From the NCBI GenBank assembly GCA_017883185.1, contig JADGOB010000008.1:1-56501 (forward strand): 56,501 nucleotides of DNA, written 5' to 3'. The position numbers and the translations under genes were made by a program. The stretch comes from Acidobacteriota bacterium (GTDB lineage: Bacteria > Acidobacteriota > Vicinamibacteria > Vicinamibacterales > Fen-181). Below the pieces are notes generated by a model. The model was not told the DNA's origin and did not search any database. It saw nothing but the letters and a program-made list of their open reading frames with translations. This document shows, piece by piece, positions 1 to 56,501 of this stretch. Position 1 is the stretch's first letter, and the number at the start of each line of letters is the position of its first letter.

Positions 1-309
1 CGTACAGGTCAGCGTCACAGGCGCCACGCCGCCGCTGACGGTGGGCGCCGCGAATTCGACGAGTTGGGACGCGTTGAGAGACACGCGGGCGGACACGTCG
101 GCTGGACAGGTCATGGTTGGGGGATTGGTCGACGGCGTCGGGATCACGGGGTCGTTGCCGCACGCCACCAACAGCAGCGCCGCGAGGGCGATGATCGGGG
201 CGAGCACGAACCCTGCTGCCCCACCAGTCCTCGGCACGCGCTGAGCCGTTGGCCGCCACGCACGACGAGATCGGAGTCGACGTGACACGTGAGTCAGGAT
301 GAGACCCAT
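1..309 (-). CDS. Lipoprotein with HYR/Ig-like domain, C-terminal part outside window
   Basis: The frame is still open at base 1, so only about 100 N-terminal codons are present. A hydrophobic stretch (LAPIIALAALLLVAC) ends in a lipobox, and the Cys is followed by GNDP. This predicts a lipid-anchored envelope protein. After a Pro/Thr linker come TCPADVSARV and APTVSGGVAPVTLTC, which resemble the start of a HYR-type Ig-like domain. The start is uncertain: ATG at 309 gives a long Arg-rich leader, while GTG at 288 or 237 gives a shorter signal peptide. None has a clear ribosome binding site. The gene is divergent from the membrane protein that begins at 484. Seen: lipobox. Inferred: domain type. 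Confidence 0.6.
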   Translation of the reverse strand, partial: MGLILTHVSRRLRSRRAWRPTAQRVPRTGGAAGFVLAPIIALAALLLVACGNDPVIPTPSTNPPTMTCPADVSARVSLNASQLVEFAAPTVSGGVAPVTLTCT

Positions 310-483
310 TTGATGTGAACCGGAAGGCGCCACCTGGTCCAACGGTCAGGCCGTCGGGCCGGTCGGACGCGGCGCAAACCCTGAGATTGTACACCGAGTT
401 CGTGCGAGGACCTCCCGTCCTTATCCCGCCCGAAGGCTGGTATCATACCCACTGCGTCTTCTCGACTCTCGAACGGGTCTCGA

Positions 484-2196
484 ATGCTCATCGACACTCG
501 AGCGGCGACTGCCGCCGGCAGCGGCCCGACAGCGCCGCGGGCCTCGACCGAGGCCGTCAGCCACCGCACGCTCGCCCGAGTCGCGCTCGGCGTCATCGTC
601 GTCGTCGGCGCCGCCGTCCGGTTCTGGGCCATCGGCTTCGGCCTGCCGCACACGCAGGCGCGGCCGGATGAGACACACGTCATGGACGTGGCGCTGAACT
701 ACCTGCGCGGCAACTTCTGGTCGCCGTTCTTCGATTACCCGCGCTTGTACAGCTACCTGCTCGTCGTCTGCTACCTGACGTACTACGCAGTGGGCGTGGT
801 GATCGGCCGCTTCGCGTCGTTCGCCAATTTCCTGGCCAGCTGGCCGACCCATTGGGCGCCGTTCTTCCTCATCAACCGGTCGTTGTCGGCGCTGGCCGGC
901 ACCGCAACGATCCTCGTCGTCTATGCGATCGGCCGGCGCGTGGGTGACCGGCGCACGGCGCTCGTCGCCGCGCTGTTCATGGCGTTGGCATATAGCCACG
1001 TCCGCGATTCGCACTTCGGAACGACGGACGTCATGCTCATCCTGCTGAGCACGACGTCGGTGTTCTGGTTGCTGAAGAGCGACGTGCTCGCGTGGGGGAG
1101 AAACGACGTGGCCGCGGCGATCTCGGCGGGACTGGCGACCGCGACCAAGTACAACGGCGTCATCCTGTTGGTTCCGCTCGCGATCAGTCAGGTGTTCCAT
1201 GCAGCGCGCCGTCCCGGTTCGCGGGTGGCTGCGTTGATCGACTCGCGGGCGCTCGTCATGGGCGTGGTCTTCGGTCTGGCCGTCCTGGTGGGTGTGCCCT
1301 TCGTGCTGTTCGACCACCACCGGTTCTGGATCGCGGCGCAGGACATGGTGGGCCTTCTGAAGATTGGCCAGACGCCGCGGATCCCGCTCCCGAACGGCTG
1401 GTGGTACCACCTGACGGTTTCGCTCTGGTACGGCCTCGGCGGGCCGCTGCTGGCGTGTGGTCTGGTCGGCATGGTGATCGTGGGCCTGCGCGACTGGCGC
1501 AAGGCCCTGCTGTTGTTCTCGTTTCCGATCGCCTACTATGCGGTCGCAGGCTCGATGCGGCAGCTGTTCGTGCGCTATGTCCTGCTCGTCGTGCCGTTCC
1601 TGTGTCTGGGCGCCGCCGTCACGGTAGTGGCGATCGCCGACCGGCTCGGGCACGGACGAGCGTGGCGCAGCGCGATGACCGGGATCCTGGCGCTCGCGGT
1701 CATCGGGCCATCGGTGGCACGAGTGGTGGCGTTCGACCGCATTGCCGCACAGACGGACAATCGCGTCGTCGCCGCAGAGTGGATTGGGCAACATGCGGTC
1801 CCGGGGGCTTCGGTGCTGGTCAGCGGATCGCCCTACGGCGCTCCGCAGTTCGACTCGCGATTCACGGTCTGGTCGTGGGATCGGGAGAGTCGGGCCTTTC
1901 TGGTTCGGCTTGCTCCCGCAAAGGGGCGGCCCGAGTGGATCCTTCTGCAGGAGTCGCCGATACCCAGCTCCACGCAGCAGGTCGTCACCGACTTCCTGAC
2001 GAGCGGCTACGAACTGGTGACCGTGCTGCAAGCCTACGATCCCAGCGTGCGCGACAACTACTACGACCCGCAGGACTCGTTCTATCTTCCGTTCGCCGGC
2101 TTCGGTCACGTGAGGCGGCCAGGTCCCAATTTCGCCGTCTACAAGCAGGTCGCTGCACGCTATGCGCCAAGACCCGGTTCCGACCTCGGTCGGTGA
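484..2196 (+). CDS. GT-C/GT39-type polytopic membrane glycosyltransferase
   Basis: This 570-residue protein has a short Ala-rich N-terminus, then about ten hydrophobic helices. The first periplasmic loop carries QARPDET, the acidic motif expected at the catalytic site of PMT/ArnT-like (GT39) enzymes, which move a sugar from a polyprenyl phosphate carrier to a lipid or protein. The C-terminal about 130 residues are hydrophilic and probably periplasmic. It overlaps the next gene by 35 bases, which suggests translational coupling. A paralogue with the same block (PHTQARPDET) lies at 3835 as a pseudogene. The substrate cannot be told from the sequence. Confidence 0.75.
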   Translation: MLIDTRAATAAGSGPTAPRASTEAVSHRTLARVALGVIVVVGAAVRFWAIGFGLPHTQARPDETHVMDVALNYLRGNFWSPFFDYPRLYSYLLVVCYLTYYAVGVVIGRFASFANFLASWPTHWAPFFLINRSLSALAGTATILVVYAIGRRVGDRRTALVAALFMALAYSHVRDSHFGTTDVMLILLSTTSVFWLLKSDVLAWGRNDVAAAISAGLATATKYNGVILLVPLAISQVFHAARRPGSRVAALIDSRALVMGVVFGLAVLVGVPFVLFDHHRFWIAAQDMVGLLKIGQTPRIPLPNGWWYHLTVSLWYGLGGPLLACGLVGMVIVGLRDWRKALLLFSFPIAYYAVAGSMRQLFVRYVLLVVPFLCLGAAVTVVAIADRLGHGRAWRSAMTGILALAVIGPSVARVVAFDRIAAQTDNRVVAAEWIGQHAVPGASVLVSGSPYGAPQFDSRFTVWSWDRESRAFLVRLAPAKGRPEWILLQESPIPSSTQQVVTDFLTSGYELVTVLQAYDPSVRDNYYDPQDSFYLPFAGFGHVRRPGPNFAVYKQVAARYAPRPGSDLGR

Positions 2197-3838
2197 CGCG
2201 CCCACGTCAGGTGTCGGCGCGCGCTCCGGCGCCTGGCGCATGGAAGTCGCGGCGCTGGCGCTCTTCGCCGCCCTGGCCGTGGCGCACACGTGGCCGCTGG
2301 CCGCCGCACCGGGCCGTTGGTCGCGCAACGACTCGGGCGACACGCTGTTGAACGAGTGGGCGATCGCGTGGGTCGCCCACCAGAGCGTCACGGACCCGAT
2401 TCACCTGTTCGACGCCAACATCTTCTACCCGGAGAAGCGAACTCTGGCATTCTCGGAGCATCTGTTGCCCCAGGCGGCGATGGTGGCGCCGCTGCTGTGG
2501 GCGGGCGGCTCGCCGGTACTGGCGCACAACCTCGCGCTGCTGCTCGGGTTCATCCTCACCGGCTGGGCGATGTGCCACATGATCCGGGTCTGGACCGGCA
2601 GCTGGGAGTCTGGACTCGTGGCGGGATCCCTCGCCGCCTTCAACGCGCACACCCTGATTCGAGTCGCGCACCTCCAGGCGCAACACCTGGAGTTCCTGCC
2701 GCTGGCGCTGCTCGCGCTGGACCGCGCGCTCGCCGCGCCGCGCGTGAGGCACGCGCTGTGGCTGGCCGTCTGGTTCGCATGCCAGGCGCTGACGTCCGGC
2801 TACATGCTCGTGTTCGCCGCCGTGTCGATGGTGTGCGCAACAGCGGCGCGCGCCGACGAGTGGATCGGCCAACGCTTCCGACGCGTCGCGCCGCTGCTGG
2901 TCCTGTCCGCGGTGCTGGCCGGCCTCCTGATCCTGCCGTTCATGCTGCCGTATCGGTTCGTCCGGCAGGAATACGGGCTAGTGCGCACGCTGGGCGAGGT
3001 GGCAGGCTATTCGGCGGTCCTCACCGACTACCTCGCCACCGGCGCCCGCGTGCACGCGGCATGGTCGGCCCGTTTCCTCCGCGGAGACGGGCTGTTCCCC
3101 GGCGTGTTTGCGCTCGTCCTGGCCACGACGACCGTGGCGACCGGCCTCGCCTGGCGCGATCGACGGGCCCGCATGCTCCTCGCGATCGCGGTGGCGACGT
3201 GCTGTTTCTCGTTTGGCGTTAACTTTCCGCCCTATCCGTGGCTCTTTCGGACCGTGCCGCTGTTCGACGCGATCCGCGCGGCCATCCGGTTCGGGCAGGT
3301 GACGCTCCTCGCGGTGGCAGCGCTGGCAGGGTACGGCGTCTCCTGGTGGTTAGCGAAGCTTCCCACCCGTCGCGCCCGGCTAATCGTCGCGGCAGTCCTG
3401 ATCGGCTTCGTGAACCTCGAGGCGCTCCGCGCGCCGATGGGCTATGTCGAATACCATGGGGAGTCGCCCGTGTTCAAGCGACTCGCCGCCCAACCGCACG
3501 CGGTGATCGCCTGCTTTCCGTTTTATCACGACGGTGGGGCAGTCGGGGCGAACGGCCACTACATGCTCTCGTCCACGCTGCACTGGCGGCCGATGCTGAA
3601 CGGCTATTCCGGGTTCATGCCGCCCAGCTTCTACCGGCATGCGACAGGCGTTCGCACGTTTCCGCTGCCGGAGTCGATCGCCTACCTGAAGCAGGCCGGG
3701 GTCACGCACGTGGTGGTCGACACCGCGCGCCTGAGCCAGCACCGCGTGGAGCTGCTCCAGCAGGCGCCCGGCCTTCGGCTGTGGGCGGCGGATGCCGGCA
3801 TCCGCATCTACGTCCTGGAAGGACAGGTCGGACGATGA
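2162..3838 (+). CDS. Polytopic membrane protein, GT-C-like, paralogue of the 49870 gene
   Basis: 558 residues if the ATG at 2162 is used; an ATG at 2240 would remove 26 residues and leave a typical membrane start (MEVAALALFAALAVAHTWPL). The first loop has DSGDTLLNEW followed by LFDANIFYPEKRTLAFSEHL. The same pattern (VYDANIFAPHRATLAYSEANL) occurs in the protein at 49870. Near the C-terminus a second shared block reads YMLSSTLHWRPMLNGYSG. About ten hydrophobic segments lie between the two. It belongs to a family of large membrane proteins with GT-C topology; the function is not established here. Its stop overlaps the ATG of the pseudogene at 3835 (ATGA). Confidence 0.7.
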   Translation: MRQDPVPTSVGDAPTSGVGARSGAWRMEVAALALFAALAVAHTWPLAAAPGRWSRNDSGDTLLNEWAIAWVAHQSVTDPIHLFDANIFYPEKRTLAFSEHLLPQAAMVAPLLWAGGSPVLAHNLALLLGFILTGWAMCHMIRVWTGSWESGLVAGSLAAFNAHTLIRVAHLQAQHLEFLPLALLALDRALAAPRVRHALWLAVWFACQALTSGYMLVFAAVSMVCATAARADEWIGQRFRRVAPLLVLSAVLAGLLILPFMLPYRFVRQEYGLVRTLGEVAGYSAVLTDYLATGARVHAAWSARFLRGDGLFPGVFALVLATTTVATGLAWRDRRARMLLAIAVATCCFSFGVNFPPYPWLFRTVPLFDAIRAAIRFGQVTLLAVAALAGYGVSWWLAKLPTRRARLIVAAVLIGFVNLEALRAPMGYVEYHGESPVFKRLAAQPHAVIACFPFYHDGGAVGANGHYMLSSTLHWRPMLNGYSGFMPPSFYRHATGVRTFPLPESIAYLKQAGVTHVVVDTARLSQHRVELLQQAPGLRLWAADAGIRIYVLEGQVGR

Positions 3839-4205
3839 GGGGAGACGCCCGCACGAGGCTCCGTTGGCCGGCGGCTCCACTCGCGCTGGTTGCCATCGTC
3901 CTGGTTGGCGCCGTCGCCAGATTCTGAGCGCTCGACTTCGGCGTGCCGCATACGCAGGCGCGGCCCGATGAAACCTTCCTCATCGACCTCGCACTGTCCT
4001 CCCTGCGCGGCGAGTTCTGGCCCAGGTTCTATGACTCCCCTCACCTGTACGGCTACGTCATCACGGCGCTCTACCTGCTGTACTTCGCCCGGTGGCTTCT
4101 CGTTGGCCGTTTCACGTCGTTGACCGACCTGGTCGCGAGCTGGCACGTCTACTGGCAGCCGTTCCTCGTACTGAGCCACGCGGTCTCCGCGAGGTCCGGC
4201 ACACT
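3835..4205 (+). pseudogene. Truncated GT39-type membrane protein with in-frame stop
   Basis: The reading frame starts at an ATG that overlaps the previous stop. It aligns with residues about 30-140 of the protein at 484: shared PHTQARPDET, SLRGEFW versus YLRGNFW, ASWHVYWQPF versus ASWPTHWAPF, and LSHAVSARSGT versus INRSLSALAGT. A TGA at 3925-3927 replaces the TGG Trp codon of the paralogue (RF*ALDFGVP versus RFWAIGFGLP). Past about 4205 the similarity ends abruptly and the rest of the gene (over 400 codons) is missing. It is a young relic: one nonsense change plus a 3' deletion. Confidence 0.8.
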
Positions 4206-4290
4206 GCCCCTCCTCATCGAGGCAAGCGCCGTCGGAGCTCGCGGCAGGGTGACGAAATGCGCGCCCGGCGGGCAGGCCGACCGGACGGGA

Positions 4291-4533
4291 TCAGTCCGCC
4301 GTCGATAGCTCGGGTCGCCTCAGGCGCAACACAACTGCGGCGAAGGCAAACGCGGCGAAGAGGATGTTGGCCGACCAGGCGCCCAGCCAGGGCGGGCACA
4401 CCATGTATTCCGTGGCAAGGGTGCGCCCCCCATAGAACAGCACGTAGTACGCGAACACGATGACAAACCACCACTTCCGGCTCGCGATCGTCACCGAGGC
4501 GTGAACGACATCTCCGAACAGATCGCGCGGCAT
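4291..4533 (-). pseudogene. Chimeric relic: TonB-like start joined to LptF/LptG-like C-terminus
   Basis: An 80-codon frame with an excellent ribosome binding site (AAGGAGGGCGT before the ATG at 4533). The first about 21 residues, MPRDLFGDVVHASVTIASRK, look like the cytoplasmic start of acidobacterial TonB-type proteins. From WWFVIVFAYYVLFYGG to PPWLGAWSANILF it matches the last two membrane helices of the LPS-export permeases LptF/LptG. The two halves do not belong together, so this looks like a deletion fusion. It may still be translated as a small two-helix membrane protein. Assignment of both halves rests on remembered family patterns and is moderate. Confidence 0.5.
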
Positions 4534-5034
4534 ACGCCCTCCTTGTGTTGCATGATGCACTCCACAAGGCAGCCGACTCTGGCCAGAAGTGGTCGCCTGA
4601 AAGATTGGACACCGAAACAACACGGGTGACACTCGCCGAATCCGGGAATCGGCGAGGGCCATTGCGATTGACGCGCCACGGGTGTGGCACGCGCGGATGC
4701 GACAAGGGCGTTCAACCGCCTGCTGGGCCGCGCCTGCCGCCGCGCCCTGGTCTTGTTCCGGCAACGGCGTGACGCCGGCCTGGTTCGCGAACATCTTCGT
4801 CAGCGTCGCGGCCAGCGCCTCGAGCGATCCTCCGCCGCCACCTGTCCCTACCAGAAACTCCATCGGCATGGGACGATCCTCTGCTGGCGTGCGATCGGCG
4901 TCGCCAACACGCGGCTCCCAGAAGCCTGAGCGCGCGGTGCTGGCCATCTCTGGGACGACCGCGGTCCGGTGTGGAAACACCACGGCGGACGACGCCGAGT
5001 GGCGGCACGCTGCCGGTGACGCCGAGAGCGACGG
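4534..5034. other. Gene-poor relic stretch
   Basis: No convincing gene is visible in this 0.5-kb stretch. Several overlapping frames are open on both strands, but their translations are low-complexity Arg/Ala/Gly-rich strings typical of GC-rich shadows. One leftward frame contains MPMEFLVGTGGGGGSLEALAATLTKMFANQAG (positions around 4770-4870), whose family I cannot recognise. The stretch lies between a fused gene relic and a transposase tail and is best read as decayed DNA. Confidence 0.4.
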
Positions 5035-5289
5035 TCAGGCAGCGCGACGTTCGCCATGATGATGCAAACCGCCGAGGTGCGGGACTTGAACGATCGTGCC
5101 GCAGGTCGGCGGTTGTGCCGCCCGCGGGACGGGCGCATCCTTGTCCAGGGAGAGGTGAGTTCGCTCTGGCTGCCCGAGCAGGGCGACGAGCAGCGCGGTC
5201 ACGCTGCGGCGGACGGTCTCAGTCTCGGCCCGCACCGGCAACGACCACAACAGGTACCGAACTTCTGGTCGGGACAGGCCGCCGACCAC
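5035..5289 (-). pseudogene. Transposase/integrase C-terminal remnant
   Basis: The last about 42 codons of this leftward frame (5035-5163) read RTHLSLDKDAPVPR, then VQVPHLGGLHHHGERRAA and a stop. This is the characteristic C-terminus of integrase-core (DDE) IS transposases. The 40 codons before it (LSRPEVRYLLWSLPV) do not continue that family and may come from another element. No catalytic DDE region or terminal inverted repeats are visible. The remnant ends 13 bases from the lpxD stop. Confidence 0.55.
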
Positions 5290-5302
5290 GCATCCCGCCG
5301 CC

Positions 5303-6337
5303 CTACTCGGGCCGGGTGAGGCGTTGTTCGAGGGCCGCGAGGCGGGCTTCGAGAAGGTGGAGGGACTTCTTCAACTCGGGCAGGCGACGGAAGACGGCCG
5401 AGGCCTTCAGCCAGTCGCGGTTGGGAATGGCGGGATAGCCGGAGACCACGGTCCCCGCTTCGACCGAGTTCGGGATGCCCGTCTGGGCCGACGCGGTCAC
5501 ACGGTCACCGATCTCCAGGTGCCCGGCGACGCCGACCTGCCCGGCCAGCACCACGTCGTTGCCGATGGTCGCGCTGCCGGCAATGCCGACCTGGGCACAG
5601 AGGAGCGTGTTCCGGCCGACCCGGACGCCGTGCGCCACCTGGACGAGATTGTCGATCTTCGCCCCGGCGCAGACGCGCGTCTCCCCGACCGCCGGGCGGT
5701 CGATGGTCGAGTTCGCGCCCACCTCCACATCGTCCTCGATCACGACCAGCCCCGGTTGCGGGACCTTCTCGTACGTTCCGTCCTCGCGTTTGGCGAAGCC
5801 GAAGCCGTCGCTGCCGATGACGGCGCCGTCCTGCACGACGACGCGACGGCCGAGGATGCAGCCCTCCCGGATCGACACGCCCGCATGCAGGCGGCACCCG
5901 TCGCCGATCGTCGCGCCTCGCCCGATCGACACGTGCGGGCCGATCACGACATCGCGACCAATCGTCACCTCGTCGTCGATCGAGACAAAGGCCGCGATCG
6001 ACGCACCCTCGCCCACCACGGCACTCGGGGCCACGGCGGAGAGCGGGTGGATGCCGGGCGGAGGTGCGATGGTGCGTGTCAGGAGCCCGACGGCGCGCGC
6101 AAATGCCAGGTAGGGATTGCGCGAGCGCAGCATCGCGCACCGCGCGGCCGGCGCCTCCTCAGACACGATCACGGCCGAGGCGCGGGTCGTCTCGAGCGCA
6201 GCGGCGTACCGGGGATTTGAGAGGAAGGTGAGGTCGCCAGGACCCGCCTGCTCGATGGCGGCCACCCGCTGGATATCGCCGTCGCCGTCACCCTCGAGAC
6301 GGCAACCAAGACGCTCGGACAGCTCGCGGAGTTTCAA
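5303..6337 (-). CDS. lpxD: UDP-3-O-(3-hydroxyacyl)glucosamine N-acyltransferase LpxD
   Basis: 344 residues. LpxD adds the second, N-linked hydroxyacyl chain to UDP-GlcN in lipid A synthesis in the cytoplasm. The N-terminal uridine-binding domain ([12 protein letters not shown]...[14 protein letters not shown]) is followed by a left-handed beta-helix of hexapeptide repeats ([20 protein letters not shown]). The family motif [36 protein letters not shown]-type block is seen at 5680-5800, and [23 protein letters not shown] contains the conserved catalytic His. A C-terminal helical tail packs the trimer. The start is a TTG at 6337, chosen by the conserved [10 protein letters not shown]; no strong ribosome site precedes it. 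This organism therefore makes an outer-membrane lipid A. Confidence 0.93.
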
Positions 6338-6353
6338 GGTGAGCCGGAGTATA

Positions 6354-7049
6354 TCACGCGGTTTCGACGGCAGTTCTTTCGAAAAAGCGCGCAAGGCGCG
6401 CGAGCCCGAGCTGGTCCGCGATGGCACGGACGCGAGGCGTCCGCTCAGCCGCAGGAAGCCGCTCGAGCCCGGCCAGTTCGGCGAGGAGCGCGTTCGACTG
6501 CAGCTCCCATTCCACGCAGTCCAGCCCCTGGCGCGCACCGCGCATCGCGAGAAAGTGCCCGATAACACGGAAGGTGAAGTAGTAGCCCAGCACGTTCGGA
6601 CCGGGGAGAGCCGCCAGGGGGAGCGAGAACAGGAGCCCAATCGCGTCCAGGGCCAGCCACCGACGGTGACGGTCCAAATCGACACGCAGGTTTCCGCGGA
6701 TGATCGCCAGCGCGCGGGTGTCATCGAGACCAGAGGGAACGAAGGCGCGGACTCGCTGCCGTCCCCGCAACCGCCAGAGCAGCCGCTGTTCCGCGACACG
6801 CTCGGACACCCAGCGAAGACTCCGGGTACGAAGGCGCGACCAGAATCCACCGCGTTCTGCCGAGGCCGCATCGCCCGCCCTGAAGCGGTCCTGCTCGCGT
6901 TCCGCGGCGGCAATCACGGCGCTGAATGCCTCGTGCAGCCGCCTCCAGAGCCCGTTCGACGCCTCGGCGTGAGGCACCGCAGACTCCTCGGCCGACTCGC
7001 AATAGAGCTCGTAACGCTCCGGCCCGGTCGGCACCAGGTACACATCCAT
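6354..7049 (-). CDS. Mitochondrial K+/H+ exchange-related family protein
   Basis: 231 residues starting [18 protein letters not shown]. The middle contains a long charged helix ([12 protein letters not shown]) and [11 protein letters not shown]. It is followed by two hydrophobic segments around [36 protein letters not shown]-like residues (about 135-170) and [12 protein letters not shown]. The PGPN...YYFTFR..GH...RGARQGL pattern matches bacterial members of the Mit_KHE1 family. The biochemical role in bacteria is not established. It lies 16 bases upstream of lpxD on the same strand, so it could be cotranscribed. The start is the ATG at 7049, immediately divergent from the next gene. Confidence 0.6.
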
Positions 7050-7101
7050 TATGGCTACGATAACACGCGGTATGATGGGACGATCGGGCCGCATCACTCG
7101 C

Positions 7102-8133
7102 GTGGACAACCTCACCCATTCCCTGCTCGCTCTCACGCTGGCCAACGCCGGGCTTCGCCGCGCGGGCCGGGGTGCGACCGCCGCGCTGCTGATCGGGTCG
7201 AATATCCCCGACATCGAGATCGTGACGGCGCTGACGGGAGGCCGCGTCGGGTACCTCGCGGCCCACCGCGGACCGACGCACGGGCTCCTCGGCCTGATCC
7301 TCGGACTTGCCACCGGGGCGATCGTCTGGCTGGTGCTGCGCGCGCGTGGCCGCAGCGAGTCGTCGGCCTCGCTGGCGTCGCTCGTCGGCGTTGCCGCGAT
7401 CGGCGTCGTCGGCCACATCGCGATGGACTTCGCGACCAGCTACGGGACGCGCATCCTCAGCCCGTTCCGGAATACGTGGTACGGCGTGGACTGGATGCCG
7501 ATCATCGACATCTACCTGTGGGTGGTGCTGGCCGCCGGTCTCGTCGCCGGCCTGGCACGCCCTGCCCTCCGCGCGCGCTTCGCCATCGTCGCGCTCCTGC
7601 TGACCGGGGGCGACTACGCGCTGCGCGCGGGTGCCCACGCCGCGGCGCTGGGCCAAACGATGGCGCTCGAGGCCCAGGCAGGGGTGGCGCACGAGGCACG
7701 AGGCGGCGGCGTCTTCCGCTACCTGAACTCGGATCCTCCGGCGGCTCTCCCGGCGGCGCTGCCGACCTGGTTCTCGCCATTCCGCTGGCGCGTCATCATG
7801 CGCGTGCCCGGTGGCTTCGAGGTGAGGGAGATCAACCTGCTCAGGCAGGGACACGATGCCGACGCGGTGGCGTTTCCCGACGAGAGCGGCGCGACCGTCG
7901 AGCGGGCCGCGACCGCGCCCCTCGCCCGGGTGTTCCTCGACTTCGCACGGTTTCCAGCGGCGGAAACGATAAAGCACCACGACGGGGGCGTCACCGTGCA
8001 CTGGTACGATCTGCGATTCGCGGAGCGTCCGACGGACGGGGCCGACGGCCGGCATCACACGAGCCCGTTTGCCGTCTGGGTCAGGCTCTCACCGACTGGC
8101 GCCATCGTGGGCCAGGGACTGGGACCGGGCTGA
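7102..8133 (+). CDS. YdjM/LexA-binding-type metal-dependent membrane hydrolase
   Basis: 343 residues from a GTG at 7102 (VDNLTHSLLALTL), the usual family start; an in-frame ATG at 7051 would add 17 residues but leaves almost no space to the divergent gene. The N-terminal half carries the family's histidine motifs: DNLTHSL, IPDIE, HRGPTHGLLG, and HIAMDFATSYGTRILSPF. Four to five membrane helices surround them. The C-terminal half (from about residue 190) is soluble and includes WFSPFRWRVIM. The family (PF04307) is annotated as inner-membrane hydrolase of unknown substrate. Its stop is 2 bases before the nfo start. Confidence 0.75.
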   Translation: MDNLTHSLLALTLANAGLRRAGRGATAALLIGSNIPDIEIVTALTGGRVGYLAAHRGPTHGLLGLILGLATGAIVWLVLRARGRSESSASLASLVGVAAIGVVGHIAMDFATSYGTRILSPFRNTWYGVDWMPIIDIYLWVVLAAGLVAGLARPALRARFAIVALLLTGGDYALRAGAHAAALGQTMALEAQAGVAHEARGGGVFRYLNSDPPAALPAALPTWFSPFRWRVIMRVPGGFEVREINLLRQGHDADAVAFPDESGATVERAATAPLARVFLDFARFPAAETIKHHDGGVTVHWYDLRFAERPTDGADGRHHTSPFAVWVRLSPTGAIVGQGLGPG

Positions 8134-8135
8134 CG

Positions 8136-9074
8136 ATGCCACGTCTTGGCGCACACATGTCGATCGCCGGTGGACTTCCGCTTGCCGCGGAGCGCGCGGC
8201 CGTCCACCTCTGCGACGCGCTCCAGATCTTCAGCAAGTCGTCGAATCAATGGCGGGCGAGACCGCTGCCGCCCGAGGAGATCGCCGCCTTCCGCGACAAG
8301 ATCGAGCAGGCGGAGATCCGCCCCGTCGTGGCTCACGCCAGCTACCTGATCAACCTCGGCACGCCGGATCCGCTGCTCCGCGACCGGTCGATCCTCGCGT
8401 TTGGCGAGGAGCTCGACCGGGCCGAAGCGCTTGGCCTCATGGGCGTCGTCATCCACCCGGGGTATTACACGAGCGGCACGGAAGACGAAGGGATACGCCT
8501 CGTGGCCGATGCCGTTCGGCGGGCGCTGAAGCCGCGCCGGCGCGGGCGGGCGCTGGTCATCCTCGAACACACCGCGGGGCAGGGCACCTCGCTCGGCTGG
8601 CGCTTCGAACAACTGGCGCGGATGATCGAGCACCTCGAAGGCCACCCGCGCGTGGCCGTGTGCCTCGACACCTGTCACCTCTGGGCCGCGGGCTACGACG
8701 TGCAGACGGACGTCGGGTATCGGGAGACGTTTGCCTCGTTCGAACGAGCGGTGGGATTGGACCGGCTGCGCGTCTTCCACCTGAACGACTCGAAGAAGCC
8801 ACTGGGCAGCCGGCGCGACAGGCACGATCACATCGGGAAAGGCGCGATCGGGATCGAGGCATTCCGCCGCCTGCTGAACGACGCCAGGTTCCGGGACCTG
8901 CCCATGCTGCTGGAGACACCGAAGACGGAGGGAAAACGGGCCACGCTGGTCGAGGTTGATCCGCTGGACGCCGAGAATCTTGCCACGCTGAGGACGTTGA
9001 TGGGGCGCGACGCAGGGCGCGGGGCTGAAGACCCGCCTACGTCCCTTCCGAGAACACCTCGGCCTGGAACTTGA
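8136..9074 (+). CDS. nfo: Deoxyribonuclease IV (AP endonuclease IV)
   Basis: 312 residues. The enzyme cuts 5' of abasic sites in base-excision repair. The TIM-barrel metal ligands are seen in order: LGAHMSIAGG (His), VVAHASYLIN (His), VIHPGYYT (His), ILEHTAG (Glu), VCLDTCHLWAAGYD (Asp, His), FHLNDSKKPLGSRRDRHDHIGKG (His/Asp/His) and LLETPK (Glu). The ATG at 8136 follows the previous stop closely. The C-terminus runs 38 bases into the convergent ammeA gene, and the last about 20 residues (GRGAEDPPTSLPR) are a non-conserved extension. Confidence 0.95.
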   Translation: MPRLGAHMSIAGGLPLAAERAAVHLCDALQIFSKSSNQWRARPLPPEEIAAFRDKIEQAEIRPVVAHASYLINLGTPDPLLRDRSILAFGEELDRAEALGLMGVVIHPGYYTSGTEDEGIRLVADAVRRALKPRRRGRALVILEHTAGQGTSLGWRFEQLARMIEHLEGHPRVAVCLDTCHLWAAGYDVQTDVGYRETFASFERAVGLDRLRVFHLNDSKKPLGSRRDRHDHIGKGAIGIEAFRRLLNDARFRDLPMLLETPKTEGKRATLVEVDPLDAENLATLRTLMGRDAGRGAEDPPTSLPRTPRPGT

Positions 9075-9576
9075 AGATCTTGGCGCCCGTCCGCCATGCG
9101 TCCGGGCGCAAGCCGGCCTTGAGGCAGGTGTGCGACAGGAACGTGTCGCGGTCCCAGTGATGCTCGGTGGCGACCTGCGGCAGGAGCAATCCCTTTCGGA
9201 ACCCGTCCTGGAGGATCAGGCCGTCCCGGCCCACTTCGATCTCCGACAGGTCGTTCACCTTGCGGATCGGCGTGAGCACCGAGATCTCGACCGTGAGATC
9301 CGAGAACTCGGAGGCGGAGAGCGTCGGAAATCTCGGGTCCTCGGTCGCAGCCGCGACCGCGCAGTGCCCCACCACCTCGTCGAGCCGTTTCTCGGATCCC
9401 GGATAGCCGATGCAACCGCGCAGTTCGCGGTGGACGTGAAGCGTCACGAACGCGCCCGCGTGATGCTGGGGATCCTCGAGGCGAACCAGTGGCGGAGGCG
9501 CCGACCCGGTCAGGCGGGCCACGATCGTCTCGCGGGCGAACCGAAGCAGCGCCTCGCGCTCGAATGGCGTCAACAC
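9037..9576 (-). CDS. amrA: AmmeMemoRadiSam system protein A (AMMECR1 family)
   Basis: 179 residues from a GTG at 9576, chosen because AAGGGGG sits five bases upstream and the protein then begins VLTPFEREALLRFAR; an ATG at 9606 would add ten residues. AMMECR1 motifs are present: GAFVTLHVHRELRGCIGYPG, VAAATEDPRFP, VEISVLTPI, and GLILQDGFRKGLLLPQVA. The family occurs with MEMO and a radical-SAM protein in a conserved but poorly understood system. The MEMO gene lies just upstream on the same strand. The radical-SAM partner is not in this window. Confidence 0.88.
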   Translation of the reverse strand: MLTPFEREALLRFARETIVARLTGSAPPPLVRLEDPQHHAGAFVTLHVHRELRGCIGYPGSEKRLDEVVGHCAVAAATEDPRFPTLSASEFSDLTVEISVLTPIRKVNDLSEIEVGRDGLILQDGFRKGLLLPQVATEHHWDRDTFLSHTCLKAGLRPDAWRTGAKIFKFQAEVFSEGT

Positions 9577-9709
9577 GTCAGCCCCCTTCTCAGTCCTTCG
9601 ATGCACACAGACGTCGACGTCTTTGTGCCCTCAGGACTGAGTGCTGAGCGAGCACAAGCGGCCACGTGTCCCGAAAGCCGATCGTGGCCGTAATTGCGAG
9701 TCGAAGTAC

Positions 9710-10552
9710 TCAGAAAACGCCGAACGCGGCGGCCATGTATCCGACCACGGCTGTCTTGTTCCCGGACACGTCACCGGAATCCGCGTAGCGGAGTACCCGC
9801 CCGGCGCGCGCGCCGAGTGACCGGGCGGCACGCATCACGGCGACGATCGGACCACCGCCGCAGGCGTGGTCGGGCTTCGCCCGGAGCGCGGCCAGCAGTC
9901 CCTCGGGATCGAATTGATCCACGCGGTCGATCACTTCCCGATCCACCGCCGCCGCCGCCCTCGCCTCGAGGTAGTGCGAGAGGTCGCTGCTGGCCACCAG
10001 CAGAGCCCGCCGACCCTCCAGCGCCACCGCGAGGCCGTCGCCGAGCGACAGGATCGTGTCTTCCGACTGGGAGCCCATCAGCAGCGGCACGATCGGCGTC
10101 GTGGGCAGGACCCGACGCAGGAACGGCAACTGCATCTCGAGGGAGTGCTCGGACCGGTGCGCCGTCATGTCTTCATGCACGACCGGCGTCGCCTCACGGA
10201 TGGCCACTGCGACGTCCTCGGCGATCGGAATCGGCCCGAGCGGCGTGTCGAACGCGCCGCGCGGGTAGAGCGCCACACCGTCGAACCCGACACGGTGTGA
10301 CGGTCCCACGAGGACAACCACGTCGAACGGGCCGCCCTGCACGGCGCGGTAGGCCCAGGCGGCAACCGGCCCCGAGTACATCAGCCCGGCGTGCGGCGCG
10401 ACGAGACCGAGCACGGTCTCGGCCGGTGGCGTGTCCGAGACCTCGGAGAGGAACCGGTCGACTTCCGCGGCGAGCACCGCGGGCCTGTCGGGATACCAGG
10501 ACCCGGCGACGGCCTCCGGTCGAAGAGGTTGGAGGGACATGATACGGAGCAT
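9710..10552 (-). CDS. amrB: AmmeMemoRadiSam system protein B (MEMO1 family)
   Basis: 280 residues. The MEMO fold is related to extradiol dioxygenases and LigB. Visible motifs: VAGSWYPDRPAVL, LGLVAPHAGLMYSGPVAAWAYRAV, VVLVGPSHRVGFDGVALYP, HRSEHSLEMQLPFLR, LLVASSDLSHYL, and HACGGGPIVAVM. The His of APHAG, the His of GPSH and the SDLSH His correspond to the family's metal-site residues. The start is ATG 10552 or 10540 (MSLQPLRPEAVAGSW); neither has a strong ribosome site. It is divergent from gatC with about 35 bases between starts, and followed by ammeA after a 130-base spacer. Confidence 0.88.
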   Translation of the reverse strand: MLRIMSLQPLRPEAVAGSWYPDRPAVLAAEVDRFLSEVSDTPPAETVLGLVAPHAGLMYSGPVAAWAYRAVQGGPFDVVVLVGPSHRVGFDGVALYPRGAFDTPLGPIPIAEDVAVAIREATPVVHEDMTAHRSEHSLEMQLPFLRRVLPTTPIVPLLMGSQSEDTILSLGDGLAVALEGRRALLVASSDLSHYLEARAAAAVDREVIDRVDQFDPEGLLAALRAKPDHACGGGPIVAVMRAARSLGARAGRVLRYADSGDVSGNKTAVVGYMAAAFGVF

Positions 10553-10587
10553 CGTAGCACCGTTGCTCCCCCGTGTTAGCATCACTC

Positions 10588-10887
10588 ATGCTCGACGATT
10601 TGACCGTGGGCGACGTGGAGCGCATCGCGACGCTCGCGCGCCTGGCGCTGACCGACGAGGAGAAGGCCCTCTACGCGCGACAGTTGACGCGCATCCTCGA
10701 GTACGCGCGCCTGGTGGGAGAACTCGACACCCGCGAGGTGCCTCCCACGTCGTCGGTCCTCGACGAGACTCCGCTCGAACGTCCCGACACCGTGCGGCCC
10801 TCGCTCGAGCGCGAGGCCGCGCTGGCCAATGCCCCGGACGCGGCGTCGGGTCTCTTCCGGGTGCCCAGGATGTTGGGAGAGGCGTGA
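10588..10887 (+). CDS. gatC: Asp-tRNA(Asn)/Glu-tRNA(Gln) amidotransferase subunit C
   Basis: 99 residues. GatC stabilises GatA in the complex that converts Glu-tRNA(Gln) and Asp-tRNA(Asn) to the cognate amide forms. The sequence shows the family helices: VGDVERIATLARLALTDEEK, then LTRILEYARLVGELDTREVPPTS, the DxxxVxPTS-like segment, and a C-terminal ANAPDAASGLFRVPRMLG. The ATG at 10588 is preferred to a frame extension at 10573. gatA follows after nine bases. gatB is not adjacent and not in this window. Confidence 0.93.
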   Translation: MLDDLTVGDVERIATLARLALTDEEKALYARQLTRILEYARLVGELDTREVPPTSSVLDETPLERPDTVRPSLEREAALANAPDAASGLFRVPRMLGEA

Positions 10888-10896
10888 GCTGCTGAG

Positions 10897-12336
10897 ATGA
10901 CCGGCCGCGAGATCCGTGACGGCGTGGCAAGACGCGAGCTGTCGGCCACCGAGGTGTGCCGGTCGTGCCTCGCGCGGGTCGAGCAACTCGACGGCACGCT
11001 GCGCGCGTTCGTCACAGTGGATGTTGACGGTGCGCTTGCCGCGGCCGCGGCGATCGACAACCGCCCCCGGACGGCCGACCGCCTGCCGCTCGCCGGCATC
11101 CCGGTCGCGATCAAGGACAACCTGTGCACGGGCGGCCTCCGCACGACGGCCGGTTCCCGCATCCTCGAGAGGTTCGTGCCGCCCTACGACGCGACCGTTG
11201 TCTCGCGGTTGCGCGCCGCCGGGGCGGTGGTGATCGGGAAGACGAACTGCGACGAGTTCGCGATGGGATCGTCCACCGAGCACTCCGCGTATGGCCCGTC
11301 CTGCAACCCGTGGTCGCACGACCGGGCACCCGGCGGCTCGAGCGGCGGCTCGGCCGTGGCGGTCTCGGCGGGGTTCGTGCCGCTGGCGCTCGGGTCCGAC
11401 ACCGGCGGCTCCATCCGCCAGCCCGCCGCCTTCTGCGGCGTGCTCGGCCTCAAACCGACCTACGGCCGCGTCTCCCGCTACGGCCTGATCGCGTTCGCCT
11501 CGTCGCTCGATCAGGTGGGGCCCTTATCCCGGACGGCCTTCGACGCGGCTCTGGCCCTGGGCGTGATCGCGGGAGCCGATTCGTCAGACGCCACATGCTC
11601 GGGTCGCTCGGTGCCCCGGTACGAAGACGCGCTCGGCGGCGACGTCCGCGGCCTGCGGGTCGGAGTGCCACGAGCCGTGCTGGAGACCGGCGTCGATACG
11701 GAAGTTCTCGACGCCTTCGAGCAAGGCCTCGAAGTGCTGCGCCAGCGCGGGGCAACCGTCTCTGACACCGCGCTCCCACACGCGAAATACGGCATCCCCG
11801 TCTACTACCTCGTGGCCACCGCGGAGGCGAGCGCCAACCTGGCTCGCTACGACGGCGTTCGGTACGGCTCCCGCGTCCCGGCAGAGAGCCTGGCTGGCAT
11901 GTACGAGCAGACGCGGGACGCGGGCTTCGGCGCAGAGGTGAAGCGGCGCATCATGCTCGGCACCTACGCTCTCAGCGCCGGATACTACGACGCATACTAC
12001 GGGAGAGCGCAGCAGGGCCGCACGTTGATCCGACGGGATTTCGAACAGGCCTTCGCGCACGTGGACGTCGTCGCGCTCCCCACGACACCTGGCGCGGCAT
12101 TCCGCCTCGGCGAACGCCTGGACGACCCGCTGCAGATGTACCTCGCCGACGTCTTCACGGTCGGCGCTCCGCTGGCTGGCCTTCCTGCGATCTCGATTCC
12201 GTGCGGGTTCACTGCCGGTCGGCTGCCCGTCGGTCTTCAGTTGATTGGCAGGAGTTTTGACGAGGAATTGCTGCTGAGGACGGCTGACGCCTTCGAGCGC
12301 GACACGTGTTGGTGGAAATCCGAGCCGGTGCTGTAG
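10897..12336 (+). CDS. gatA: Asp-tRNA(Asn)/Glu-tRNA(Gln) amidotransferase subunit A
   Basis: 479 residues, the usual size for GatA, the glutaminase/amidase subunit. The amidase signature Ser-cisSer-Lys triad is visible: IPVAIKDNL (Lys), [16 protein letters not shown] (cis-Ser) and [20 protein letters not shown] (nucleophile Ser). Downstream are [25 protein letters not shown] and [21 protein letters not shown], both typical of GatA rather than of general amidases. It forms an operon with gatC. The gene ends convergently to a small membrane-protein gene. Confidence 0.96.
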
Positions 12337-12374
12337 CGCGGCCAGATCCTACGTGGGGGCCGAGACGGAAGGTT

Positions 12375-12626
12375 TCAGGAAGCGACGTAGCCGGAACCGG
12401 CCAGCTGATCGGACGGGCCACGGGGCGCATTCGGCGGCAGATAGACGATGCGCGCGCCGATCGTTTCGTCCAGGCTCTTGACCGTCTTCGACTTGCTGGT
12501 CGGCCTGAACTTGGTCCAGTCGAGCGCCAGGCAGAAGCCTATCATCAGGACGAGCAGGAATGCGACGATGCCGCCGATACCGGCGACGGCACCGAAGACG
12601 AGGTTCCAGAGCTCGGCGAGCGTCAC
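12375..12626 (-). CDS. Small single-helix membrane protein
   Basis: 83 residues from a GTG that overlaps the stop of the upstream gene (GTGA). A single strong hydrophobic segment (residues about 7-35, LVFGAVAGIGGIVAFLLVLMIGF) is followed by a basic, hydrophilic tail (WTKFRPTSKSKTVKSLDE). I do not recognise the family. The overlap with the omega-like gene suggests coexpression. The start codon and the coupling support a real gene, but the length makes this moderate. Confidence 0.6.
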   Translation of the reverse strand: MTLAELWNLVFGAVAGIGGIVAFLLVLMIGFCLALDWTKFRPTSKSKTVKSLDETIGARIVYLPPNAPRGPSDQLAGSGYVAS

Positions 12627-12925
12627 TGATCCTCTCCGTCCGGCTCCGGCCGGACGGCGGGTATGTCGAAGATGACCAGGCCCTGCCGCACCTCTTCCAT
12701 GGCCACCCGTTCGGGCTTGCGCGGTTGATCGGCGGACGGTTCCGCCGTCGGGTCGGCCATTCCGGCCAGGCGCGAACGCGCGCCCCGCCGCAACTGCTTG
12801 GCGCGCAGCGCCGCCACGTCCACGAAAAGGAAACGGCTCTCGGGAGGAGCAACCTTCACGACCGGCTGGGCCGGCGCGGCAGTCTCCTCAGGCTGATTGT
12901 CGGGTGTGAGATTCTCTTCTACCAC
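12623..12925 (-). CDS. rpoZ: RNA polymerase omega-like protein
   Basis: 100 residues from a GTG. After a Pro/Ala/Glu-rich N-terminus comes SRFLFVDVAALRAKQLRRGAR. This resembles the omega signature (helix with S+F..V..AA.RA.QL). Later comes KPERVAMEEVRQGLVIFDIP, matching the omega segment A..EI..G.V. Omega supports assembly of the beta' subunit. The acidic/proline N-terminal extension is unusual. The gene symbol is offered as a probable identification only. It overlaps the small membrane protein by four bases. Confidence 0.65.
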   Translation of the reverse strand: MVEENLTPDNQPEETAAPAQPVVKVAPPESRFLFVDVAALRAKQLRRGARSRLAGMADPTAEPSADQPRKPERVAMEEVRQGLVIFDIPAVRPEPDGEDQ

Positions 12926-12985
12926 AATCGTTCAGGGTAGCTCGAAGGGCACCGGATCTGCAAGCCAATTCAGCGGGCGACTGAC

Positions 12986-13027
12986 AGCCGACAGCGGGCA
13001 GCCCGTCACGGCCGCGTGCTGTCGGCT
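12986..13027. repeat. Inverted repeat downstream of hsp20
   Basis: AGCCGACAGC at 12986-12995 is the exact reverse complement of GCTGTCGGCT at 13018-13027, with a 22-base GC-rich loop. It lies between two leftward genes. The neighbouring bases repeat variants of the same words (GCTGACCGCTGC, CAGCTGACCGCT), as in dispersed intergenic repeats. Confidence 0.5.
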
Positions 13028-13083
13028 GCCCCCGCTCGTTCGGCCGGCTGGCCACGTCCGGCTGACCGCTGCCTGCTGCCAGC

Positions 13084-13102
13084 TGACCGCTCGCAGCGGT
13101 CA
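13084..13102 (-). terminator. Hairpin at the hsp20 stop codon
   Basis: TGACCGCT-CGC-AGCGGTCA forms an eight-base-pair stem with a three-base loop that includes the hsp20 stop codon. There is no T-run after it on the minus strand, so termination is possible but not shown. Confidence 0.35.
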
Positions 13103-13552
13103 GTCGCTGACTTTCACCTGGATCTGCTTCGGCTTGGCTTCCTCTCGAAGCGGCAGCCGAATCGTCAGCACGCCCGACTTGTAGTCGGCGCTGACCTTCC
13201 CGGTGTCCACGGTGGGCGGTAGTGAGAACGACCGCGTGAAGGTGCCGTACGCCCGCTCGATGCGGTGGCAGTTCTCGTCGCGCACCTCGCCGTCCATCTT
13301 CTTCTCGCCGCTGATGGTCAACGTGTTGTTCTCCACCGTCAGCTGAATGTCCTCGCGCCGCATGTCGGGCAATTCCGCCTTGATCACCAGTTCCTGGTTG
13401 CCGCTGTCGTAGATATCGACGGGCGGAATCCACGCCCCGCGCCGCATCACGTCGTCGGCGCCGCGACGGCCGTAGAACTCACCCAACAGGCGCCCCATCC
13501 GGTCCTGCATGTCGGACATCTCCCGGAACGGATCCCAACGAACGATCGGCAT
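13100..13552 (-). CDS. Hsp20/alpha-crystallin small heat-shock protein
   Basis: 150 residues from ATG 13552, which has a strong ribosome site (AAGGAGG). Holdase chaperone. The N-terminal MPIVRWDPFREMSDMQDRMGRLL is the usual start of class-A bacterial Hsp20. The alpha-crystallin domain runs from about residue 45: PPVDIYDSGNQELVIKAELPDM, LTISGEKK, RAYGTFTRSFSLP, ADYKSGVLTIRLP, ending in the K-P-K-Q-I-Q-V tail. In frame upstream lies the start of a dnaK gene (13619-13672), so a 190-residue fused product could also be made. A strong promoter lies at 13763-13791. A second hsp20 lies at 17044. Confidence 0.93.
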   Translation of the reverse strand: MPIVRWDPFREMSDMQDRMGRLLGEFYGRRGADDVMRRGAWIPPVDIYDSGNQELVIKAELPDMRREDIQLTVENNTLTISGEKKMDGEVRDENCHRIERAYGTFTRSFSLPPTVDTGKVSADYKSGVLTIRLPLREEAKPKQIQVKVSD

Positions 13553-13618
13553 ATTCTGCCTCCTTGATTGTCGGTCCCCGGAACCCCGGGGGCCCAAAGC
13601 CTGGTGATGTGGTTCACC

Positions 13619-13672
13619 TGCCACCACCGAGTTGGTCGTGCCGAGGTCGATCCCAATCACCGTCGCAGCCAT
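13619..13672 (-). pseudogene. dnaK N-terminal relic upstream of hsp20
   Basis: ATG 13672 with ribosome site GGGAGGA is followed by MAATVIGIDLGTTNSVVA, the phosphate-1 loop that opens DnaK (IGIDLGTTNS). The DnaK similarity stops after 18 codons. The frame then runs through unrelated residues (GEPHHQALGPRG) into hsp20 without a stop. Most of dnaK has been deleted, leaving its leader and initiation region in front of hsp20. It could now work as an upstream translated leader. Confidence 0.75.
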
Positions 13673-13762
13673 TTCCGTGGTCCTCCCATCAATTCATGCC
13701 TGCGGGGTTGAGCCAGACACCTGCTGTGTCGTTCCGGCAGCTTCGGTCCCCGCACAAGAATC

Positions 13763-13791
13763 AATATACGATCAACATGAGTGTTTGTCAA
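13763..13791 (-). promoter_or_regulatory. Sigma70-type promoter for hsp20 with flanking direct repeats
   Basis: On the minus strand TTGACA (13786-13791) and TATATT (13763-13768) are separated by exactly 17 bases. Two copies of ATGAGTGT (13777-13784 and 13801-13808 on the plus strand) lie 24 bases apart around the -35 box. They could be operator half-sites for a heat-shock repressor. The composition is AT-rich compared with its surroundings. Confidence 0.75.
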
Positions 13792-13959
13792 GCATACTAT
13801 ATGAGTGTATCATTATCATCTTCTAACAACAGCCAGATCGCCCCCGGCACAAACGGGCGACCAGCCGGTCGCCCATACTAGTCACCTGCCACTGTCGCTG
13901 ATATGCTTCGAAGCGGCTCGTCGAGCAGCACAAACGGGCGTAGCCGCGGGAGTCTTCAC

Positions 13960-14880
13960 ATGCAAGACGTCATCATTCATGAAGTCGGCCCTCGTGACGG
14001 GTTGCAGATCGAAAAGACGACGGTCCCGACCGAGCAGAAGATCGCGTGGATCGAGTCGCTGATTCGGTCGGGCGTCGATATCGTGCAGATCGGGTCGTTC
14101 GTCCATCAGCAGAAGGTTCCGCAGATGGCGGACACTGACGCGCTGTTCGCGTACTTCTCCCGGCCGGAGCACAAGCCCTCACGCACGCGCCTGTCCGGGC
14201 TCGTCCTCAACGAGAAGGGGCTGGACCGCGGCTTCACGTGCGGCGTGGACTACTTCTGCATGGGCGTGTCGGCGTCGGACACGCACAGCCGCAAGAACAC
14301 CGGCATGAGCACGGTGGACGCGGCCGACCGGATTATCGCGATGGCCAAGACCGCGCGCGAGGCGGGCGCCACCGTGCAGGTGTCGGTCCAGTCGGCCTTC
14401 GGCTGCGGGTTCGAGGGCGCGGTGCCGGAAGCTCGCGTCCTCGAGATCGTGAAGCGGTTCGTGGACGCCGGCCTGCTGACGATCAGCCTGGCGGACACCG
14501 CCGGCCACGCCGTTCCGGCGCAGGTGGAACGGATGTTCACCTCGGTGCTGGGCCTCGCCCCGGGCATCCACTGCGCGTGCCACCTGCACGACACGTACGG
14601 CTTCGGCCTCGCGAACGCGTTCGCGGCGCTGCGCACCGGCGTCACGTACTTCGAGTCGGCGTTCGCGGGCCTCGGCGGCTGTCCGTTCACCGCCGTCACG
14701 GGCGGGAACATCTGTACGGAGGACTTCGTGCACATGCTGCAGCGGATGGACCACCGGCCCGACATCCGGCTCGACGTGTTGATCGAACTGGCCAGGGATG
14801 CGGCGCGCTTCTTCGGGCGCGACATGGCCGGTCGGCTGTGGAAGACGGGGCCGGTCCCGACGATCGAGAGGCAATCATGA
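13960..14880 (+). CDS. Hydroxymethylglutaryl-CoA lyase family protein
   Basis: 306 residues. HMG-CoA lyases cleave 3-hydroxy-3-methylglutaryl-CoA (or a close analogue) to acetyl-CoA and a keto acid, often in leucine degradation. The HMGL-like TIM barrel shows EVGPRDGLQIEK (metal Asp and Arg), SLADTAGHAVP, CHLHDTYGFGLANA (His-x-His metal ligands) and AFAGLGGCPF (the conserved loop with the catalytic Cys). A GGAG ribosome site precedes ATG 13960. The stop overlaps the start of a family III CoA-transferase, so the two probably act in sequence on the same acyl-CoA. The exact substrate is uncertain. Confidence 0.85.
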   Translation: MQDVIIHEVGPRDGLQIEKTTVPTEQKIAWIESLIRSGVDIVQIGSFVHQQKVPQMADTDALFAYFSRPEHKPSRTRLSGLVLNEKGLDRGFTCGVDYFCMGVSASDTHSRKNTGMSTVDAADRIIAMAKTAREAGATVQVSVQSAFGCGFEGAVPEARVLEIVKRFVDAGLLTISLADTAGHAVPAQVERMFTSVLGLAPGIHCACHLHDTYGFGLANAFAALRTGVTYFESAFAGLGGCPFTAVTGGNICTEDFVHMLQRMDHRPDIRLDVLIELARDAARFFGRDMAGRLWKTGPVPTIERQS

Positions 14881-16070
14881 AACTCCTCGACGGTATCAGG
14901 GTACTGGACATGACCAATGTCCTCGCCGGCCCGTTTGCGACCCTGCACCTCGCGCTCGCCGGCGCCGAGGTGATCAAGATCGAGAATCCCGAGGGCGGCG
15001 ACCTGGCCAGGAAGCTCGGCAACGTGTCGGAACTGAACCAGCAGTTGATGGGCACGTCGTTCCTGGCGCAGAACACCAACAAGAAGTCGCTGACACTGAA
15101 CCTGAAGGAAGAGGACGCGAAGGAGATCTTCCGGAAGCTCGTCGCGACGGCCGACGTGCTGGTCGAGAACTTCCGGCCGGGCGTGCTGGCGCGCCTCGGG
15201 TTCCCGTGGGAGAGGCTCCACGAGATGAACCCCCGGCTGATCTACTGCGCGATCTCCGGGTTCGGCCAGTCCGGGCCAGACGCGGAGAAGCCGGCGTACG
15301 ACCAGATCATCCAGGGGCTGAGCGGCGTGATGGCCATCAACGGCGACGAGCGGCTCAACCCGCTTCGCGCCGGCTTCCCGCTGTGCGACACCGTGGGCGG
15401 ACTGAACGCCGCGTTCGCCATCATGGGCGCGCTCTACTACCGGGAGCACACGGGACGCGGCCAGGCAATTGACGTGGCGATGATCGACTCGATCATGCCG
15501 CTGCTCGGCTGGGTGGCGGCCAACTGGCTGATCGGCGGCAAGCCGCCGCAGTTGCTGGGGAACGACAACATGACGGCCGCGCCGTCGGGGTCGTTCAAGA
15601 CGCGCGACGGGTACATCAACATCGCGGCCAACGAGCAGAAGCAGTGGGAGAATCTCTGCGATGTGCTGGACATGTCGGAACTGAAGACCGACGAGCGGTT
15701 CCAGAAGCGCGACGTGCGGAAAGAGAACCGCCAGGCGCTGACGCCGCTCATCGAGGCCAGGCTCACGCAAGAGCCAACCGGCTACTGGGTGGAGAAACTG
15801 AACGCGAAGGGGATCCCGTCAGGGAGCATCCTCACGCTGCAGGCGGCGCTCGCCCAGCCGCAGCTCGAGCACCGCGGGACGATCCAGACGATCGAGGAAC
15901 CGGGCATCGGGCCGCTCAAGCTCTTCAACCTCACGGCGAAGTTCTCGGAGACGCCCGGCAGCCTCGACACGCCGCCGCCGCGGCTGTCCGCGCACACCGC
16001 CGGGATTCTCCAGCGACTGGGCTACACCGAGGCCCAGGTCGCGTCGTTCAAGGAACGAAAGGTCGTGTAG
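14877..16070 (+). CDS. CaiB/BaiF family III CoA-transferase
   Basis: 397 residues, the usual family length. The Rossmann-like N-terminus reads LLDGIRVLDMTNVLAGPFATLHLALAGAEVIKIE-type residues (1-35), followed by NKKSLTLNLK and LVENFRPGVLARLG. The catalytic Asp region is GRGQAIDVAMIDS. The protein has a C-terminal RLSAHTAGILQRLGYT. These enzymes move CoA between acids without a free intermediate. It is coupled to the HMG-CoA lyase-like gene by ATGA overlap, suggesting a two-step pathway in branched-chain or C5/C6 dicarboxylate degradation. The pathway is inference. Confidence 0.88.
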   Translation: MKLLDGIRVLDMTNVLAGPFATLHLALAGAEVIKIENPEGGDLARKLGNVSELNQQLMGTSFLAQNTNKKSLTLNLKEEDAKEIFRKLVATADVLVENFRPGVLARLGFPWERLHEMNPRLIYCAISGFGQSGPDAEKPAYDQIIQGLSGVMAINGDERLNPLRAGFPLCDTVGGLNAAFAIMGALYYREHTGRGQAIDVAMIDSIMPLLGWVAANWLIGGKPPQLLGNDNMTAAPSGSFKTRDGYINIAANEQKQWENLCDVLDMSELKTDERFQKRDVRKENRQALTPLIEARLTQEPTGYWVEKLNAKGIPSGSILTLQAALAQPQLEHRGTIQTIEEPGIGPLKLFNLTAKFSETPGSLDTPPPRLSAHTAGILQRLGYTEAQVASFKERKVV

Positions 16071-16962
16071 CGATCAGTCGTTCGAGGCATCGGTCGGAGA
16101 TCCGGGCGGATGCCGCCCGGCAGGCCTCTCCGATCATGTCGCGGGTCAACACTCCGGCGTCGGTCACGACGAGGGTCACCCAGTCGATCGGCACCCGCTC
16201 GAAGCAGGGATGGCGAACGGTGACGCCGGGTGGCGGGGTGTTCCAGATCTCGGCCGGATCGTGCGTGGGGATCCGCAGCAGGCGGGCCACGCGCGCGTCA
16301 ACGAACTTGTCGCGCGTGGCCGCCACGTAGACGGGCACACCGGTCATCGACGCCGTGGCCGCGAGCATTCCCGTTCCCGACTTGTTCACCACGCAGTCGG
16401 GCGTGACGGCGTCGGCGCCGACCAGCACCAGGTCGGCCCGCGCCGACTCCCGCCAGAGCACCTCGCCGATCGCCGCATCGGTGTAGAACTCCACGGGGAT
16501 CCCGTCCTTTGCCAGCGCCTCGGCGAGGCGGCGCCCCTCGCAGGCCGGCCGCCCCTCCGCGCACGTCACCGCCACGCCGTAGCGCGCGTGCATCGCGCGA
16601 AGACATCCCACCACCGACCCGCTGAACGACCAGGTCGTCACGCGCAGCGGCGAGCCGTCTCCCGGCCCGAGGGCCTCGGCGGCCGTCCGGGCCAGCGCGG
16701 CCCCCGCGCGGCGCCACCGCTGCTCGAACCGCTCCAGCGACCCTCGCTCGTCGTGTTCACCGAGCGCCGCCAGCGCGGCGTTCCAGAAGGAGGCCATCGC
16801 GGGCTGCGCGTCGCCCACGGCCCTGGCCAGCAGCCACAGTTCCTCCGAATCCTCGCCGGCCGCCTCGTGCAGCGCCCGGACCGCCCGCGGCAGCAGTTCC
16901 GAAGCGCCCGAGCGAATGTCGGCAGCAAGAGCGTCGATGGCGGCCCGTGTGTCCGGGTTCAT
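16048..16962 (-). CDS. eIF2B alpha/beta/delta-like (MtnA-type) protein
   Basis: 304 residues. The N-terminal helical half (MNPDTRAAIDALAADIRSGASELLPRA-like) precedes the Rossmann half, which carries the family signatures VTTWSFSGSVVGCLRA, ADLVLVGADAVTPDCVVNKSGTGMLA and VYVAATRDKFVD. The family includes eIF2B regulatory subunits, methylthioribose-1-phosphate isomerase and ribose-1,5-bisphosphate isomerase. This one is closer to the unassigned bacterial IF-2B-like group than to MtnA. It overlaps the CoA-transferase end by 23 bases on the opposite strand. The substrate is unknown. Confidence 0.75.
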   Translation of the reverse strand: MNPDTRAAIDALAADIRSGASELLPRAVRALHEAAGEDSEELWLLARAVGDAQPAMASFWNAALAALGEHDERGSLERFEQRWRRAGAALARTAAEALGPGDGSPLRVTTWSFSGSVVGCLRAMHARYGVAVTCAEGRPACEGRRLAEALAKDGIPVEFYTDAAIGEVLWRESARADLVLVGADAVTPDCVVNKSGTGMLAATASMTGVPVYVAATRDKFVDARVARLLRIPTHDPAEIWNTPPPGVTVRHPCFERVPIDWVTLVVTDAGVLTRDMIGEACRAASARISDRCLERLIATRPFVP

Positions 16963-17043
16963 GGTGACGCGATTGTACCCGCAGCGCGCTGGCGACCGAC
17001 GGGACGAATGTGCGAAGATGGAATCGTTGCTGCAAGGGAACCG

Positions 17044-17505
17044 ATGCACGACTTCCATCGCATCCTGCTGTCGTCCGAGGTGCGCGACCTGACCGACGAG
17101 GTCGGTCGCCTCTTCGAGGATCTCGAGCGCAACTCGGGCGCGGCCCGCCGGGCGCCGGCCGGCCTTTGCACCCCGGTGCTCGACGTCCAAGACACCAGCG
17201 AGGCGCTCGAGGTGGTGATCGATCTGCCGGGCATCGCCGCCGAGAGCGTGCGCGTGCTCCTCAAGAACGGCATGCTCGTCGTGGCGGGCGAAAAGGCGTC
17301 GCCCTATCCGGCCGAGCGCGGCGACGCGACGTTCCACCTCGTCGAACGGGGCTTCGGTCGCTTTGCGCGGGCAGTCCGGCTCGACGGCGCCTTCGACGGG
17401 GGCCGCACCCGCGCCATCCTCGAGGGCGGCGAACTCCGCGTGATCGTCCCGAGAGTGGACGAGCGTCGGGGGCAGGAAATCCGCGTCCCGATCGTCGGCG
17501 CATGA
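17044..17505 (+). CDS. Hsp20/alpha-crystallin-like chaperone (second copy)
   Basis: 153 residues. A distinct N-terminus (MHDFHRILLSSEVRDLTDEVGRLFEDLER) precedes the alpha-crystallin domain: TPVLDVQDTSEALEVVIDLPG, GMLVVAGEK, RGFGRFARAVRLDG, and GGELRVIVPRV. It differs clearly from the Hsp20 at 13100 (no PKQIQV tail). Its stop overlaps the ymdB start (ATGA), so the two are translationally coupled. No heat-shock promoter is obvious upstream. Confidence 0.85.
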   Translation: MHDFHRILLSSEVRDLTDEVGRLFEDLERNSGAARRAPAGLCTPVLDVQDTSEALEVVIDLPGIAAESVRVLLKNGMLVVAGEKASPYPAERGDATFHLVERGFGRFARAVRLDGAFDGGRTRAILEGGELRVIVPRVDERRGQEIRVPIVGA

Positions 17506-18320
17506 ACATCCTCTTCATTGGCGACGTATTCGGACGCCCCGGCCGCGACATCGTGCGGAAGGGGCTCCGCCCGCTCGTGAATCACTACGCGATCGACTTC
17601 GTGGTGGCCAACGTCGAAAACGCGGCAGGCGGGTTCGGGATCACGCGCGAGATCGGCGACAGCCTGGCCTCGTGCGGCGTGGACGTCATGACGTCCGGCA
17701 ATCACGTCTGGGACAAGAAGGAAGCGCTCGACTACGTCGCCGCGGAACCCCGCCTCCTGCGCCCCGCCAACTACCCGGCCGGCGCTCCGGGGCGCGGAGC
17801 CATCCTGGCGCGGACCGACGACGGCCGGGGCGTCGGCGTCGTCAACCTGATGGGCCGCGTGTTCATGAACCCGCTCGACGATCCCTTCAAAGGGGCTCTG
17901 CGCGAGATCGAGTTGCTCGCCGGCCGGACGCGCGTGATCCTCGTCGATTTCCACGCCGAGGCCACGTCCGAAAAGATCGCGATGGGCTGGCACCTCGACG
18001 GTCGCGTCACCGCAGTGGTCGGCACGCACACCCACGTGCAGACCGCCGACGAGCGCGTTTTGCCGGGCGGCACGGCGTACATCACGGACGTCGGGATGAC
18101 CGGCCCGCACGATTCGATCATCGGCACCCAGCGTGAGCCCGCGCTCGCGCGCTTCCTGACCGGCATGCCCTCACGCTTCGAACCCGCCACCGGGAATCCC
18201 CGCCTCCACGGCGTGGTAGTTGCCGTGGACGAGGCGACCGGCAAGGCCACCTCGATCACCCGCCTCGACTGCACCCCCGAGAACCTCGAGCGAATGGACG
18301 CCGAAACGACGATAGAATAG
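17502..18320 (+). CDS. ymdB: YmdB family metallophosphoesterase (2',3'-cAMP phosphodiesterase type)
   Basis: 272 residues, TIGR00282 family size. Di-metal motifs are seen in order: IGDVFGRPGR (Asp), NVENAAGGFG (Glu/Asn), TSGNHVWDKKE (Asn-His), VDFHAEATSEK (His) and VVGTHTHVQTAD (His-x-His). The C-terminal TDVGMTGPHDSIIGT is a family mark. In Firmicutes ymdB often lies next to rny; here rny is about 20 kb away in the same window. It is in an apparent operon with the preceding hsp20. Confidence 0.92.
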   Translation: MNILFIGDVFGRPGRDIVRKGLRPLVNHYAIDFVVANVENAAGGFGITREIGDSLASCGVDVMTSGNHVWDKKEALDYVAAEPRLLRPANYPAGAPGRGAILARTDDGRGVGVVNLMGRVFMNPLDDPFKGALREIELLAGRTRVILVDFHAEATSEKIAMGWHLDGRVTAVVGTHTHVQTADERVLPGGTAYITDVGMTGPHDSIIGTQREPALARFLTGMPSRFEPATGNPRLHGVVVAVDEATGKATSITRLDCTPENLERMDAETTIE

Positions 18321-18331
18321 TCGTCGCGTCC

Positions 18332-19741
18332 ATGAACGATCTCTTCGATCTCCCGTTCGAGCCGCCCGAGCCCCCGGCCCCCGATCCGCCGCCGCCCGTC
18401 AGGGCCGAGCCGGTTCGTCGGGTGTGGACCGTCACGGACCTGACCGCCGCCATCCGCGACCTGCTCGAGACCCGGTTCACCGAGACCTGGGTCGAAGGCG
18501 AGCTCTCCAACTGCCGCCTCTGGAACACGGGCCACCTTTACTTCACCATCAAGGACGCCAACGCGCAGATCAAGGCGGTGATGTTCCGGTCGGCCATGCG
18601 GGCGCTGCGCTTCAAGCCCGAGGACGGCCTCCAGGTCGTGGCGCGCGGACGCGTGAGCGTCTATGACCCGAAGGGCGAGTACCAACTGGTCTGCGAGCAC
18701 ATGGAGCCGCAGGGCGCCGGCGCGCTGCAGGTCGCCTTCGAGCAACTGAAGAAACGTCTCTCGGCCGAAGGCCTGTTCGCACCTGAACGCAAGCGCAGCC
18801 TGCCCGCGCTCCCCCGCAAGATCGGGATCGTCACCTCGCTCGACGGCGCGGCCATCCGCGACATCATCAAGGTGATCTCGCGGCGCCACCCGAACGTGCA
18901 CCTCGTGATCCGGCCATCCCGCGTCCAGGGTGAAGGGGCCGCGGCCGACATCGCCCGCGGCCTGGCGGCGATCGTCAAGGTCCCCGGGGTGGACGTGGTG
19001 ATCGTCGCGCGAGGCGGCGGCTCGATCGAAGACCTGTGGGCATTCAACGAGGAAGTGGTGGCGCGGGCAATCGCGCAGGCGAGGGTCCCGGTCATCTCCG
19101 CCGTTGGCCACGAAACGGACTTCACGATCGCCGACTTCGTCGCCGACCTCAGGGCGCCGACCCCATCGGCCGCGGCGGAAGTGGTGGTGGCCGGCAAGGA
19201 CGAATTCCTCTCCCGCATCGACCGACTGGCGGATCGGGCCGCCGCGGCTGCCAGGCGGCGCCTCGAACGTCTCCGCGCGTGGACGCATCGCCTGTCGGGC
19301 CGGCCCGGTCTGGCCGGATGGCCCGGCCGCCTCGCGCTCCGCGGTCGGCACATCGCGGAACTGACCCACCAGCTTGGACGGACGGGGCGCGGACTGGTCG
19401 CCAGGCGCGAGCGCCGGTATCATGAGCTGCGCCTCGCGCTCGAAACCTATGATCTGAGGCGCCAGATCGGCGTCGTCGGCACGCGCCTGACGCGCGTCGA
19501 TGCTGCGCTGCGAGCTGCGACCCTGCGCGCGCACCACCGCGCCGAAGGCAGGTTCCGCGGCCAGGCCGCGCGTCTCGAGAGCCTGAGCCCGCTGGCCGTC
19601 CTCGGTCGCGGCTACGCCGTGTGCTGGGACGATGCGCGCACCCGCATCATTCGCGACGCGGACTCGGTGCACGACGGCGAGGCCGTCCGGGTCACGCTCC
19701 ACCGCGGCGAACTGGAGTGCCGCGTCGAACGGAAACGGTAA
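18332..19741 (+). CDS. xseA: Exodeoxyribonuclease VII large subunit
   Basis: 469 residues. The catalytic subunit of ExoVII degrades single-stranded DNA from both ends. A Pro-rich N-terminal tail (about 30 residues) precedes the OB-fold (WVEGELSNCRLWNTGHLYFTIKD). The catalytic domain follows: GIVTSLDGAAIRDI, VVIVARGGGSIEDLWAFNEE, AVGHETDFTIADFVADLRAPTPSAAAE. A long coiled-coil region then leads to SLSPLAVLGRGYAV-like residues. The small subunit gene follows after 19 bases. Confidence 0.96.
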   Translation: MNDLFDLPFEPPEPPAPDPPPPVRAEPVRRVWTVTDLTAAIRDLLETRFTETWVEGELSNCRLWNTGHLYFTIKDANAQIKAVMFRSAMRALRFKPEDGLQVVARGRVSVYDPKGEYQLVCEHMEPQGAGALQVAFEQLKKRLSAEGLFAPERKRSLPALPRKIGIVTSLDGAAIRDIIKVISRRHPNVHLVIRPSRVQGEGAAADIARGLAAIVKVPGVDVVIVARGGGSIEDLWAFNEEVVARAIAQARVPVISAVGHETDFTIADFVADLRAPTPSAAAEVVVAGKDEFLSRIDRLADRAAAAARRRLERLRAWTHRLSGRPGLAGWPGRLALRGRHIAELTHQLGRTGRGLVARRERRYHELRLALETYDLRRQIGVVGTRLTRVDAALRAATLRAHHRAEGRFRGQAARLESLSPLAVLGRGYAVCWDDARTRIIRDADSVHDGEAVRVTLHRGELECRVERKR

Positions 19742-19760
19742 CGACAACGCGACGCATCCC

Positions 19761-20054
19761 ATGGACACCACTATCAAGGATTTCGAAGCCGCGATCGCCG
19801 AGCTCGAAGGGATCGTCAAGAAGCTGGAGGAAGGCGACCTGCCGCTCGAGAAGTCGCTCGAGCTGTACGAGCGGGGCGTCCAGCTCTCCCGCTTCTGCCA
19901 TGCGCGGCTCGAGGAGGCCGAGCGGCGCATCGAGGTGCTCGACGAACGCGGTGAGCTGAAACCCGCGCCCGCCGCGCTGGCAAACGTGCGGGCCGAAGAC
20001 GACCCGCGCGTCGCGGGCAGCCCGGACCGCGCCGACCGGGAGAAGCAGCGGTGA
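19761..20054 (+). CDS. xseB: Exodeoxyribonuclease VII small subunit
   Basis: 97 residues. The conserved helical core reads FEAAIAELEGIVKKLEEGDL, then PLEKSLELYERGVQLSRFCHARLEEAE, as expected for XseB, which decorates the XseA coiled coil. The C-terminal tail (about 30 residues, Ala/Asp/Arg-rich) is longer than usual. The stop overlaps the GTG start of the prenyl synthase (GTGA). Confidence 0.93.
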   Translation: MDTTIKDFEAAIAELEGIVKKLEEGDLPLEKSLELYERGVQLSRFCHARLEEAERRIEVLDERGELKPAPAALANVRAEDDPRVAGSPDRADREKQR

Positions 20055-21031
20055 CGGCCGCGCTCCTGCCGCTCAAGGACTACCTTCGCTCACACGGCCA
20101 GCGCGTGGATGACGCGCTGGAGCGATTCCTGCCCGCTCCGCCGGCGTGCCCCACCCCGGTCAGCGACGCGATGCGCTACAGCCTCTTCGCCGGCGGCAAG
20201 CGGTTCCGGCCGCTGCTCGTGCTGGCGGCCGCAGAGGCGGTGGCCGCCCACGCGGCGCTGCAGCAACCGCCCGATCACGCCATCAGCCCGGACGACGTCT
20301 GGCGCCTCGCGCTGCCGGCGGCGTGCGCGATCGAGATGATCCACACGTACTCGTTGATCCACGACGACCTCCCGGCGATGGACGACGACACGCTTCGACG
20401 CGGGCGGCCGACGCTTCACGTCGTGCACGGAGAGGGCATGGCGATCCTCGCGGGCGACGGCCTTCTGACGGAAGCGTTCGCCCTGCTGGCGCGGGAGCCC
20501 GCCGATGGGCGCCCCGCCGTTCTGCTGCGGAGGATGCGCACGATCTTTGAGATCGCCACGGCGGCTGGCGCGCTCGGCATGGTGGGTGGCCAGGCAATCG
20601 ATCTCGAGGCCGCGGAGGCTGCCGAGCGCGAGGGACGCAACCCGGATTTCGGGATGGACGCCCTGCAGCGAATGCACGCGACCAAGACGGGCGCGCTGAT
20701 CCGGGCATCGGCGGTGTCGGGCGCGATCATGGCCGGCGGCACCGAGGCGGCCGTCGAGGCAATCGCCGAGTACGCCGTCCACTTAGGGCTCGCGTTCCAG
20801 ATCGTGGATGACATTCTCGACGTGGAAGGCGCGACCGAGGACCTCGGGAAGACCGCCGGCAAGGACGCGGCGGCCGGCAAGCCGACCTACCCGGCGCTGG
20901 TCGGACTGGAGCACTCACGCCAGCTGGCGCAGCAGGCGTTCGACGACGGGCTGCGCGCGCTCGAACGGGTCGGGATCGCCCCCGGGCGGTTGCACGAAAT
21001 CGCCGGGTGGGTGGTCACACGGAAGAAGTAG
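20051..21031 (+). CDS. ispA: Farnesyl/geranylgeranyl diphosphate synthase
   Basis: 326 residues, from a GTG that overlaps the xseB stop. All trans-prenyltransferase motifs are present: GGKRFRPLLVLA, the first Asp-rich motif in SLIHDDLPAMDDDTLRRGRPT, GGQAIDLEA, the HATKTGALI motif, and the second Asp-rich motif FQIVDDILDVEG. The enzyme condenses isopentenyl diphosphate into C15-C20 chains. The order xseA-xseB-ispA is common; the frequent next gene, dxs, is absent and only 93 bases separate ispA from the tlyA-like frame. Confidence 0.93.
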   Translation: MTAALLPLKDYLRSHGQRVDDALERFLPAPPACPTPVSDAMRYSLFAGGKRFRPLLVLAAAEAVAAHAALQQPPDHAISPDDVWRLALPAACAIEMIHTYSLIHDDLPAMDDDTLRRGRPTLHVVHGEGMAILAGDGLLTEAFALLAREPADGRPAVLLRRMRTIFEIATAAGALGMVGGQAIDLEAAEAAEREGRNPDFGMDALQRMHATKTGALIRASAVSGAIMAGGTEAAVEAIAEYAVHLGLAFQIVDDILDVEGATEDLGKTAGKDAAAGKPTYPALVGLEHSRQLAQQAFDDGLRALERVGIAPGRLHEIAGWVVTRKK

Positions 21032-21124
21032 CGAAGATCCGTAAGACCGCCTCTCCGCTCTCAGCGGATTGAAACGGAGCTTCACTGGCAGCCAGAAGTC
21101 GGAGTTCGAGAGATAGAAGACAGC

Positions 21125-22774
21125 ATGATGGCGACGCCACGCACCCGGCTCGACGTGCTCCTGACGGAGCGAGGGCTAACGCCCTCCCGTGAACGGGCTC
21201 GGGCCGTGATTCTTGCGGGACAGGTGACCGTCAACGGCCAGGTGGTGTCGAAGGCAGGGACGGCGATCGCCGCCGATGCGCGCGTCGAGCTCGTGCGGCC
21301 GGATCATCCCTACGTCGGCCGGGGCGGCCTGAAGCTGGCGCACGCGCTGGACACCTTCCACATCAAAGTCGAGGGGCGCGAGGCGCTGGACATCGGCGCA
21401 TCCACGGGCGGGTTCACCGACGTCCTGCTCCGGCGAGGCGCCGTGCGCGTCGTCGCGCTGGACGTCGGCCACGGGCAACTCGACTGGCGGCTGCGGAACG
21501 ACCCGCGCGTGGTCGTGGTCGAAGGCCGGAACGCGCGCTACCTGTCGCCACAGGACCTGCCCGGCCCGGTCGATCTCGTGGTCATCGACGTCTCGTTCAT
21601 CTCGCTGACGCAGATCCTGCCACAGGTTCCCGCGGTGCTCCGCGGTGCGGCGGATGTCGTCGCCCTCGTGAAGCCGCAGTTCGAGGCGGGACGCGACGAG
21701 GTCGGGAAGAAAGGCATCGTGCGCGACCCGGACGTGCACGCGAGGGTCATCGAACAGGTGGCCGCCGCCGCGGAGCGCGTCGGCCTGTCGCGCGTCGGGA
21801 TGACGCCATCCCCGATCACCGGGGCGGAAGGGAACCAGGAATTTCTGCTGCACCTGGCGGCTGCGCCGTCACCTCGTGCAGCAACGAGGCAGACCATGAT
21901 CAACACCGTCGGGATCGTGGCGAAGATTCGACTGGAGTCGGTGGCCCAGCACCTCGTGGACGTGGCCGCGTGGCTCGAGGCACGCGGGATCGAGCCGATC
22001 TTCGAGGCCGACACAGCGCGGCTGGCGCTGCCCGGGGCCGCCCGCCGAACGGCCACCCGCGAGGAACTGCCGCATCTGGTGGACCTGCTGATCGTCCTCG
22101 GCGGCGACGGCACCCTGCTCGCGATGGCCGACCGCGTGAGCCAGGCCGGGCGCGACATCCCGGTTCTCGGCGTCAATTTCGGCCACCTCGGCTTCCTCAC
22201 CGAGATCACCTTCCCGGAACTGTATTCGTTGCTCGAATCCGCGATTGCCGGCACCGCCACCATCGATCGACGCCTCATGCTGCGCGCCCGCGTCCTGCGC
22301 GCCGGGCGATGCGTGGCGGAATACATGGCCCTGAACGACGTGGTGATTACCCGGGGGGCGTTATCGCGAATCATCGAGCTCGCCGTGACGGTCGGCGGCG
22401 ATTTCGTCGCCCGCTTCAACGCGGACGGACTGATCATCGCGAGCCCCACCGGCTCCACCGCCTACAACCTGTCGGCCGGCGGCCCGATTCTGCACCCGGC
22501 CGTGGACGCGCTCGTCCTCACGCCGATCGCGCCGCACACGCTCAGCAACCGGCCCATCGTCATCCCGGCGTCCGCCCCGGTCCTGGTGACGCCAACCGCG
22601 AACGACCCCGACCAGGAAGTCATCCTGACGCTCGACGGCCAGCTCGGCCTGACGCTCGAGCCCGGCGACATCGTCGAAGCGGTCCGCCACGAGACTCCCG
22701 TCCGCCTCATCAAGTCGCCGGCGCACTCGTACTTCGACGTGCTGCGGCAAAAGCTGAAGTGGGCAGAAAGATAG
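21125..22774 (+). CDS. Fused TlyA rRNA methyltransferase / NAD kinase
   Basis: One open frame of 549 codons. Residues 1 to about 245 are TlyA-like: an S4 RNA-binding domain (RLDVLLTERGLTPSRERARA), GGLKLAHAL, an SAM-binding motif (LDIGASTGGFTDVLL), and VIDVSFISL. They would make 2'-O-methyl marks on rRNA. From residue 258 it is NAD kinase: VGIVAKI, VLGGDGTLLAMA, NFGHLGFLTEI, NDVVITRG and ASPTGSTAYNLSAGGP. No stop separates them; the linker is about a dozen residues (AAAPSPRAATRQT). An internal ATG at 21896 preceded by GAGG could also start a free NAD kinase. These two genes are usually adjacent but separate. Confidence 0.88.
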   Translation: MMATPRTRLDVLLTERGLTPSRERARAVILAGQVTVNGQVVSKAGTAIAADARVELVRPDHPYVGRGGLKLAHALDTFHIKVEGREALDIGASTGGFTDVLLRRGAVRVVALDVGHGQLDWRLRNDPRVVVVEGRNARYLSPQDLPGPVDLVVIDVSFISLTQILPQVPAVLRGAADVVALVKPQFEAGRDEVGKKGIVRDPDVHARVIEQVAAAAERVGLSRVGMTPSPITGAEGNQEFLLHLAAAPSPRAATRQTMINTVGIVAKIRLESVAQHLVDVAAWLEARGIEPIFEADTARLALPGAARRTATREELPHLVDLLIVLGGDGTLLAMADRVSQAGRDIPVLGVNFGHLGFLTEITFPELYSLLESAIAGTATIDRRLMLRARVLRAGRCVAEYMALNDVVITRGALSRIIELAVTVGGDFVARFNADGLIIASPTGSTAYNLSAGGPILHPAVDALVLTPIAPHTLSNRPIVIPASAPVLVTPTANDPDQEVILTLDGQLGLTLEPGDIVEAVRHETPVRLIKSPAHSYFDVLRQKLKWAER

Positions 22775-22826
22775 GGACCCCACAGAAACTTGCTCGATTC
22801 GTGACGATCTCAGCCCTGGAAGATGT

Positions 22827-23888
22827 CTACGGGAGGCGCGGAGGGGTGGACTGGGCGCGTTTCTGGCGGAAGTACTCCACCTGGTACTTGTGGACGTTCC
22901 GGTTGTGCTCGTCGAGCGTGCGGGCGAACACGTGCGAGCCGTCGTTGCGGCTGACGAAGTAGAGATAGTCCACCGGCTCGGCGTAGGCCACGGCTTCCAT
23001 TGAATTTCGACTGGGTGCGGCGATCGGGCCGGGCGGGAACCCCGGGTACCGGTAGGTGTTGTAGGGCGAGTCCACGAGCAGGTTGTCGTGCGTGAGGTTC
23101 CCCCGGTACCGGTGTGTCATCTCCAGCGCGTAGATGACGGTCGGATCGCATTGCAGCGCCATCCCCATCTTCACCCGGCGCAGGTAGACGCCAGCGACGA
23201 CCGGGCGTTCCTCGGGCTTCGCGGTCTCCTTCTCCACGAGCGACGCGAGCGTCACGGCCTGCCGCGGCGTCAGGCCGAGTCCGGCGGCGGCGGCGCGCAG
23301 CTCCGGCGTGAAGACCTGGTGGAACCGGCCGACCATCGTCCGCACCAACTCCGCGGCGCCGGCGGTCCGCGAGAGCGAGTAGGTCTCGGGAAACAGGTAG
23401 CCCTCGAGGTCCTGAGCGGCCGGGTCGATATCGTGCACCAGCGAGGCGTGCTCCTTTGCGGCCGCGACGAAGTCGGCCGCGCTGCCCAGGCCCCGCGACT
23501 CGAAGATCCGGCTCATCTCGCGCACCGTCAGCCCCTCGGGGAACGTCACGGAGCGCAAATACACATCCCCGCGCGCCAGCTTCGTCACCACATCGAGCGG
23601 CGTCATCGCCCGGTCGAAGCGATACTCCCCCGCCTTCAGGCGGCGAGCGGCGCCCGTGCGCCAGAGCGCCAGCCGGAAGGTCCAGCGGTCGCGGACCACG
23701 CCCGCCCCGACCATCTTCCGCGTGATCACCAGCGTGCCGTCACCCGGAAGGAGATCGACGAACTGCTCCACGCCCGCGTAGCCCTTGAACGGCTGCGACA
23801 CGCGCTGCAGCCAGAGGCCGACGACGGCCCCGGCCAACAGCCCGGCGACGACGATCAGCATCACGATCCAGCGCAGGGTGGTCAGCAT
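22827..23888 (-). CDS. mltG: Endolytic murein transglycosylase MltG
   Basis: 353 residues. MltG cleaves nascent peptidoglycan glycan strands at the inner membrane. A single N-terminal membrane helix (LRWIVMLIVVAGLLAGAVVGLWL) is followed by a LysM-like segment (LKAGEYRF) and the YceG domain: TFPEGLTV, LEGYLFPETYSL, LASLVEKETAKPEERPVVAGVYLRR (with the catalytic Glu), LQCDPTVIYAL and SPYNTYRYPGFPPGPI. The C-terminus has YFVSRNDGSHVFART. The ATG at 23888 overlaps the end of ruvX, a common gene pair. Confidence 0.95.
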   Translation of the reverse strand: MLTTLRWIVMLIVVAGLLAGAVVGLWLQRVSQPFKGYAGVEQFVDLLPGDGTLVITRKMVGAGVVRDRWTFRLALWRTGAARRLKAGEYRFDRAMTPLDVVTKLARGDVYLRSVTFPEGLTVREMSRIFESRGLGSAADFVAAAKEHASLVHDIDPAAQDLEGYLFPETYSLSRTAGAAELVRTMVGRFHQVFTPELRAAAAGLGLTPRQAVTLASLVEKETAKPEERPVVAGVYLRRVKMGMALQCDPTVIYALEMTHRYRGNLTHDNLLVDSPYNTYRYPGFPPGPIAAPSRNSMEAVAYAEPVDYLYFVSRNDGSHVFARTLDEHNRNVHKYQVEYFRQKRAQSTPPRLP

Positions 23889-24325
23889 AGGTGTCCGGGC
23901 GACCTGCCGAGAGCATCGAGGTAGTCCTGCAGGATCACCGCGGCTGCCGCGGCATCCAGCTTCTTCTTCCGGCTGCGCCAGTCGCGGTCGCACAGCGCAA
24001 GCCGGCTTTCCGCTTCGACGCTCGACAGGCGTTCATCCTGGAGCACGATGGGCTGCCCGATGCGTGAGCGGAGCGCGCCCACGAATGCGGTCACCGCGGC
24101 GGTCTGCGCATTCGGCGTGCCGTCGAGCCGGCGCGGCAGGCCCACGACGATCGTCTCGAGACCATCCTCCTCCGCGGCGAGGCGGTGAATGGCGGTCGCG
24201 ACCCGGTCCACCTGCGTGGCCCCGGTCGCCTCCAGCACCTCGAGCGGGCGAGCGAGCACGCCGGTCGCATCGCTGATGGCGAGGCCCACTCGCCGTGCGC
24301 CGAGATCGATCGCGAGGAATCGCAC
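23882..24325 (-). CDS. ruvX: RuvX/YqgF Holliday-junction resolvase-like protein
   Basis: 147 residues from a GTG at 24325 (VRFLAIDLGARRVGLAISDA). The RNase H-like fold carries the Asp of AIDLG, then TIVVGLPRRLDGTPN, the Glu of LQDERLSSVEAE, and DAAAAAVILQDYLD with the last acidic residue. YqgF proteins act in pre-16S rRNA 5' processing and possibly in recombination. It overlaps mltG by seven bases and is divergent from the phosphohydrolase lipoprotein. Confidence 0.93.
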   Translation of the reverse strand: MRFLAIDLGARRVGLAISDATGVLARPLEVLEATGATQVDRVATAIHRLAAEEDGLETIVVGLPRRLDGTPNAQTAAVTAFVGALRSRIGQPIVLQDERLSSVEAESRLALCDRDWRSRKKKLDAAAAAVILQDYLDALGRSPGHLC

Positions 24326-24378
24326 GGGGGAATGGTACCTGCCGCCCGGTGCGCGCCGCAAGCGCAACCTCAACGCAT

Positions 24379-24386
24379 GCTATACT
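24379..24386 (+). promoter_or_regulatory. Extended -10 promoter element
   Basis: TG-C-TATACT at 24378-24386 is a good extended -10 box about 30 bases before the ATG at 24417. No matching -35 hexamer is seen at the right distance, as is common for extended -10 promoters. Confidence 0.4.
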
Positions 24387-24416
24387 TTTCCTACACTTCG
24401 ACCATCCAGGAACACG

Positions 24417-26480
24417 ATGCTGAAGAGAACGATCTTCGCCACTGGCCTGCTGCTGGTTTCGCTGCTCCCGCTCGCGTGCGGCACGAACGCTCCCACGGAG
24501 AAGTACAAGCAGAAAATGGTGATTCTCGGCTTCGACGGGATGGATCCCCGCCTGGTCGAGCAGTGGATGGCGGAAGGCAAGCTGCCGAACTTCCAGAAGC
24601 TGGCCGGGCAGGGCGGTTTCTACCGTCTGGAGACATCCACCTCTCCTGAATCGCCGGTGTCGTGGGCGTCGTTCGCGACCGGCGGCAACGCCGGCAAGCA
24701 CAACATCTTCGATTTCCTCGTGCGCGACGTGAAGACGTATGTGCCGGACCTCGGCATGGTGCGCCGCGAGATGCCCGATTTCTTCCTCAACTACGTCCCG
24801 CTCGGGCGGCCCAAGGTCACGACGCTGCGCGGTGGCACGTCGTTCTGGGTCACGGCCGGCCAGGCGGGAGTCCGCTCGGCCGTCCTGACGGTGCCCGTGA
24901 CGTTCCCGCCCGAAGACGTGCCGATGGGTGAGCTGCTGTCCGGCCTGCCGCTTCCTGACATCCGCGGGACGATCGGGACGTTCTACTACTTCGCCACCGA
25001 CCTGAGCCGGTACGAAGAAGGCAACACCGAGATGGGTGGGATCCTGAAGCGGCTCGCGTTCGAGGGAGATACCGCCCAGAGCGAGTTGACGGGGCCGCCC
25101 AACCCGATCGTACAGGCGCAGATGGCCGACCTGCGAAAGAAGGGCGCCACACTCAACGACGCGGACCAGTCCCGGATGGCGGCGCTCGAGGCCCGGCGTG
25201 ACATCCGCGTCCCGTTCTCGGTCCGCTGGAGCAAGGAAGCCCGGAGCGCCACGATCGACGTCCAGGGGACCACGATTCACCTCAGCGAGGGCGGGTGGAG
25301 CAAGTGGGTGCCGCTCGAATTCCGCGTGAACTTCCTCGTTCGCCTCTACGGGATGGCGCAGTTCTACCTGGTCCGCGCCAGCGGCGAGCTGCAGCTCTAC
25401 ATGTCCCCGGTCAACTGGCGGCCCGAATCGCCCGTCATGCCGATCTCGTCGCCGAAGGGCCTGTCGAAAGACCTCTACGAGCGGCTGGGCACCTTCCGCA
25501 CGCTCGGGTGGGCGGAGGCCACGTGGCCACTCAACGAAGATCGGATCGACGAGAAGACGTTCATGGACGACCTGTTCCATGCGTTCGACGACCGCGCGCA
25601 GGTGATCCTCCACGAGATCGACTCGAAGAAGTTCGACCTGGTGATCGGCGTCCTCGAGTCCACGGACCGCGTCCAGCACATGTTCTGGCGCTTCATCGAT
25701 CCGACGCACCCGATGTACGACGCGGCAGGGGCCGCCAGGTACGGCGACTCGATCGAGCGCGTCTACAAGCGATGCGATCAACTGGTCGGCGAGGTGCTGC
25801 AGCGCATCGAGCCGGGCACGCTCGTCTTCATCCTCTCCGATCACGGGTTCCACTCGTTCAAGTACGGCGTCAACCTGAACACCTGGCTGGTCGAGAACGG
25901 GTTCCTCGCGAAGCAGGGGAAGGCTCTCGGCGACAAGAACCTGAACGACATGTTCGGCGGCGGCGGACAGTTCTGGGAGGGCGTGGACTGGACACGCACA
26001 AGGGCATACTCGCTCGGCCTCGGGCAGGTCTACTTCAACATGCGGGGTCGGGAAGGCCAGGGCATCGTGAACGAGGGCGACGACTACAAGCGGCTCGCCG
26101 ACGAGCTGTCCGCCAAGCTCCTCACGATGACCGACCCGAAGACCGGCCAGCGTATCGTCCGGTCGGTCTACAAGCGTGATGATGTGTACTCGGGGCCGTA
26201 CATGGCCAACGCGCCCGATCTCCAGGTCGGCTTCGAGGACGGCTACCGCGTGTCGTGGCAGACCTCGCTCGGCGGTTCGCCGCCGGGATTGCTCTACCCG
26301 AACATGAAGAAATGGAGCGGCGACCACTGCTCGTTCGACTACAAGACGATCCCGGGGTCGCTGATCTCCAACCGCAAGCTGAACGCGAACGAGGCGCGCA
26401 TCATCGACATCGCCCCGACCGTCCTGAAGTACTTCGGGATCCGGATCCCGAAGGAGATCGACGGGAAGCCGTTGTTCTAG
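24417..26480 (+). CDS. Lipoprotein of the alkaline phosphatase/phosphodiesterase superfamily
   Basis: 687 residues. The signal peptide ends in LLPLAC-GTN, a lipobox. The type I phosphodiesterase/nucleotide pyrophosphatase fold is shown by MVILGFDGMDPRLV (metal Asp), TSPESPVSWASFATG (nucleophile Thr/Ser region), STDRVQHMFWRF (Asp/His) and FILSDHGFHSF (Asp-His pair). A further His/Asp region is WSGDHCSFDYKTIPG. The substrate is unknown; related proteins act on phosphoester or phosphonate head groups. A ribosome site AGGAA precedes the ATG. It ends about 40 bases before the envC-like gene. Confidence 0.8.
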   Translation: MLKRTIFATGLLLVSLLPLACGTNAPTEKYKQKMVILGFDGMDPRLVEQWMAEGKLPNFQKLAGQGGFYRLETSTSPESPVSWASFATGGNAGKHNIFDFLVRDVKTYVPDLGMVRREMPDFFLNYVPLGRPKVTTLRGGTSFWVTAGQAGVRSAVLTVPVTFPPEDVPMGELLSGLPLPDIRGTIGTFYYFATDLSRYEEGNTEMGGILKRLAFEGDTAQSELTGPPNPIVQAQMADLRKKGATLNDADQSRMAALEARRDIRVPFSVRWSKEARSATIDVQGTTIHLSEGGWSKWVPLEFRVNFLVRLYGMAQFYLVRASGELQLYMSPVNWRPESPVMPISSPKGLSKDLYERLGTFRTLGWAEATWPLNEDRIDEKTFMDDLFHAFDDRAQVILHEIDSKKFDLVIGVLESTDRVQHMFWRFIDPTHPMYDAAGAARYGDSIERVYKRCDQLVGEVLQRIEPGTLVFILSDHGFHSFKYGVNLNTWLVENGFLAKQGKALGDKNLNDMFGGGGQFWEGVDWTRTRAYSLGLGQVYFNMRGREGQGIVNEGDDYKRLADELSAKLLTMTDPKTGQRIVRSVYKRDDVYSGPYMANAPDLQVGFEDGYRVSWQTSLGGSPPGLLYPNMKKWSGDHCSFDYKTIPGSLISNRKLNANEARIIDIAPTVLKYFGIRIPKEIDGKPLF

Positions 26481-26520
26481 GCTGGAGTCTGGCGCCTCCT
26501 GACTCCTTCGTTGGAGTGTC

Positions 26521-27681
26521 GTGCAAATGCAGGTAGCCATCGCGGCGGCCTCCGTGCTCGTCCTCACCCTGGCACTGCCGGGCCTGCGGCTGCCTGTCTG
26601 TGCGCAGCAGTCTCCGACCACCCCCACCACGGCCCGCGCGACCGAACGCATCCGGGCTCTCCAGCGCGAGGCGGAAGCCCTGGCGGGTCAGGAACGGACG
26701 CTCCTCGGCGACCTGCGCACGCTCGAGGTGGAGCGCGACCTCCGAGCCGAGGAAGCCCGCAAGCTCGATGCCGAGGTGGACGCGGTCGCGCGCCAGGTCG
26801 AGGACGCCACCCGGCAGATGGCGTCGCTCGACGAGGCCATCCAGGCGGCGCGACCGGCCCTGCACGCGCGGCTCGTGGACGTGTACAAGCTCGGGAGGCC
26901 TGGGTATGCGCGCGTGCTGCTCGGCGTGAACGACCTCCGCGACATCGGGCGCGCCACGCGGATGCTCTCGGCGCTGGCCCAGTTCGATCAGCGCCGCGTG
27001 CAGGAGTTCACCGCCTCCATCGCGCGGCTTGCCGCCGCGAAAACCGCGATCGAACAGCAGTCGGTCCGCCTTCGGGGTCTGCAAGCCGACGCCCGAAAGG
27101 CGGCCGACCTGGCCACCCGCGCGGCGGCCGCCCGAGAGGCTCTGGTCCGCCAGATCGACGCGCGGCGCGACCTGAACGCCCAGATGGTTGGCGAGCTCGA
27201 GGTGGCGACCCTGCGCCTGCAGCGGGCCGTGCAGGCGCTGCCCGGCACCTCGCCGGCCCCCGAGCAGGTCGTCCTCCCGCTGAAGCCGTTCCGCGGCGCA
27301 CTCGACTGGCCGCTCAACGGCCGCGTGCTGTCCCGGTTCGGGGAGCGCCGCAATCCCCGGTTCGGGACCACGACGACGCAGAACGGCCTCGAGATCGAAT
27401 CGGCGGACGGCTCCCCCGTCCTGTCGGTCCACGACGGCACCGTGGCTTTCGCCGACGTCTTCGCCGGATTCGGCCAGTTGGTCATTGTCGATCACGGCGG
27501 TCTCGCCTTCTCCCTCTACGGCTACCTGGGGTCGATGACGGCCACCAAGGGCATGCACGTGTCGCACGGTCAGGTCATCGGCACCGCCGGCCGCGCGCCT
27601 GCCGGCAACTCCGCGGTGTACTTCGAGTTGCGCATCGACGGTATGCCCGTCGATCCCTTACAATGGCTGAAAGAACGGTAA
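26521..27681 (+). CDS. EnvC-like murein hydrolase activator (degenerate LytM)
   Basis: 386 residues from a GTG. A signal peptide (LALPGLRLPVCAQQ) is followed by a long coiled coil (residues about 38-235) and a LytM/M23 domain from about 265. The zinc ligands are not conserved. The HxGxD position reads NGLEIE, the HGxxxxYxHL position reads FSLYGYL, and the final HxH reads VYFEL. This fits EnvC-type factors, which activate amidases at the septum rather than cut peptidoglycan. The S41 peptidase downstream is a common neighbour of EnvC-like genes. Confidence 0.85.
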   Translation: MQMQVAIAAASVLVLTLALPGLRLPVCAQQSPTTPTTARATERIRALQREAEALAGQERTLLGDLRTLEVERDLRAEEARKLDAEVDAVARQVEDATRQMASLDEAIQAARPALHARLVDVYKLGRPGYARVLLGVNDLRDIGRATRMLSALAQFDQRRVQEFTASIARLAAAKTAIEQQSVRLRGLQADARKAADLATRAAAAREALVRQIDARRDLNAQMVGELEVATLRLQRAVQALPGTSPAPEQVVLPLKPFRGALDWPLNGRVLSRFGERRNPRFGTTTTQNGLEIESADGSPVLSVHDGTVAFADVFAGFGQLVIVDHGGLAFSLYGYLGSMTATKGMHVSHGQVIGTAGRAPAGNSAVYFELRIDGMPVDPLQWLKER

Positions 27682-27686
27682 ACACG

Positions 27687-27714
27687 GCAGGGGCGACGCC
27701 TGCGTCGCCCCTGC
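27687..27714. repeat. Palindromic intergenic element
   Basis: GCAGGGGCGAC (27687-27697) is the exact reverse complement of GTCGCCCCTGC (27704-27714) with a six-base loop. No T-run follows. Very similar words occur in the hairpin at 37672, so this may be a dispersed palindrome as well as a possible terminator of the envC-like gene. Confidence 0.6.
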
Positions 27715-27730
27715 GGCCACGATACACCCC

Positions 27731-28888
27731 ATGACTTCTCGCACCCGGTTGCTCGTCCTCTCCGTCACGGCACCCGTCATCGCGTTTGCCGTCATCGGTG
27801 GCCTGCTCGGCAAGACCTGGGCGCGCGAGGAGACCTACCAGCATCTCCGGGTCTTCGAAGACGTCGTGTCCCTCATTTCCGGCAACTACGTCGAGGACGC
27901 AAATCTTGCCCGCGTGATGCGAGGCGCGATGCGGGGTCTCGCCGAAGGACTCGACCCGGACAGCGCCTACCTGGCGCCGGACGAGGCCAAGCAGCACGAG
28001 AGCAGCGAGAAGCCGGCTGGGGGCGAGACCGGGATCGAGTTGACGCGCACGTACTACCTGCGCGTGATCGCGGCTCGAGACGGCTCGCCGGCCGCGAGAG
28101 CGGGCTTGCGGTCAGGTGATTTCCTTCGTGCGATCGACGGCAAGCCCACGCGCGAGATGTCGGTGTACGAGGGCACGCGCCTGCTGCGCGGCGCACCGGG
28201 AACGAAGGTCAGCCTGCTCGTTATCCGCGGCAACGTGGTTGACCCGCATGCCGTGGAGATCACGCGCGAGATTCTGTCGGCGACGGACGTGACGGGACGC
28301 ATGGAAGGCGCGACGATGGGCTACGTGCGGATCGCGGGATTCGGGCCGACTGTCGCGAAGAGCCTTGGGTCCCAGGTGAACGAGTTGACAAGGGCCGGCG
28401 CGACGTCGCTGCTCGTCGATGTCCGCGACACGGCGACCGGCCGCTACGAGTCCGGTATCGCGGCAGCGAAACTGTTCGTGCCGGCTGGAACGATCGCGAT
28501 CAGGGAGATGCGCGGGGCGGCCCGGCAGCCGGTCGCCGCGGGGGCCGGTGACGGTGCGATCACGCTACCGACCGTCGTGTTGGTCAACGATGGCACGTCT
28601 GGCGCCGCCGAAATCTTCGCGGCCGCCCTCGCGGGCAACCAGCGCGCCGCGCTCATCGGCGAACGTACCCATGGACGCGCCGCGCTGCAGAAGTTCGTCT
28701 GGTTGCCCGACGGCGCCGCCATGATCGTGTCGAATGGCTGGTTCCTCACACCCGCGGGCGAACCGCTCCACGAGAAGGGCCTCACGCCGGCCGTTGCGGT
28801 TGATGTCGCCGAGATCGACTTCGGCGCGCCGCCGCCCGCCACCGATGCCATCCTCCAAAAGGGCCTCGAGAGGCTCAGGACCAAGTAG
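27731..28888 (+). CDS. S41 family (C-terminal processing) peptidase, variant active site
   Basis: 385 residues. An N-terminal membrane anchor (VTAPVIAFAVIGGLLG) precedes VMRGAMRGLAEGLDPDSAYL. A PDZ domain follows (GSPAARAGLRSGDFLRAIDG), then the protease core. The nucleophile region is VLVNDGTSGAAEIFAAAL. The normal catalytic Lys motif (TFGKGSVQ) reads THGRAALQ, so Lys is replaced by Arg; the Arg variant may define a subgroup or an inactive protein. The C-terminus has YLTP-like FLTPAGEPLHEKGLTP. It lies just downstream of the EnvC-like gene, which suggests division or envelope quality control. Confidence 0.85.
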   Translation: MTSRTRLLVLSVTAPVIAFAVIGGLLGKTWAREETYQHLRVFEDVVSLISGNYVEDANLARVMRGAMRGLAEGLDPDSAYLAPDEAKQHESSEKPAGGETGIELTRTYYLRVIAARDGSPAARAGLRSGDFLRAIDGKPTREMSVYEGTRLLRGAPGTKVSLLVIRGNVVDPHAVEITREILSATDVTGRMEGATMGYVRIAGFGPTVAKSLGSQVNELTRAGATSLLVDVRDTATGRYESGIAAAKLFVPAGTIAIREMRGAARQPVAAGAGDGAITLPTVVLVNDGTSGAAEIFAAALAGNQRAALIGERTHGRAALQKFVWLPDGAAMIVSNGWFLTPAGEPLHEKGLTPAVAVDVAEIDFGAPPPATDAILQKGLERLRTK

Positions 28889-28917
28889 ACCGAATCCACC
28901 GCACGCGTCTTTGTCTC

Positions 28918-28946
28918 TTGACACGCCTCGATCCGTCGCGTATAAC
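28918..28946 (+). promoter_or_regulatory. Sigma70-type promoter for HU gene
   Basis: TTGACA (28918-28923), 17-base spacer, TATAAC (28941-28946). It is followed by a short leader to the HU start at 29013. Confidence 0.75.
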
Positions 28947-29012
28947 CGCTGAGGCGTCCACCCGAATGACGTGCGCTGCGACGCGTACTCCATCGGCCGC
29001 CGAGGAGACTTC

Positions 29013-29285
29013 ATGAACAAGCAGGATTTGATTGCCAAGATCGTCAAGGACACCGGCGCAACCAAGGTCGCCGCTGCCGCCGCTCTCGAGTCGGTACTCG
29101 ACGGAATCACGCGCTCGCTGAAGAAGGGTGACCCGATCACCTTCGTTGGCTTCGGCACCTTCAAAACGTCGGTCCGCAAGGCCCGCATGGGACGCAACCC
29201 GCAGACGGGCGCCGAGGTGAAGATCCCGAAGCGCCGCGTTGTTCGCTTCTCCGCCGGCAAGACGCTGAAGGACACGGTCAAGTAG
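29013..29285 (+). CDS. hup: HU family DNA-binding protein
   Basis: 90 residues, the canonical HU size. MNKQDLIAKIVKDTGATKVAA is the dimerisation helix region; the beta-arm contains VGFGTFKTSVRKARMGRNPQTG and KIPKRRVVRFSAGKTLKD. HU bends and compacts DNA. The start ATG at 29013 follows AGGAG and is set by the conserved MNKQDLI. It has its own strong promoter. The following 166 bases hold the tRNA-Val promoter. Confidence 0.97.
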   Translation: MNKQDLIAKIVKDTGATKVAAAAALESVLDGITRSLKKGDPITFVGFGTFKTSVRKARMGRNPQTGAEVKIPKRRVVRFSAGKTLKDTVK

Positions 29286-29387
29286 CCAATGGTGCGGGCA
29301 CCGGCGGCCGCCGCCCGGCGTGCCGTCGGTGTCGCATCGCGGTCACCGCCCTTCCCCGCGACGGGAGCGTTGCGGACCAGATGCGCG

Positions 29388-29417
29388 TTGACGCGTGCTT
29401 CCGCCCGTTGCTATACT
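29388..29417 (+). promoter_or_regulatory. Promoter for tRNA-Val
   Basis: TTGACG (29388-29393), 18-base spacer, TATACT (29412-29417), with TG-C before the -10 box. It lies 35 bases upstream of the tRNA. Confidence 0.65.
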
Positions 29418-29451
29418 GACTGCTTCTGTAAGTGCCGGCTTTTCTTGATTT

Positions 29452-29529
29452 AGGCGCGTAGCTCAGTTTGGTTAGAGCGCCTGCTTGACACGCAGGAGGT
29501 CGGCGGTTCGAGTCCGCCCGTGCCTACCA
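29452..29529 (+). tRNA. tRNA-Val (GAC)
   Basis: Complete cloverleaf. Acceptor AGGCGCG pairs with CGTGCCT (one G-U), and the D stem is GCTC/GAGC. The anticodon arm CCTGC-TTGACAC-GCAGG gives anticodon GAC (Val), and the T arm is GGCGG-TTCGAGT-CCGCC. The discriminator base is A, and CCA is encoded. thrS begins 138 bases downstream. Confidence 0.97.
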
Positions 29530-29667
29530 CCTCGATTCCGTTCTGCGCCGGAGCAATCGGCTGTCAGCCTGGACGCGAGTGGCACGCTTGGGGAGAAAGC
29601 CGGGGCAACACCCGGAATCCCGACTGCTGATGGCTGAAGAGACCTCCCTCGGCTCCTGAACACCTGG

Positions 29668-31581
29668 ATGGCCCACGTCACTATCACGTTGCCGGACGGC
29701 TCCCGCCGCAGCGTCCCTGCGGGGACGACGGTGCGCACCTTGATGGCCGACCTCCCGCCACGCGTAGCGAAGTCTGCCGTGGCCGCCATCGTGAACGATG
29801 AGGTGGTGGATCTCTCGTTCTCGCTCGACGCCGACGCGTCGCTCCGCCTTGTCACGGCGGACGCCCCGGAAGCGGTCGAGCTGTACCGTCACAGCACGGC
29901 GCACCTGATGGCGGCGGCGGTCACCGCCCTGTTCCCCGGCGCCCAGTGCGGCATCGGCCCGGCGACCGACGACGGCTTCTTCTACGACTTCATCGTCTCG
30001 CGCCCATTCGTCCCCGAGGACCTCGCGGCGATCGAAGAGAAGATGAAGGAGTTCGCGAAGCGTGACCTCGCCTACGACCGCCGCATGCTGGCAAAGGAGG
30101 AGGCCAAGCGGTTCTTCGACGAGCGTGGCGAACCGCTCAAGGTGCAGCTGATCGAGGAGAAAGGCGGCCCGGTGGTCTCGTGTTACGGGATCGACGACAT
30201 CTTCGTCGATTTCTGCACGGGCCCCCACGTCCCCTCGACCGGGAAGCTGAAGGCGTTCAAGCTGCTCAGCACCTCGAACGCCTACTGGAAGGGCGACGCG
30301 AAGAACCAGCCGATGCAGCGGATCTACGGCACCGCGTTCTTCAGTGAGTCCGACCTCAAGGCCTATCTCGATCGGATCGAGGAAGCCAAGAAGCGCGATC
30401 ACCGGAAGCTCGGGAAGGAACTGGGGCTGTTCATGTTCCACCCGTGGGCGCCCGGCGAGCCGTTCTGGCTGGGAAAGGGCACGCGGCTGGTGAACACGCT
30501 CGGCAACTACATGCGCGCGATCCTCGCTCCCGAGGGGTACGTGGAGATGCGCACGCCGCTCGTCTTCAACAAGGCGCTGTGGGAGACGTCCGGCCACTGG
30601 GAGCACTACCGAGAGAACATGTTCCTGTTCGAGGCGGACGAGCAGTGCTACGGCCTCAAGCCGATGAATTGCCCGGGGCACATGCTGGTGTTCGGCAGCG
30701 AGATGCGAAGCTACCGGGACCTGCCCTACCGGATACACGACCAGAGCGTGCTCCACCGGTACGAGGCGTCGGGCGTCATGTCCGGGCTCACGCGCGTGCG
30801 CGAATTCATCATGGACGACGCCCACATCTTCCTCACCGAGGACCAGATCGGCGAGGAAGTGGAGCGCCTGTTGCGGCTGGTGCAGCGGGTCTACGGCGAC
30901 TTCGGGCTCACGCCGGAGATGAAACTGTCTACGCGCCCCGAGCAGTATCTCGGCGAAAAGGCGACGTGGGATCACGCCGAGTCTGAGCTCAAGAAGGCGC
31001 TGGCGAGCGCGGGCCAGGCCTACACCATCAACGAGGGTGACGGCGCCTTCTACGGGCCGAAGATCGACTTCGCGGTGACCGATGCGCTCGGCCGCAAGTG
31101 GCAGTGCGCGACGATTCAGCTGGACTACCAGTTGCCGCAGCGCTTCAAGCTGAAGTACATCGGGGCGGACAATACCGAGCACACGCCGGTCGTGATGCAC
31201 CGCGCGATCTTCGGCAGCCTGGAGCGGTTCATCGCGCTGCTGCTCGAGCACTACGCGGGCGCGCTCCCGATGTGGTTCGCTCCGGTGCAGGCGATCGTCC
31301 TGCCGATTGCCGACCGCCACATGGCCTACGCGGCGACCGTGCGGGACCGGCTCACGGCCGCCGGGCTGTTCGTCGAGCTCGACGAACGCCAGGAGAAGAT
31401 CGGCTACAAGATCCGAGAGGCGCAGCTGCAGAAGGTGCCGTACATGCTCGTCGTGGGCGACCGCGAGGCCGAGCAGGGGACCGTCTCGGTGCGCAGCCGC
31501 GCCGGCGGGGACCAGGGCGCCCGGACGGTGGACGACTTCATGGCCGCCGCGCAGGACGAGATCGCGCGGAAAGGTCGGTAG
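29668..31581 (+). CDS. thrS: Threonyl-tRNA synthetase
   Basis: 637 residues. Charges tRNA-Thr. The N-terminal TGS domain (HVTITLPDGSRRSVPAGTTV) is followed by the editing domain with the HSTAHLMA His-x3-His motif and FVDFCTGPHVPSTG. The class II catalytic core has EMRTPLVFN, LKPMNCPGHMLVF (zinc Cys), RVREFIMDDAHIF and a zinc His in DFAVTDALGRKWQCATIQLDY. The anticodon-binding domain includes PIADRHMAYAATV and VGDREAEQGTVSVR. It heads the thrS-infC-rpmI-rplT-pheST cluster. Confidence 0.97.
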   Translation: MAHVTITLPDGSRRSVPAGTTVRTLMADLPPRVAKSAVAAIVNDEVVDLSFSLDADASLRLVTADAPEAVELYRHSTAHLMAAAVTALFPGAQCGIGPATDDGFFYDFIVSRPFVPEDLAAIEEKMKEFAKRDLAYDRRMLAKEEAKRFFDERGEPLKVQLIEEKGGPVVSCYGIDDIFVDFCTGPHVPSTGKLKAFKLLSTSNAYWKGDAKNQPMQRIYGTAFFSESDLKAYLDRIEEAKKRDHRKLGKELGLFMFHPWAPGEPFWLGKGTRLVNTLGNYMRAILAPEGYVEMRTPLVFNKALWETSGHWEHYRENMFLFEADEQCYGLKPMNCPGHMLVFGSEMRSYRDLPYRIHDQSVLHRYEASGVMSGLTRVREFIMDDAHIFLTEDQIGEEVERLLRLVQRVYGDFGLTPEMKLSTRPEQYLGEKATWDHAESELKKALASAGQAYTINEGDGAFYGPKIDFAVTDALGRKWQCATIQLDYQLPQRFKLKYIGADNTEHTPVVMHRAIFGSLERFIALLLEHYAGALPMWFAPVQAIVLPIADRHMAYAATVRDRLTAAGLFVELDERQEKIGYKIREAQLQKVPYMLVVGDREAEQGTVSVRSRAGGDQGARTVDDFMAAAQDEIARKGR

Positions 31582-31616
31582 ACGCTCGGAAAGCCGGTGA
31601 CTCAGAGGAGGTCCAT

Positions 31617-32216
31617 ATCGCTTTCGATCGCTCCGCTCCACGACGTGACGACCGCACGAGGATCAATGAACGGATCCGAGTGCGGGAAGTTCGTGTCATC
31701 GATGACGCCGCCCAGCAACTGGGCATCATGGCGCCGCAGCAGGCGCTGACCATTGCTCGCCAGAAGGGTCTGGACTTGGTCGAGGTCGCGCCGATGGCGC
31801 AGCCTCCGGTCTGCCGCATCATGGATTTCGGCAAGTACCAGTACCAGGAGCAGAAGCGCACCCGCGAAGCCCGAAAGCACCAGAAGATCATCGAGGTCAA
31901 GGAAATCAAGTTCCGGCCGAAGGTGGACGAGCACGATTTCCAGTTCAAGAAGAACCACATCGAGCGCTTCCTGGCCGACGGCGACAAGGTCAAGGCGACG
32001 GTCTTCTTCCGCGGACGGGAAATGGCGCATCCCGACATCGGGCGCCGGATCCTCGAGCGCCTGATCCGGGAACTCTCCGACGTGGCCGTGCCGGAGTCGA
32101 TGCCCAGGATGGAAGGCAACACGATGCACACCATCCTGAGCCACAAGCCGGGCAGCAAGCCGCAGGCGCCTAAACCGGCGCCCCCTGCGGTGCTGAGTGG
32201 AATAGAGGGGAACTGA
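31617..32216 (+). CDS. infC: Translation initiation factor IF-3, ATC start
   Basis: 199 residues. The N-domain begins near [19 protein letters not shown] and contains [49 protein letters not shown] is the linker and junction. The C-domain has [17 protein letters not shown] and a helix with [14 protein letters not shown]. No ATG, GTG or TTG is suitably placed: a perfect AGGAGGT lies four bases before ATC at 31617, which opens the frame (ATC GCT TTC GAT CGC). Unusual AUU/AUC starts are known for infC and allow IF3 to repress its own translation. Confidence 0.93.
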
Positions 32217-32218
32217 AG

Positions 32219-32416
32219 ATGCCGAAACTCAAGACCCACAGGGGCGCCGCCAAGCGCTTCAAGAAGACCGGGACCGGGAAGTTCAAGCGCAGCATGGCTT
32301 TCAAGCGCCACCTGCTGTCCAGCAAGACGACCAAGGAGAAGCGCCATCTGTCCGGAATGGTGGTTGTCTCCGCCGCAGACGCCGCCAAGATCAAGCGGAT
32401 GCTGCCGTATAAATAG
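32219..32416 (+). CDS. rpmI: 50S ribosomal protein L35
   Basis: 65 residues, typical for L35: [24 protein letters not shown] and [16 protein letters not shown]. It starts two bases after infC ends, so it is translationally coupled to it. Confidence 0.97.
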
Positions 32417-32420
32417 GAGT

Positions 32421-32465
32421 CAGGAGCCAGGAGAGGAGATTCGGCACGCTGAATCACGGCTCCTG
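32421..32465 (+). promoter_or_regulatory. Nested hairpin between L35 and L20 genes
   Basis: CAGGAGCC (32421-32428) pairs with GGCTCCTG (32458-32465), and inside it GATTC (32438-32442) pairs with GAATC (32451-32455). The structure sits within the 84-base gap between rpmI and rplT. It could be an L20 or attenuation site, or one copy of a dispersed intergenic repeat (similar words, GGAGTC and GACTCC, occur at 26484-26506). Confidence 0.45.
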
Positions 32466-32500
32466 AATCCCGAATCCCGATCAGCGCAAGGAGCTCAGAA

Positions 32501-32872
32501 ATGCCTCGAGTGAAACGCGGAACCGTGCGGCGAGCAAAGCGGAAGAAGCTGCTCGGTCTTGCCAAGGGTTACTACGCCAGGAAGAGCAAGCTGTACCGCT
32601 CAATGAAAGAAGCGGTCGACACCGCATTGAAGTACGCGTTCGTCGGCCGTCGCGACAAGAAGCGCGACTTCCGCCGCCTGTGGATCATCCGGATCAATGC
32701 CGCGGCACGCCAGCAGGGTCTCAGCTACGGGCAGTTGATTCGCGGGTTGAAGGTCGCCGGCATCGGCCTCGATCGCAAGACGCTCGCCGACCTCGCCGTG
32801 AAGGAACCGACCGCGTTTGCGCGGATCGCGGGGCAGGCGAAGGACGCGCTCGCGGCTCCGGCGCAGGCGTGA
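32501..32872 (+). CDS. rplT: 50S ribosomal protein L20
   Basis: 123 residues. [33 protein letters not shown]-like N-terminus (about 35 residues, basic) and the globular part with [21 protein letters not shown] and [11 protein letters not shown] are canonical L20. Ribosome site AAGGAG precedes the ATG. L20 organises 23S rRNA early in assembly and often represses its own operon. pheS follows after 17 bases. Confidence 0.97.
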
Positions 32873-32889
32873 ACGACGGATAGGTCTTC

Positions 32890-33984
32890 ATGCCAGACGC
32901 TGAGGAGATCGAACGCCTTCGGGTGGAGTTCCAGGCCGCGCTTGCCGCCGCGGCCACCGACCAGGCCCTGCGCGTGGTGCGCGACCGCTTCCTCGGGCGC
33001 AAGGGCGGCGTGATCGCCTCGCTGATGAAAGCCGTGGCCAGCGCCTCGCCGGCCGACCGGCCTCTCCTGGGCATGCTCGCCAACCAGTTCAAGAACGAGA
33101 TCGAGGGCGCGCTCGACGCCAGGCGGGCCTCCCTCGAGTCCGGTCGCCCCGTCGCCGGCGGCCTCGACGTCACCTTGCCTGGCCGGCAGGTCCCGCTCGG
33201 GCACCTGCATCCCCTCACCCACGTGCGGCACCAGGTCGAGGCGATCTTCAGCCGCATGGGCTACGAGATCCTCGAAGGGCCCGAGATCGAGGACGACTAC
33301 CACAACTTCGAAGCCCTGAACATGCCGCCCGAGCACCCCGCCCGCGACATGCAGGACACGTTCTTCCTCGGTCAGCCCGTGCCGCAGCGCGGGCTCGGCA
33401 CGCCCGGCACCCGCGTCAGCACGCGCCCGGCGCCGCCCGACCGCCCCGCGACGCTGCTCCGCACGCACACCTCGGCGATGCAGATCCGCTACATGGAGGC
33501 CCACGAGCCGCCCGTCCGGATCGTCGCCATCGGCAAGGTGTTCCGGCGCGACAACCCGGACCTCACGCACACCCCGATGTTCCACCAGTTCGAGGGGTTG
33601 CTGGTCGATGAGCGGGTGACGTTCGCGGATCTCAAGGGCACGCTCACCGCCTTCGTGCGCGAGATCTTCGCGCCCGACATCAAGGTGATGTTCCGCCCGA
33701 GCTTTTTCCCGTACACCGAGCCGAGCGCCGAGATGTTCATCGGCTGCGTGTTCTGCGGCGGAACCGGGTGCCCGGTGTGCAAGCGTACCGGGTGGCTCGA
33801 GATTCTCGGCAGCGGCATGGTGCACCCGTCGGTCCTCGAGGCCGTGGGCTACGATGCCGAGCGCTACACCGGCTTTGCCTTCGGCACCGGCATCGAGCGC
33901 GTCGCGATGTTGAAGTACGGCGTGGACGACATCAGGCTGTTCTACGAGAACGACCTGCGATTCCTGGAGCAGTTTTCCTTTTGA
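32890..33984 (+). CDS. pheS: Phenylalanyl-tRNA synthetase alpha subunit
   Basis: 364 residues. An N-terminal coiled coil (EEIERLRVEFQAALAAA) precedes the class II core: PGRQVPLGHLHPLTHVRHQVEAIF, GPEIEDDYHNFEALNMPPEHPARDMQDTFF, LLRTHTSAMQIRYME, and GKVFRRDNPDLTHTPMFHQFEGL. The end has GTGIERVAMLKYGVDDIRLFYENDLRFLEQF. A CxxC-type cluster (VFCGGTGCPVCKRTGW) lies near the C-terminus. Its stop overlaps the pheT TTG start (TTGA). Confidence 0.97.
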   Translation: MPDAEEIERLRVEFQAALAAAATDQALRVVRDRFLGRKGGVIASLMKAVASASPADRPLLGMLANQFKNEIEGALDARRASLESGRPVAGGLDVTLPGRQVPLGHLHPLTHVRHQVEAIFSRMGYEILEGPEIEDDYHNFEALNMPPEHPARDMQDTFFLGQPVPQRGLGTPGTRVSTRPAPPDRPATLLRTHTSAMQIRYMEAHEPPVRIVAIGKVFRRDNPDLTHTPMFHQFEGLLVDERVTFADLKGTLTAFVREIFAPDIKVMFRPSFFPYTEPSAEMFIGCVFCGGTGCPVCKRTGWLEILGSGMVHPSVLEAVGYDAERYTGFAFGTGIERVAMLKYGVDDIRLFYENDLRFLEQFSF

Positions 33985-36104
33985 AACTCCTCGCTTCGTG
34001 GCTGCGTGAACTGACCGACGTCCGCCTGCCCGTCGCCGATCTGGCGTCGCTCCTCTCGATGTGCGGCTTCGAGGTGGCGTCGCTCGACCCGGTGCCCGAG
34101 GGACCACTCGCGCCCCGGCCGCCCACCAGGGCCGCTGGCGACGATGCGAACGACGCGGTCATCGACTTCGAAATCACCGCGAACCGCCCGGACTGCCTGA
34201 GCGTCGTCGGTCTGGCGCGCGAAGCGGCCACCGCGTGCCGCGTCCCGCTCCGGCTGCCGTGGGACGAGGCGGGACGTCCGATCAGCAGCGTGCGTGCGGT
34301 CTCTGCTCCGACGCCGACCCGCGTGGCGGCCGACGGCCTCGAAGTCACGATCGAGGATGCCGACCTGTGCCCGCGATACGCGGCGGCGGTGGCTGAGGTG
34401 ACGATCGGCCCGTCCCCCGAGTGGCTGGCGAACCGGCTGACCGCAGCCGGCGTGCGCCCGATCAACAACATCGTGGACGTGACCAACTACGTCCTGCTCG
34501 AGATGGGGCACCCGATGCACGCCTTCGACCTCGAGCGGCTGGCGGGGCGCCAGTTGCGGGCCAGGCGCGCCAGAGCGGGCGAGCGCCTTCGCACCCTGGA
34601 CGGCGAGGACCGCGCCCTCGAACCCGACATGCTGGTGATTGCAGACGGCTCGGTCCCGCAGGCGGTGGCGGGCGTGATGGGCGGCGCGCACTCCGAGGTC
34701 TGGCCGGGTACGCGGCTGATCGCGCTCGAAAGCGCCTACTTCAAGCCGGCATCGGTCCGCCGCACCAGCAAGCGCCTCGGCCTGAAAACCGAAGCCTCGT
34801 CGCGCTTCGAGCGCGGCACTGACATCAATGCCCCGGTCGTCGCGCTGGAGCGGGCGTGCGCGCTGATCGAGCAGATCGGCGCGGGCCGCCGCGTGGGCGC
34901 CGTCATCGACGTCTATCCGTCGCCCCGCGGGCCGATCGACGTCACCCTGCGCCGCCAACGGATCGCGCAACTGCTCGGCACCACCGTGGCCGACGCCGAC
35001 GTGCTGGCCATCCTCACCGGCCTCGGCTTCGATGTCGCCGAGGCGGCCGACGGCTGGAGCGTTCGCGTCCCAACCATGCGCGTCGACATCGTGCGCGAGG
35101 CCGACCTGATCGAGGAAGTGGCGCGCCACCACGGCTACGACCGCATCCCGTCTCACTTCCCCGCGCTCCGCGCGACCTCGCCGCGACCCGACCCTCGGAT
35201 GGCGCGCAAGACGCTGCTCCGCCACCGGCTCACCTCGTCTGGCTTCTCGGAAGCGGTCAGCTACACGTTTGTCGATGAGGCGGACGCGGCGCCCTTCGTG
35301 ACCGGGGATCGCGCTCTCGTTCCGCTCGCCTACCCGCTCTCCGAGAAGTTCGCGGTGCTGCGGCCGTCGCTGCTGCCCGGTCTCCTCGAGAGCGTAGCGC
35401 ACAACCGCCGGCGCGAGCACCGGGATGTTCGCCTTTTCGAGATCGGGGCCTGCTTCTCGCCGGCGGGCGGCGAGCAGCACCACGTCGCATTCGCGTGGAC
35501 CGGGGCGTGCGTGCCCGAGCACTGGAGCGGTGGCCTGCGACTCGTCGATTTCTTCGACGCCAAGGGCGTCGTCGAGCGGATCGGTGAGGCGCTCGACCTT
35601 CCGCTGGTCTTCACCGACCTGACGAACGGGTACCTCGTCGCCGGGCGCGCCGCGGCGGTGTCCGTTGGCAAGACGGCGGTCGGGGTCCTCGGCCAGTTGG
35701 CGCCGGGGCAGTCCGAGGCGCGCGGTCTTCCTGCCGGAGACGAGGTCTACGTCGCCGAACTGGACCTCGACGCCCTCGACCGGCTGGCGCCGACCGCCGA
35801 CACGAGAGCCGAGACCCTGCCCCGCTTCCCGTCAATCGTGCGAGACATCTCGATCGTGGTGGAAGAGGGGTTGCGTTCCGAGCGCCTTCGCGCGACCATT
35901 CGTGGTGTCGCCCCGCAGACGCTCATCCAGATTCGCGAGTTCGATCGGTACAAGGGCCAGGGCATTCCTGAGGGCCGTTACAGCCTGTCGCTGCGGCTCA
36001 CGTTCAGGTCGCCGGATCGCACGTTGACCGATGCGGACGTGCAAGAGACGATGGAGCGTGTCATGGAGGCGCTGACCCGCGAGCACCAGGCCGTGCAACG
36101 CTGA
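33981..36104 (+). CDS. pheT: Phenylalanyl-tRNA synthetase beta subunit, short form
   Basis: 707 residues from a TTG overlapping the pheS stop (MKLLASWLRELTDVRLPVADL). After GFEVASLDPV the sequence goes straight to VIDFEITANRPDCLSVVGLAREAA. The EMAP-like tRNA-binding insert found in most bacterial PheT (about residues 40-150) is absent. B3/B4 editing (NNIVDVTNYVLLEMGHPMHAFDL, TEASSRFERGTD), B5 (VPTMRVDIVREADLIEEVARHHGYD) and the C-terminal anticodon-binding domain (PRFPSIVRDISIVV) are present. Confidence 0.96.
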   Translation: MKLLASWLRELTDVRLPVADLASLLSMCGFEVASLDPVPEGPLAPRPPTRAAGDDANDAVIDFEITANRPDCLSVVGLAREAATACRVPLRLPWDEAGRPISSVRAVSAPTPTRVAADGLEVTIEDADLCPRYAAAVAEVTIGPSPEWLANRLTAAGVRPINNIVDVTNYVLLEMGHPMHAFDLERLAGRQLRARRARAGERLRTLDGEDRALEPDMLVIADGSVPQAVAGVMGGAHSEVWPGTRLIALESAYFKPASVRRTSKRLGLKTEASSRFERGTDINAPVVALERACALIEQIGAGRRVGAVIDVYPSPRGPIDVTLRRQRIAQLLGTTVADADVLAILTGLGFDVAEAADGWSVRVPTMRVDIVREADLIEEVARHHGYDRIPSHFPALRATSPRPDPRMARKTLLRHRLTSSGFSEAVSYTFVDEADAAPFVTGDRALVPLAYPLSEKFAVLRPSLLPGLLESVAHNRRREHRDVRLFEIGACFSPAGGEQHHVAFAWTGACVPEHWSGGLRLVDFFDAKGVVERIGEALDLPLVFTDLTNGYLVAGRAAAVSVGKTAVGVLGQLAPGQSEARGLPAGDEVYVAELDLDALDRLAPTADTRAETLPRFPSIVRDISIVVEEGLRSERLRATIRGVAPQTLIQIREFDRYKGQGIPEGRYSLSLRLTFRSPDRTLTDADVQETMERVMEALTREHQAVQR

Positions 36105-36115
36105 TAGGAACTTCC

Positions 36116-36141
36116 TGGGGGCGGTTCGCCAACCGCCCCCA
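36116..36141. terminator. Stem-loop after pheT
   Basis: TGGGGGCGGTT (36116-36126) pairs perfectly with AACCGCCCCCA (36131-36141) around a CGCC loop. There is no U-tract, so it may attenuate rather than end transcription into the zapB-like gene. Confidence 0.55.
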
Positions 36142-36159
36142 CTTCGAAGAGGCTGACCC

Positions 36160-36435
36160 GTGGCAAAGACGATCACCCCCAGCGATCTCGAGGCGCTCGA
36201 CCGCCTCGAACAGAAGGTGCGCCTGCTCGTGGCCGAGATGGGCAAGTTGCGCGCCAATCACACGACGCAGGCGGAGGAGAACCGGCGGCTCTCCGGCGAA
36301 CTTGACGCGGCGCTTGCGAGGCTGGCCGACGTCGAGAGCGGCGTGGCCGAGATGGCGGCACTGCGCCAGGAGCGCGACCAGGTGCGCTCCCGCGTGGCCG
36401 GCATCCTCGAGCACCTCGAGGGACTCGACATCTGA
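36160..36435 (+). CDS. ZapB-like coiled-coil cell-division protein
   Basis: 91 residues from a GTG with AAGAGG upstream. Nearly the whole protein is a heptad coiled coil: LEALDRLEQKVRLLVAEMGKL, then EENRRLSGELDAALARL and ALRQERDQVRSRVAGILEHLEGL, ending GLDI. ZapB-like proteins often precede zapA and stabilise the FtsZ ring through ZapA. zapA starts 13 bases downstream. The family call rests on topology and neighbourhood, not on a diagnostic motif. Confidence 0.7.
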   Translation: MAKTITPSDLEALDRLEQKVRLLVAEMGKLRANHTTQAEENRRLSGELDAALARLADVESGVAEMAALRQERDQVRSRVAGILEHLEGLDI

Positions 36436-36448
36436 AGACAGGGACTTT

Positions 36449-36742
36449 GTGAACCAGATGGCGCGCGTCGTCGCGGTCGAGATCCTCGGCCAGCAGTACC
36501 CGATTCGCAGCACGCTGGCCGAGGCGTACGTCGCCGACCTGGCGGCTTACGTGGACGAGAAGATCCGCTCTGCCGCCGATGTCACCCCCACCACCGACAC
36601 CACTCGCCTCGTGGTCCTCGCCGCGCTGAACATCGCCGACGAGTACTTCCACGCGCTCGACAGCGACCGCAACCAGCGCGAGTTCGTCATCGATTGGGTC
36701 GCCCGGCTCGAGCGCCTGATCGACGAGGCGCTGGCCACCTAG
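36449..36742 (+). CDS. zapA: Cell division protein ZapA
   Basis: 97 residues from a GTG (or ATG 36458). The ZapA globular head is VAVEILGQQYPIRSTLAEAYVADLAAYVDEKI, then TRLVVLAALNIADEYFHA, followed by the C-terminal coiled coil. ZapA cross-links FtsZ filaments. In many bacteria the 6S RNA gene lies downstream of zapA, as it does here about 1.1 kb further on. Confidence 0.92.
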   Translation: MNQMARVVAVEILGQQYPIRSTLAEAYVADLAAYVDEKIRSAADVTPTTDTTRLVVLAALNIADEYFHALDSDRNQREFVIDWVARLERLIDEALAT

Positions 36743-36850
36743 CCGCCTCCTCTCTCGCCCACCGCCCGCTCCCTCTCGCCGCCAGGCAGGAACGCTCCTT
36801 GCGAGTCTCGGTCCAAACGGGCCAGTAGGCCCGCTCGAGGCCACAGGATT

Positions 36851-37648
36851 GTGATCCGCGGCCTGCCCCGCCTACGGATCCGTAGGCGGCGGGTTCTGGA
36901 CGATCGTCGAGTCCGACGTGCCGGTCATCGCGGACCGGACGATGAGCCGGCCGACGTGCAGATCACCTACCTGCGGCCTGAGGGCAGGCTGCCCATCGTG
37001 AAGACCTACACGGTCGCCGCCCTGTCGCGTCGCACCATCTGGGTCAACGGCGAGGATCCGGGTCTCTCCGCCACGGACGTTTCGGGTGTCGTCACATCGC
37101 TCGACGCCGCGCTGCCGATCATCGTCGAGCGCGCGTTGTACCTGAACGCCCAGGGACAGTTCTTCAGCGCCGGGCACGATGCCGTTGGCGTCACCGCGGC
37201 ATCCACCGATTGGTTCCTGGCCGAGGGTGCCACGGGGCCGTTCTTCGACATGTATGTCTTGATCGCGAATCCGAACAGCAGCGCGGCCCTCGCCGACGGC
37301 GAGCAGGGCGGGCCCAGGAACGTCCAGATCTACATCCTCGTGGCAAACACGTCTCCGAGTGCGGGCAGGGTCCGCGTAACCCTGATGCTCGAGGATGGAA
37401 CCAGCGTCGCCCGCGAGGTTGACGTGGCGGCGAACAGCCGGACGACCGTGTGGACCGGCGGGACGACGGAGGCGGCCTCGTCTCCATTCGGTGGCCTGAC
37501 GGCCGGAAAGCGCTTTGGCGCCCTTGTCGAGAGCCTCGACGTCAACGGACAGGCGGCGAGCATCGTGGTTGAACGGTCGCTCTACTGGGATTGCGGCGGC
37601 GTGTGGTGGGCCGCGGGCAGCAACTCGCTGGCGACGAAGGTCCGGTAG
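36851..37648 (+). pseudogene. 5'-truncated extracellular repeat protein remnant
   Basis: From about 36950 the frame shows a beta-rich repeat: VQITYLRPEGRLPIVKTYTV, PIIVERALYL, then DWFLAEGATGPFFDMYVLIANPN, with a second copy VQIYILVANTSPSAG...SIVVERSLYW. The first about 35 residues are a frame artefact: the neighbouring frame instead carries GGGFWTIVESDVPVIADRTM, the end of another repeat unit. So the gene lacks its 5' part and has a shift near 36945. The pattern is like DUF5719-type adhesin/surface repeats. No signal peptide remains. Confidence 0.55.
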
Positions 37649-37671
37649 CCCGCCCACATCTCGCACCAATC

Positions 37672-37701
37672 GGCAGGGACGCAGCAGGTTGCGTCCCTGC
37701 C
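37672..37701. terminator. Palindromic hairpin downstream of the repeat-protein remnant
   Basis: GGCAGGGACGCA (37672-37683) pairs perfectly with TGCGTCCCTGCC (37690-37701) around a GCAGGT loop. No U-tract follows. The words resemble the palindrome at 27687. Confidence 0.55.
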
Positions 37702-37796
37702 CGGTCGCCGTTCCCGACTCCTCAGCGTCCGTTCGCGGCTCCCTCAGCGTCCGTTCCCGACCCCTCTTCGTCAGAACCGACTTTCGTTGTTTCGCC

Positions 37797-37825
37797 TTGA
37801 CCGTCCCAGAGTGACGGTCTAAGAT
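37797..37825 (+). promoter_or_regulatory. Sigma70-type promoter of 6S RNA
   Basis: TTGACC (37797-37802), 17-base spacer, TAAGAT (37820-37825). The expected start near 37832 falls just before the 6S-like stem. Confidence 0.75.
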
Positions 37826-37831
37826 CGTCGG

Positions 37832-38022
37832 AGAATTAGAGTTCCCTGCTTTGCTCGTGATGGTTGTGGAGGCTCGCTTGAGCCAACATTACCGTCAAGT
37901 GAACTGCGAGGTTGCGCCGTGTGCAGGCCTCTAGGCGAGGAAGCCTAACGCGCGATCGACAATGCGGTTCCACCTGCTTCATGCAGGTTCATGCGACCTC
38001 CCCACACGGCAAAGCGGGGCCT
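37832..38022 (+). ncRNA. ssrS: 6S RNA
   Basis: The transcript predicted from the promoter at 37797 is about 190 nt, the usual 6S length. Its ends pair: CCCTGCTTTGC (37844-37854) with GCAAAGCGGGG (38009-38019), then TGTGGAGG (about 37865) with CCTCCCCACA (about 37997-38006). An inner hairpin ACCTGC-TTCAT-GCAGGT lies at 37972-37988. A T-rich CTTTCTT follows the closing stem. This long hairpin with a broad central bubble is the 6S design, which mimics an open promoter to trap RNA polymerase. The place between zapA and rny is a known 6S neighbourhood. Confidence 0.8.
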
Positions 38023-38127
38023 TTCTTCCTCTCTCTCCTCATCTCCGGTAACCGCGGGGCTGTCGCCCCGTTCCCCTGACCCGAGCCCCGTGGCATCCAG
38101 ACGGAGGGGTTCCGAAAAGGACGCGGC

Positions 38128-39702
38128 ATGCAGCCCGGTGTCGTTTACCTGACCGTATCAATCGCGGCCGATCTCATCGCGGTGGCCGTGTTCGTGTATT
38201 GGGTCGCCTCGCGTAGACGAATTTCGGCCGAGACCATCGGGCGGGCCGAGGAGCAGGCCCGGGCGACGCTGCGCGACGCGGAGCGCGAGGCGGAGAACCG
38301 GAAGAAGGAAGCACTGCTCGAGGCCAAGGAGAAGGCGCACCATATCGTGATGGACGCGGACCGCCTGGCCGAGGATCGGCGCCAGCAGGCGGCGCGGATG
38401 GAGCAGATTCTCACCAAGAAGGAAGAGAAGCTGACCGAGCGGCTGGCCGCCGCCGAGCAGCACGAGAAGGATCTGCGGGCGCGCGAGCAGTCGATTCGCG
38501 ACCGCGAACGCGCCACGGCGGCCACCGCCTCCCGCTACGAGCAACTGGTCGCCGAGCAACAGCAGGAACTGCAGCGCGTCGCCCGCCTGACCGGCGACGA
38601 GGCGAAGGAGATCCTGCTCAGGCAGTTCGAATCGGACGCCAGGCGCGACGCGGCGAACATGGTGAAGAGGCTCGAGTCGGAAGCCCGCGAGACCGCCACG
38701 GCGCGCGCCAAGCAGCTGGTCACCGAGGCAATCCAGCGCAGCGCCCCCGAGCACGCGATCGAGACCACCGTTTCGGTGGTGGACCTGCCGAGCGACGACC
38801 TGAAGGGGCGCATCATCGGGCGCGAGGGACGCAACATCCGGGCGCTCGAGATTGCGACCGGCATCGACCTGATCGTCGATGACACGCCGGGGGCGATCAT
38901 CCTGTCCGGCTTCGACCCGTACCGGCGCGAGATCGCCAGGCAGGCGATCGAGCGGCTCATTGCCGACGGGAGGATCCACCCGGCGCGTATCGAGGAAGTC
39001 GTCGAGAAGGTCAAGGCGGAGCTCGAGGAGACGGTGCGCCAGGACGGCGAAGACGCGGCGTTCGAGCTCGGCATCCACGACCTCGATCCCGAGGTGCAGC
39101 GGTTGATGGGCCGGCTGAAGTACCGAACCTCCTACGGCCAGAACGTGCTCAGCCACTGCAAGGAGGTCGCCTACATCGCCGGGCTGATGGCCCGCGAGGT
39201 GGGCCTCGACGCGCACACGACGGTGCGGGCGGGGTTCCTGCACGACATCGGCAAGGCCGTGGATCGCGAGATGCAGGGCACGCACCTCGAGATTGGCGTC
39301 GACCTCCTGCGCAAGCACGGCGAGAGCGAGGCCGTGCTCCAGGCGATTGCCTCGCACCACATGGACATCGACTGGCCGTCGCTCGAGGCGATGCTGGTGC
39401 AGGCGGCCGACGCCGTGTCAGCCGCGCGTCCAGGCGCGCGGCGCGACGTCCTCGAGTCGTACGTGAAGCGCCTCGAGAAGCTCGAGGGCATCGCCGACTC
39501 GTTCAAGGGCGTGTCGAAGTCGTTCGCGCTGCAGGCGGGCCGCGAGATCCGCATCCTCGTCGAGAGCGAGAAAATCACCGATGAAGAAGCGGTGTGGCTC
39601 TCGAAGGACATCGCGCGGCGCATCGAGAGCGAACTGGAGTACCCCGGCCAGATCAAGGTCACCGTGATCCGCGAGACGCGGGCCGTCGAATACGCGAAGT
39701 AG
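38128..39702 (+). CDS. rny: Ribonuclease Y
   Basis: 524 residues. A membrane-anchored endoribonuclease that starts mRNA decay. An N-terminal helix (VYLTVSIAADLIAVAVFVYW) is followed by a long coiled coil (residues about 32-200), a KH domain (LKGRIIGREGRNIRALEIATG, DDTPGAIILSGFDPYRREIAR) and an HD domain (HCKEVAYIAGLMA, VRAGFLHDIGKAVD, ASHHMDIDWPS). The ATG follows AAAAGGA. thiL follows directly. Confidence 0.97.
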   Translation: MQPGVVYLTVSIAADLIAVAVFVYWVASRRRISAETIGRAEEQARATLRDAEREAENRKKEALLEAKEKAHHIVMDADRLAEDRRQQAARMEQILTKKEEKLTERLAAAEQHEKDLRAREQSIRDRERATAATASRYEQLVAEQQQELQRVARLTGDEAKEILLRQFESDARRDAANMVKRLESEARETATARAKQLVTEAIQRSAPEHAIETTVSVVDLPSDDLKGRIIGREGRNIRALEIATGIDLIVDDTPGAIILSGFDPYRREIARQAIERLIADGRIHPARIEEVVEKVKAELEETVRQDGEDAAFELGIHDLDPEVQRLMGRLKYRTSYGQNVLSHCKEVAYIAGLMAREVGLDAHTTVRAGFLHDIGKAVDREMQGTHLEIGVDLLRKHGESEAVLQAIASHHMDIDWPSLEAMLVQAADAVSAARPGARRDVLESYVKRLEKLEGIADSFKGVSKSFALQAGREIRILVESEKITDEEAVWLSKDIARRIESELEYPGQIKVTVIRETRAVEYAK

Positions 39703-39714
39703 GAGACGGTGGCC

Positions 39715-40773
39715 ATGAGCACATCGCCGGGGCAGACGGTCGCCGATCTCGGCGAGCACGCGGTCATCGAGCGCATTCGGGCCCGCACGCCGGCGGCGCC
39801 CTCGTGGGTGTCGATCGGCATGGGCGACGATGCCGCCGTGATCGAGCCGGCGCGAAACCGCGCCGAGGTCATCACGACCGACGCCTTCGTGGAAGGCGTG
39901 CACTTCGACCGGGCCTATGTCCCTGCCGCCGCGATCGGCCACAAGGCGCTTGCGGTGAACCTGAGCGACCTGGCGGCCATGGGCGCCGAACCTCGAGCCG
40001 CGCTGCTCTCGCTCGTGCTGCCGGGCGCCATGCCGGTCGTCGAGTTCGACGCGATGATCGGCGGGTGGCTGGCGCTCGCCCACCGCTACGACGTCACGCT
40101 GATCGGCGGCAACGTGTCGCGGTCGCCCGGGCCCCTCGTCCTGGACGTCACGGCGATGGGCGCGGTCAAGCCGCGGCGGGTCCTGGCCCGCGAGGGCGCG
40201 AAACCGGGCGACAGCATCTACGTCAGCGGATGTGTCGGCGCCTCCTACGCGGGGTATCTCTCGCGGCGGCGCGCGGGTGCCACGCCACCCGAGGCCGCGC
40301 CAGGCTTGGAGGGCCAGCCGACGGGCGACCGCGGGCTCGACGAGTGCGCAGCCCGGTTTCTCCTGCCCGATCCGCGTGTCCGGCTCGGGCTGCTGCTCGG
40401 TCGAAACTGTGTCGCCTCGTCGTGCGTGGATCTGAGCGACGGCCTCGGTGATGCCGTTCGGCAGGTGACGGGTGCGAGCGGCGTCGGCGCCGAGATCGAC
40501 GGCGACGCGATTCCCGTCCCTGAGGCCGCGCGCCGATGGTTCGAGGAGCAGGAGGGCCTCGACGCGCTCGAGGCGGCGGTGTCCGGAGGCGAGGACTACG
40601 AGTTGTTGTTCACGGTGCCCGCGCGACGCCGCCGTGCGCTCGCATCGGTGCTGCCTTTGACCGGTGGCCTGCCCTGCACGCGGATCGGCACGATCACGGC
40701 GGATCGCAGCCTGGTCTTGACGCGCCGGGGCGCGAAGGCGGCGCTGCCCGCGGGGTTCACACACTTTCGATGA
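39715..40773 (+). CDS. thiL: Thiamine-monophosphate kinase
   Basis: 352 residues from ATG 39715 (GGAG nine bases upstream); a GTG at 39709 is possible. ThiL makes thiamine diphosphate. Motifs: IGMGDDAAVIEP, ITTDAFVEGVHFDR, AVNLSDLAAMGAEPRAALLSLVLP, LIGGNVSRSPGPLVLDVTAMG, and VDLSDGLGDAVRQV, GGEDYELLFTV. A Gly/Ala/Pro-rich stretch (about residues 175-200, RRRAGATPPEAAPG) is a non-conserved insert. Its stop overlaps the DUF2062 start. Confidence 0.95.
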   Translation: MSTSPGQTVADLGEHAVIERIRARTPAAPSWVSIGMGDDAAVIEPARNRAEVITTDAFVEGVHFDRAYVPAAAIGHKALAVNLSDLAAMGAEPRAALLSLVLPGAMPVVEFDAMIGGWLALAHRYDVTLIGGNVSRSPGPLVLDVTAMGAVKPRRVLAREGAKPGDSIYVSGCVGASYAGYLSRRRAGATPPEAAPGLEGQPTGDRGLDECAARFLLPDPRVRLGLLLGRNCVASSCVDLSDGLGDAVRQVTGASGVGAEIDGDAIPVPEAARRWFEEQEGLDALEAAVSGGEDYELLFTVPARRRRALASVLPLTGGLPCTRIGTITADRSLVLTRRGAKAALPAGFTHFR

Positions 40774-41279
40774 TTGCCATCACCCGCGCCCTCGTCCGCA
40801 AGTGGATGGAGGCGCTGCTGCACATTCACGACACGCCCAGTCGGACCGCGGCCGCATTTGCCATGGGCGTCTTCTTCGGGTTCTCGCCGTTCCTGGGCTT
40901 GCACACGATCCTGGCGCTGGGGGTGGCGTTCGTCTTCAATCTGAACCGGGTGGCTGTCCTGGTCGGGGTCTATTCCAACCTGCCCTGGATCATCGCCGCC
41001 TGGTATGCGTTGGCGACGGCCGCCGGCGCGTGGATGCTGGGCACCGGGTTGCCGAAGGGGTTTGGCGAACGGATCGTGCAACTCTTCAGCCTGTCGCTGT
41101 TTCGGTCCGAGTTCTGGCGCCAGATCGCGAGTGACATGCGACCGCTGTTCTGGCCGTACTTCGTGGGATCGATGCTCGGTGCAACGCTCTTGTCCGTCAT
41201 CGCCTACTGGGTCACCCGCGGATTCCTGGAAGCGCGGCACCGCCACATGCAAGAGGCACGGCGCAGGGCAACACACTGA
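40770..41279 (+). CDS. DUF2062 membrane protein
   Basis: 169 residues. The DUF2062 pattern is seen: HIHDTPSRTAAAFAMGVFFGFSPFLGLHTILAL, then LNRVAVLVGVYSNLPWIIAAWYALATAAGAWML. Three to four membrane helices are predicted. The function is unknown. It overlaps thiL (ATGA) and the next gene (1-base TGATG), so it sits in an rny-thiL-DUF2062-3D operon. Confidence 0.85.
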   Translation: MIAITRALVRKWMEALLHIHDTPSRTAAAFAMGVFFGFSPFLGLHTILALGVAFVFNLNRVAVLVGVYSNLPWIIAAWYALATAAGAWMLGTGLPKGFGERIVQLFSLSLFRSEFWRQIASDMRPLFWPYFVGSMLGATLLSVIAYWVTRGFLEARHRHMQEARRRATH

Positions 41280-41851
41280 TGCGGATCTCTGATTCCCTCT
41301 GGCGCAAGGGGGTGGTGACGCTGGTCGCCGCGGGGGGCTTCGTCGTGCTCTACCAGGCGACGATTCTCGACTCGAAGTACGCCGCCCGGCAGGCGCTGCT
41401 GCGGGAAGAGAAGGCCGAACCCGGCCTCGGCGCGCACCTCCGGTTCGTCGCCACCGCCTACTGCACTGGCGACGTCACCGCGTCCGGGCTTCCGCCCCGG
41501 ACCGGCATTGCCGCGGCGGACCAAGATGTCCTCCCCTCCGGATCGATCATCCAGGTCTCGAAGCTGGGCGCCCAGTACGACGGCATCTACACCATCATGG
41601 ACACCGGCCCAATCGTCCGCGGCCAGCTGCTGGACATCTACATGCGGAACTGCGACGAGGCCACACGATTGGGCCGACGGACGGTACAGGTCTTCGCGCT
41701 CAGGCTCGGCTGGAATCCCCGCGCCAGCGGGCCAAGCCTGCTCGACACCCTGCTGCCCTGGCGGGGCCGCCCCAAGCCAGGACCTCAGGCGCCAAGTCCC
41801 CGCCCGATCCCGTCAACCGAACTGCCGCAGTTCCCCGAGTCGAGGCGGTAA
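41279..41851 (+). CDS. 3D (Asp-Asp-Asp) domain protein
   Basis: 190 residues. One N-terminal membrane helix (GVVTLVAAGGFVVLYQAT) is followed by a double-psi beta-barrel of the 3D/MltA-C type: VATAYCTGDVTASGLPPRTGIAAADQDVLP, then DGIYTIMDTGPIVRGQLLDIYM. The DxG and LDIY parts carry the three Asp residues of the domain. Such domains are found in peptidoglycan-lytic proteins (YuiC, MltA). The C-terminal about 40 residues are Pro-rich and overlap the convergent ABC gene by 39 bases. Confidence 0.82.
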   Translation: MRISDSLWRKGVVTLVAAGGFVVLYQATILDSKYAARQALLREEKAEPGLGAHLRFVATAYCTGDVTASGLPPRTGIAAADQDVLPSGSIIQVSKLGAQYDGIYTIMDTGPIVRGQLLDIYMRNCDEATRLGRRTVQVFALRLGWNPRASGPSLLDTLLPWRGRPKPGPQAPSPRPIPSTELPQFPESRR

Positions 41852-43684
41852 CGGCAAGGTCGTCGTCTCCGGGGCTTCCTGGTCCTTGTATTGCAGCTGG
41901 TACAGGCGGTAGTAGAGGCCCCGCTGGCCGAGCAGTTCCTGGTGGGTGCCCGACTCCCGCAGTTCACCCTTGTGGAAGACCAGGATGCGGTCCATGTCCT
42001 GGATGGTCGACAGCCGGTGCGCCACGGCAATGGTCGTCCGGCCCGCCATCAGCACCTTCAAGGCGTCGCGGATGAGCAGCTCCGTTTCGGTGTCCACGCT
42101 CGACGTGGCTTCGTCGAGAATCAGGATCCGCGGGTCGAACGCAAGCGCCCTGGCAAACGACAGCAGTTGCTTCTGGCCGACCGACAGGCTCGCGCCGCGC
42201 TCTCCCACTTCGCTGGCCAGGCCGTTCGGCAGCCGGTCGATGAACGCGCCGGCATGGACCGCGTCGGCCGCACGCCGGACGTCGTCGTCGCTCAACGTCG
42301 ATCCCAGCCGGATGTTGGTGGCGATCGTTCCCGAGAAGAGCTGCACGTCCTGGAGCACCAGGCTGAACAGCGCGCGCAGCCTGCCCAGCTCCATCTCACG
42401 AATGTCCACGCCGTCCACGAGGATGCGGCCCCGGCTCACGTCGTAGAACCGCATGAACAGGTTGATGAGCGTGGACTTGCCGGCCCCGGTAGCGCCGACC
42501 ACGCCGACACGCTGACCCGGTTTCACTTCGAACGACACGTCGCGAAGCACGAAGTCCTCGCCGCTGTACGCGAACCACACGTGGTCGAACCGGAGGTGCC
42601 CTGCCTCCGCGTGCTCCGGGCGCGTCGGCGTGGCAAGTCCGACTCGTGGCCTGGCACCGCTGCTCCCGGCCTCTGGCGGGGACACGATCGTCGCCGGCGT
42701 GTCGAGCAGCGTGAAGATCCGCTCCGAGGAGGCCATCGCGGCCTGCAGCAGGTTGAACTTCTCGGAGATGTCGCTGATCGGTCGGAAGAAGCGTTGCGAG
42801 TACTGGATGAAGGCCACCAGCGATCCGAGTGTGAGGACGCCCGCCAGCACCTGGCCGCCGCCGTACCAGACGATGAGCGCCAACGCGAGCGCGCTCGTCA
42901 CCTCGATCGCCGGGTAGAAGACCGCGTAGTAGAAGATCGACTGGATATTCGCGTCCCGGTGCCCGCGGTCGATCGCGTCGAAGCGTGCGAAGTTCTCCGC
43001 TTCACGCCGGAACAACTGCACGGTCGCCATCCCGCTGATGTTCTCCTGCAGGAACGCGTTGATCTTCGCGATCCAGAGCCGCACCCGCCGATACGATTCA
43101 CGCACGTTGCGACGGAACCACTGCGTGACGAACACGATGAGCGGCAGCACCGAGAACGCGACGAGGGCCAGCTTCCAGCTCATCGTGAGCAGCACGACCA
43201 TGATGCCGAGCAGCGTGAAGACGTCCCCGAACACGGAGACGACGCCCGCCGCGAACAGGTCGTTCAGGACATCGACGTCGGTCGTCACCCGCGTCATCAG
43301 GCGTCCCACCGGGTTCCGGTCGTAGTACTGGATATCGACGCGCTGCAGGTGCCCGTAGATCTGCATCCGCATGTCGAACATGATCCGCTGCCCGACGTAC
43401 TGCAGGATGTAGGTCTGGAGGAACTCGAAGACGAACGATCCGACCAGGATGCCCAGGAAGCCCAGGGCGATGAGGTTCAGTCCCGACAGGTCGCGCTGCG
43501 CGATGTACCGGTCGATCGCCACCTTCATCAGGTAGGGCTGCGCCAGCTGCAGCGCGGAGCCGCCGATCAGGGCGCCGAGCGCCCCGGCCGCCAGCATCTT
43601 GTACGGGCGCAGGTATCCCAGGAGGCGGCGCATGAGCCGCGCGTCGTATGCCTTGCCGAGAACTTCCTCGTCCTGGGATGACAT
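41813..43684 (-). CDS. ABC exporter, TMD-NBD subunit with degenerate signature
   Basis: 623 residues. Type IV exporter half-transporter: six membrane helices (residues about 25-330), then the ATPase domain with Walker A GATGAGKSTLINLF, signature LSVGQKQLLSFARAL (Gly replaced by Val), Walker B ILILDEATSSVD (intact Glu) and the switch AVAHRLSTI. The sequence between TMD and NBD (residues about 345-380) is a longer-than-usual linker (PPEAGSSGARPRVG). It pairs with the gene at 43734 as a heterodimer. The substrate is unknown; lipid, drug or peptide export is possible. Confidence 0.88.
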   Translation of the reverse strand: MSSQDEEVLGKAYDARLMRRLLGYLRPYKMLAAGALGALIGGSALQLAQPYLMKVAIDRYIAQRDLSGLNLIALGFLGILVGSFVFEFLQTYILQYVGQRIMFDMRMQIYGHLQRVDIQYYDRNPVGRLMTRVTTDVDVLNDLFAAGVVSVFGDVFTLLGIMVVLLTMSWKLALVAFSVLPLIVFVTQWFRRNVRESYRRVRLWIAKINAFLQENISGMATVQLFRREAENFARFDAIDRGHRDANIQSIFYYAVFYPAIEVTSALALALIVWYGGGQVLAGVLTLGSLVAFIQYSQRFFRPISDISEKFNLLQAAMASSERIFTLLDTPATIVSPPEAGSSGARPRVGLATPTRPEHAEAGHLRFDHVWFAYSGEDFVLRDVSFEVKPGQRVGVVGATGAGKSTLINLFMRFYDVSRGRILVDGVDIREMELGRLRALFSLVLQDVQLFSGTIATNIRLGSTLSDDDVRRAADAVHAGAFIDRLPNGLASEVGERGASLSVGQKQLLSFARALAFDPRILILDEATSSVDTETELLIRDALKVLMAGRTTIAVAHRLSTIQDMDRILVFHKGELRESGTHQELLGQRGLYYRLYQLQYKDQEAPETTTLPLPPRLGELRQFG

Positions 43685-43733
43685 TGATGTCCGGTCGCCT
43701 TCCCGCCCAATCCGGGCGACGCGTGCGCCGCCC

Positions 43734-45488
43734 CTAGGATGCCGCCAGTTCCTCTTCCAGCAACTGCTTCCGGTACAACTCGGCGTAGAAGCCGTCGAGC
43801 CTCACCAACTCGTCGTGCGACCCGCGCTCGATCACGCGGCCATACTCGAGGACGAGGATGAGATCCGCCTCGCGCACCGTCGATACGCGATGCGAGACGA
43901 TGATCGACGTGCGTTCACGCATCACGCCCCTCAGCCGCGCCAGGATCTCCTCCTCGGTGTAGGTGTCCACCGCCGACAGCGCGTCGTCCAGGACGAGGAT
44001 GCGGGGGTCGGTCAGGAGGGCGCGCGCAATGGCCGCCCGCTGTTTCTGCCCGCCGGAGAGCGTGATGCCGCGCTCCCCCACCATCGTCTCGAGGCCGTTC
44101 GGGAAACCCTCCACATCCTTGTCCAGCCGCGCCACGCCGGCCGCCCACTGGATCCGCTCCGGGTCTGCCGCCTTCGCGCCGCCAATCCCAAAGGCGATGT
44201 TGTCCGCGATCGACTCCGAGAAGAGGAACGCCTCCTGCGGCACGAAGCCGATGGCGCGGCGGAGCTGCGCGAGCGAGAGGTCCCGAACGTCCACGCCGTC
44301 GATGAACACCGTCCCGGGCGGCGGGTCGAACAGCCGCGGCAGGAGGCTGATGAGCGTGGACTTGCCCGAGCCGGTGGGACCGACGAGAGCCACGGTTTGC
44401 CCCGGGGCAATCCGTGCCGACACATGCTCCAGCACCTGACGCCCCCCGTATGCGAACGTCAGGTCGCGAAACTCGATGGCGCCCGTCACCTGCGGAAGCA
44501 CCACCAGTCGCCCTGGAGCGGGGTCGGCGATGTCGGGGACCGCGTCCAGCACCTCCAGCATCCGTTTCCAGGAGGCGAGGCCGCGCTGCACCATGTTGGT
44601 GACCCACCCGAACGCGATCATCGGCCACGACAGCATGAGCATGTAGGCGTTGAAGGCCACGAACCCACCGACGGTGAGGCGGCCCGCGATCACCTCGCGG
44701 CTGCCCAGCCACAGCACCAGGAGCGACCCGAGGCCGAGGAACAGCGACATGCTCGGGTAGAAGAACCCCTGCAGCCGCACCAGGCGCCGGTTCCGCTCGA
44801 GGTATTCGCGGTTGGCCCGGCCGAACCGCTCCATCTCGGCCGCTTCCTGGCGGTAGGCCCGAACGACGCGAACGCCCGACAGCGCCTCCTGGGTCACGGC
44901 GCTCAGGTCGGACAGTTGCGCCTGGATCCGCTCGAATCGCTTGTGGATCGCCGCGCCGAAGTAGCGGACGGCAATCGACACGAACGGCAGCGGGATCAAG
45001 GCCACCAGCGTCAACCGGAGGTCGATCGAGATCATCAGGGCGATCGCCGCCACGAACAGGATGATCGTGTTGGCCGAGTACATGATGGCCGGCCCCACCG
45101 TCATCCTGACCGCATTCAGGTCGTTCGTGGCGCGCGACATCAGGTCGCCCGTCCGCCGCGCCTGGAAGTACGACAGCGGGAACAGCTGCAACCGCGCGAA
45201 AAAGTCGTTTCGCAAGTCGTACTCGATCTGCCGCGACACGCCGATGATGATGCGCCGCATCAGGAACCGGAACGTCGCGCCGGTGAGCGCGATACCGAGG
45301 AGGATGGCCGAGTAGACGATGAGTTTGTGCTGGGTCACACCGGCGTAGAGGTCGTCCACCGCGTGCTGGAGCACCCACGGCGACGTGAGGGACACGCCCG
45401 TCGTGACGGCCACGCAGGCGAGGCCGATCAGGAACTGCCGGCGGTAACGAAGCAGGTAAGGCAGGAGACGGCGGACCGCCGCGATCAT
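43734..45488 (-). CDS. ABC exporter, TMD-NBD subunit with degenerate Walker B
   Basis: 584 residues, TMD then NBD: Walker A GPTGSGKSTLISLL, canonical signature LSGGQKQRAAIARAL, Walker B ILVLDDALSAVD in which the catalytic Glu is Asp, and the switch IVSHRVSTV. This matches the asymmetric heterodimeric exporters (BmrCD/TM287-288 type): the non-hydrolysing site is formed by this Walker B and the LSVGQ of the partner at 41813. It is 50 bases upstream of its partner on the same strand. Confidence 0.88.
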   Translation of the reverse strand: MIAAVRRLLPYLLRYRRQFLIGLACVAVTTGVSLTSPWVLQHAVDDLYAGVTQHKLIVYSAILLGIALTGATFRFLMRRIIIGVSRQIEYDLRNDFFARLQLFPLSYFQARRTGDLMSRATNDLNAVRMTVGPAIMYSANTIILFVAAIALMISIDLRLTLVALIPLPFVSIAVRYFGAAIHKRFERIQAQLSDLSAVTQEALSGVRVVRAYRQEAAEMERFGRANREYLERNRRLVRLQGFFYPSMSLFLGLGSLLVLWLGSREVIAGRLTVGGFVAFNAYMLMLSWPMIAFGWVTNMVQRGLASWKRMLEVLDAVPDIADPAPGRLVVLPQVTGAIEFRDLTFAYGGRQVLEHVSARIAPGQTVALVGPTGSGKSTLISLLPRLFDPPPGTVFIDGVDVRDLSLAQLRRAIGFVPQEAFLFSESIADNIAFGIGGAKAADPERIQWAAGVARLDKDVEGFPNGLETMVGERGITLSGGQKQRAAIARALLTDPRILVLDDALSAVDTYTEEEILARLRGVMRERTSIIVSHRVSTVREADLILVLEYGRVIERGSHDELVRLDGFYAELYRKQLLEEELAAS

Positions 45489-45652
45489 CTTGTGAAAGTA
45501 TCACACCGCCCGCGACCGCGGCCCGATTCCATGATAGAGAATCGCCGGAAGCCGGCGCGCTGCCTGGCCGCCCCTACAGTCCGGCCTTCCTTCGTCCGAT
45601 AAAGGAAGCCGGGGAGGAGTGCATCCACTGCCTGGCCCCGAAGGGACTGACC

Positions 45653-46477
45653 ATGCGCCTGATGATTCGATGCGTCCTGTGCGTCTTCCTCGTGACGGCC
45701 GCCTTCCCGTCCCCCGCGAGCGCCCAGTACCAGACATTCAACGCCAACCATCGAGCCACCGGCGAGACGTGGCACGTCGAGTTCGGAGTCGGGATATGGA
45801 AGCCGCCGCCGGACCTCGTGGTGTCCAGCGTGTCGCTCGGCATCATCGGCAGTACGATCAGCGCGCAGGATGACCTCGGGATGACGAGCTCGCTGTTGAA
45901 GGAGTTCCACCTGGTGCTCCGCCCGGCGAAGAAACACAAGTTCCGCATCGGCTACATCCCCATATCCTATGCGGCCGAAACGGTGATGACGCGGTCGGTC
46001 ACCTTCAACGGCCAGACCTTCGCCATCGGCCTGCCGGTCAACTCGTCGATCGAGTGGGCCGCGTGGCAATTCGGCTACGAGTATGACTTCATCTACCGGG
46101 ACCGCGGATTCGTCGGGCTCATTCTCGAGGCGAAGTACACCGACGTCACCGTGAACCTGGCCAACCCGTTCACCACCGAATTCGCGCACGTTCGGGCACC
46201 CATCCCGACGATCGGCGGCATTGTCAGGGTGTACCCTGTCGCCAACATCGCGTTGACCGCCGAGGTGACGGGGATCAAGCTGCCGACGAGCGTGGACAAG
46301 CAGGGACGCTACGATGGGAAGTACATCGACTTCAACGTCTACGGGACGTTGAACTTCTCCGACAACTTCGGCGTCCAGGGCGGCTACCGGTCGATCACGG
46401 TGTCGTACCGCATGGATCAGGACACAGGCGACTTCGTGCTGAAGGGCCCGTACGTGATGAGCATCGTCCGGTTCTGA
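45653..46477 (+). CDS. Outer-membrane beta-barrel-like protein
   Basis: 274 residues. A Sec signal peptide (IRCVLCVFLVTAAFPSPASAQ) is followed by alternating polar/hydrophobic strands (WHVEFGVGIW, KFRIGYIPIS, SIEWAAWQFGYEYDF, VGLILEAKY). The protein ends in a Phe (MSIVRF), as outer-membrane barrels do. AAGGGA lies six bases before the ATG. I do not recognise a specific family. The neighbours are the ABC exporter on the opposite strand and a GT-C membrane protein. Confidence 0.65.
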   Translation: MRLMIRCVLCVFLVTAAFPSPASAQYQTFNANHRATGETWHVEFGVGIWKPPPDLVVSSVSLGIIGSTISAQDDLGMTSSLLKEFHLVLRPAKKHKFRIGYIPISYAAETVMTRSVTFNGQTFAIGLPVNSSIEWAAWQFGYEYDFIYRDRGFVGLILEAKYTDVTVNLANPFTTEFAHVRAPIPTIGGIVRVYPVANIALTAEVTGIKLPTSVDKQGRYDGKYIDFNVYGTLNFSDNFGVQGGYRSITVSYRMDQDTGDFVLKGPYVMSIVRF

Positions 46478-46487
46478 GCGCGGTGGG

Positions 46488-49190
46488 TCAGGGCCGCCTC
46501 GAGGGGACGGCCTGGATCCAGACTCCGAGGTAGCGCAGATCCCGGCTGGTCGAATCCACGTCGGCAGGCCGGTATCCGTGTTCCGTCTGGACCTCCACGA
46601 ACACCCCGCCATTCGCCCGGTCCACGGGCAATTCCACCACCCGCTCCTCTCCCGGCTGCATCATCAACACCTCATCGCGCTGGCGGCCGCGCAGCGTGAC
46701 GCGGTTGGCAACCGGGCTGTTTCGAAGGAGCAGGCGGACGACCGGGGCGGAAGCCTCACCGGCAAAGGCCAGTGGGACCCTCACGCCACCCGTGACCCAG
46801 ATTCCGGGGCCTTCCAGGTAGGCCTGCGTGTCGAAGGCAAACGCAACGAACTCCTGGTAGCGCGCGGCACGTGCGGCGCGCAGCATCGTGAATCGCGAGG
46901 TGCCCGCCACCACCGAGACGGGCCTGAGGGCGATCCGCGCCAGACAGCGGCGCGCCAGAGTGTCGCCGGTGAAGGTCACCGAGTTGACGCCAACCGGCAG
47001 CCGCAGTTCGTAGTCACGTCCGCGGGCCGCAGGATCGAACACCCACCGCTCGATCGGTTCCCGCCCTCGACCAATCCTCACCTCGACGGTTCCCTGCGCG
47101 GCGAGCGCGACACCTGGCGACAGGCGATAGACGCCGGCAGGCACGTCGACGAGCATCATAAGCGGACCGTCAGGGTCGGCCGGCCTGCGCTCGGCTCCAG
47201 CCAGGGTAAGCCGCCCGGGAATGTCGGCAACCGGCAGGACCCGGAGCGGCCGGAACTGGAGGCCTACGGGAAGCGCGGCGGGGTCGTAGGCACGCAGCAG
47301 CGCAAGGCCTGAAGTCGTGGGCGTGGCGCCGCCCACGTCGCCCAGCCGCCAGGTCGCCGACGCCGCCGCCATGACGGCGACCGCCAGCGCGACCGGGGTC
47401 AGGAGGGCGAGACGGCCGGTCACGTCCGCGCCCCGCGCCTGCGCTCGGCGGACCGTCAGCCGCAGGACGAACGCGGACGCCGTCAGCGCCACGATCCAAA
47501 CTGCCGCGTGGCCGAGAGCGACGTCGGGCGTGTCCCGGAGAAAACTGGGCAGCGCCCTCGGCATGTCCACCACCGGGGTGAGCCACTCCAGCCATCTCGC
47601 AAAGCCATCGCGGTCATTGAAGATCAGGGCGCCCGACTCCATCAGCGCCAACGTGCCAGTCACCAGCATCGAGACCGTCAGCGCCGAGATCGCCAGGGCC
47701 TTCCCGGTCGCCTGCTGACGCGACCACAGGACCGCCGCCGGGAGGCCCAGCATCAGCAGCACGGGCACCGTGAAACGCGCCGGCGCGCTCCAGCCTCCCC
47801 ACCACATGTGGAACGCAGCCACGAGCATCAGGTACGAGACGAGGAGCAGCGACATTTCGATCGCCAGCCGGCGTCGCACACGGAACAGCGGCACGAGCCC
47901 CGCGAACCCCAGCGCATACGCGGGTGCATTCGGCAGCACGCCGAACTGCTGATCGAACAACAGCGCGGGCAGCGCGCGCGGGATGTTGGAGAGCGCCGAC
48001 TGCGTGTAGTGCCCGTAGGCCGCGGCCGGGCTGAACTCGCCGTAGATCGCGTAGAAGTAGCCGAACCACGCCGCGGCGCTGAGGAGCGGGAGGACGAGCA
48101 GCGCAGCCAGCCTGCCGTAAGTCCGTCGCCCCAGCAACCGGAGGCCGAGGCAGACGCCGAGCACGGCGGCGGCCCCGGCATACCGCGTATGGAGCCAGGG
48201 AAGCAGCCCCAGCGCCGCGCCCTCGAGCAACCAACGCGCGGTCCGCCACTCTCTGGCCTTCGAACCAGCGTCCTGCACGAGGCCGGCCTCGAACGACAGC
48301 AGGCCGGTGATGGCCGTCATGATCACGACCGCGCCAACCGCGTCAGGATACGCGGTGAAGGCGTGGAAGAAGAACGGCACCGACAGCGCGACGGTCGCCC
48401 ACCCGACCCAGGCGGCGGCCACGCTGCCCGTCAACCGGTAGGCCGCACGCCACACCATCCAGGTGCCAAGTGCGGACAGGAGCGCCAGGAACACGACGAC
48501 GCCGGGATAGCCGGCGACGGCAAAGGCGGGCAGCGCCAGCACCGGCAACCCGGGCGCGTGGATCGAGTAGATCTGCCCGTTGGTGCCGCGATGCAGGAAA
48601 TCCGGCCGAAGCTCGCCTGGGAAATACGCCCGGTAGTCGCCCTGCCGGTAGTTGTTCTCGATCTGCAGATCGCCGTCTTTCAGCAGGCTCTGCATGATCA
48701 CGAGGTAGTGAGGTTCGTCTCCGCCGGGAATCACGTCCGACACCAGACGCGCGCCCGCGCAGTAGAGAACGAAGGCCAGGCCGAGCGCGGCCACGGAGGC
48801 ACGACGCGGGTCGCGGACCAGGCGCGCAAGGATGGTGTTCGACCAGGCCGGCGGCCACGCAGCCACCGCCGTCGCGACGGCGGTGGCAATCCACACCCAC
48901 GCAACCACCCGGCCGGTCCAGATCAGCGCCGCGGCCGGCACCGGGAACGGCAGCCACGGAAGCAGGAGCACCAGCGGAAACAGCAATGGCAGGAGCGCGA
49001 CCCGGCGAGCGCGGAAGAGCGCGACGAAGAGAACAGCGCAGGCGACGAAAGGGACCCACCAGGATGGGAGCAGGCCGAATCGTCGTGGCCAGGCTGCGGC
49101 ATCTGCGACCCCAATCGACCCGCGCGAGAGCCACACGCCCAGCGCCAGGACCGACGCCGTTCCGACGATGAGAGGCCGCGACGGTCGCAT
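46488..49190 (-). CDS. Large GT39-type membrane protein with C-terminal beta domain
   Basis: 900 residues. About twelve or more hydrophobic helices; the acidic loop motif is IPGGDEPHYLVIMQSLLKDGDL. Then come YFPGELRPDFLHRG and IHAPGLPVLALPAFA, both typical of GT-C transferases that use lipid-linked donors. After about residue 600 the protein turns soluble and beta-rich (VDVPAGVYRLSPGVALAAQG, VEVRIGRG), probably a periplasmic carbohydrate-binding-like domain. It is followed divergently by a decayed copy of another GT-C family. The substrate is unknown. Confidence 0.72.
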   Translation of the reverse strand: MRPSRPLIVGTASVLALGVWLSRGSIGVADAAAWPRRFGLLPSWWVPFVACAVLFVALFRARRVALLPLLFPLVLLLPWLPFPVPAAALIWTGRVVAWVWIATAVATAVAAWPPAWSNTILARLVRDPRRASVAALGLAFVLYCAGARLVSDVIPGGDEPHYLVIMQSLLKDGDLQIENNYRQGDYRAYFPGELRPDFLHRGTNGQIYSIHAPGLPVLALPAFAVAGYPGVVVFLALLSALGTWMVWRAAYRLTGSVAAAWVGWATVALSVPFFFHAFTAYPDAVGAVVIMTAITGLLSFEAGLVQDAGSKAREWRTARWLLEGAALGLLPWLHTRYAGAAAVLGVCLGLRLLGRRTYGRLAALLVLPLLSAAAWFGYFYAIYGEFSPAAAYGHYTQSALSNIPRALPALLFDQQFGVLPNAPAYALGFAGLVPLFRVRRRLAIEMSLLLVSYLMLVAAFHMWWGGWSAPARFTVPVLLMLGLPAAVLWSRQQATGKALAISALTVSMLVTGTLALMESGALIFNDRDGFARWLEWLTPVVDMPRALPSFLRDTPDVALGHAAVWIVALTASAFVLRLTVRRAQARGADVTGRLALLTPVALAVAVMAAASATWRLGDVGGATPTTSGLALLRAYDPAALPVGLQFRPLRVLPVADIPGRLTLAGAERRPADPDGPLMMLVDVPAGVYRLSPGVALAAQGTVEVRIGRGREPIERWVFDPAARGRDYELRLPVGVNSVTFTGDTLARRCLARIALRPVSVVAGTSRFTMLRAARAARYQEFVAFAFDTQAYLEGPGIWVTGGVRVPLAFAGEASAPVVRLLLRNSPVANRVTLRGRQRDEVLMMQPGEERVVELPVDRANGGVFVEVQTEHGYRPADVDSTSRDLRYLGVWIQAVPSRRP

Positions 49191-49217
49191 GAACGCCGCA
49201 TGCTACCATATGTGGCC

Positions 49218-49868
49218 ATGCGCCGAACGAGTGTGCGCGAGGGGCTGATCGTCTTCGGAACCGCCGCCGTCCTGGCGGTGATCATGACCTACCCGCTTGC
49301 CTTCGGGCTGGGCAGCCTCGGGCGCCTCGAAACCGGCGACGGGAAGTTCAGTATCTGGAACGTCCCGCACGGCCGCACGCTGCTCTACGCCGAGAGCAAC
49401 ATCGGCGCCGGGTTGCTGGCCGCCCCGGCCTACTGGCTCACCCCTCGACTACCGCGAGGCCACGCTACCGGCGCCGGCATACAAGGCGCTGGCGACGCTC
49501 CCGTTCGGAGCCGTCGCCGAGTTCCCCTTCTTCTACCGGGAGGTGGATTTCCATCGGCATACCTACTACATGCTGAACTCGGCCTTCCATTGGAAGCCGC
49601 TCATGAACGGCCACAGCGACTTCTTCCCGCGCGACTTCCTGGAGATCGTGGTCCCGGTCAGCTCGTTTCCGACGCTCGAGTCGTTCGGCATCCTCCAGTG
49701 GCACCAGGCGCGATACGTCGTCTTCCATCCCGGCTTCTACGATCGTCGAACCTCGAGAAGCTGAACGAACGGATCCAGCAGTACCGGGAGTACCTTCGGC
49801 CGATCCAGACCGAGGGCGACGCCTGGCTCTACGAGATCGTAAGCTGGCCGACGCGCGAGCCGAACTGA
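49218..49868 (+). pseudogene. Deleted and frameshifted paralogue of the membrane protein at 49870
   Basis: The 5' part (49218 to about 49445, frame 3) reads SIWNVPHGRTLLYAESNIGAG and matches residues about 50-105 of the intact gene downstream. The middle (about 49446-49740, frame 1) reads AVAEFPFFYREVDFHRHTYYML, then HGFxxPRDF-like residues and SSFPTLESFGILQWHQARYVVF. The last part returns to frame 3: LEKLNERIQQYREYLRPIQ. The intact gene has about 350 more codons between the first two blocks. So this is an internal deletion plus a 1-base shift near 49745, ending one base before the next ATG. Confidence 0.85.
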
Positions 49869-49869
49869 C

Positions 49870-51570
49870 ATGAGTCACCAGCCAGGCCGATACGCCTTCG
49901 CCCGTCCCTTCGCCGCGGCAGCGGGCTTCACGCTGCTCGCCGTCGTCCTCACGGCTCCGATCGCCTGGCGCGGCGCGAGCGCCGGGCCGGTCAACACGGG
50001 TGACGGGCAGTTGAGCGTCTGGAACGTCGCCTGGGTGGCGCGCACACTCGTCGTCGATCCGCTGCACGTCTACGATGCCAACATCTTCGCGCCGCACCGC
50101 GCGACGCTCGCCTACAGCGAGGCAAACCTCCCCGCGGGCGTGCTGGCCATCCCGGCCTGGTGGCTCTCGCGCAATCCGTATCTGGCCTACAACGCGGCCG
50201 TGTTCCTGTCGATCGTCCTGTCCGCGCTCGCGACGTTCGCGCTCGCCCGCTGGCTCACGTCACACACGGCCGCCGCCGCGGTGTCGGCGATCGTCTTCGC
50301 CTTCGCGCCCTTCGTGGTCGTGCGCTACGCGCACATCCAGCTGCTGCTGACCGTCGGCCTTCCGCTCACGCTGCTCGCCTTGCACCGTTTCGTGGATCGG
50401 CCGACCGTGGCGCGCGCGGTGGCCGTGTCGCTCGCCATCGCGCTGGCGGGCCTCGGATGCGGCTACTACGGCATCTTTGCGGGGCTCGCGGCCGGGATCG
50501 GCTTCATCTACTACGGAATCCGTCGGCGCGGATGGCGCGACCCGCGGTACCTGGGGCTGTGCGTGCTGGCAACGGCGGGTGCCGGCCTGGCCATCCTCCC
50601 GTTCTTCCTACCGTATCTGGGCCTCGTACAGCAGCACGACCCGTTCCGCACGCTGGACGACGCGCGACAATACTCGGCTGACTGGGCGTCGTACTTCACG
50701 TCCACCACGCCTTTCCACAGGGCAGCGCTCGGCCTGGTGGTGCCGTTCGACCAGGCGCGCTACCCGGAACGGATCCTGTTCCCGGGATGTGTCGCGGTGC
50801 TGCTTGCCGCGGCGGCGCTGGCGCTCGCCGCCGCCCGCAGCCGGAGTGCGGGCTCCGATGAACCCCGTTCGTGGCTGACCGACCGGGAGCGCGAGGCTGT
50901 CGGCTTCTACGCGTGCCTCGCCGCGGTTGCCGGGTGGCTGTCGTTCGGCCCGGCCGCCGGCCTCTATTCCCTGGCCTACCGCACGGTGCCCGTCTGGTCG
51001 CTGCTCCGCGCGCCGGCGCGGTTCGGCATCCTCGTGGGCCTTGCGCTGGCCGCGCTGGCGGGCATCGGCCTGGCCGGGCTGCTCCGCCGAACAACGCGTG
51101 CGGCGGTGGTGGCGGCTGCCGTCGGCCTCGCGGCTGTCGTCGAGCTCGCGGCCGTTCCGTGGGACGTGCGTGACGCGCTGAGGGTTCCGCAGCCGTACCG
51201 CCTGCTCGCGCAACTCCCGGCGGGCGCCGTCGCGGAGTTCCCGTTCTTCTTCAGGCCGATCGACTTCCACCGCCACTCGCTCTACATGCTCTACTCAACC
51301 GCGCACTGGCACCCGCTGGTGAACGGGTACAGCGACTACGTGCCGGAGGACTTCAGGCAACTCGTCGTCCCGGTCAGCTCGTTCCCGGCCTGGGAAGCGC
51401 TGGGCATTCTGCGCGCTCACGGCACCCGCTACGTGGTCTTCCACCTCGATTTGTATGACATCCGCAGCCGCGAGAAGCTGCTCGAACGGATCGAGCGCTA
51501 CCGCGAGTACATCCGTCCGCTCGCGCAGGAAGGGAACGTGTGGTTGTTCGAGATTGTGAGGTGGTCGTGA
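49870..51570 (+). CDS. Polytopic membrane protein, intact paralogue of the 49218 pseudogene
   Basis: 566 residues. N-terminal helix, then TGDGQLSVWNVAWVARTLV and VYDANIFAPHRATLAYSEANL, about ten membrane helices, and the C-terminal block AVAEFPFFFRPIDFHRHSLYML, STAHWHPLVNGYSDY and SSFPAWEALGILRAHGTRYVVF. The same two blocks are found in the protein at 2162. This defines a family of GT-C-like membrane proteins with three intact or relic members in this window (2162, 49218 and this one). The function is not known. It starts one base after the pseudogene stop. Confidence 0.72.
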   Translation: MSHQPGRYAFARPFAAAAGFTLLAVVLTAPIAWRGASAGPVNTGDGQLSVWNVAWVARTLVVDPLHVYDANIFAPHRATLAYSEANLPAGVLAIPAWWLSRNPYLAYNAAVFLSIVLSALATFALARWLTSHTAAAAVSAIVFAFAPFVVVRYAHIQLLLTVGLPLTLLALHRFVDRPTVARAVAVSLAIALAGLGCGYYGIFAGLAAGIGFIYYGIRRRGWRDPRYLGLCVLATAGAGLAILPFFLPYLGLVQQHDPFRTLDDARQYSADWASYFTSTTPFHRAALGLVVPFDQARYPERILFPGCVAVLLAAAALALAAARSRSAGSDEPRSWLTDREREAVGFYACLAAVAGWLSFGPAAGLYSLAYRTVPVWSLLRAPARFGILVGLALAALAGIGLAGLLRRTTRAAVVAAAVGLAAVVELAAVPWDVRDALRVPQPYRLLAQLPAGAVAEFPFFFRPIDFHRHSLYMLYSTAHWHPLVNGYSDYVPEDFRQLVVPVSSFPAWEALGILRAHGTRYVVFHLDLYDIRSREKLLERIERYREYIRPLAQEGNVWLFEIVRWS

Positions 51571-51574
51571 ACGT

Positions 51575-53902
51575 CTATTTCTTCTTCGTTGTCGTGCTCT
51601 TCTTCTTCGTTGTCGTGCTCTTCTTCTTCGCGGGCGGCGCGGCCTTCGTGGTGGCCGCCTTCGACCCGGACGCCGCCTTCCCCGTGGCGGTGCCGGCCGC
51701 CCCGGTACCCTCCCCGTACAAACGTCGATAGTCTTCCGCCGTCCCGATGATTTTCTTCACGTATCCCCGCGTCTCGGGGAACGGGATGTCGTCGACGAAC
51801 TCGTCGAGTTCGAGGCCCGGCCGCTCGGCGTTCCACTCGGACACGCGTGTCTCACCGGCGTTGTAGCTGGCCAGCGCGTGGTGCACGCCGCCGAAGCGGC
51901 GCACCAGGTCAGCGAAGTACGCGGTCCCCAGCTCGATGTTCACGTCGGGCCTGGTCAACGACGCGGCCGAGAAGCGCGGGATGCGCAGAACGCTCGCGTA
52001 GCGCTTGCCGGTGGACGGAAGGATCTGCATCAAGCCGATGGCGTTCGCGGACGACTTCACATCGGCGTCGAACGCGGATTCCTGGTTGATGAGCGCGGCC
52101 ACGAGATACGGGTCGAGGCCGCGAGCGGGCGCGTACTTCTTGATCAGCGCCCAGTAGTCGAGAGGAAAGATGATCTTCAGCACCTCGGTCGGCAGCCGTG
52201 CCCCTTCCTCCCCGATATAGTGCGGGTAGGCGCGCTTCATGTGGATGATCCCGCGCCGCAAGTCGCCCTGCTTGTTGTAGACCCAGCCGAGCGTCGCACT
52301 CACTACCGGGTTGTCTCCCCACGCGCGCTGCGCATACAGCAGTTCGTCGCGCGCCTGATCGTACAGCTCCAGCGACAGCAGGACGCGAATGATGCCGGCC
52401 GTCGGGAGTTGCGTCGGCGCGCTCCCCGCCTCGGCGCTGTCGCCCGCCGGCCGCGAGCTCTGACCGTCGGCATTCGACACCAGCCGCACGCCGGTGGCAT
52501 GCAGCCGCTTCGACACCAGCCGTCCGTAGTACGAGTTCAGGTAATCTGCCGCGACGATGCGATAGACCGAGGCCGCACCCTGCTGGTCGCCCAGCCGCTC
52601 GCGGGCCCGGGCGGACCAGTACAAGTATGCGGGCCGGTAGTCGGAGCGCGGAAAGGCTGCGGCCGCGCTCTCGTAGAACGTCGTCGTCTCGCCGTAGCGT
52701 CTGTGCCTGTAGGCCCACCACCCGGCCTTCCACGCCGCGCGTTCGGCGCGGGGCCCCTGCGGAAACTTCGCGTACAGCTCCCGAAAGACCGCGTCCGCCT
52801 GCTCGTCGTCGTCCGCAAGGATGTAGTGCGTGGCCAGGTTGTTCAGCGTCTCCTCGGACCATGAGCTGTCGGGAAATGCCGCGACGAGGGCCCGCGCCAG
52901 CCGGACGTACTCGTCGTGTTCTCCCAGTTCGCGGGTCGCCGTCAGATGGAAGAACTGCGCCTCGGCCTTCCGTGAGGCCCGTTCCAGGTACGGGACCAAC
53001 TGTTCGCGCGCCTGGCGGTGGCGACGCAGGTAGTAATCGCATTCGGCCAGGCGGAGTGCGATGAGCTCGGCGTCGTCGCCGCTGGCCACCCTCTGGATCT
53101 GTTCGAACGCCTGGCGCGCCGGCTGATATCGCTTGGAGCCGAACAGCCGTTCCGCGCGACCGAGGTCGAGCTTGAACCTGGCGGTCGACTCGCTGGGAGA
53201 CTTGAGATCCTTGAGACCACCGAGTTCCGTCGCGGCAACCGCCGCGAGGTCGCTGAACGGAAACTCGTAATAGAGGCGGGCGAACGCTTCGGCCGCCCGT
53301 GCCCGGTCCCCCGTCTCCTGGAGGGCCTTTCCGAGGGCCAGCAGCACGGCGTCGGGCGCCGCGGTTTTCCGGCGGGACAGCTCGTCGTCGAGCCTGGCGG
53401 CCGCCGCGTGGTCGCCTTGAGCGGACGCCGCTTCGGCCTCGCGCACGACCGCCGCTTCTGAGAGGAAGCCAGGCAGGCGGGCGGCGTGCAGCTTCGCAAA
53501 GGCAGTCCGCGCTTCCGCGGCCCGCGACAGGTTCAGAAGACAGAGTCCGCTGTAGAACGCACTGTAGGTAGCCACCGGCGTGGCCCTGAGCGCCGGGGAA
53601 CTCAACGCGGCCAAGGCCTCCGCGTATCTGGCCTGGCCGAACAGCCGCATCCCGGTGGCGAACTCCGTGGCGGCCCTCGAGGATGCGAACGACGCCGCTC
53701 GTTCCGGGACCAGCCAGATCTGAGAGGTGTCCGCCGGGAGGCGGGGCCTCGGCGGGGCCGTGAGCGCGGCGGGGACGGGACGGGGCGTGGAGCGGCCGTC
53801 GCTGGCGAGCTGGCCTTCGATGCCAGCCGACGCCCCAAACACCAACCCGACCATCACGACGACGCCGGCACGCCGGCGGACTCTTCGTTCGATCTGGATC
53901 AC
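51575..53902 (-). CDS. Soluble lytic murein transglycosylase (Slt70-like) with TPR repeats
   Basis: 775 residues from a GTG eight bases after the upstream stop. A signal peptide (RRVRRRAGVVVMVGLVFGASAG) is followed by a superhelix of TPR-type repeats (residues about 65-560) and the SLT domain: AALINQESAFDADVKSSANAIGLMQILPSTG with catalytic Glu, then NIELGTAYFADLVRRFGG and ALASYNAGETRVSEWN. It ends in KKKSTTTKKKSTTTKKK, a 21-base DNA tandem. The enzyme turns over peptidoglycan in the periplasm. It is in an operon with the GAF/coiled-coil gene upstream. Confidence 0.92.
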   Translation of the reverse strand: MIQIERRVRRRAGVVVMVGLVFGASAGIEGQLASDGRSTPRPVPAALTAPPRPRLPADTSQIWLVPERAASFASSRAATEFATGMRLFGQARYAEALAALSSPALRATPVATYSAFYSGLCLLNLSRAAEARTAFAKLHAARLPGFLSEAAVVREAEAASAQGDHAAAARLDDELSRRKTAAPDAVLLALGKALQETGDRARAAEAFARLYYEFPFSDLAAVAATELGGLKDLKSPSESTARFKLDLGRAERLFGSKRYQPARQAFEQIQRVASGDDAELIALRLAECDYYLRRHRQAREQLVPYLERASRKAEAQFFHLTATRELGEHDEYVRLARALVAAFPDSSWSEETLNNLATHYILADDDEQADAVFRELYAKFPQGPRAERAAWKAGWWAYRHRRYGETTTFYESAAAAFPRSDYRPAYLYWSARARERLGDQQGAASVYRIVAADYLNSYYGRLVSKRLHATGVRLVSNADGQSSRPAGDSAEAGSAPTQLPTAGIIRVLLSLELYDQARDELLYAQRAWGDNPVVSATLGWVYNKQGDLRRGIIHMKRAYPHYIGEEGARLPTEVLKIIFPLDYWALIKKYAPARGLDPYLVAALINQESAFDADVKSSANAIGLMQILPSTGKRYASVLRIPRFSAASLTRPDVNIELGTAYFADLVRRFGGVHHALASYNAGETRVSEWNAERPGLELDEFVDDIPFPETRGYVKKIIGTAEDYRRLYGEGTGAAGTATGKAASGSKAATTKAAPPAKKKSTTTKKKSTTTKKK
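51579..51630. repeat. 21-bp tandem repeat in the 3' end of slt
   Basis: Units TTCTTCTTCGTTGTCGTGCTC at 51579-51599 and 51600-51620, plus ten bases of a third unit. On the minus strand each unit encodes STTTKKK and gives the basic C-terminal tail. Confidence 0.9.
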
Positions 53903-53910
53903 CGTTACGT

Positions 53911-55884
53911 CTACCCCAGCGAACCCGGGTCGCCGCCGGCCAGCGTCCGAACCACTTCCTCGTCGAAGCAGTCCACCCGCCGCCTCACGGCCGCCGGGAT
54001 CTTCTCTTCGTACAGTCGGCGGGCGCGCTCGATGTCCGGCCCGAGCCGCTCGAGCAGGTTGCGCTCCTGGCGCCCGAGATCCACCGCTGTCTCGTTGTAC
54101 AACTTTATCTCCGAGATGAGCAACCGCGCGTAGCGGCGCGCCGATTCCTCCTCGCGCCTGTCGTCTGCGTAGGGCGACCCTTCGGGCGGGCGGACCGCCG
54201 GTGGCGCCTGCTCGCGTTGCACACGACCTGCCAGGATTGCCGCGTGCGACATCGTCAGCAGTTCGAGCCGATGGCCCGCGTGGCGTGCCAGGATCTCGGC
54301 AATCTCCGGCCAACTGCTCGGAACAACCGGCACCCGATCGCCGGCATCATCAGCATACAGGAGCGCGACGACCCGTCCACCCACAGAGATGGGGACGGCG
54401 AGGCCGGCCCGACCCGGCGGCGCGGCCAGTAGTCCGGCCAAGCTGTTCCCCTCGAGCCCGATCGGCGCATCGGACGTGGACACCGGGAGTCCGGTGGCGA
54501 TGGCGATGCCGAAGACGCTGCCAGCCTCGATCGGCGCGTCGATCGCCGCCGGCTCGACACCGGGCAATCCCCGCGTTTCCCAGCCTCGCAGGCGGAATCC
54601 GTTGACGACCAGCACGGCGACCCGCCCGATCTCCACGGCCGCCTGGTCGGCGAGGATGCACAGCACATCGGTCAGCGAGCGGGCTTCGTCGAGACGGCGG
54701 AAAGACGCCAGCGTGCGGTCGCTGCACGCCAGTTCCTGCTGACGGTCGGCAACGTGGACGAGCCCCAGGTTCTGCTCCGCTTCAGCCTTGGCATCCCGCG
54801 CCTGCACGACGTCAGCCCGCGCCTGTACGACGTCGGCCCGCGCCTGGTCCAGCTCCTGCTGAAGAACGGCGACGCGAGCCTCGGCCTCGTGCTTCCCATG
54901 CTCGGCCTGGGCGAGCGCGGCGGTGAGCGCGGCCCCACCCATCACCTCGGCGGCCGTCTCCCTTCGCACCGTGGCAGCCGCATCGTCGTGCTGCGTGGTC
55001 AGCTCGTTCCTCAGGGCGGTCAACGCCTCGTCGTGGCTGCGACCAAGTTCGTCCCGAACCGCCTGCAGCGCACTCTCGTGCTCGGCTGCGGCCTGCGCGC
55101 CGCGCGTCGCGAGTTCCGACTGCGCGCGGGCCGCCTCGTCACAGACCGCCTGCAGGGCGGCCTCCAGGGCCGCCTCGTGCTCGCGCGCCAACTCGTCCCG
55201 CAGGCCTGCGGCGGCCGCGTCGCGTTCCTGTTCGAGTTCCGCGCGGAGGTTCGCGAGCGCTGATTCGCGCTCCTGGTCAAGCTGCTCCCTGACGCTCGCG
55301 ATGGTGGCGTTGCGCTCCTCCGCGAGCTGCTCGCGGAGGGCGGCGGCGCCAGCGTCGTGCTCGCGTGCCAGCTCGTCACGAAGCCCCGCCACGGCCGTCT
55401 CGTGTTCAGTTGTCAATTCGGCACGGAGCCTGGCCAGGGCCGTCTCGTGTTCACTCGCACGCTCGGTGTGGAGCGCCGCCAGCGTCTCGTCGCGCTCGCG
55501 CTCGAGTGTCTCGCGCAACGCAGTCAGCTGCTCTTCGCGCTCCCGGTCGAGCTGTTGGCGCAACGCGGCCAGCGTCTCGTCGTGCTCGCGCTCCAGCTGT
55601 TCCCTGACGCTCGCCGCCGTCACCTGTTGCTCGTGATCCACCTGCTCGCGGGCCAGGGCCAGGGTCTCGGCGCGCTCCCGGTCGGCTTGCTCGCGGAAGG
55701 CGGCAAGCGCCGCCTCGTGCCCGGCGGCAGAGGTCGAGAGGGCTGATTGGACCACCTGGTCACGATCCTCCGCGGCCACTCGCATGACGTCCGAGAGGAG
55801 AACGTGCAGCGCCGACTCGAGCGGGCCACGAACTTCGTGGATGATAGTTTCGGACAGTTGCCGGATACGATCGTCGAGCGACAT
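53911..55884 (-). CDS. Coiled-coil protein with 15-residue tandem repeats and C-terminal GAF domain
   Basis: 657 residues, no signal peptide. Residues 63-242 are twelve consecutive units of exactly 15 residues with the pattern (L/V)RxxLxxExxxALAx, e.g. LRDELAREHDAGAAA and VREQLDQERESALAN; two more units follow at 276-305. A heptad-like QARADVV repeat (347-360) leads to a GAF domain at about 390-545 (RSLTDVLCILADQAAVEIG, then LAVPISVGGRVVALLYAD). The C-terminal 100 residues are helical. The GAF domain suggests a cytoplasmic sensor or scaffold. slt begins eight bases downstream. Function unknown. Confidence 0.8.
   Translation of the reverse strand: MSLDDRIRQLSETIIHEVRGPLESALHVLLSDVMRVAAEDRDQVVQSALSTSAAGHEAALAAFREQADRERAETLALAREQVDHEQQVTAASVREQLEREHDETLAALRQQLDREREEQLTALRETLERERDETLAALHTERASEHETALARLRAELTTEHETAVAGLRDELAREHDAGAAALREQLAEERNATIASVREQLDQERESALANLRAELEQERDAAAAGLRDELAREHEAALEAALQAVCDEAARAQSELATRGAQAAAEHESALQAVRDELGRSHDEALTALRNELTTQHDDAAATVRRETAAEVMGGAALTAALAQAEHGKHEAEARVAVLQQELDQARADVVQARADVVQARDAKAEAEQNLGLVHVADRQQELACSDRTLASFRRLDEARSLTDVLCILADQAAVEIGRVAVLVVNGFRLRGWETRGLPGVEPAAIDAPIEAGSVFGIAIATGLPVSTSDAPIGLEGNSLAGLLAAPPGRAGLAVPISVGGRVVALLYADDAGDRVPVVPSSWPEIAEILARHAGHRLELLTMSHAAILAGRVQREQAPPAVRPPEGSPYADDRREEESARRYARLLISEIKLYNETAVDLGRQERNLLERLGPDIERARRLYEEKIPAAVRRRVDCFDEEVVRTLAGGDPGSLG
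54800..54846. repeat. 21-bp imperfect tandem repeat in the GAF gene
   Basis: Two adjacent near-identical 21-base units (GTCAGCCCGCGCCTGTACGA and GTCGGCCCGCGCCTGGTCCA) encode two QARADVV heptads just before the GAF domain. Confidence 0.6.
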
Positions 55885-56091
55885 AAGCAGGCTCCAGTAT
55901 CAGAAGACACAAAGAGACGTCATCTGGTCCTATCGGCCGATGCGCCATGGGACTTCAAGCCTCGAGCCGGACCCTTGGCAGAAGAGTCACACAGAATCGT
56001 CCGACTCCGGTAGAATAGAAGAAGTCGGCCGGTTCTCCCGGACCGGGCCACGGTCGGATGCTGAGCGTCCGAGCGCTCCAGTTCTTTTTGT

Positions 56092-56442
56092 GGGGGCGAT
56101 TTGGCTTCGACGGGGGTATAGGGCCGTGGGAGGCATGCCGAGCCCCATCGACTCGTAAATCCGGTGGAAACAACCATAACTGCGAACACGCAGCTCGCTC
56201 TCGCTGCTTAAATAACAGCGACGTCCACCTCTTAGTTGTCTGCGCGCGGGGGCTGGATGTCAAACAGGCAGGCTGGCTGCTCGAGGTCATTCCGGGCCTT
56301 GGGCGGTGAGACGCTACCGGGAATAACGGCTGGCGGTTTTAGCCTCTTCCCCAGGCCGGCCGTGACTCAACAGAAGAGGACACGCATGTAGATTCCTGCG
56401 GTGTCGTACTCTCGGACGCGGGTTCGACTCCCGCCGCCTCCA
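56092..56442 (+). ncRNA. ssrA: tmRNA
   Basis: The 5' end GGGGGCGATTTGGCTTCGACGGGG is the tmRNA consensus, and the 3' end carries GCGGGTTCGACTCCCGC (T arm) and CGCCTCCA. Acceptor pairing is GGGGGCG with CGCCTCC, one G-U. The tag frame is GCG AAC ACG CAG CTC GCT CTC GCT GCT TAA (56182-56211), giving ANTQLALAA. CCA is not fully encoded after the discriminator. tmRNA with SmpB frees stalled ribosomes and tags the peptide for proteolysis. A TAGAAT at 56011-56016 may be its -10 box. Confidence 0.97.
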
Positions 56443-56450
56443 TTCGACTC

Positions 56451-56480
56451 ACCCGCGGCTTCCTGACGATGCCCGCGGGT
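56451..56480 (+). terminator. Inverted repeat after tmRNA
   Basis: ACCCGCGG (56451-56458) pairs with CCGCGGGT (56473-56480) with a 14-base loop, right after the tmRNA 3' end. No U-tract; termination is plausible but not proven. Confidence 0.45.
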
Positions 56481-56501
56481 TCGCTCATGGCGGGCCATTC
56501 G

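Follow-up and report, generated by a model that had tools for sequence, protein, structure and literature searches.

What kind of system is formed by a long repetitive rod, a GAF domain and a neighbouring gene for a cell wall enzyme? The question is raised by a gene in the window (the whole 56,501-nucleotide stretch of Acidobacteriota DNA analysed here), which is present in a single copy in its genome, starts with ATG at 55884 and encodes what we refer to as the GAF-RomX rod protein (Table 1). The initial annotation of this DNA treated the rod as the heart of the system and turned to YadA-type adhesins for context. Neither view was supported: the rod is the least constrained, lineage-specific region of the protein, the phylum-wide unit is the GAF domain plus a RomX-like domain, and the proper context is the MglA/RomR polarity module. 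Residues 573–657, which had been left without identity, are the most informative part of the protein.

The 15-residue rod and the GAF domain

Self-comparison of the protein bears out the array of twelve units plus two that had been annotated: residues 63–242 comprise 12 units of 15 residues, gapless and in register, with the two additional units shifted by 3 residues. Self-identity is 0.467 at a lag of 15 residues (z = 13.3, computed against 1000 shuffles) and 0.413 at a lag of 30 (z = 10.6); in the same shuffle test on the same protein, lags of 7 (z = -0.6) and 11 (z = 0.5), the periods that would have told against the initial annotation, gave no signal. Heptads and hendecads were rejected as units of the array, as lags 7, 11, 14 and 22 are all at background. 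The figure of 3.75 residues per turn, initially derived from the unit length, is matched by the spectrum of Leu, Val and Ile along the rod, which peaks at 3.75 residues; a strict 15-residue period is thus accompanied by the hydrophobic period of a 15-residue (pentadecad) coiled coil. The units follow the consensus L-R-E-Q-L-x-R-E-[RH]-x-x-[TA]-L-A-A, with Glu at position 8 invariant and Arg at position 2 nearly so. Since TRF run on the DNA sees the array just as partial 45-bp repeats, the copies are well diverged at the DNA level.

In the full-length AF2 monomer model residues 60–303 (244 residues) form one helix, which would be ~36 nm long if each residue adds 0.15 nm; after it come a second helix, the GAF domain and, at the C-terminus, a compact helical domain. 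Instead of a right-handed supercoil, the rod may be a stable single α-helix or a loosely pairing one that serves as a length spacer only; this alternative, which would fit the rest of our main reading, we consider unlikely. While the scarcity of hydrophobic positions (only 1, 5 and 13 of each 15-residue unit, position 9 being Arg or His) and the enrichment of one type of i/i+4 salt bridge (14 vs 7.2 in shuffles, s.d. 2.1) argue for a single helix, the three other salt-bridge spacings are at background, and the 3.75-residue hydrophobic stripe is strong and recurs in many relatives. A YadA-like adhesin, secreted and anchored in the outer membrane, was ruled out: the protein has no Pfam match to the YadA family at E ≤ 1, and neither a signal peptide nor an anchor is seen in its sequence. 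It looks soluble, as its earlier description as cytoplasmic-looking had it.

The GAF domain, too, had been correctly recognised. While it scores below the Pfam cut-off in the window protein (19.2 vs 22.4 bits), the fold is clear in the predicted structure, which VIA-align superimposes on 3oov_A with a Z of 18.3 and an rmsd of 2.5 over 154 aligned residues. Foldseek run on the same model yielded 182 matches at E ≤ 0.001 with GAF domains on top and filling the list (TM(target) 0.78), and L147, a relative from the same family, passes Pfam GAF_2 (29.9 vs a cut-off of 28.6).

Table 1. Features of the GAF-RomX rod gene and its neighbours (positions within the window)
Feature	Positions	Strand	Basis and remarks
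GAF-RomX rod protein	53911..55884	-	657 aa; span includes stop codon; ORF list and relatives
Likely ribosome-binding site GGAG	55892..55895	-	Read directly; 8 nt before ATG
N-terminal helix, residues 3–44	55753..55878	-	AF2 model, moderate confidence
Twelve 15-residue units, residues 63–242	55159..55698	-	Self-identity; one predicted helix
Two extra 15-residue units, residues 276–305	54970..55059	-	3 residues out of phase with main array
GAF domain, ~residues 389–558 including flanking helices	54211..54720	-	Weak Pfam score; predicted structure
RomX-like C-terminal domain, residues 578–657	53914..54153	-	Homology to PDB 8zna; pLDDT 86–95
slt, lytic transglycosylase	51575..53902	-	775 aa; GTG start 8 nt past GAF-RomX stop
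SLT catalytic domain of slt	51812..52147	-	Pfam scan
ssrA (tmRNA, tag ANTQLALAA)	56092..56442	+	Divergent, upstream of GAF-RomX gene

A RomX-like C-terminal domain

RomX controls cell polarity in Myxococcus through the Ras-like small GTPase MglA. To our knowledge, it is known from Myxococcus and has been regarded solely as an MglA regulator or effector. The last 80 residues of the window protein are the best conserved stretch among all its relatives, and none of the ten members scanned gave a convincing Pfam or NCBIfam model for this domain. When a profile of ten relatives was used in hmmsearch, a single related solved structure was found, that of Myxococcus xanthus RomX (PDB 8zna; E = 2.2e-14). 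The window sequence alone also matched RomX of 8zna in phmmer (E = 3.1e-6), and hhalign of the C-terminal domain against RomX gave 98.2%. Judging by these sequence comparisons, the C-terminal 80 residues are homologous to Myxococcus RomX.

RomX-like domains also occur in other settings. The protein encoded at L104:5128-7191 (+) combines a TIR domain, a Ser/Thr kinase domain and two tandem C-terminal RomX-like domains, possibly a case of the RomX-like module on a defence or signalling protein. Two proteins without GAF, at L093:6370-7347 (+) and L103:408-1700 (-), have the domain, a membrane helix at the N-terminus and a linker that is Pro-rich or made of EEARKAEEARR repeats. No RomX-like domain was found on plasmids or viral contigs.

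Distribution, selection and the missing GTPase

In an evenly drawn sample of 297 Acidobacteriota genomes, the RomX-like domain is present in 194 and MglA in 207. We regard the MglA query as sound because it is 75–80% identical to many of its matches. The two are strongly associated (179 genomes have both and 75 have neither, while 15 have the domain alone and 28 have MglA alone; Fisher 1.9e-31, with genomes treated as independent of shared descent), and 10 of the 15 domain-only genomes come from the window's order. Across 80 genomes of this order, the window's own included, the Acidobacteriota MglA profile detected no MglA at E ≤ 0.01 and no MglB (Robl_LC7) exceeded the cut-off; the 207 phylum genomes served as positive controls for MglA, and three control genomes did so for Roadblock. 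The RomX-like domain is encoded in 30 of the 80. The whole order thus appears to have lost MglA. RomR has been reported in Acidobacteriota (PMC3441718), and we found no link between RomX and Acidobacteriota in the open literature.

Is the gene, then, a decaying relict of a lost MglA module? Such a reading would accommodate both its absence from 50 of the 80 order genomes and the freely varying length of the rod. Between the window and the near relative L009, dN/dS is 0.06 for the RomX-like domain, 0.34 for the GAF domain and 0.62 for the rod; against L146 the respective values are 0.11, 0.38 and 0.56, and residues 1–62 give 0.27–0.35. The RomX-like domain is under strong purifying selection, and these low values indicate that the protein is not decaying. 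Furthermore, no listed copy contains an internal stop and the core residues are near-invariant in 31 members, which makes a relict very improbable indeed.

Alternatively, the partner could be a small GTPase of MglA-like or Rup type that persists in the order in strongly diverged form, in which case the module would be an ordinary polarity module. Strong selection on the RomX-like domain is expected if a GTPase partner persists, and prokaryotic Rup GTPases, which are not predicted to work with MglB, do exist (PMC4316618). We nevertheless hold this to be quite improbable, as the searches of 80 order genomes were empty for both MglA and MglB and, in addition, Y611 and S621, which are conserved in MglA-bearing relatives, are changed throughout the order. 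None of the 31 order members has an aromatic residue at position 611, as against 52 of the 56 outside relatives, and RomX has Phe there; position 621 is Ala in all 31 members and mostly Ser elsewhere. The aromatic residue at 611 is a candidate for belonging to the GTPase interface. A strict coupling of this residue to MglA was ruled out, both by family f72 (three genomes outside the order that lack MglA yet keep the aromatic) and by the 4 of 56 outside relatives that lack it.

The architecture of the order is distinct as well. The N-terminal part has a median length of 223 aa (up to 569) vs 100 elsewhere, and the linker between the GAF and RomX-like domains has a median of 34 aa vs 134. Several families of the order have the 15-residue period (up to 0.73 self-identity, at locus L160), and it was not found at comparable strength outside the order among the related loci compared. 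In two order members, L049 (residues ~220–340) and L154 (residues ~420–540), rod self-identity is seen at 8 or 11 residues, not 15, and so the repeat unit varies by lineage.

The slt neighbour and a possible role

The downstream gene, annotated from the outset as a lytic transglycosylase, is indeed one of Slt/TPR type (SLT E = 1e-25, TPR_6 8e-10), and starts 8 nt beyond the rod gene. Its product combines an Arg-rich n-region and a hydrophobic stretch (a signal peptide by eye) with TPR repeats and the SLT domain; NCBIfam lytic transglycosylase models match it, but under their cut-offs. The Lys/Ser/Thr tail of the product, KKKSTTTKKKSTTTKKK, is encoded by a perfect 21-bp tandem repeat (window 51579-51630, reverse strand). 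As judged by locus tables from which duplicates were removed, an SLT gene lies directly downstream on the same strand at 56 of 91 distinct Acidobacteriota loci, and 26 of the 30 loci from the window's order have this arrangement, so the expected conservation of the pair in relatives was found; two of the four exceptions in the order are cut by contig ends and two are from family f4. With four SLT genes in the genome, adjacency to the GAF-RomX gene by chance would be expected at well below 1/100 per genome.

The pairing could still be mere old synteny (ssrA – GAF-RomX – slt), due to chance or a shared promoter, with the protein serving type IV pili or another process unrelated to peptidoglycan. 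The presence of ssrA at the same divergent position in ~30 related loci from several classes means that the slt link is partly stable old synteny, and a neighbour fixed across classes is what a simply stable stretch would show. Moreover, no slt is visible next to the gene at 35 of the 91 loci, about two fifths of those in the phylum that encode a RomX-like domain, and the two products are predicted to reside in different compartments, Slt in the periplasm and the rod protein in the cytoplasm, so that any connection between them would be indirect. However, many families retain the pair with gene order and strand unchanged, with start and stop often overlapping or a few bases apart, and slt is retained at many loci where ssrA was not found. 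We therefore find synteny as the whole explanation rather doubtful.

Our main reading, to which we give about even credence, is that the protein is a cytoplasmic, GAF-gated, oligomeric adaptor of the RomX type that acts, probably at an envelope machine, independently of MglA. The ~36-nm helix would oligomerise via its Leu stripe and so provide both a spacer and a multivalent scaffold, in place of the long linker, rich in Pro, Glu and Ala, that MglA-bearing relatives have. The GAF domain may bind a small ligand or dimerise, and thereby control the RomX-like domain, which would now engage some other partner instead of MglA. As RomX joins RomR to MglA-GTP by binding the receiver domain of the former (PMC12719032), a receiver-domain protein is the first candidate. 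As its output, the protein could locally regulate an envelope machine, for instance the type IV pilus or the division site, with peptidoglycan being trimmed there by the co-expressed Slt.

PilT is present in the window's genome, and elsewhere in that genome (G000:C308:13703-21018) another SLT gene lies ~6 kb from pilT. In M. xanthus, MXAN_3350 may be the romX locus tag, and romX would then sit six tags from MXAN_3344. The latter is listed as an Slt-type gene, and the MltG-type lytic transglycosylase AgmT is needed to couple the gliding complexes to peptidoglycan (PMC11444678). Telling against our reading, the 13 lytic transglycosylases of this organism other than AgmT, Slt types included, were singly dispensable for gliding (PMC11444678). 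A connection between transglycosylases and motility thus has a precedent in AgmT, which, together with PilT, renders an envelope output plausible. More tentatively, RomX-like domains could form a signalling module of general use in bacteria that survived its GTPase and that, upon loss of MglA and MglB, was rewired in this order into a GAF-sensing scaffold for a cell wall enzyme or envelope machine, with no Ras-like GTPase involved.

That about two thirds of the sampled Acidobacteriota have a RomX domain, joined to a sensor and in many cases encoded beside slt, suggests an undescribed sensory input arm of the polarity module, and the frequent slt neighbour points to a possible connection of this module to the cell wall. 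The order without MglA provides a natural experiment, both for the role of the RomX domain after GTPase loss and for the residues of the GTPase interface. RomX, GAF domains and 15-residue coiled coils are each known already; what appears to be undescribed in the open literature is their combination, along with its spread in Acidobacteriota and its persistence where MglA is lacking, and there we also found no description of the GAF-RomX proteins of other Acidobacteriota.

How does the protein compare with known systems? The VASP tetramerisation domain and the YadA stalk are 15-residue right-handed coiled coils. The window's rod shares their 15-residue period and, as predicted, 3.75 residues per turn, but has Arg or His at the fourth core position; unlike YadA, the protein is not an adhesin. 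AgmT resembles the window's slt product in being a lytic transglycosylase and is associated with an MglA-directed type of gliding machine, but, unlike the Slt/TPR-type enzyme of the window, it is of MltG type and is not known to be encoded next to romX. The likeness to M. xanthus RomX extends over ~66 residues of the C-terminal domain and includes the common motif A-x-R-x-A-R-x-x-x-S-[ED]-I-x-L-Y-N-E. While RomX is a small stand-alone protein that works with MglA, the window's domain is the end of a 657-aa fusion with a GAF domain and a repeat rod, encoded beside slt in a genome where MglA and MglB were not detected. Close counterparts are the GAF-RomX proteins of other Acidobacteriota (e.g. 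L053, L072 and L013), which likewise have the GAF domain followed by the RomX-like domain, often with slt downstream. Most of them combine a short N-terminal helix with a long linker rich in Pro, Glu and Ala, and their genomes encode MglA; the opposite holds for the window's order.
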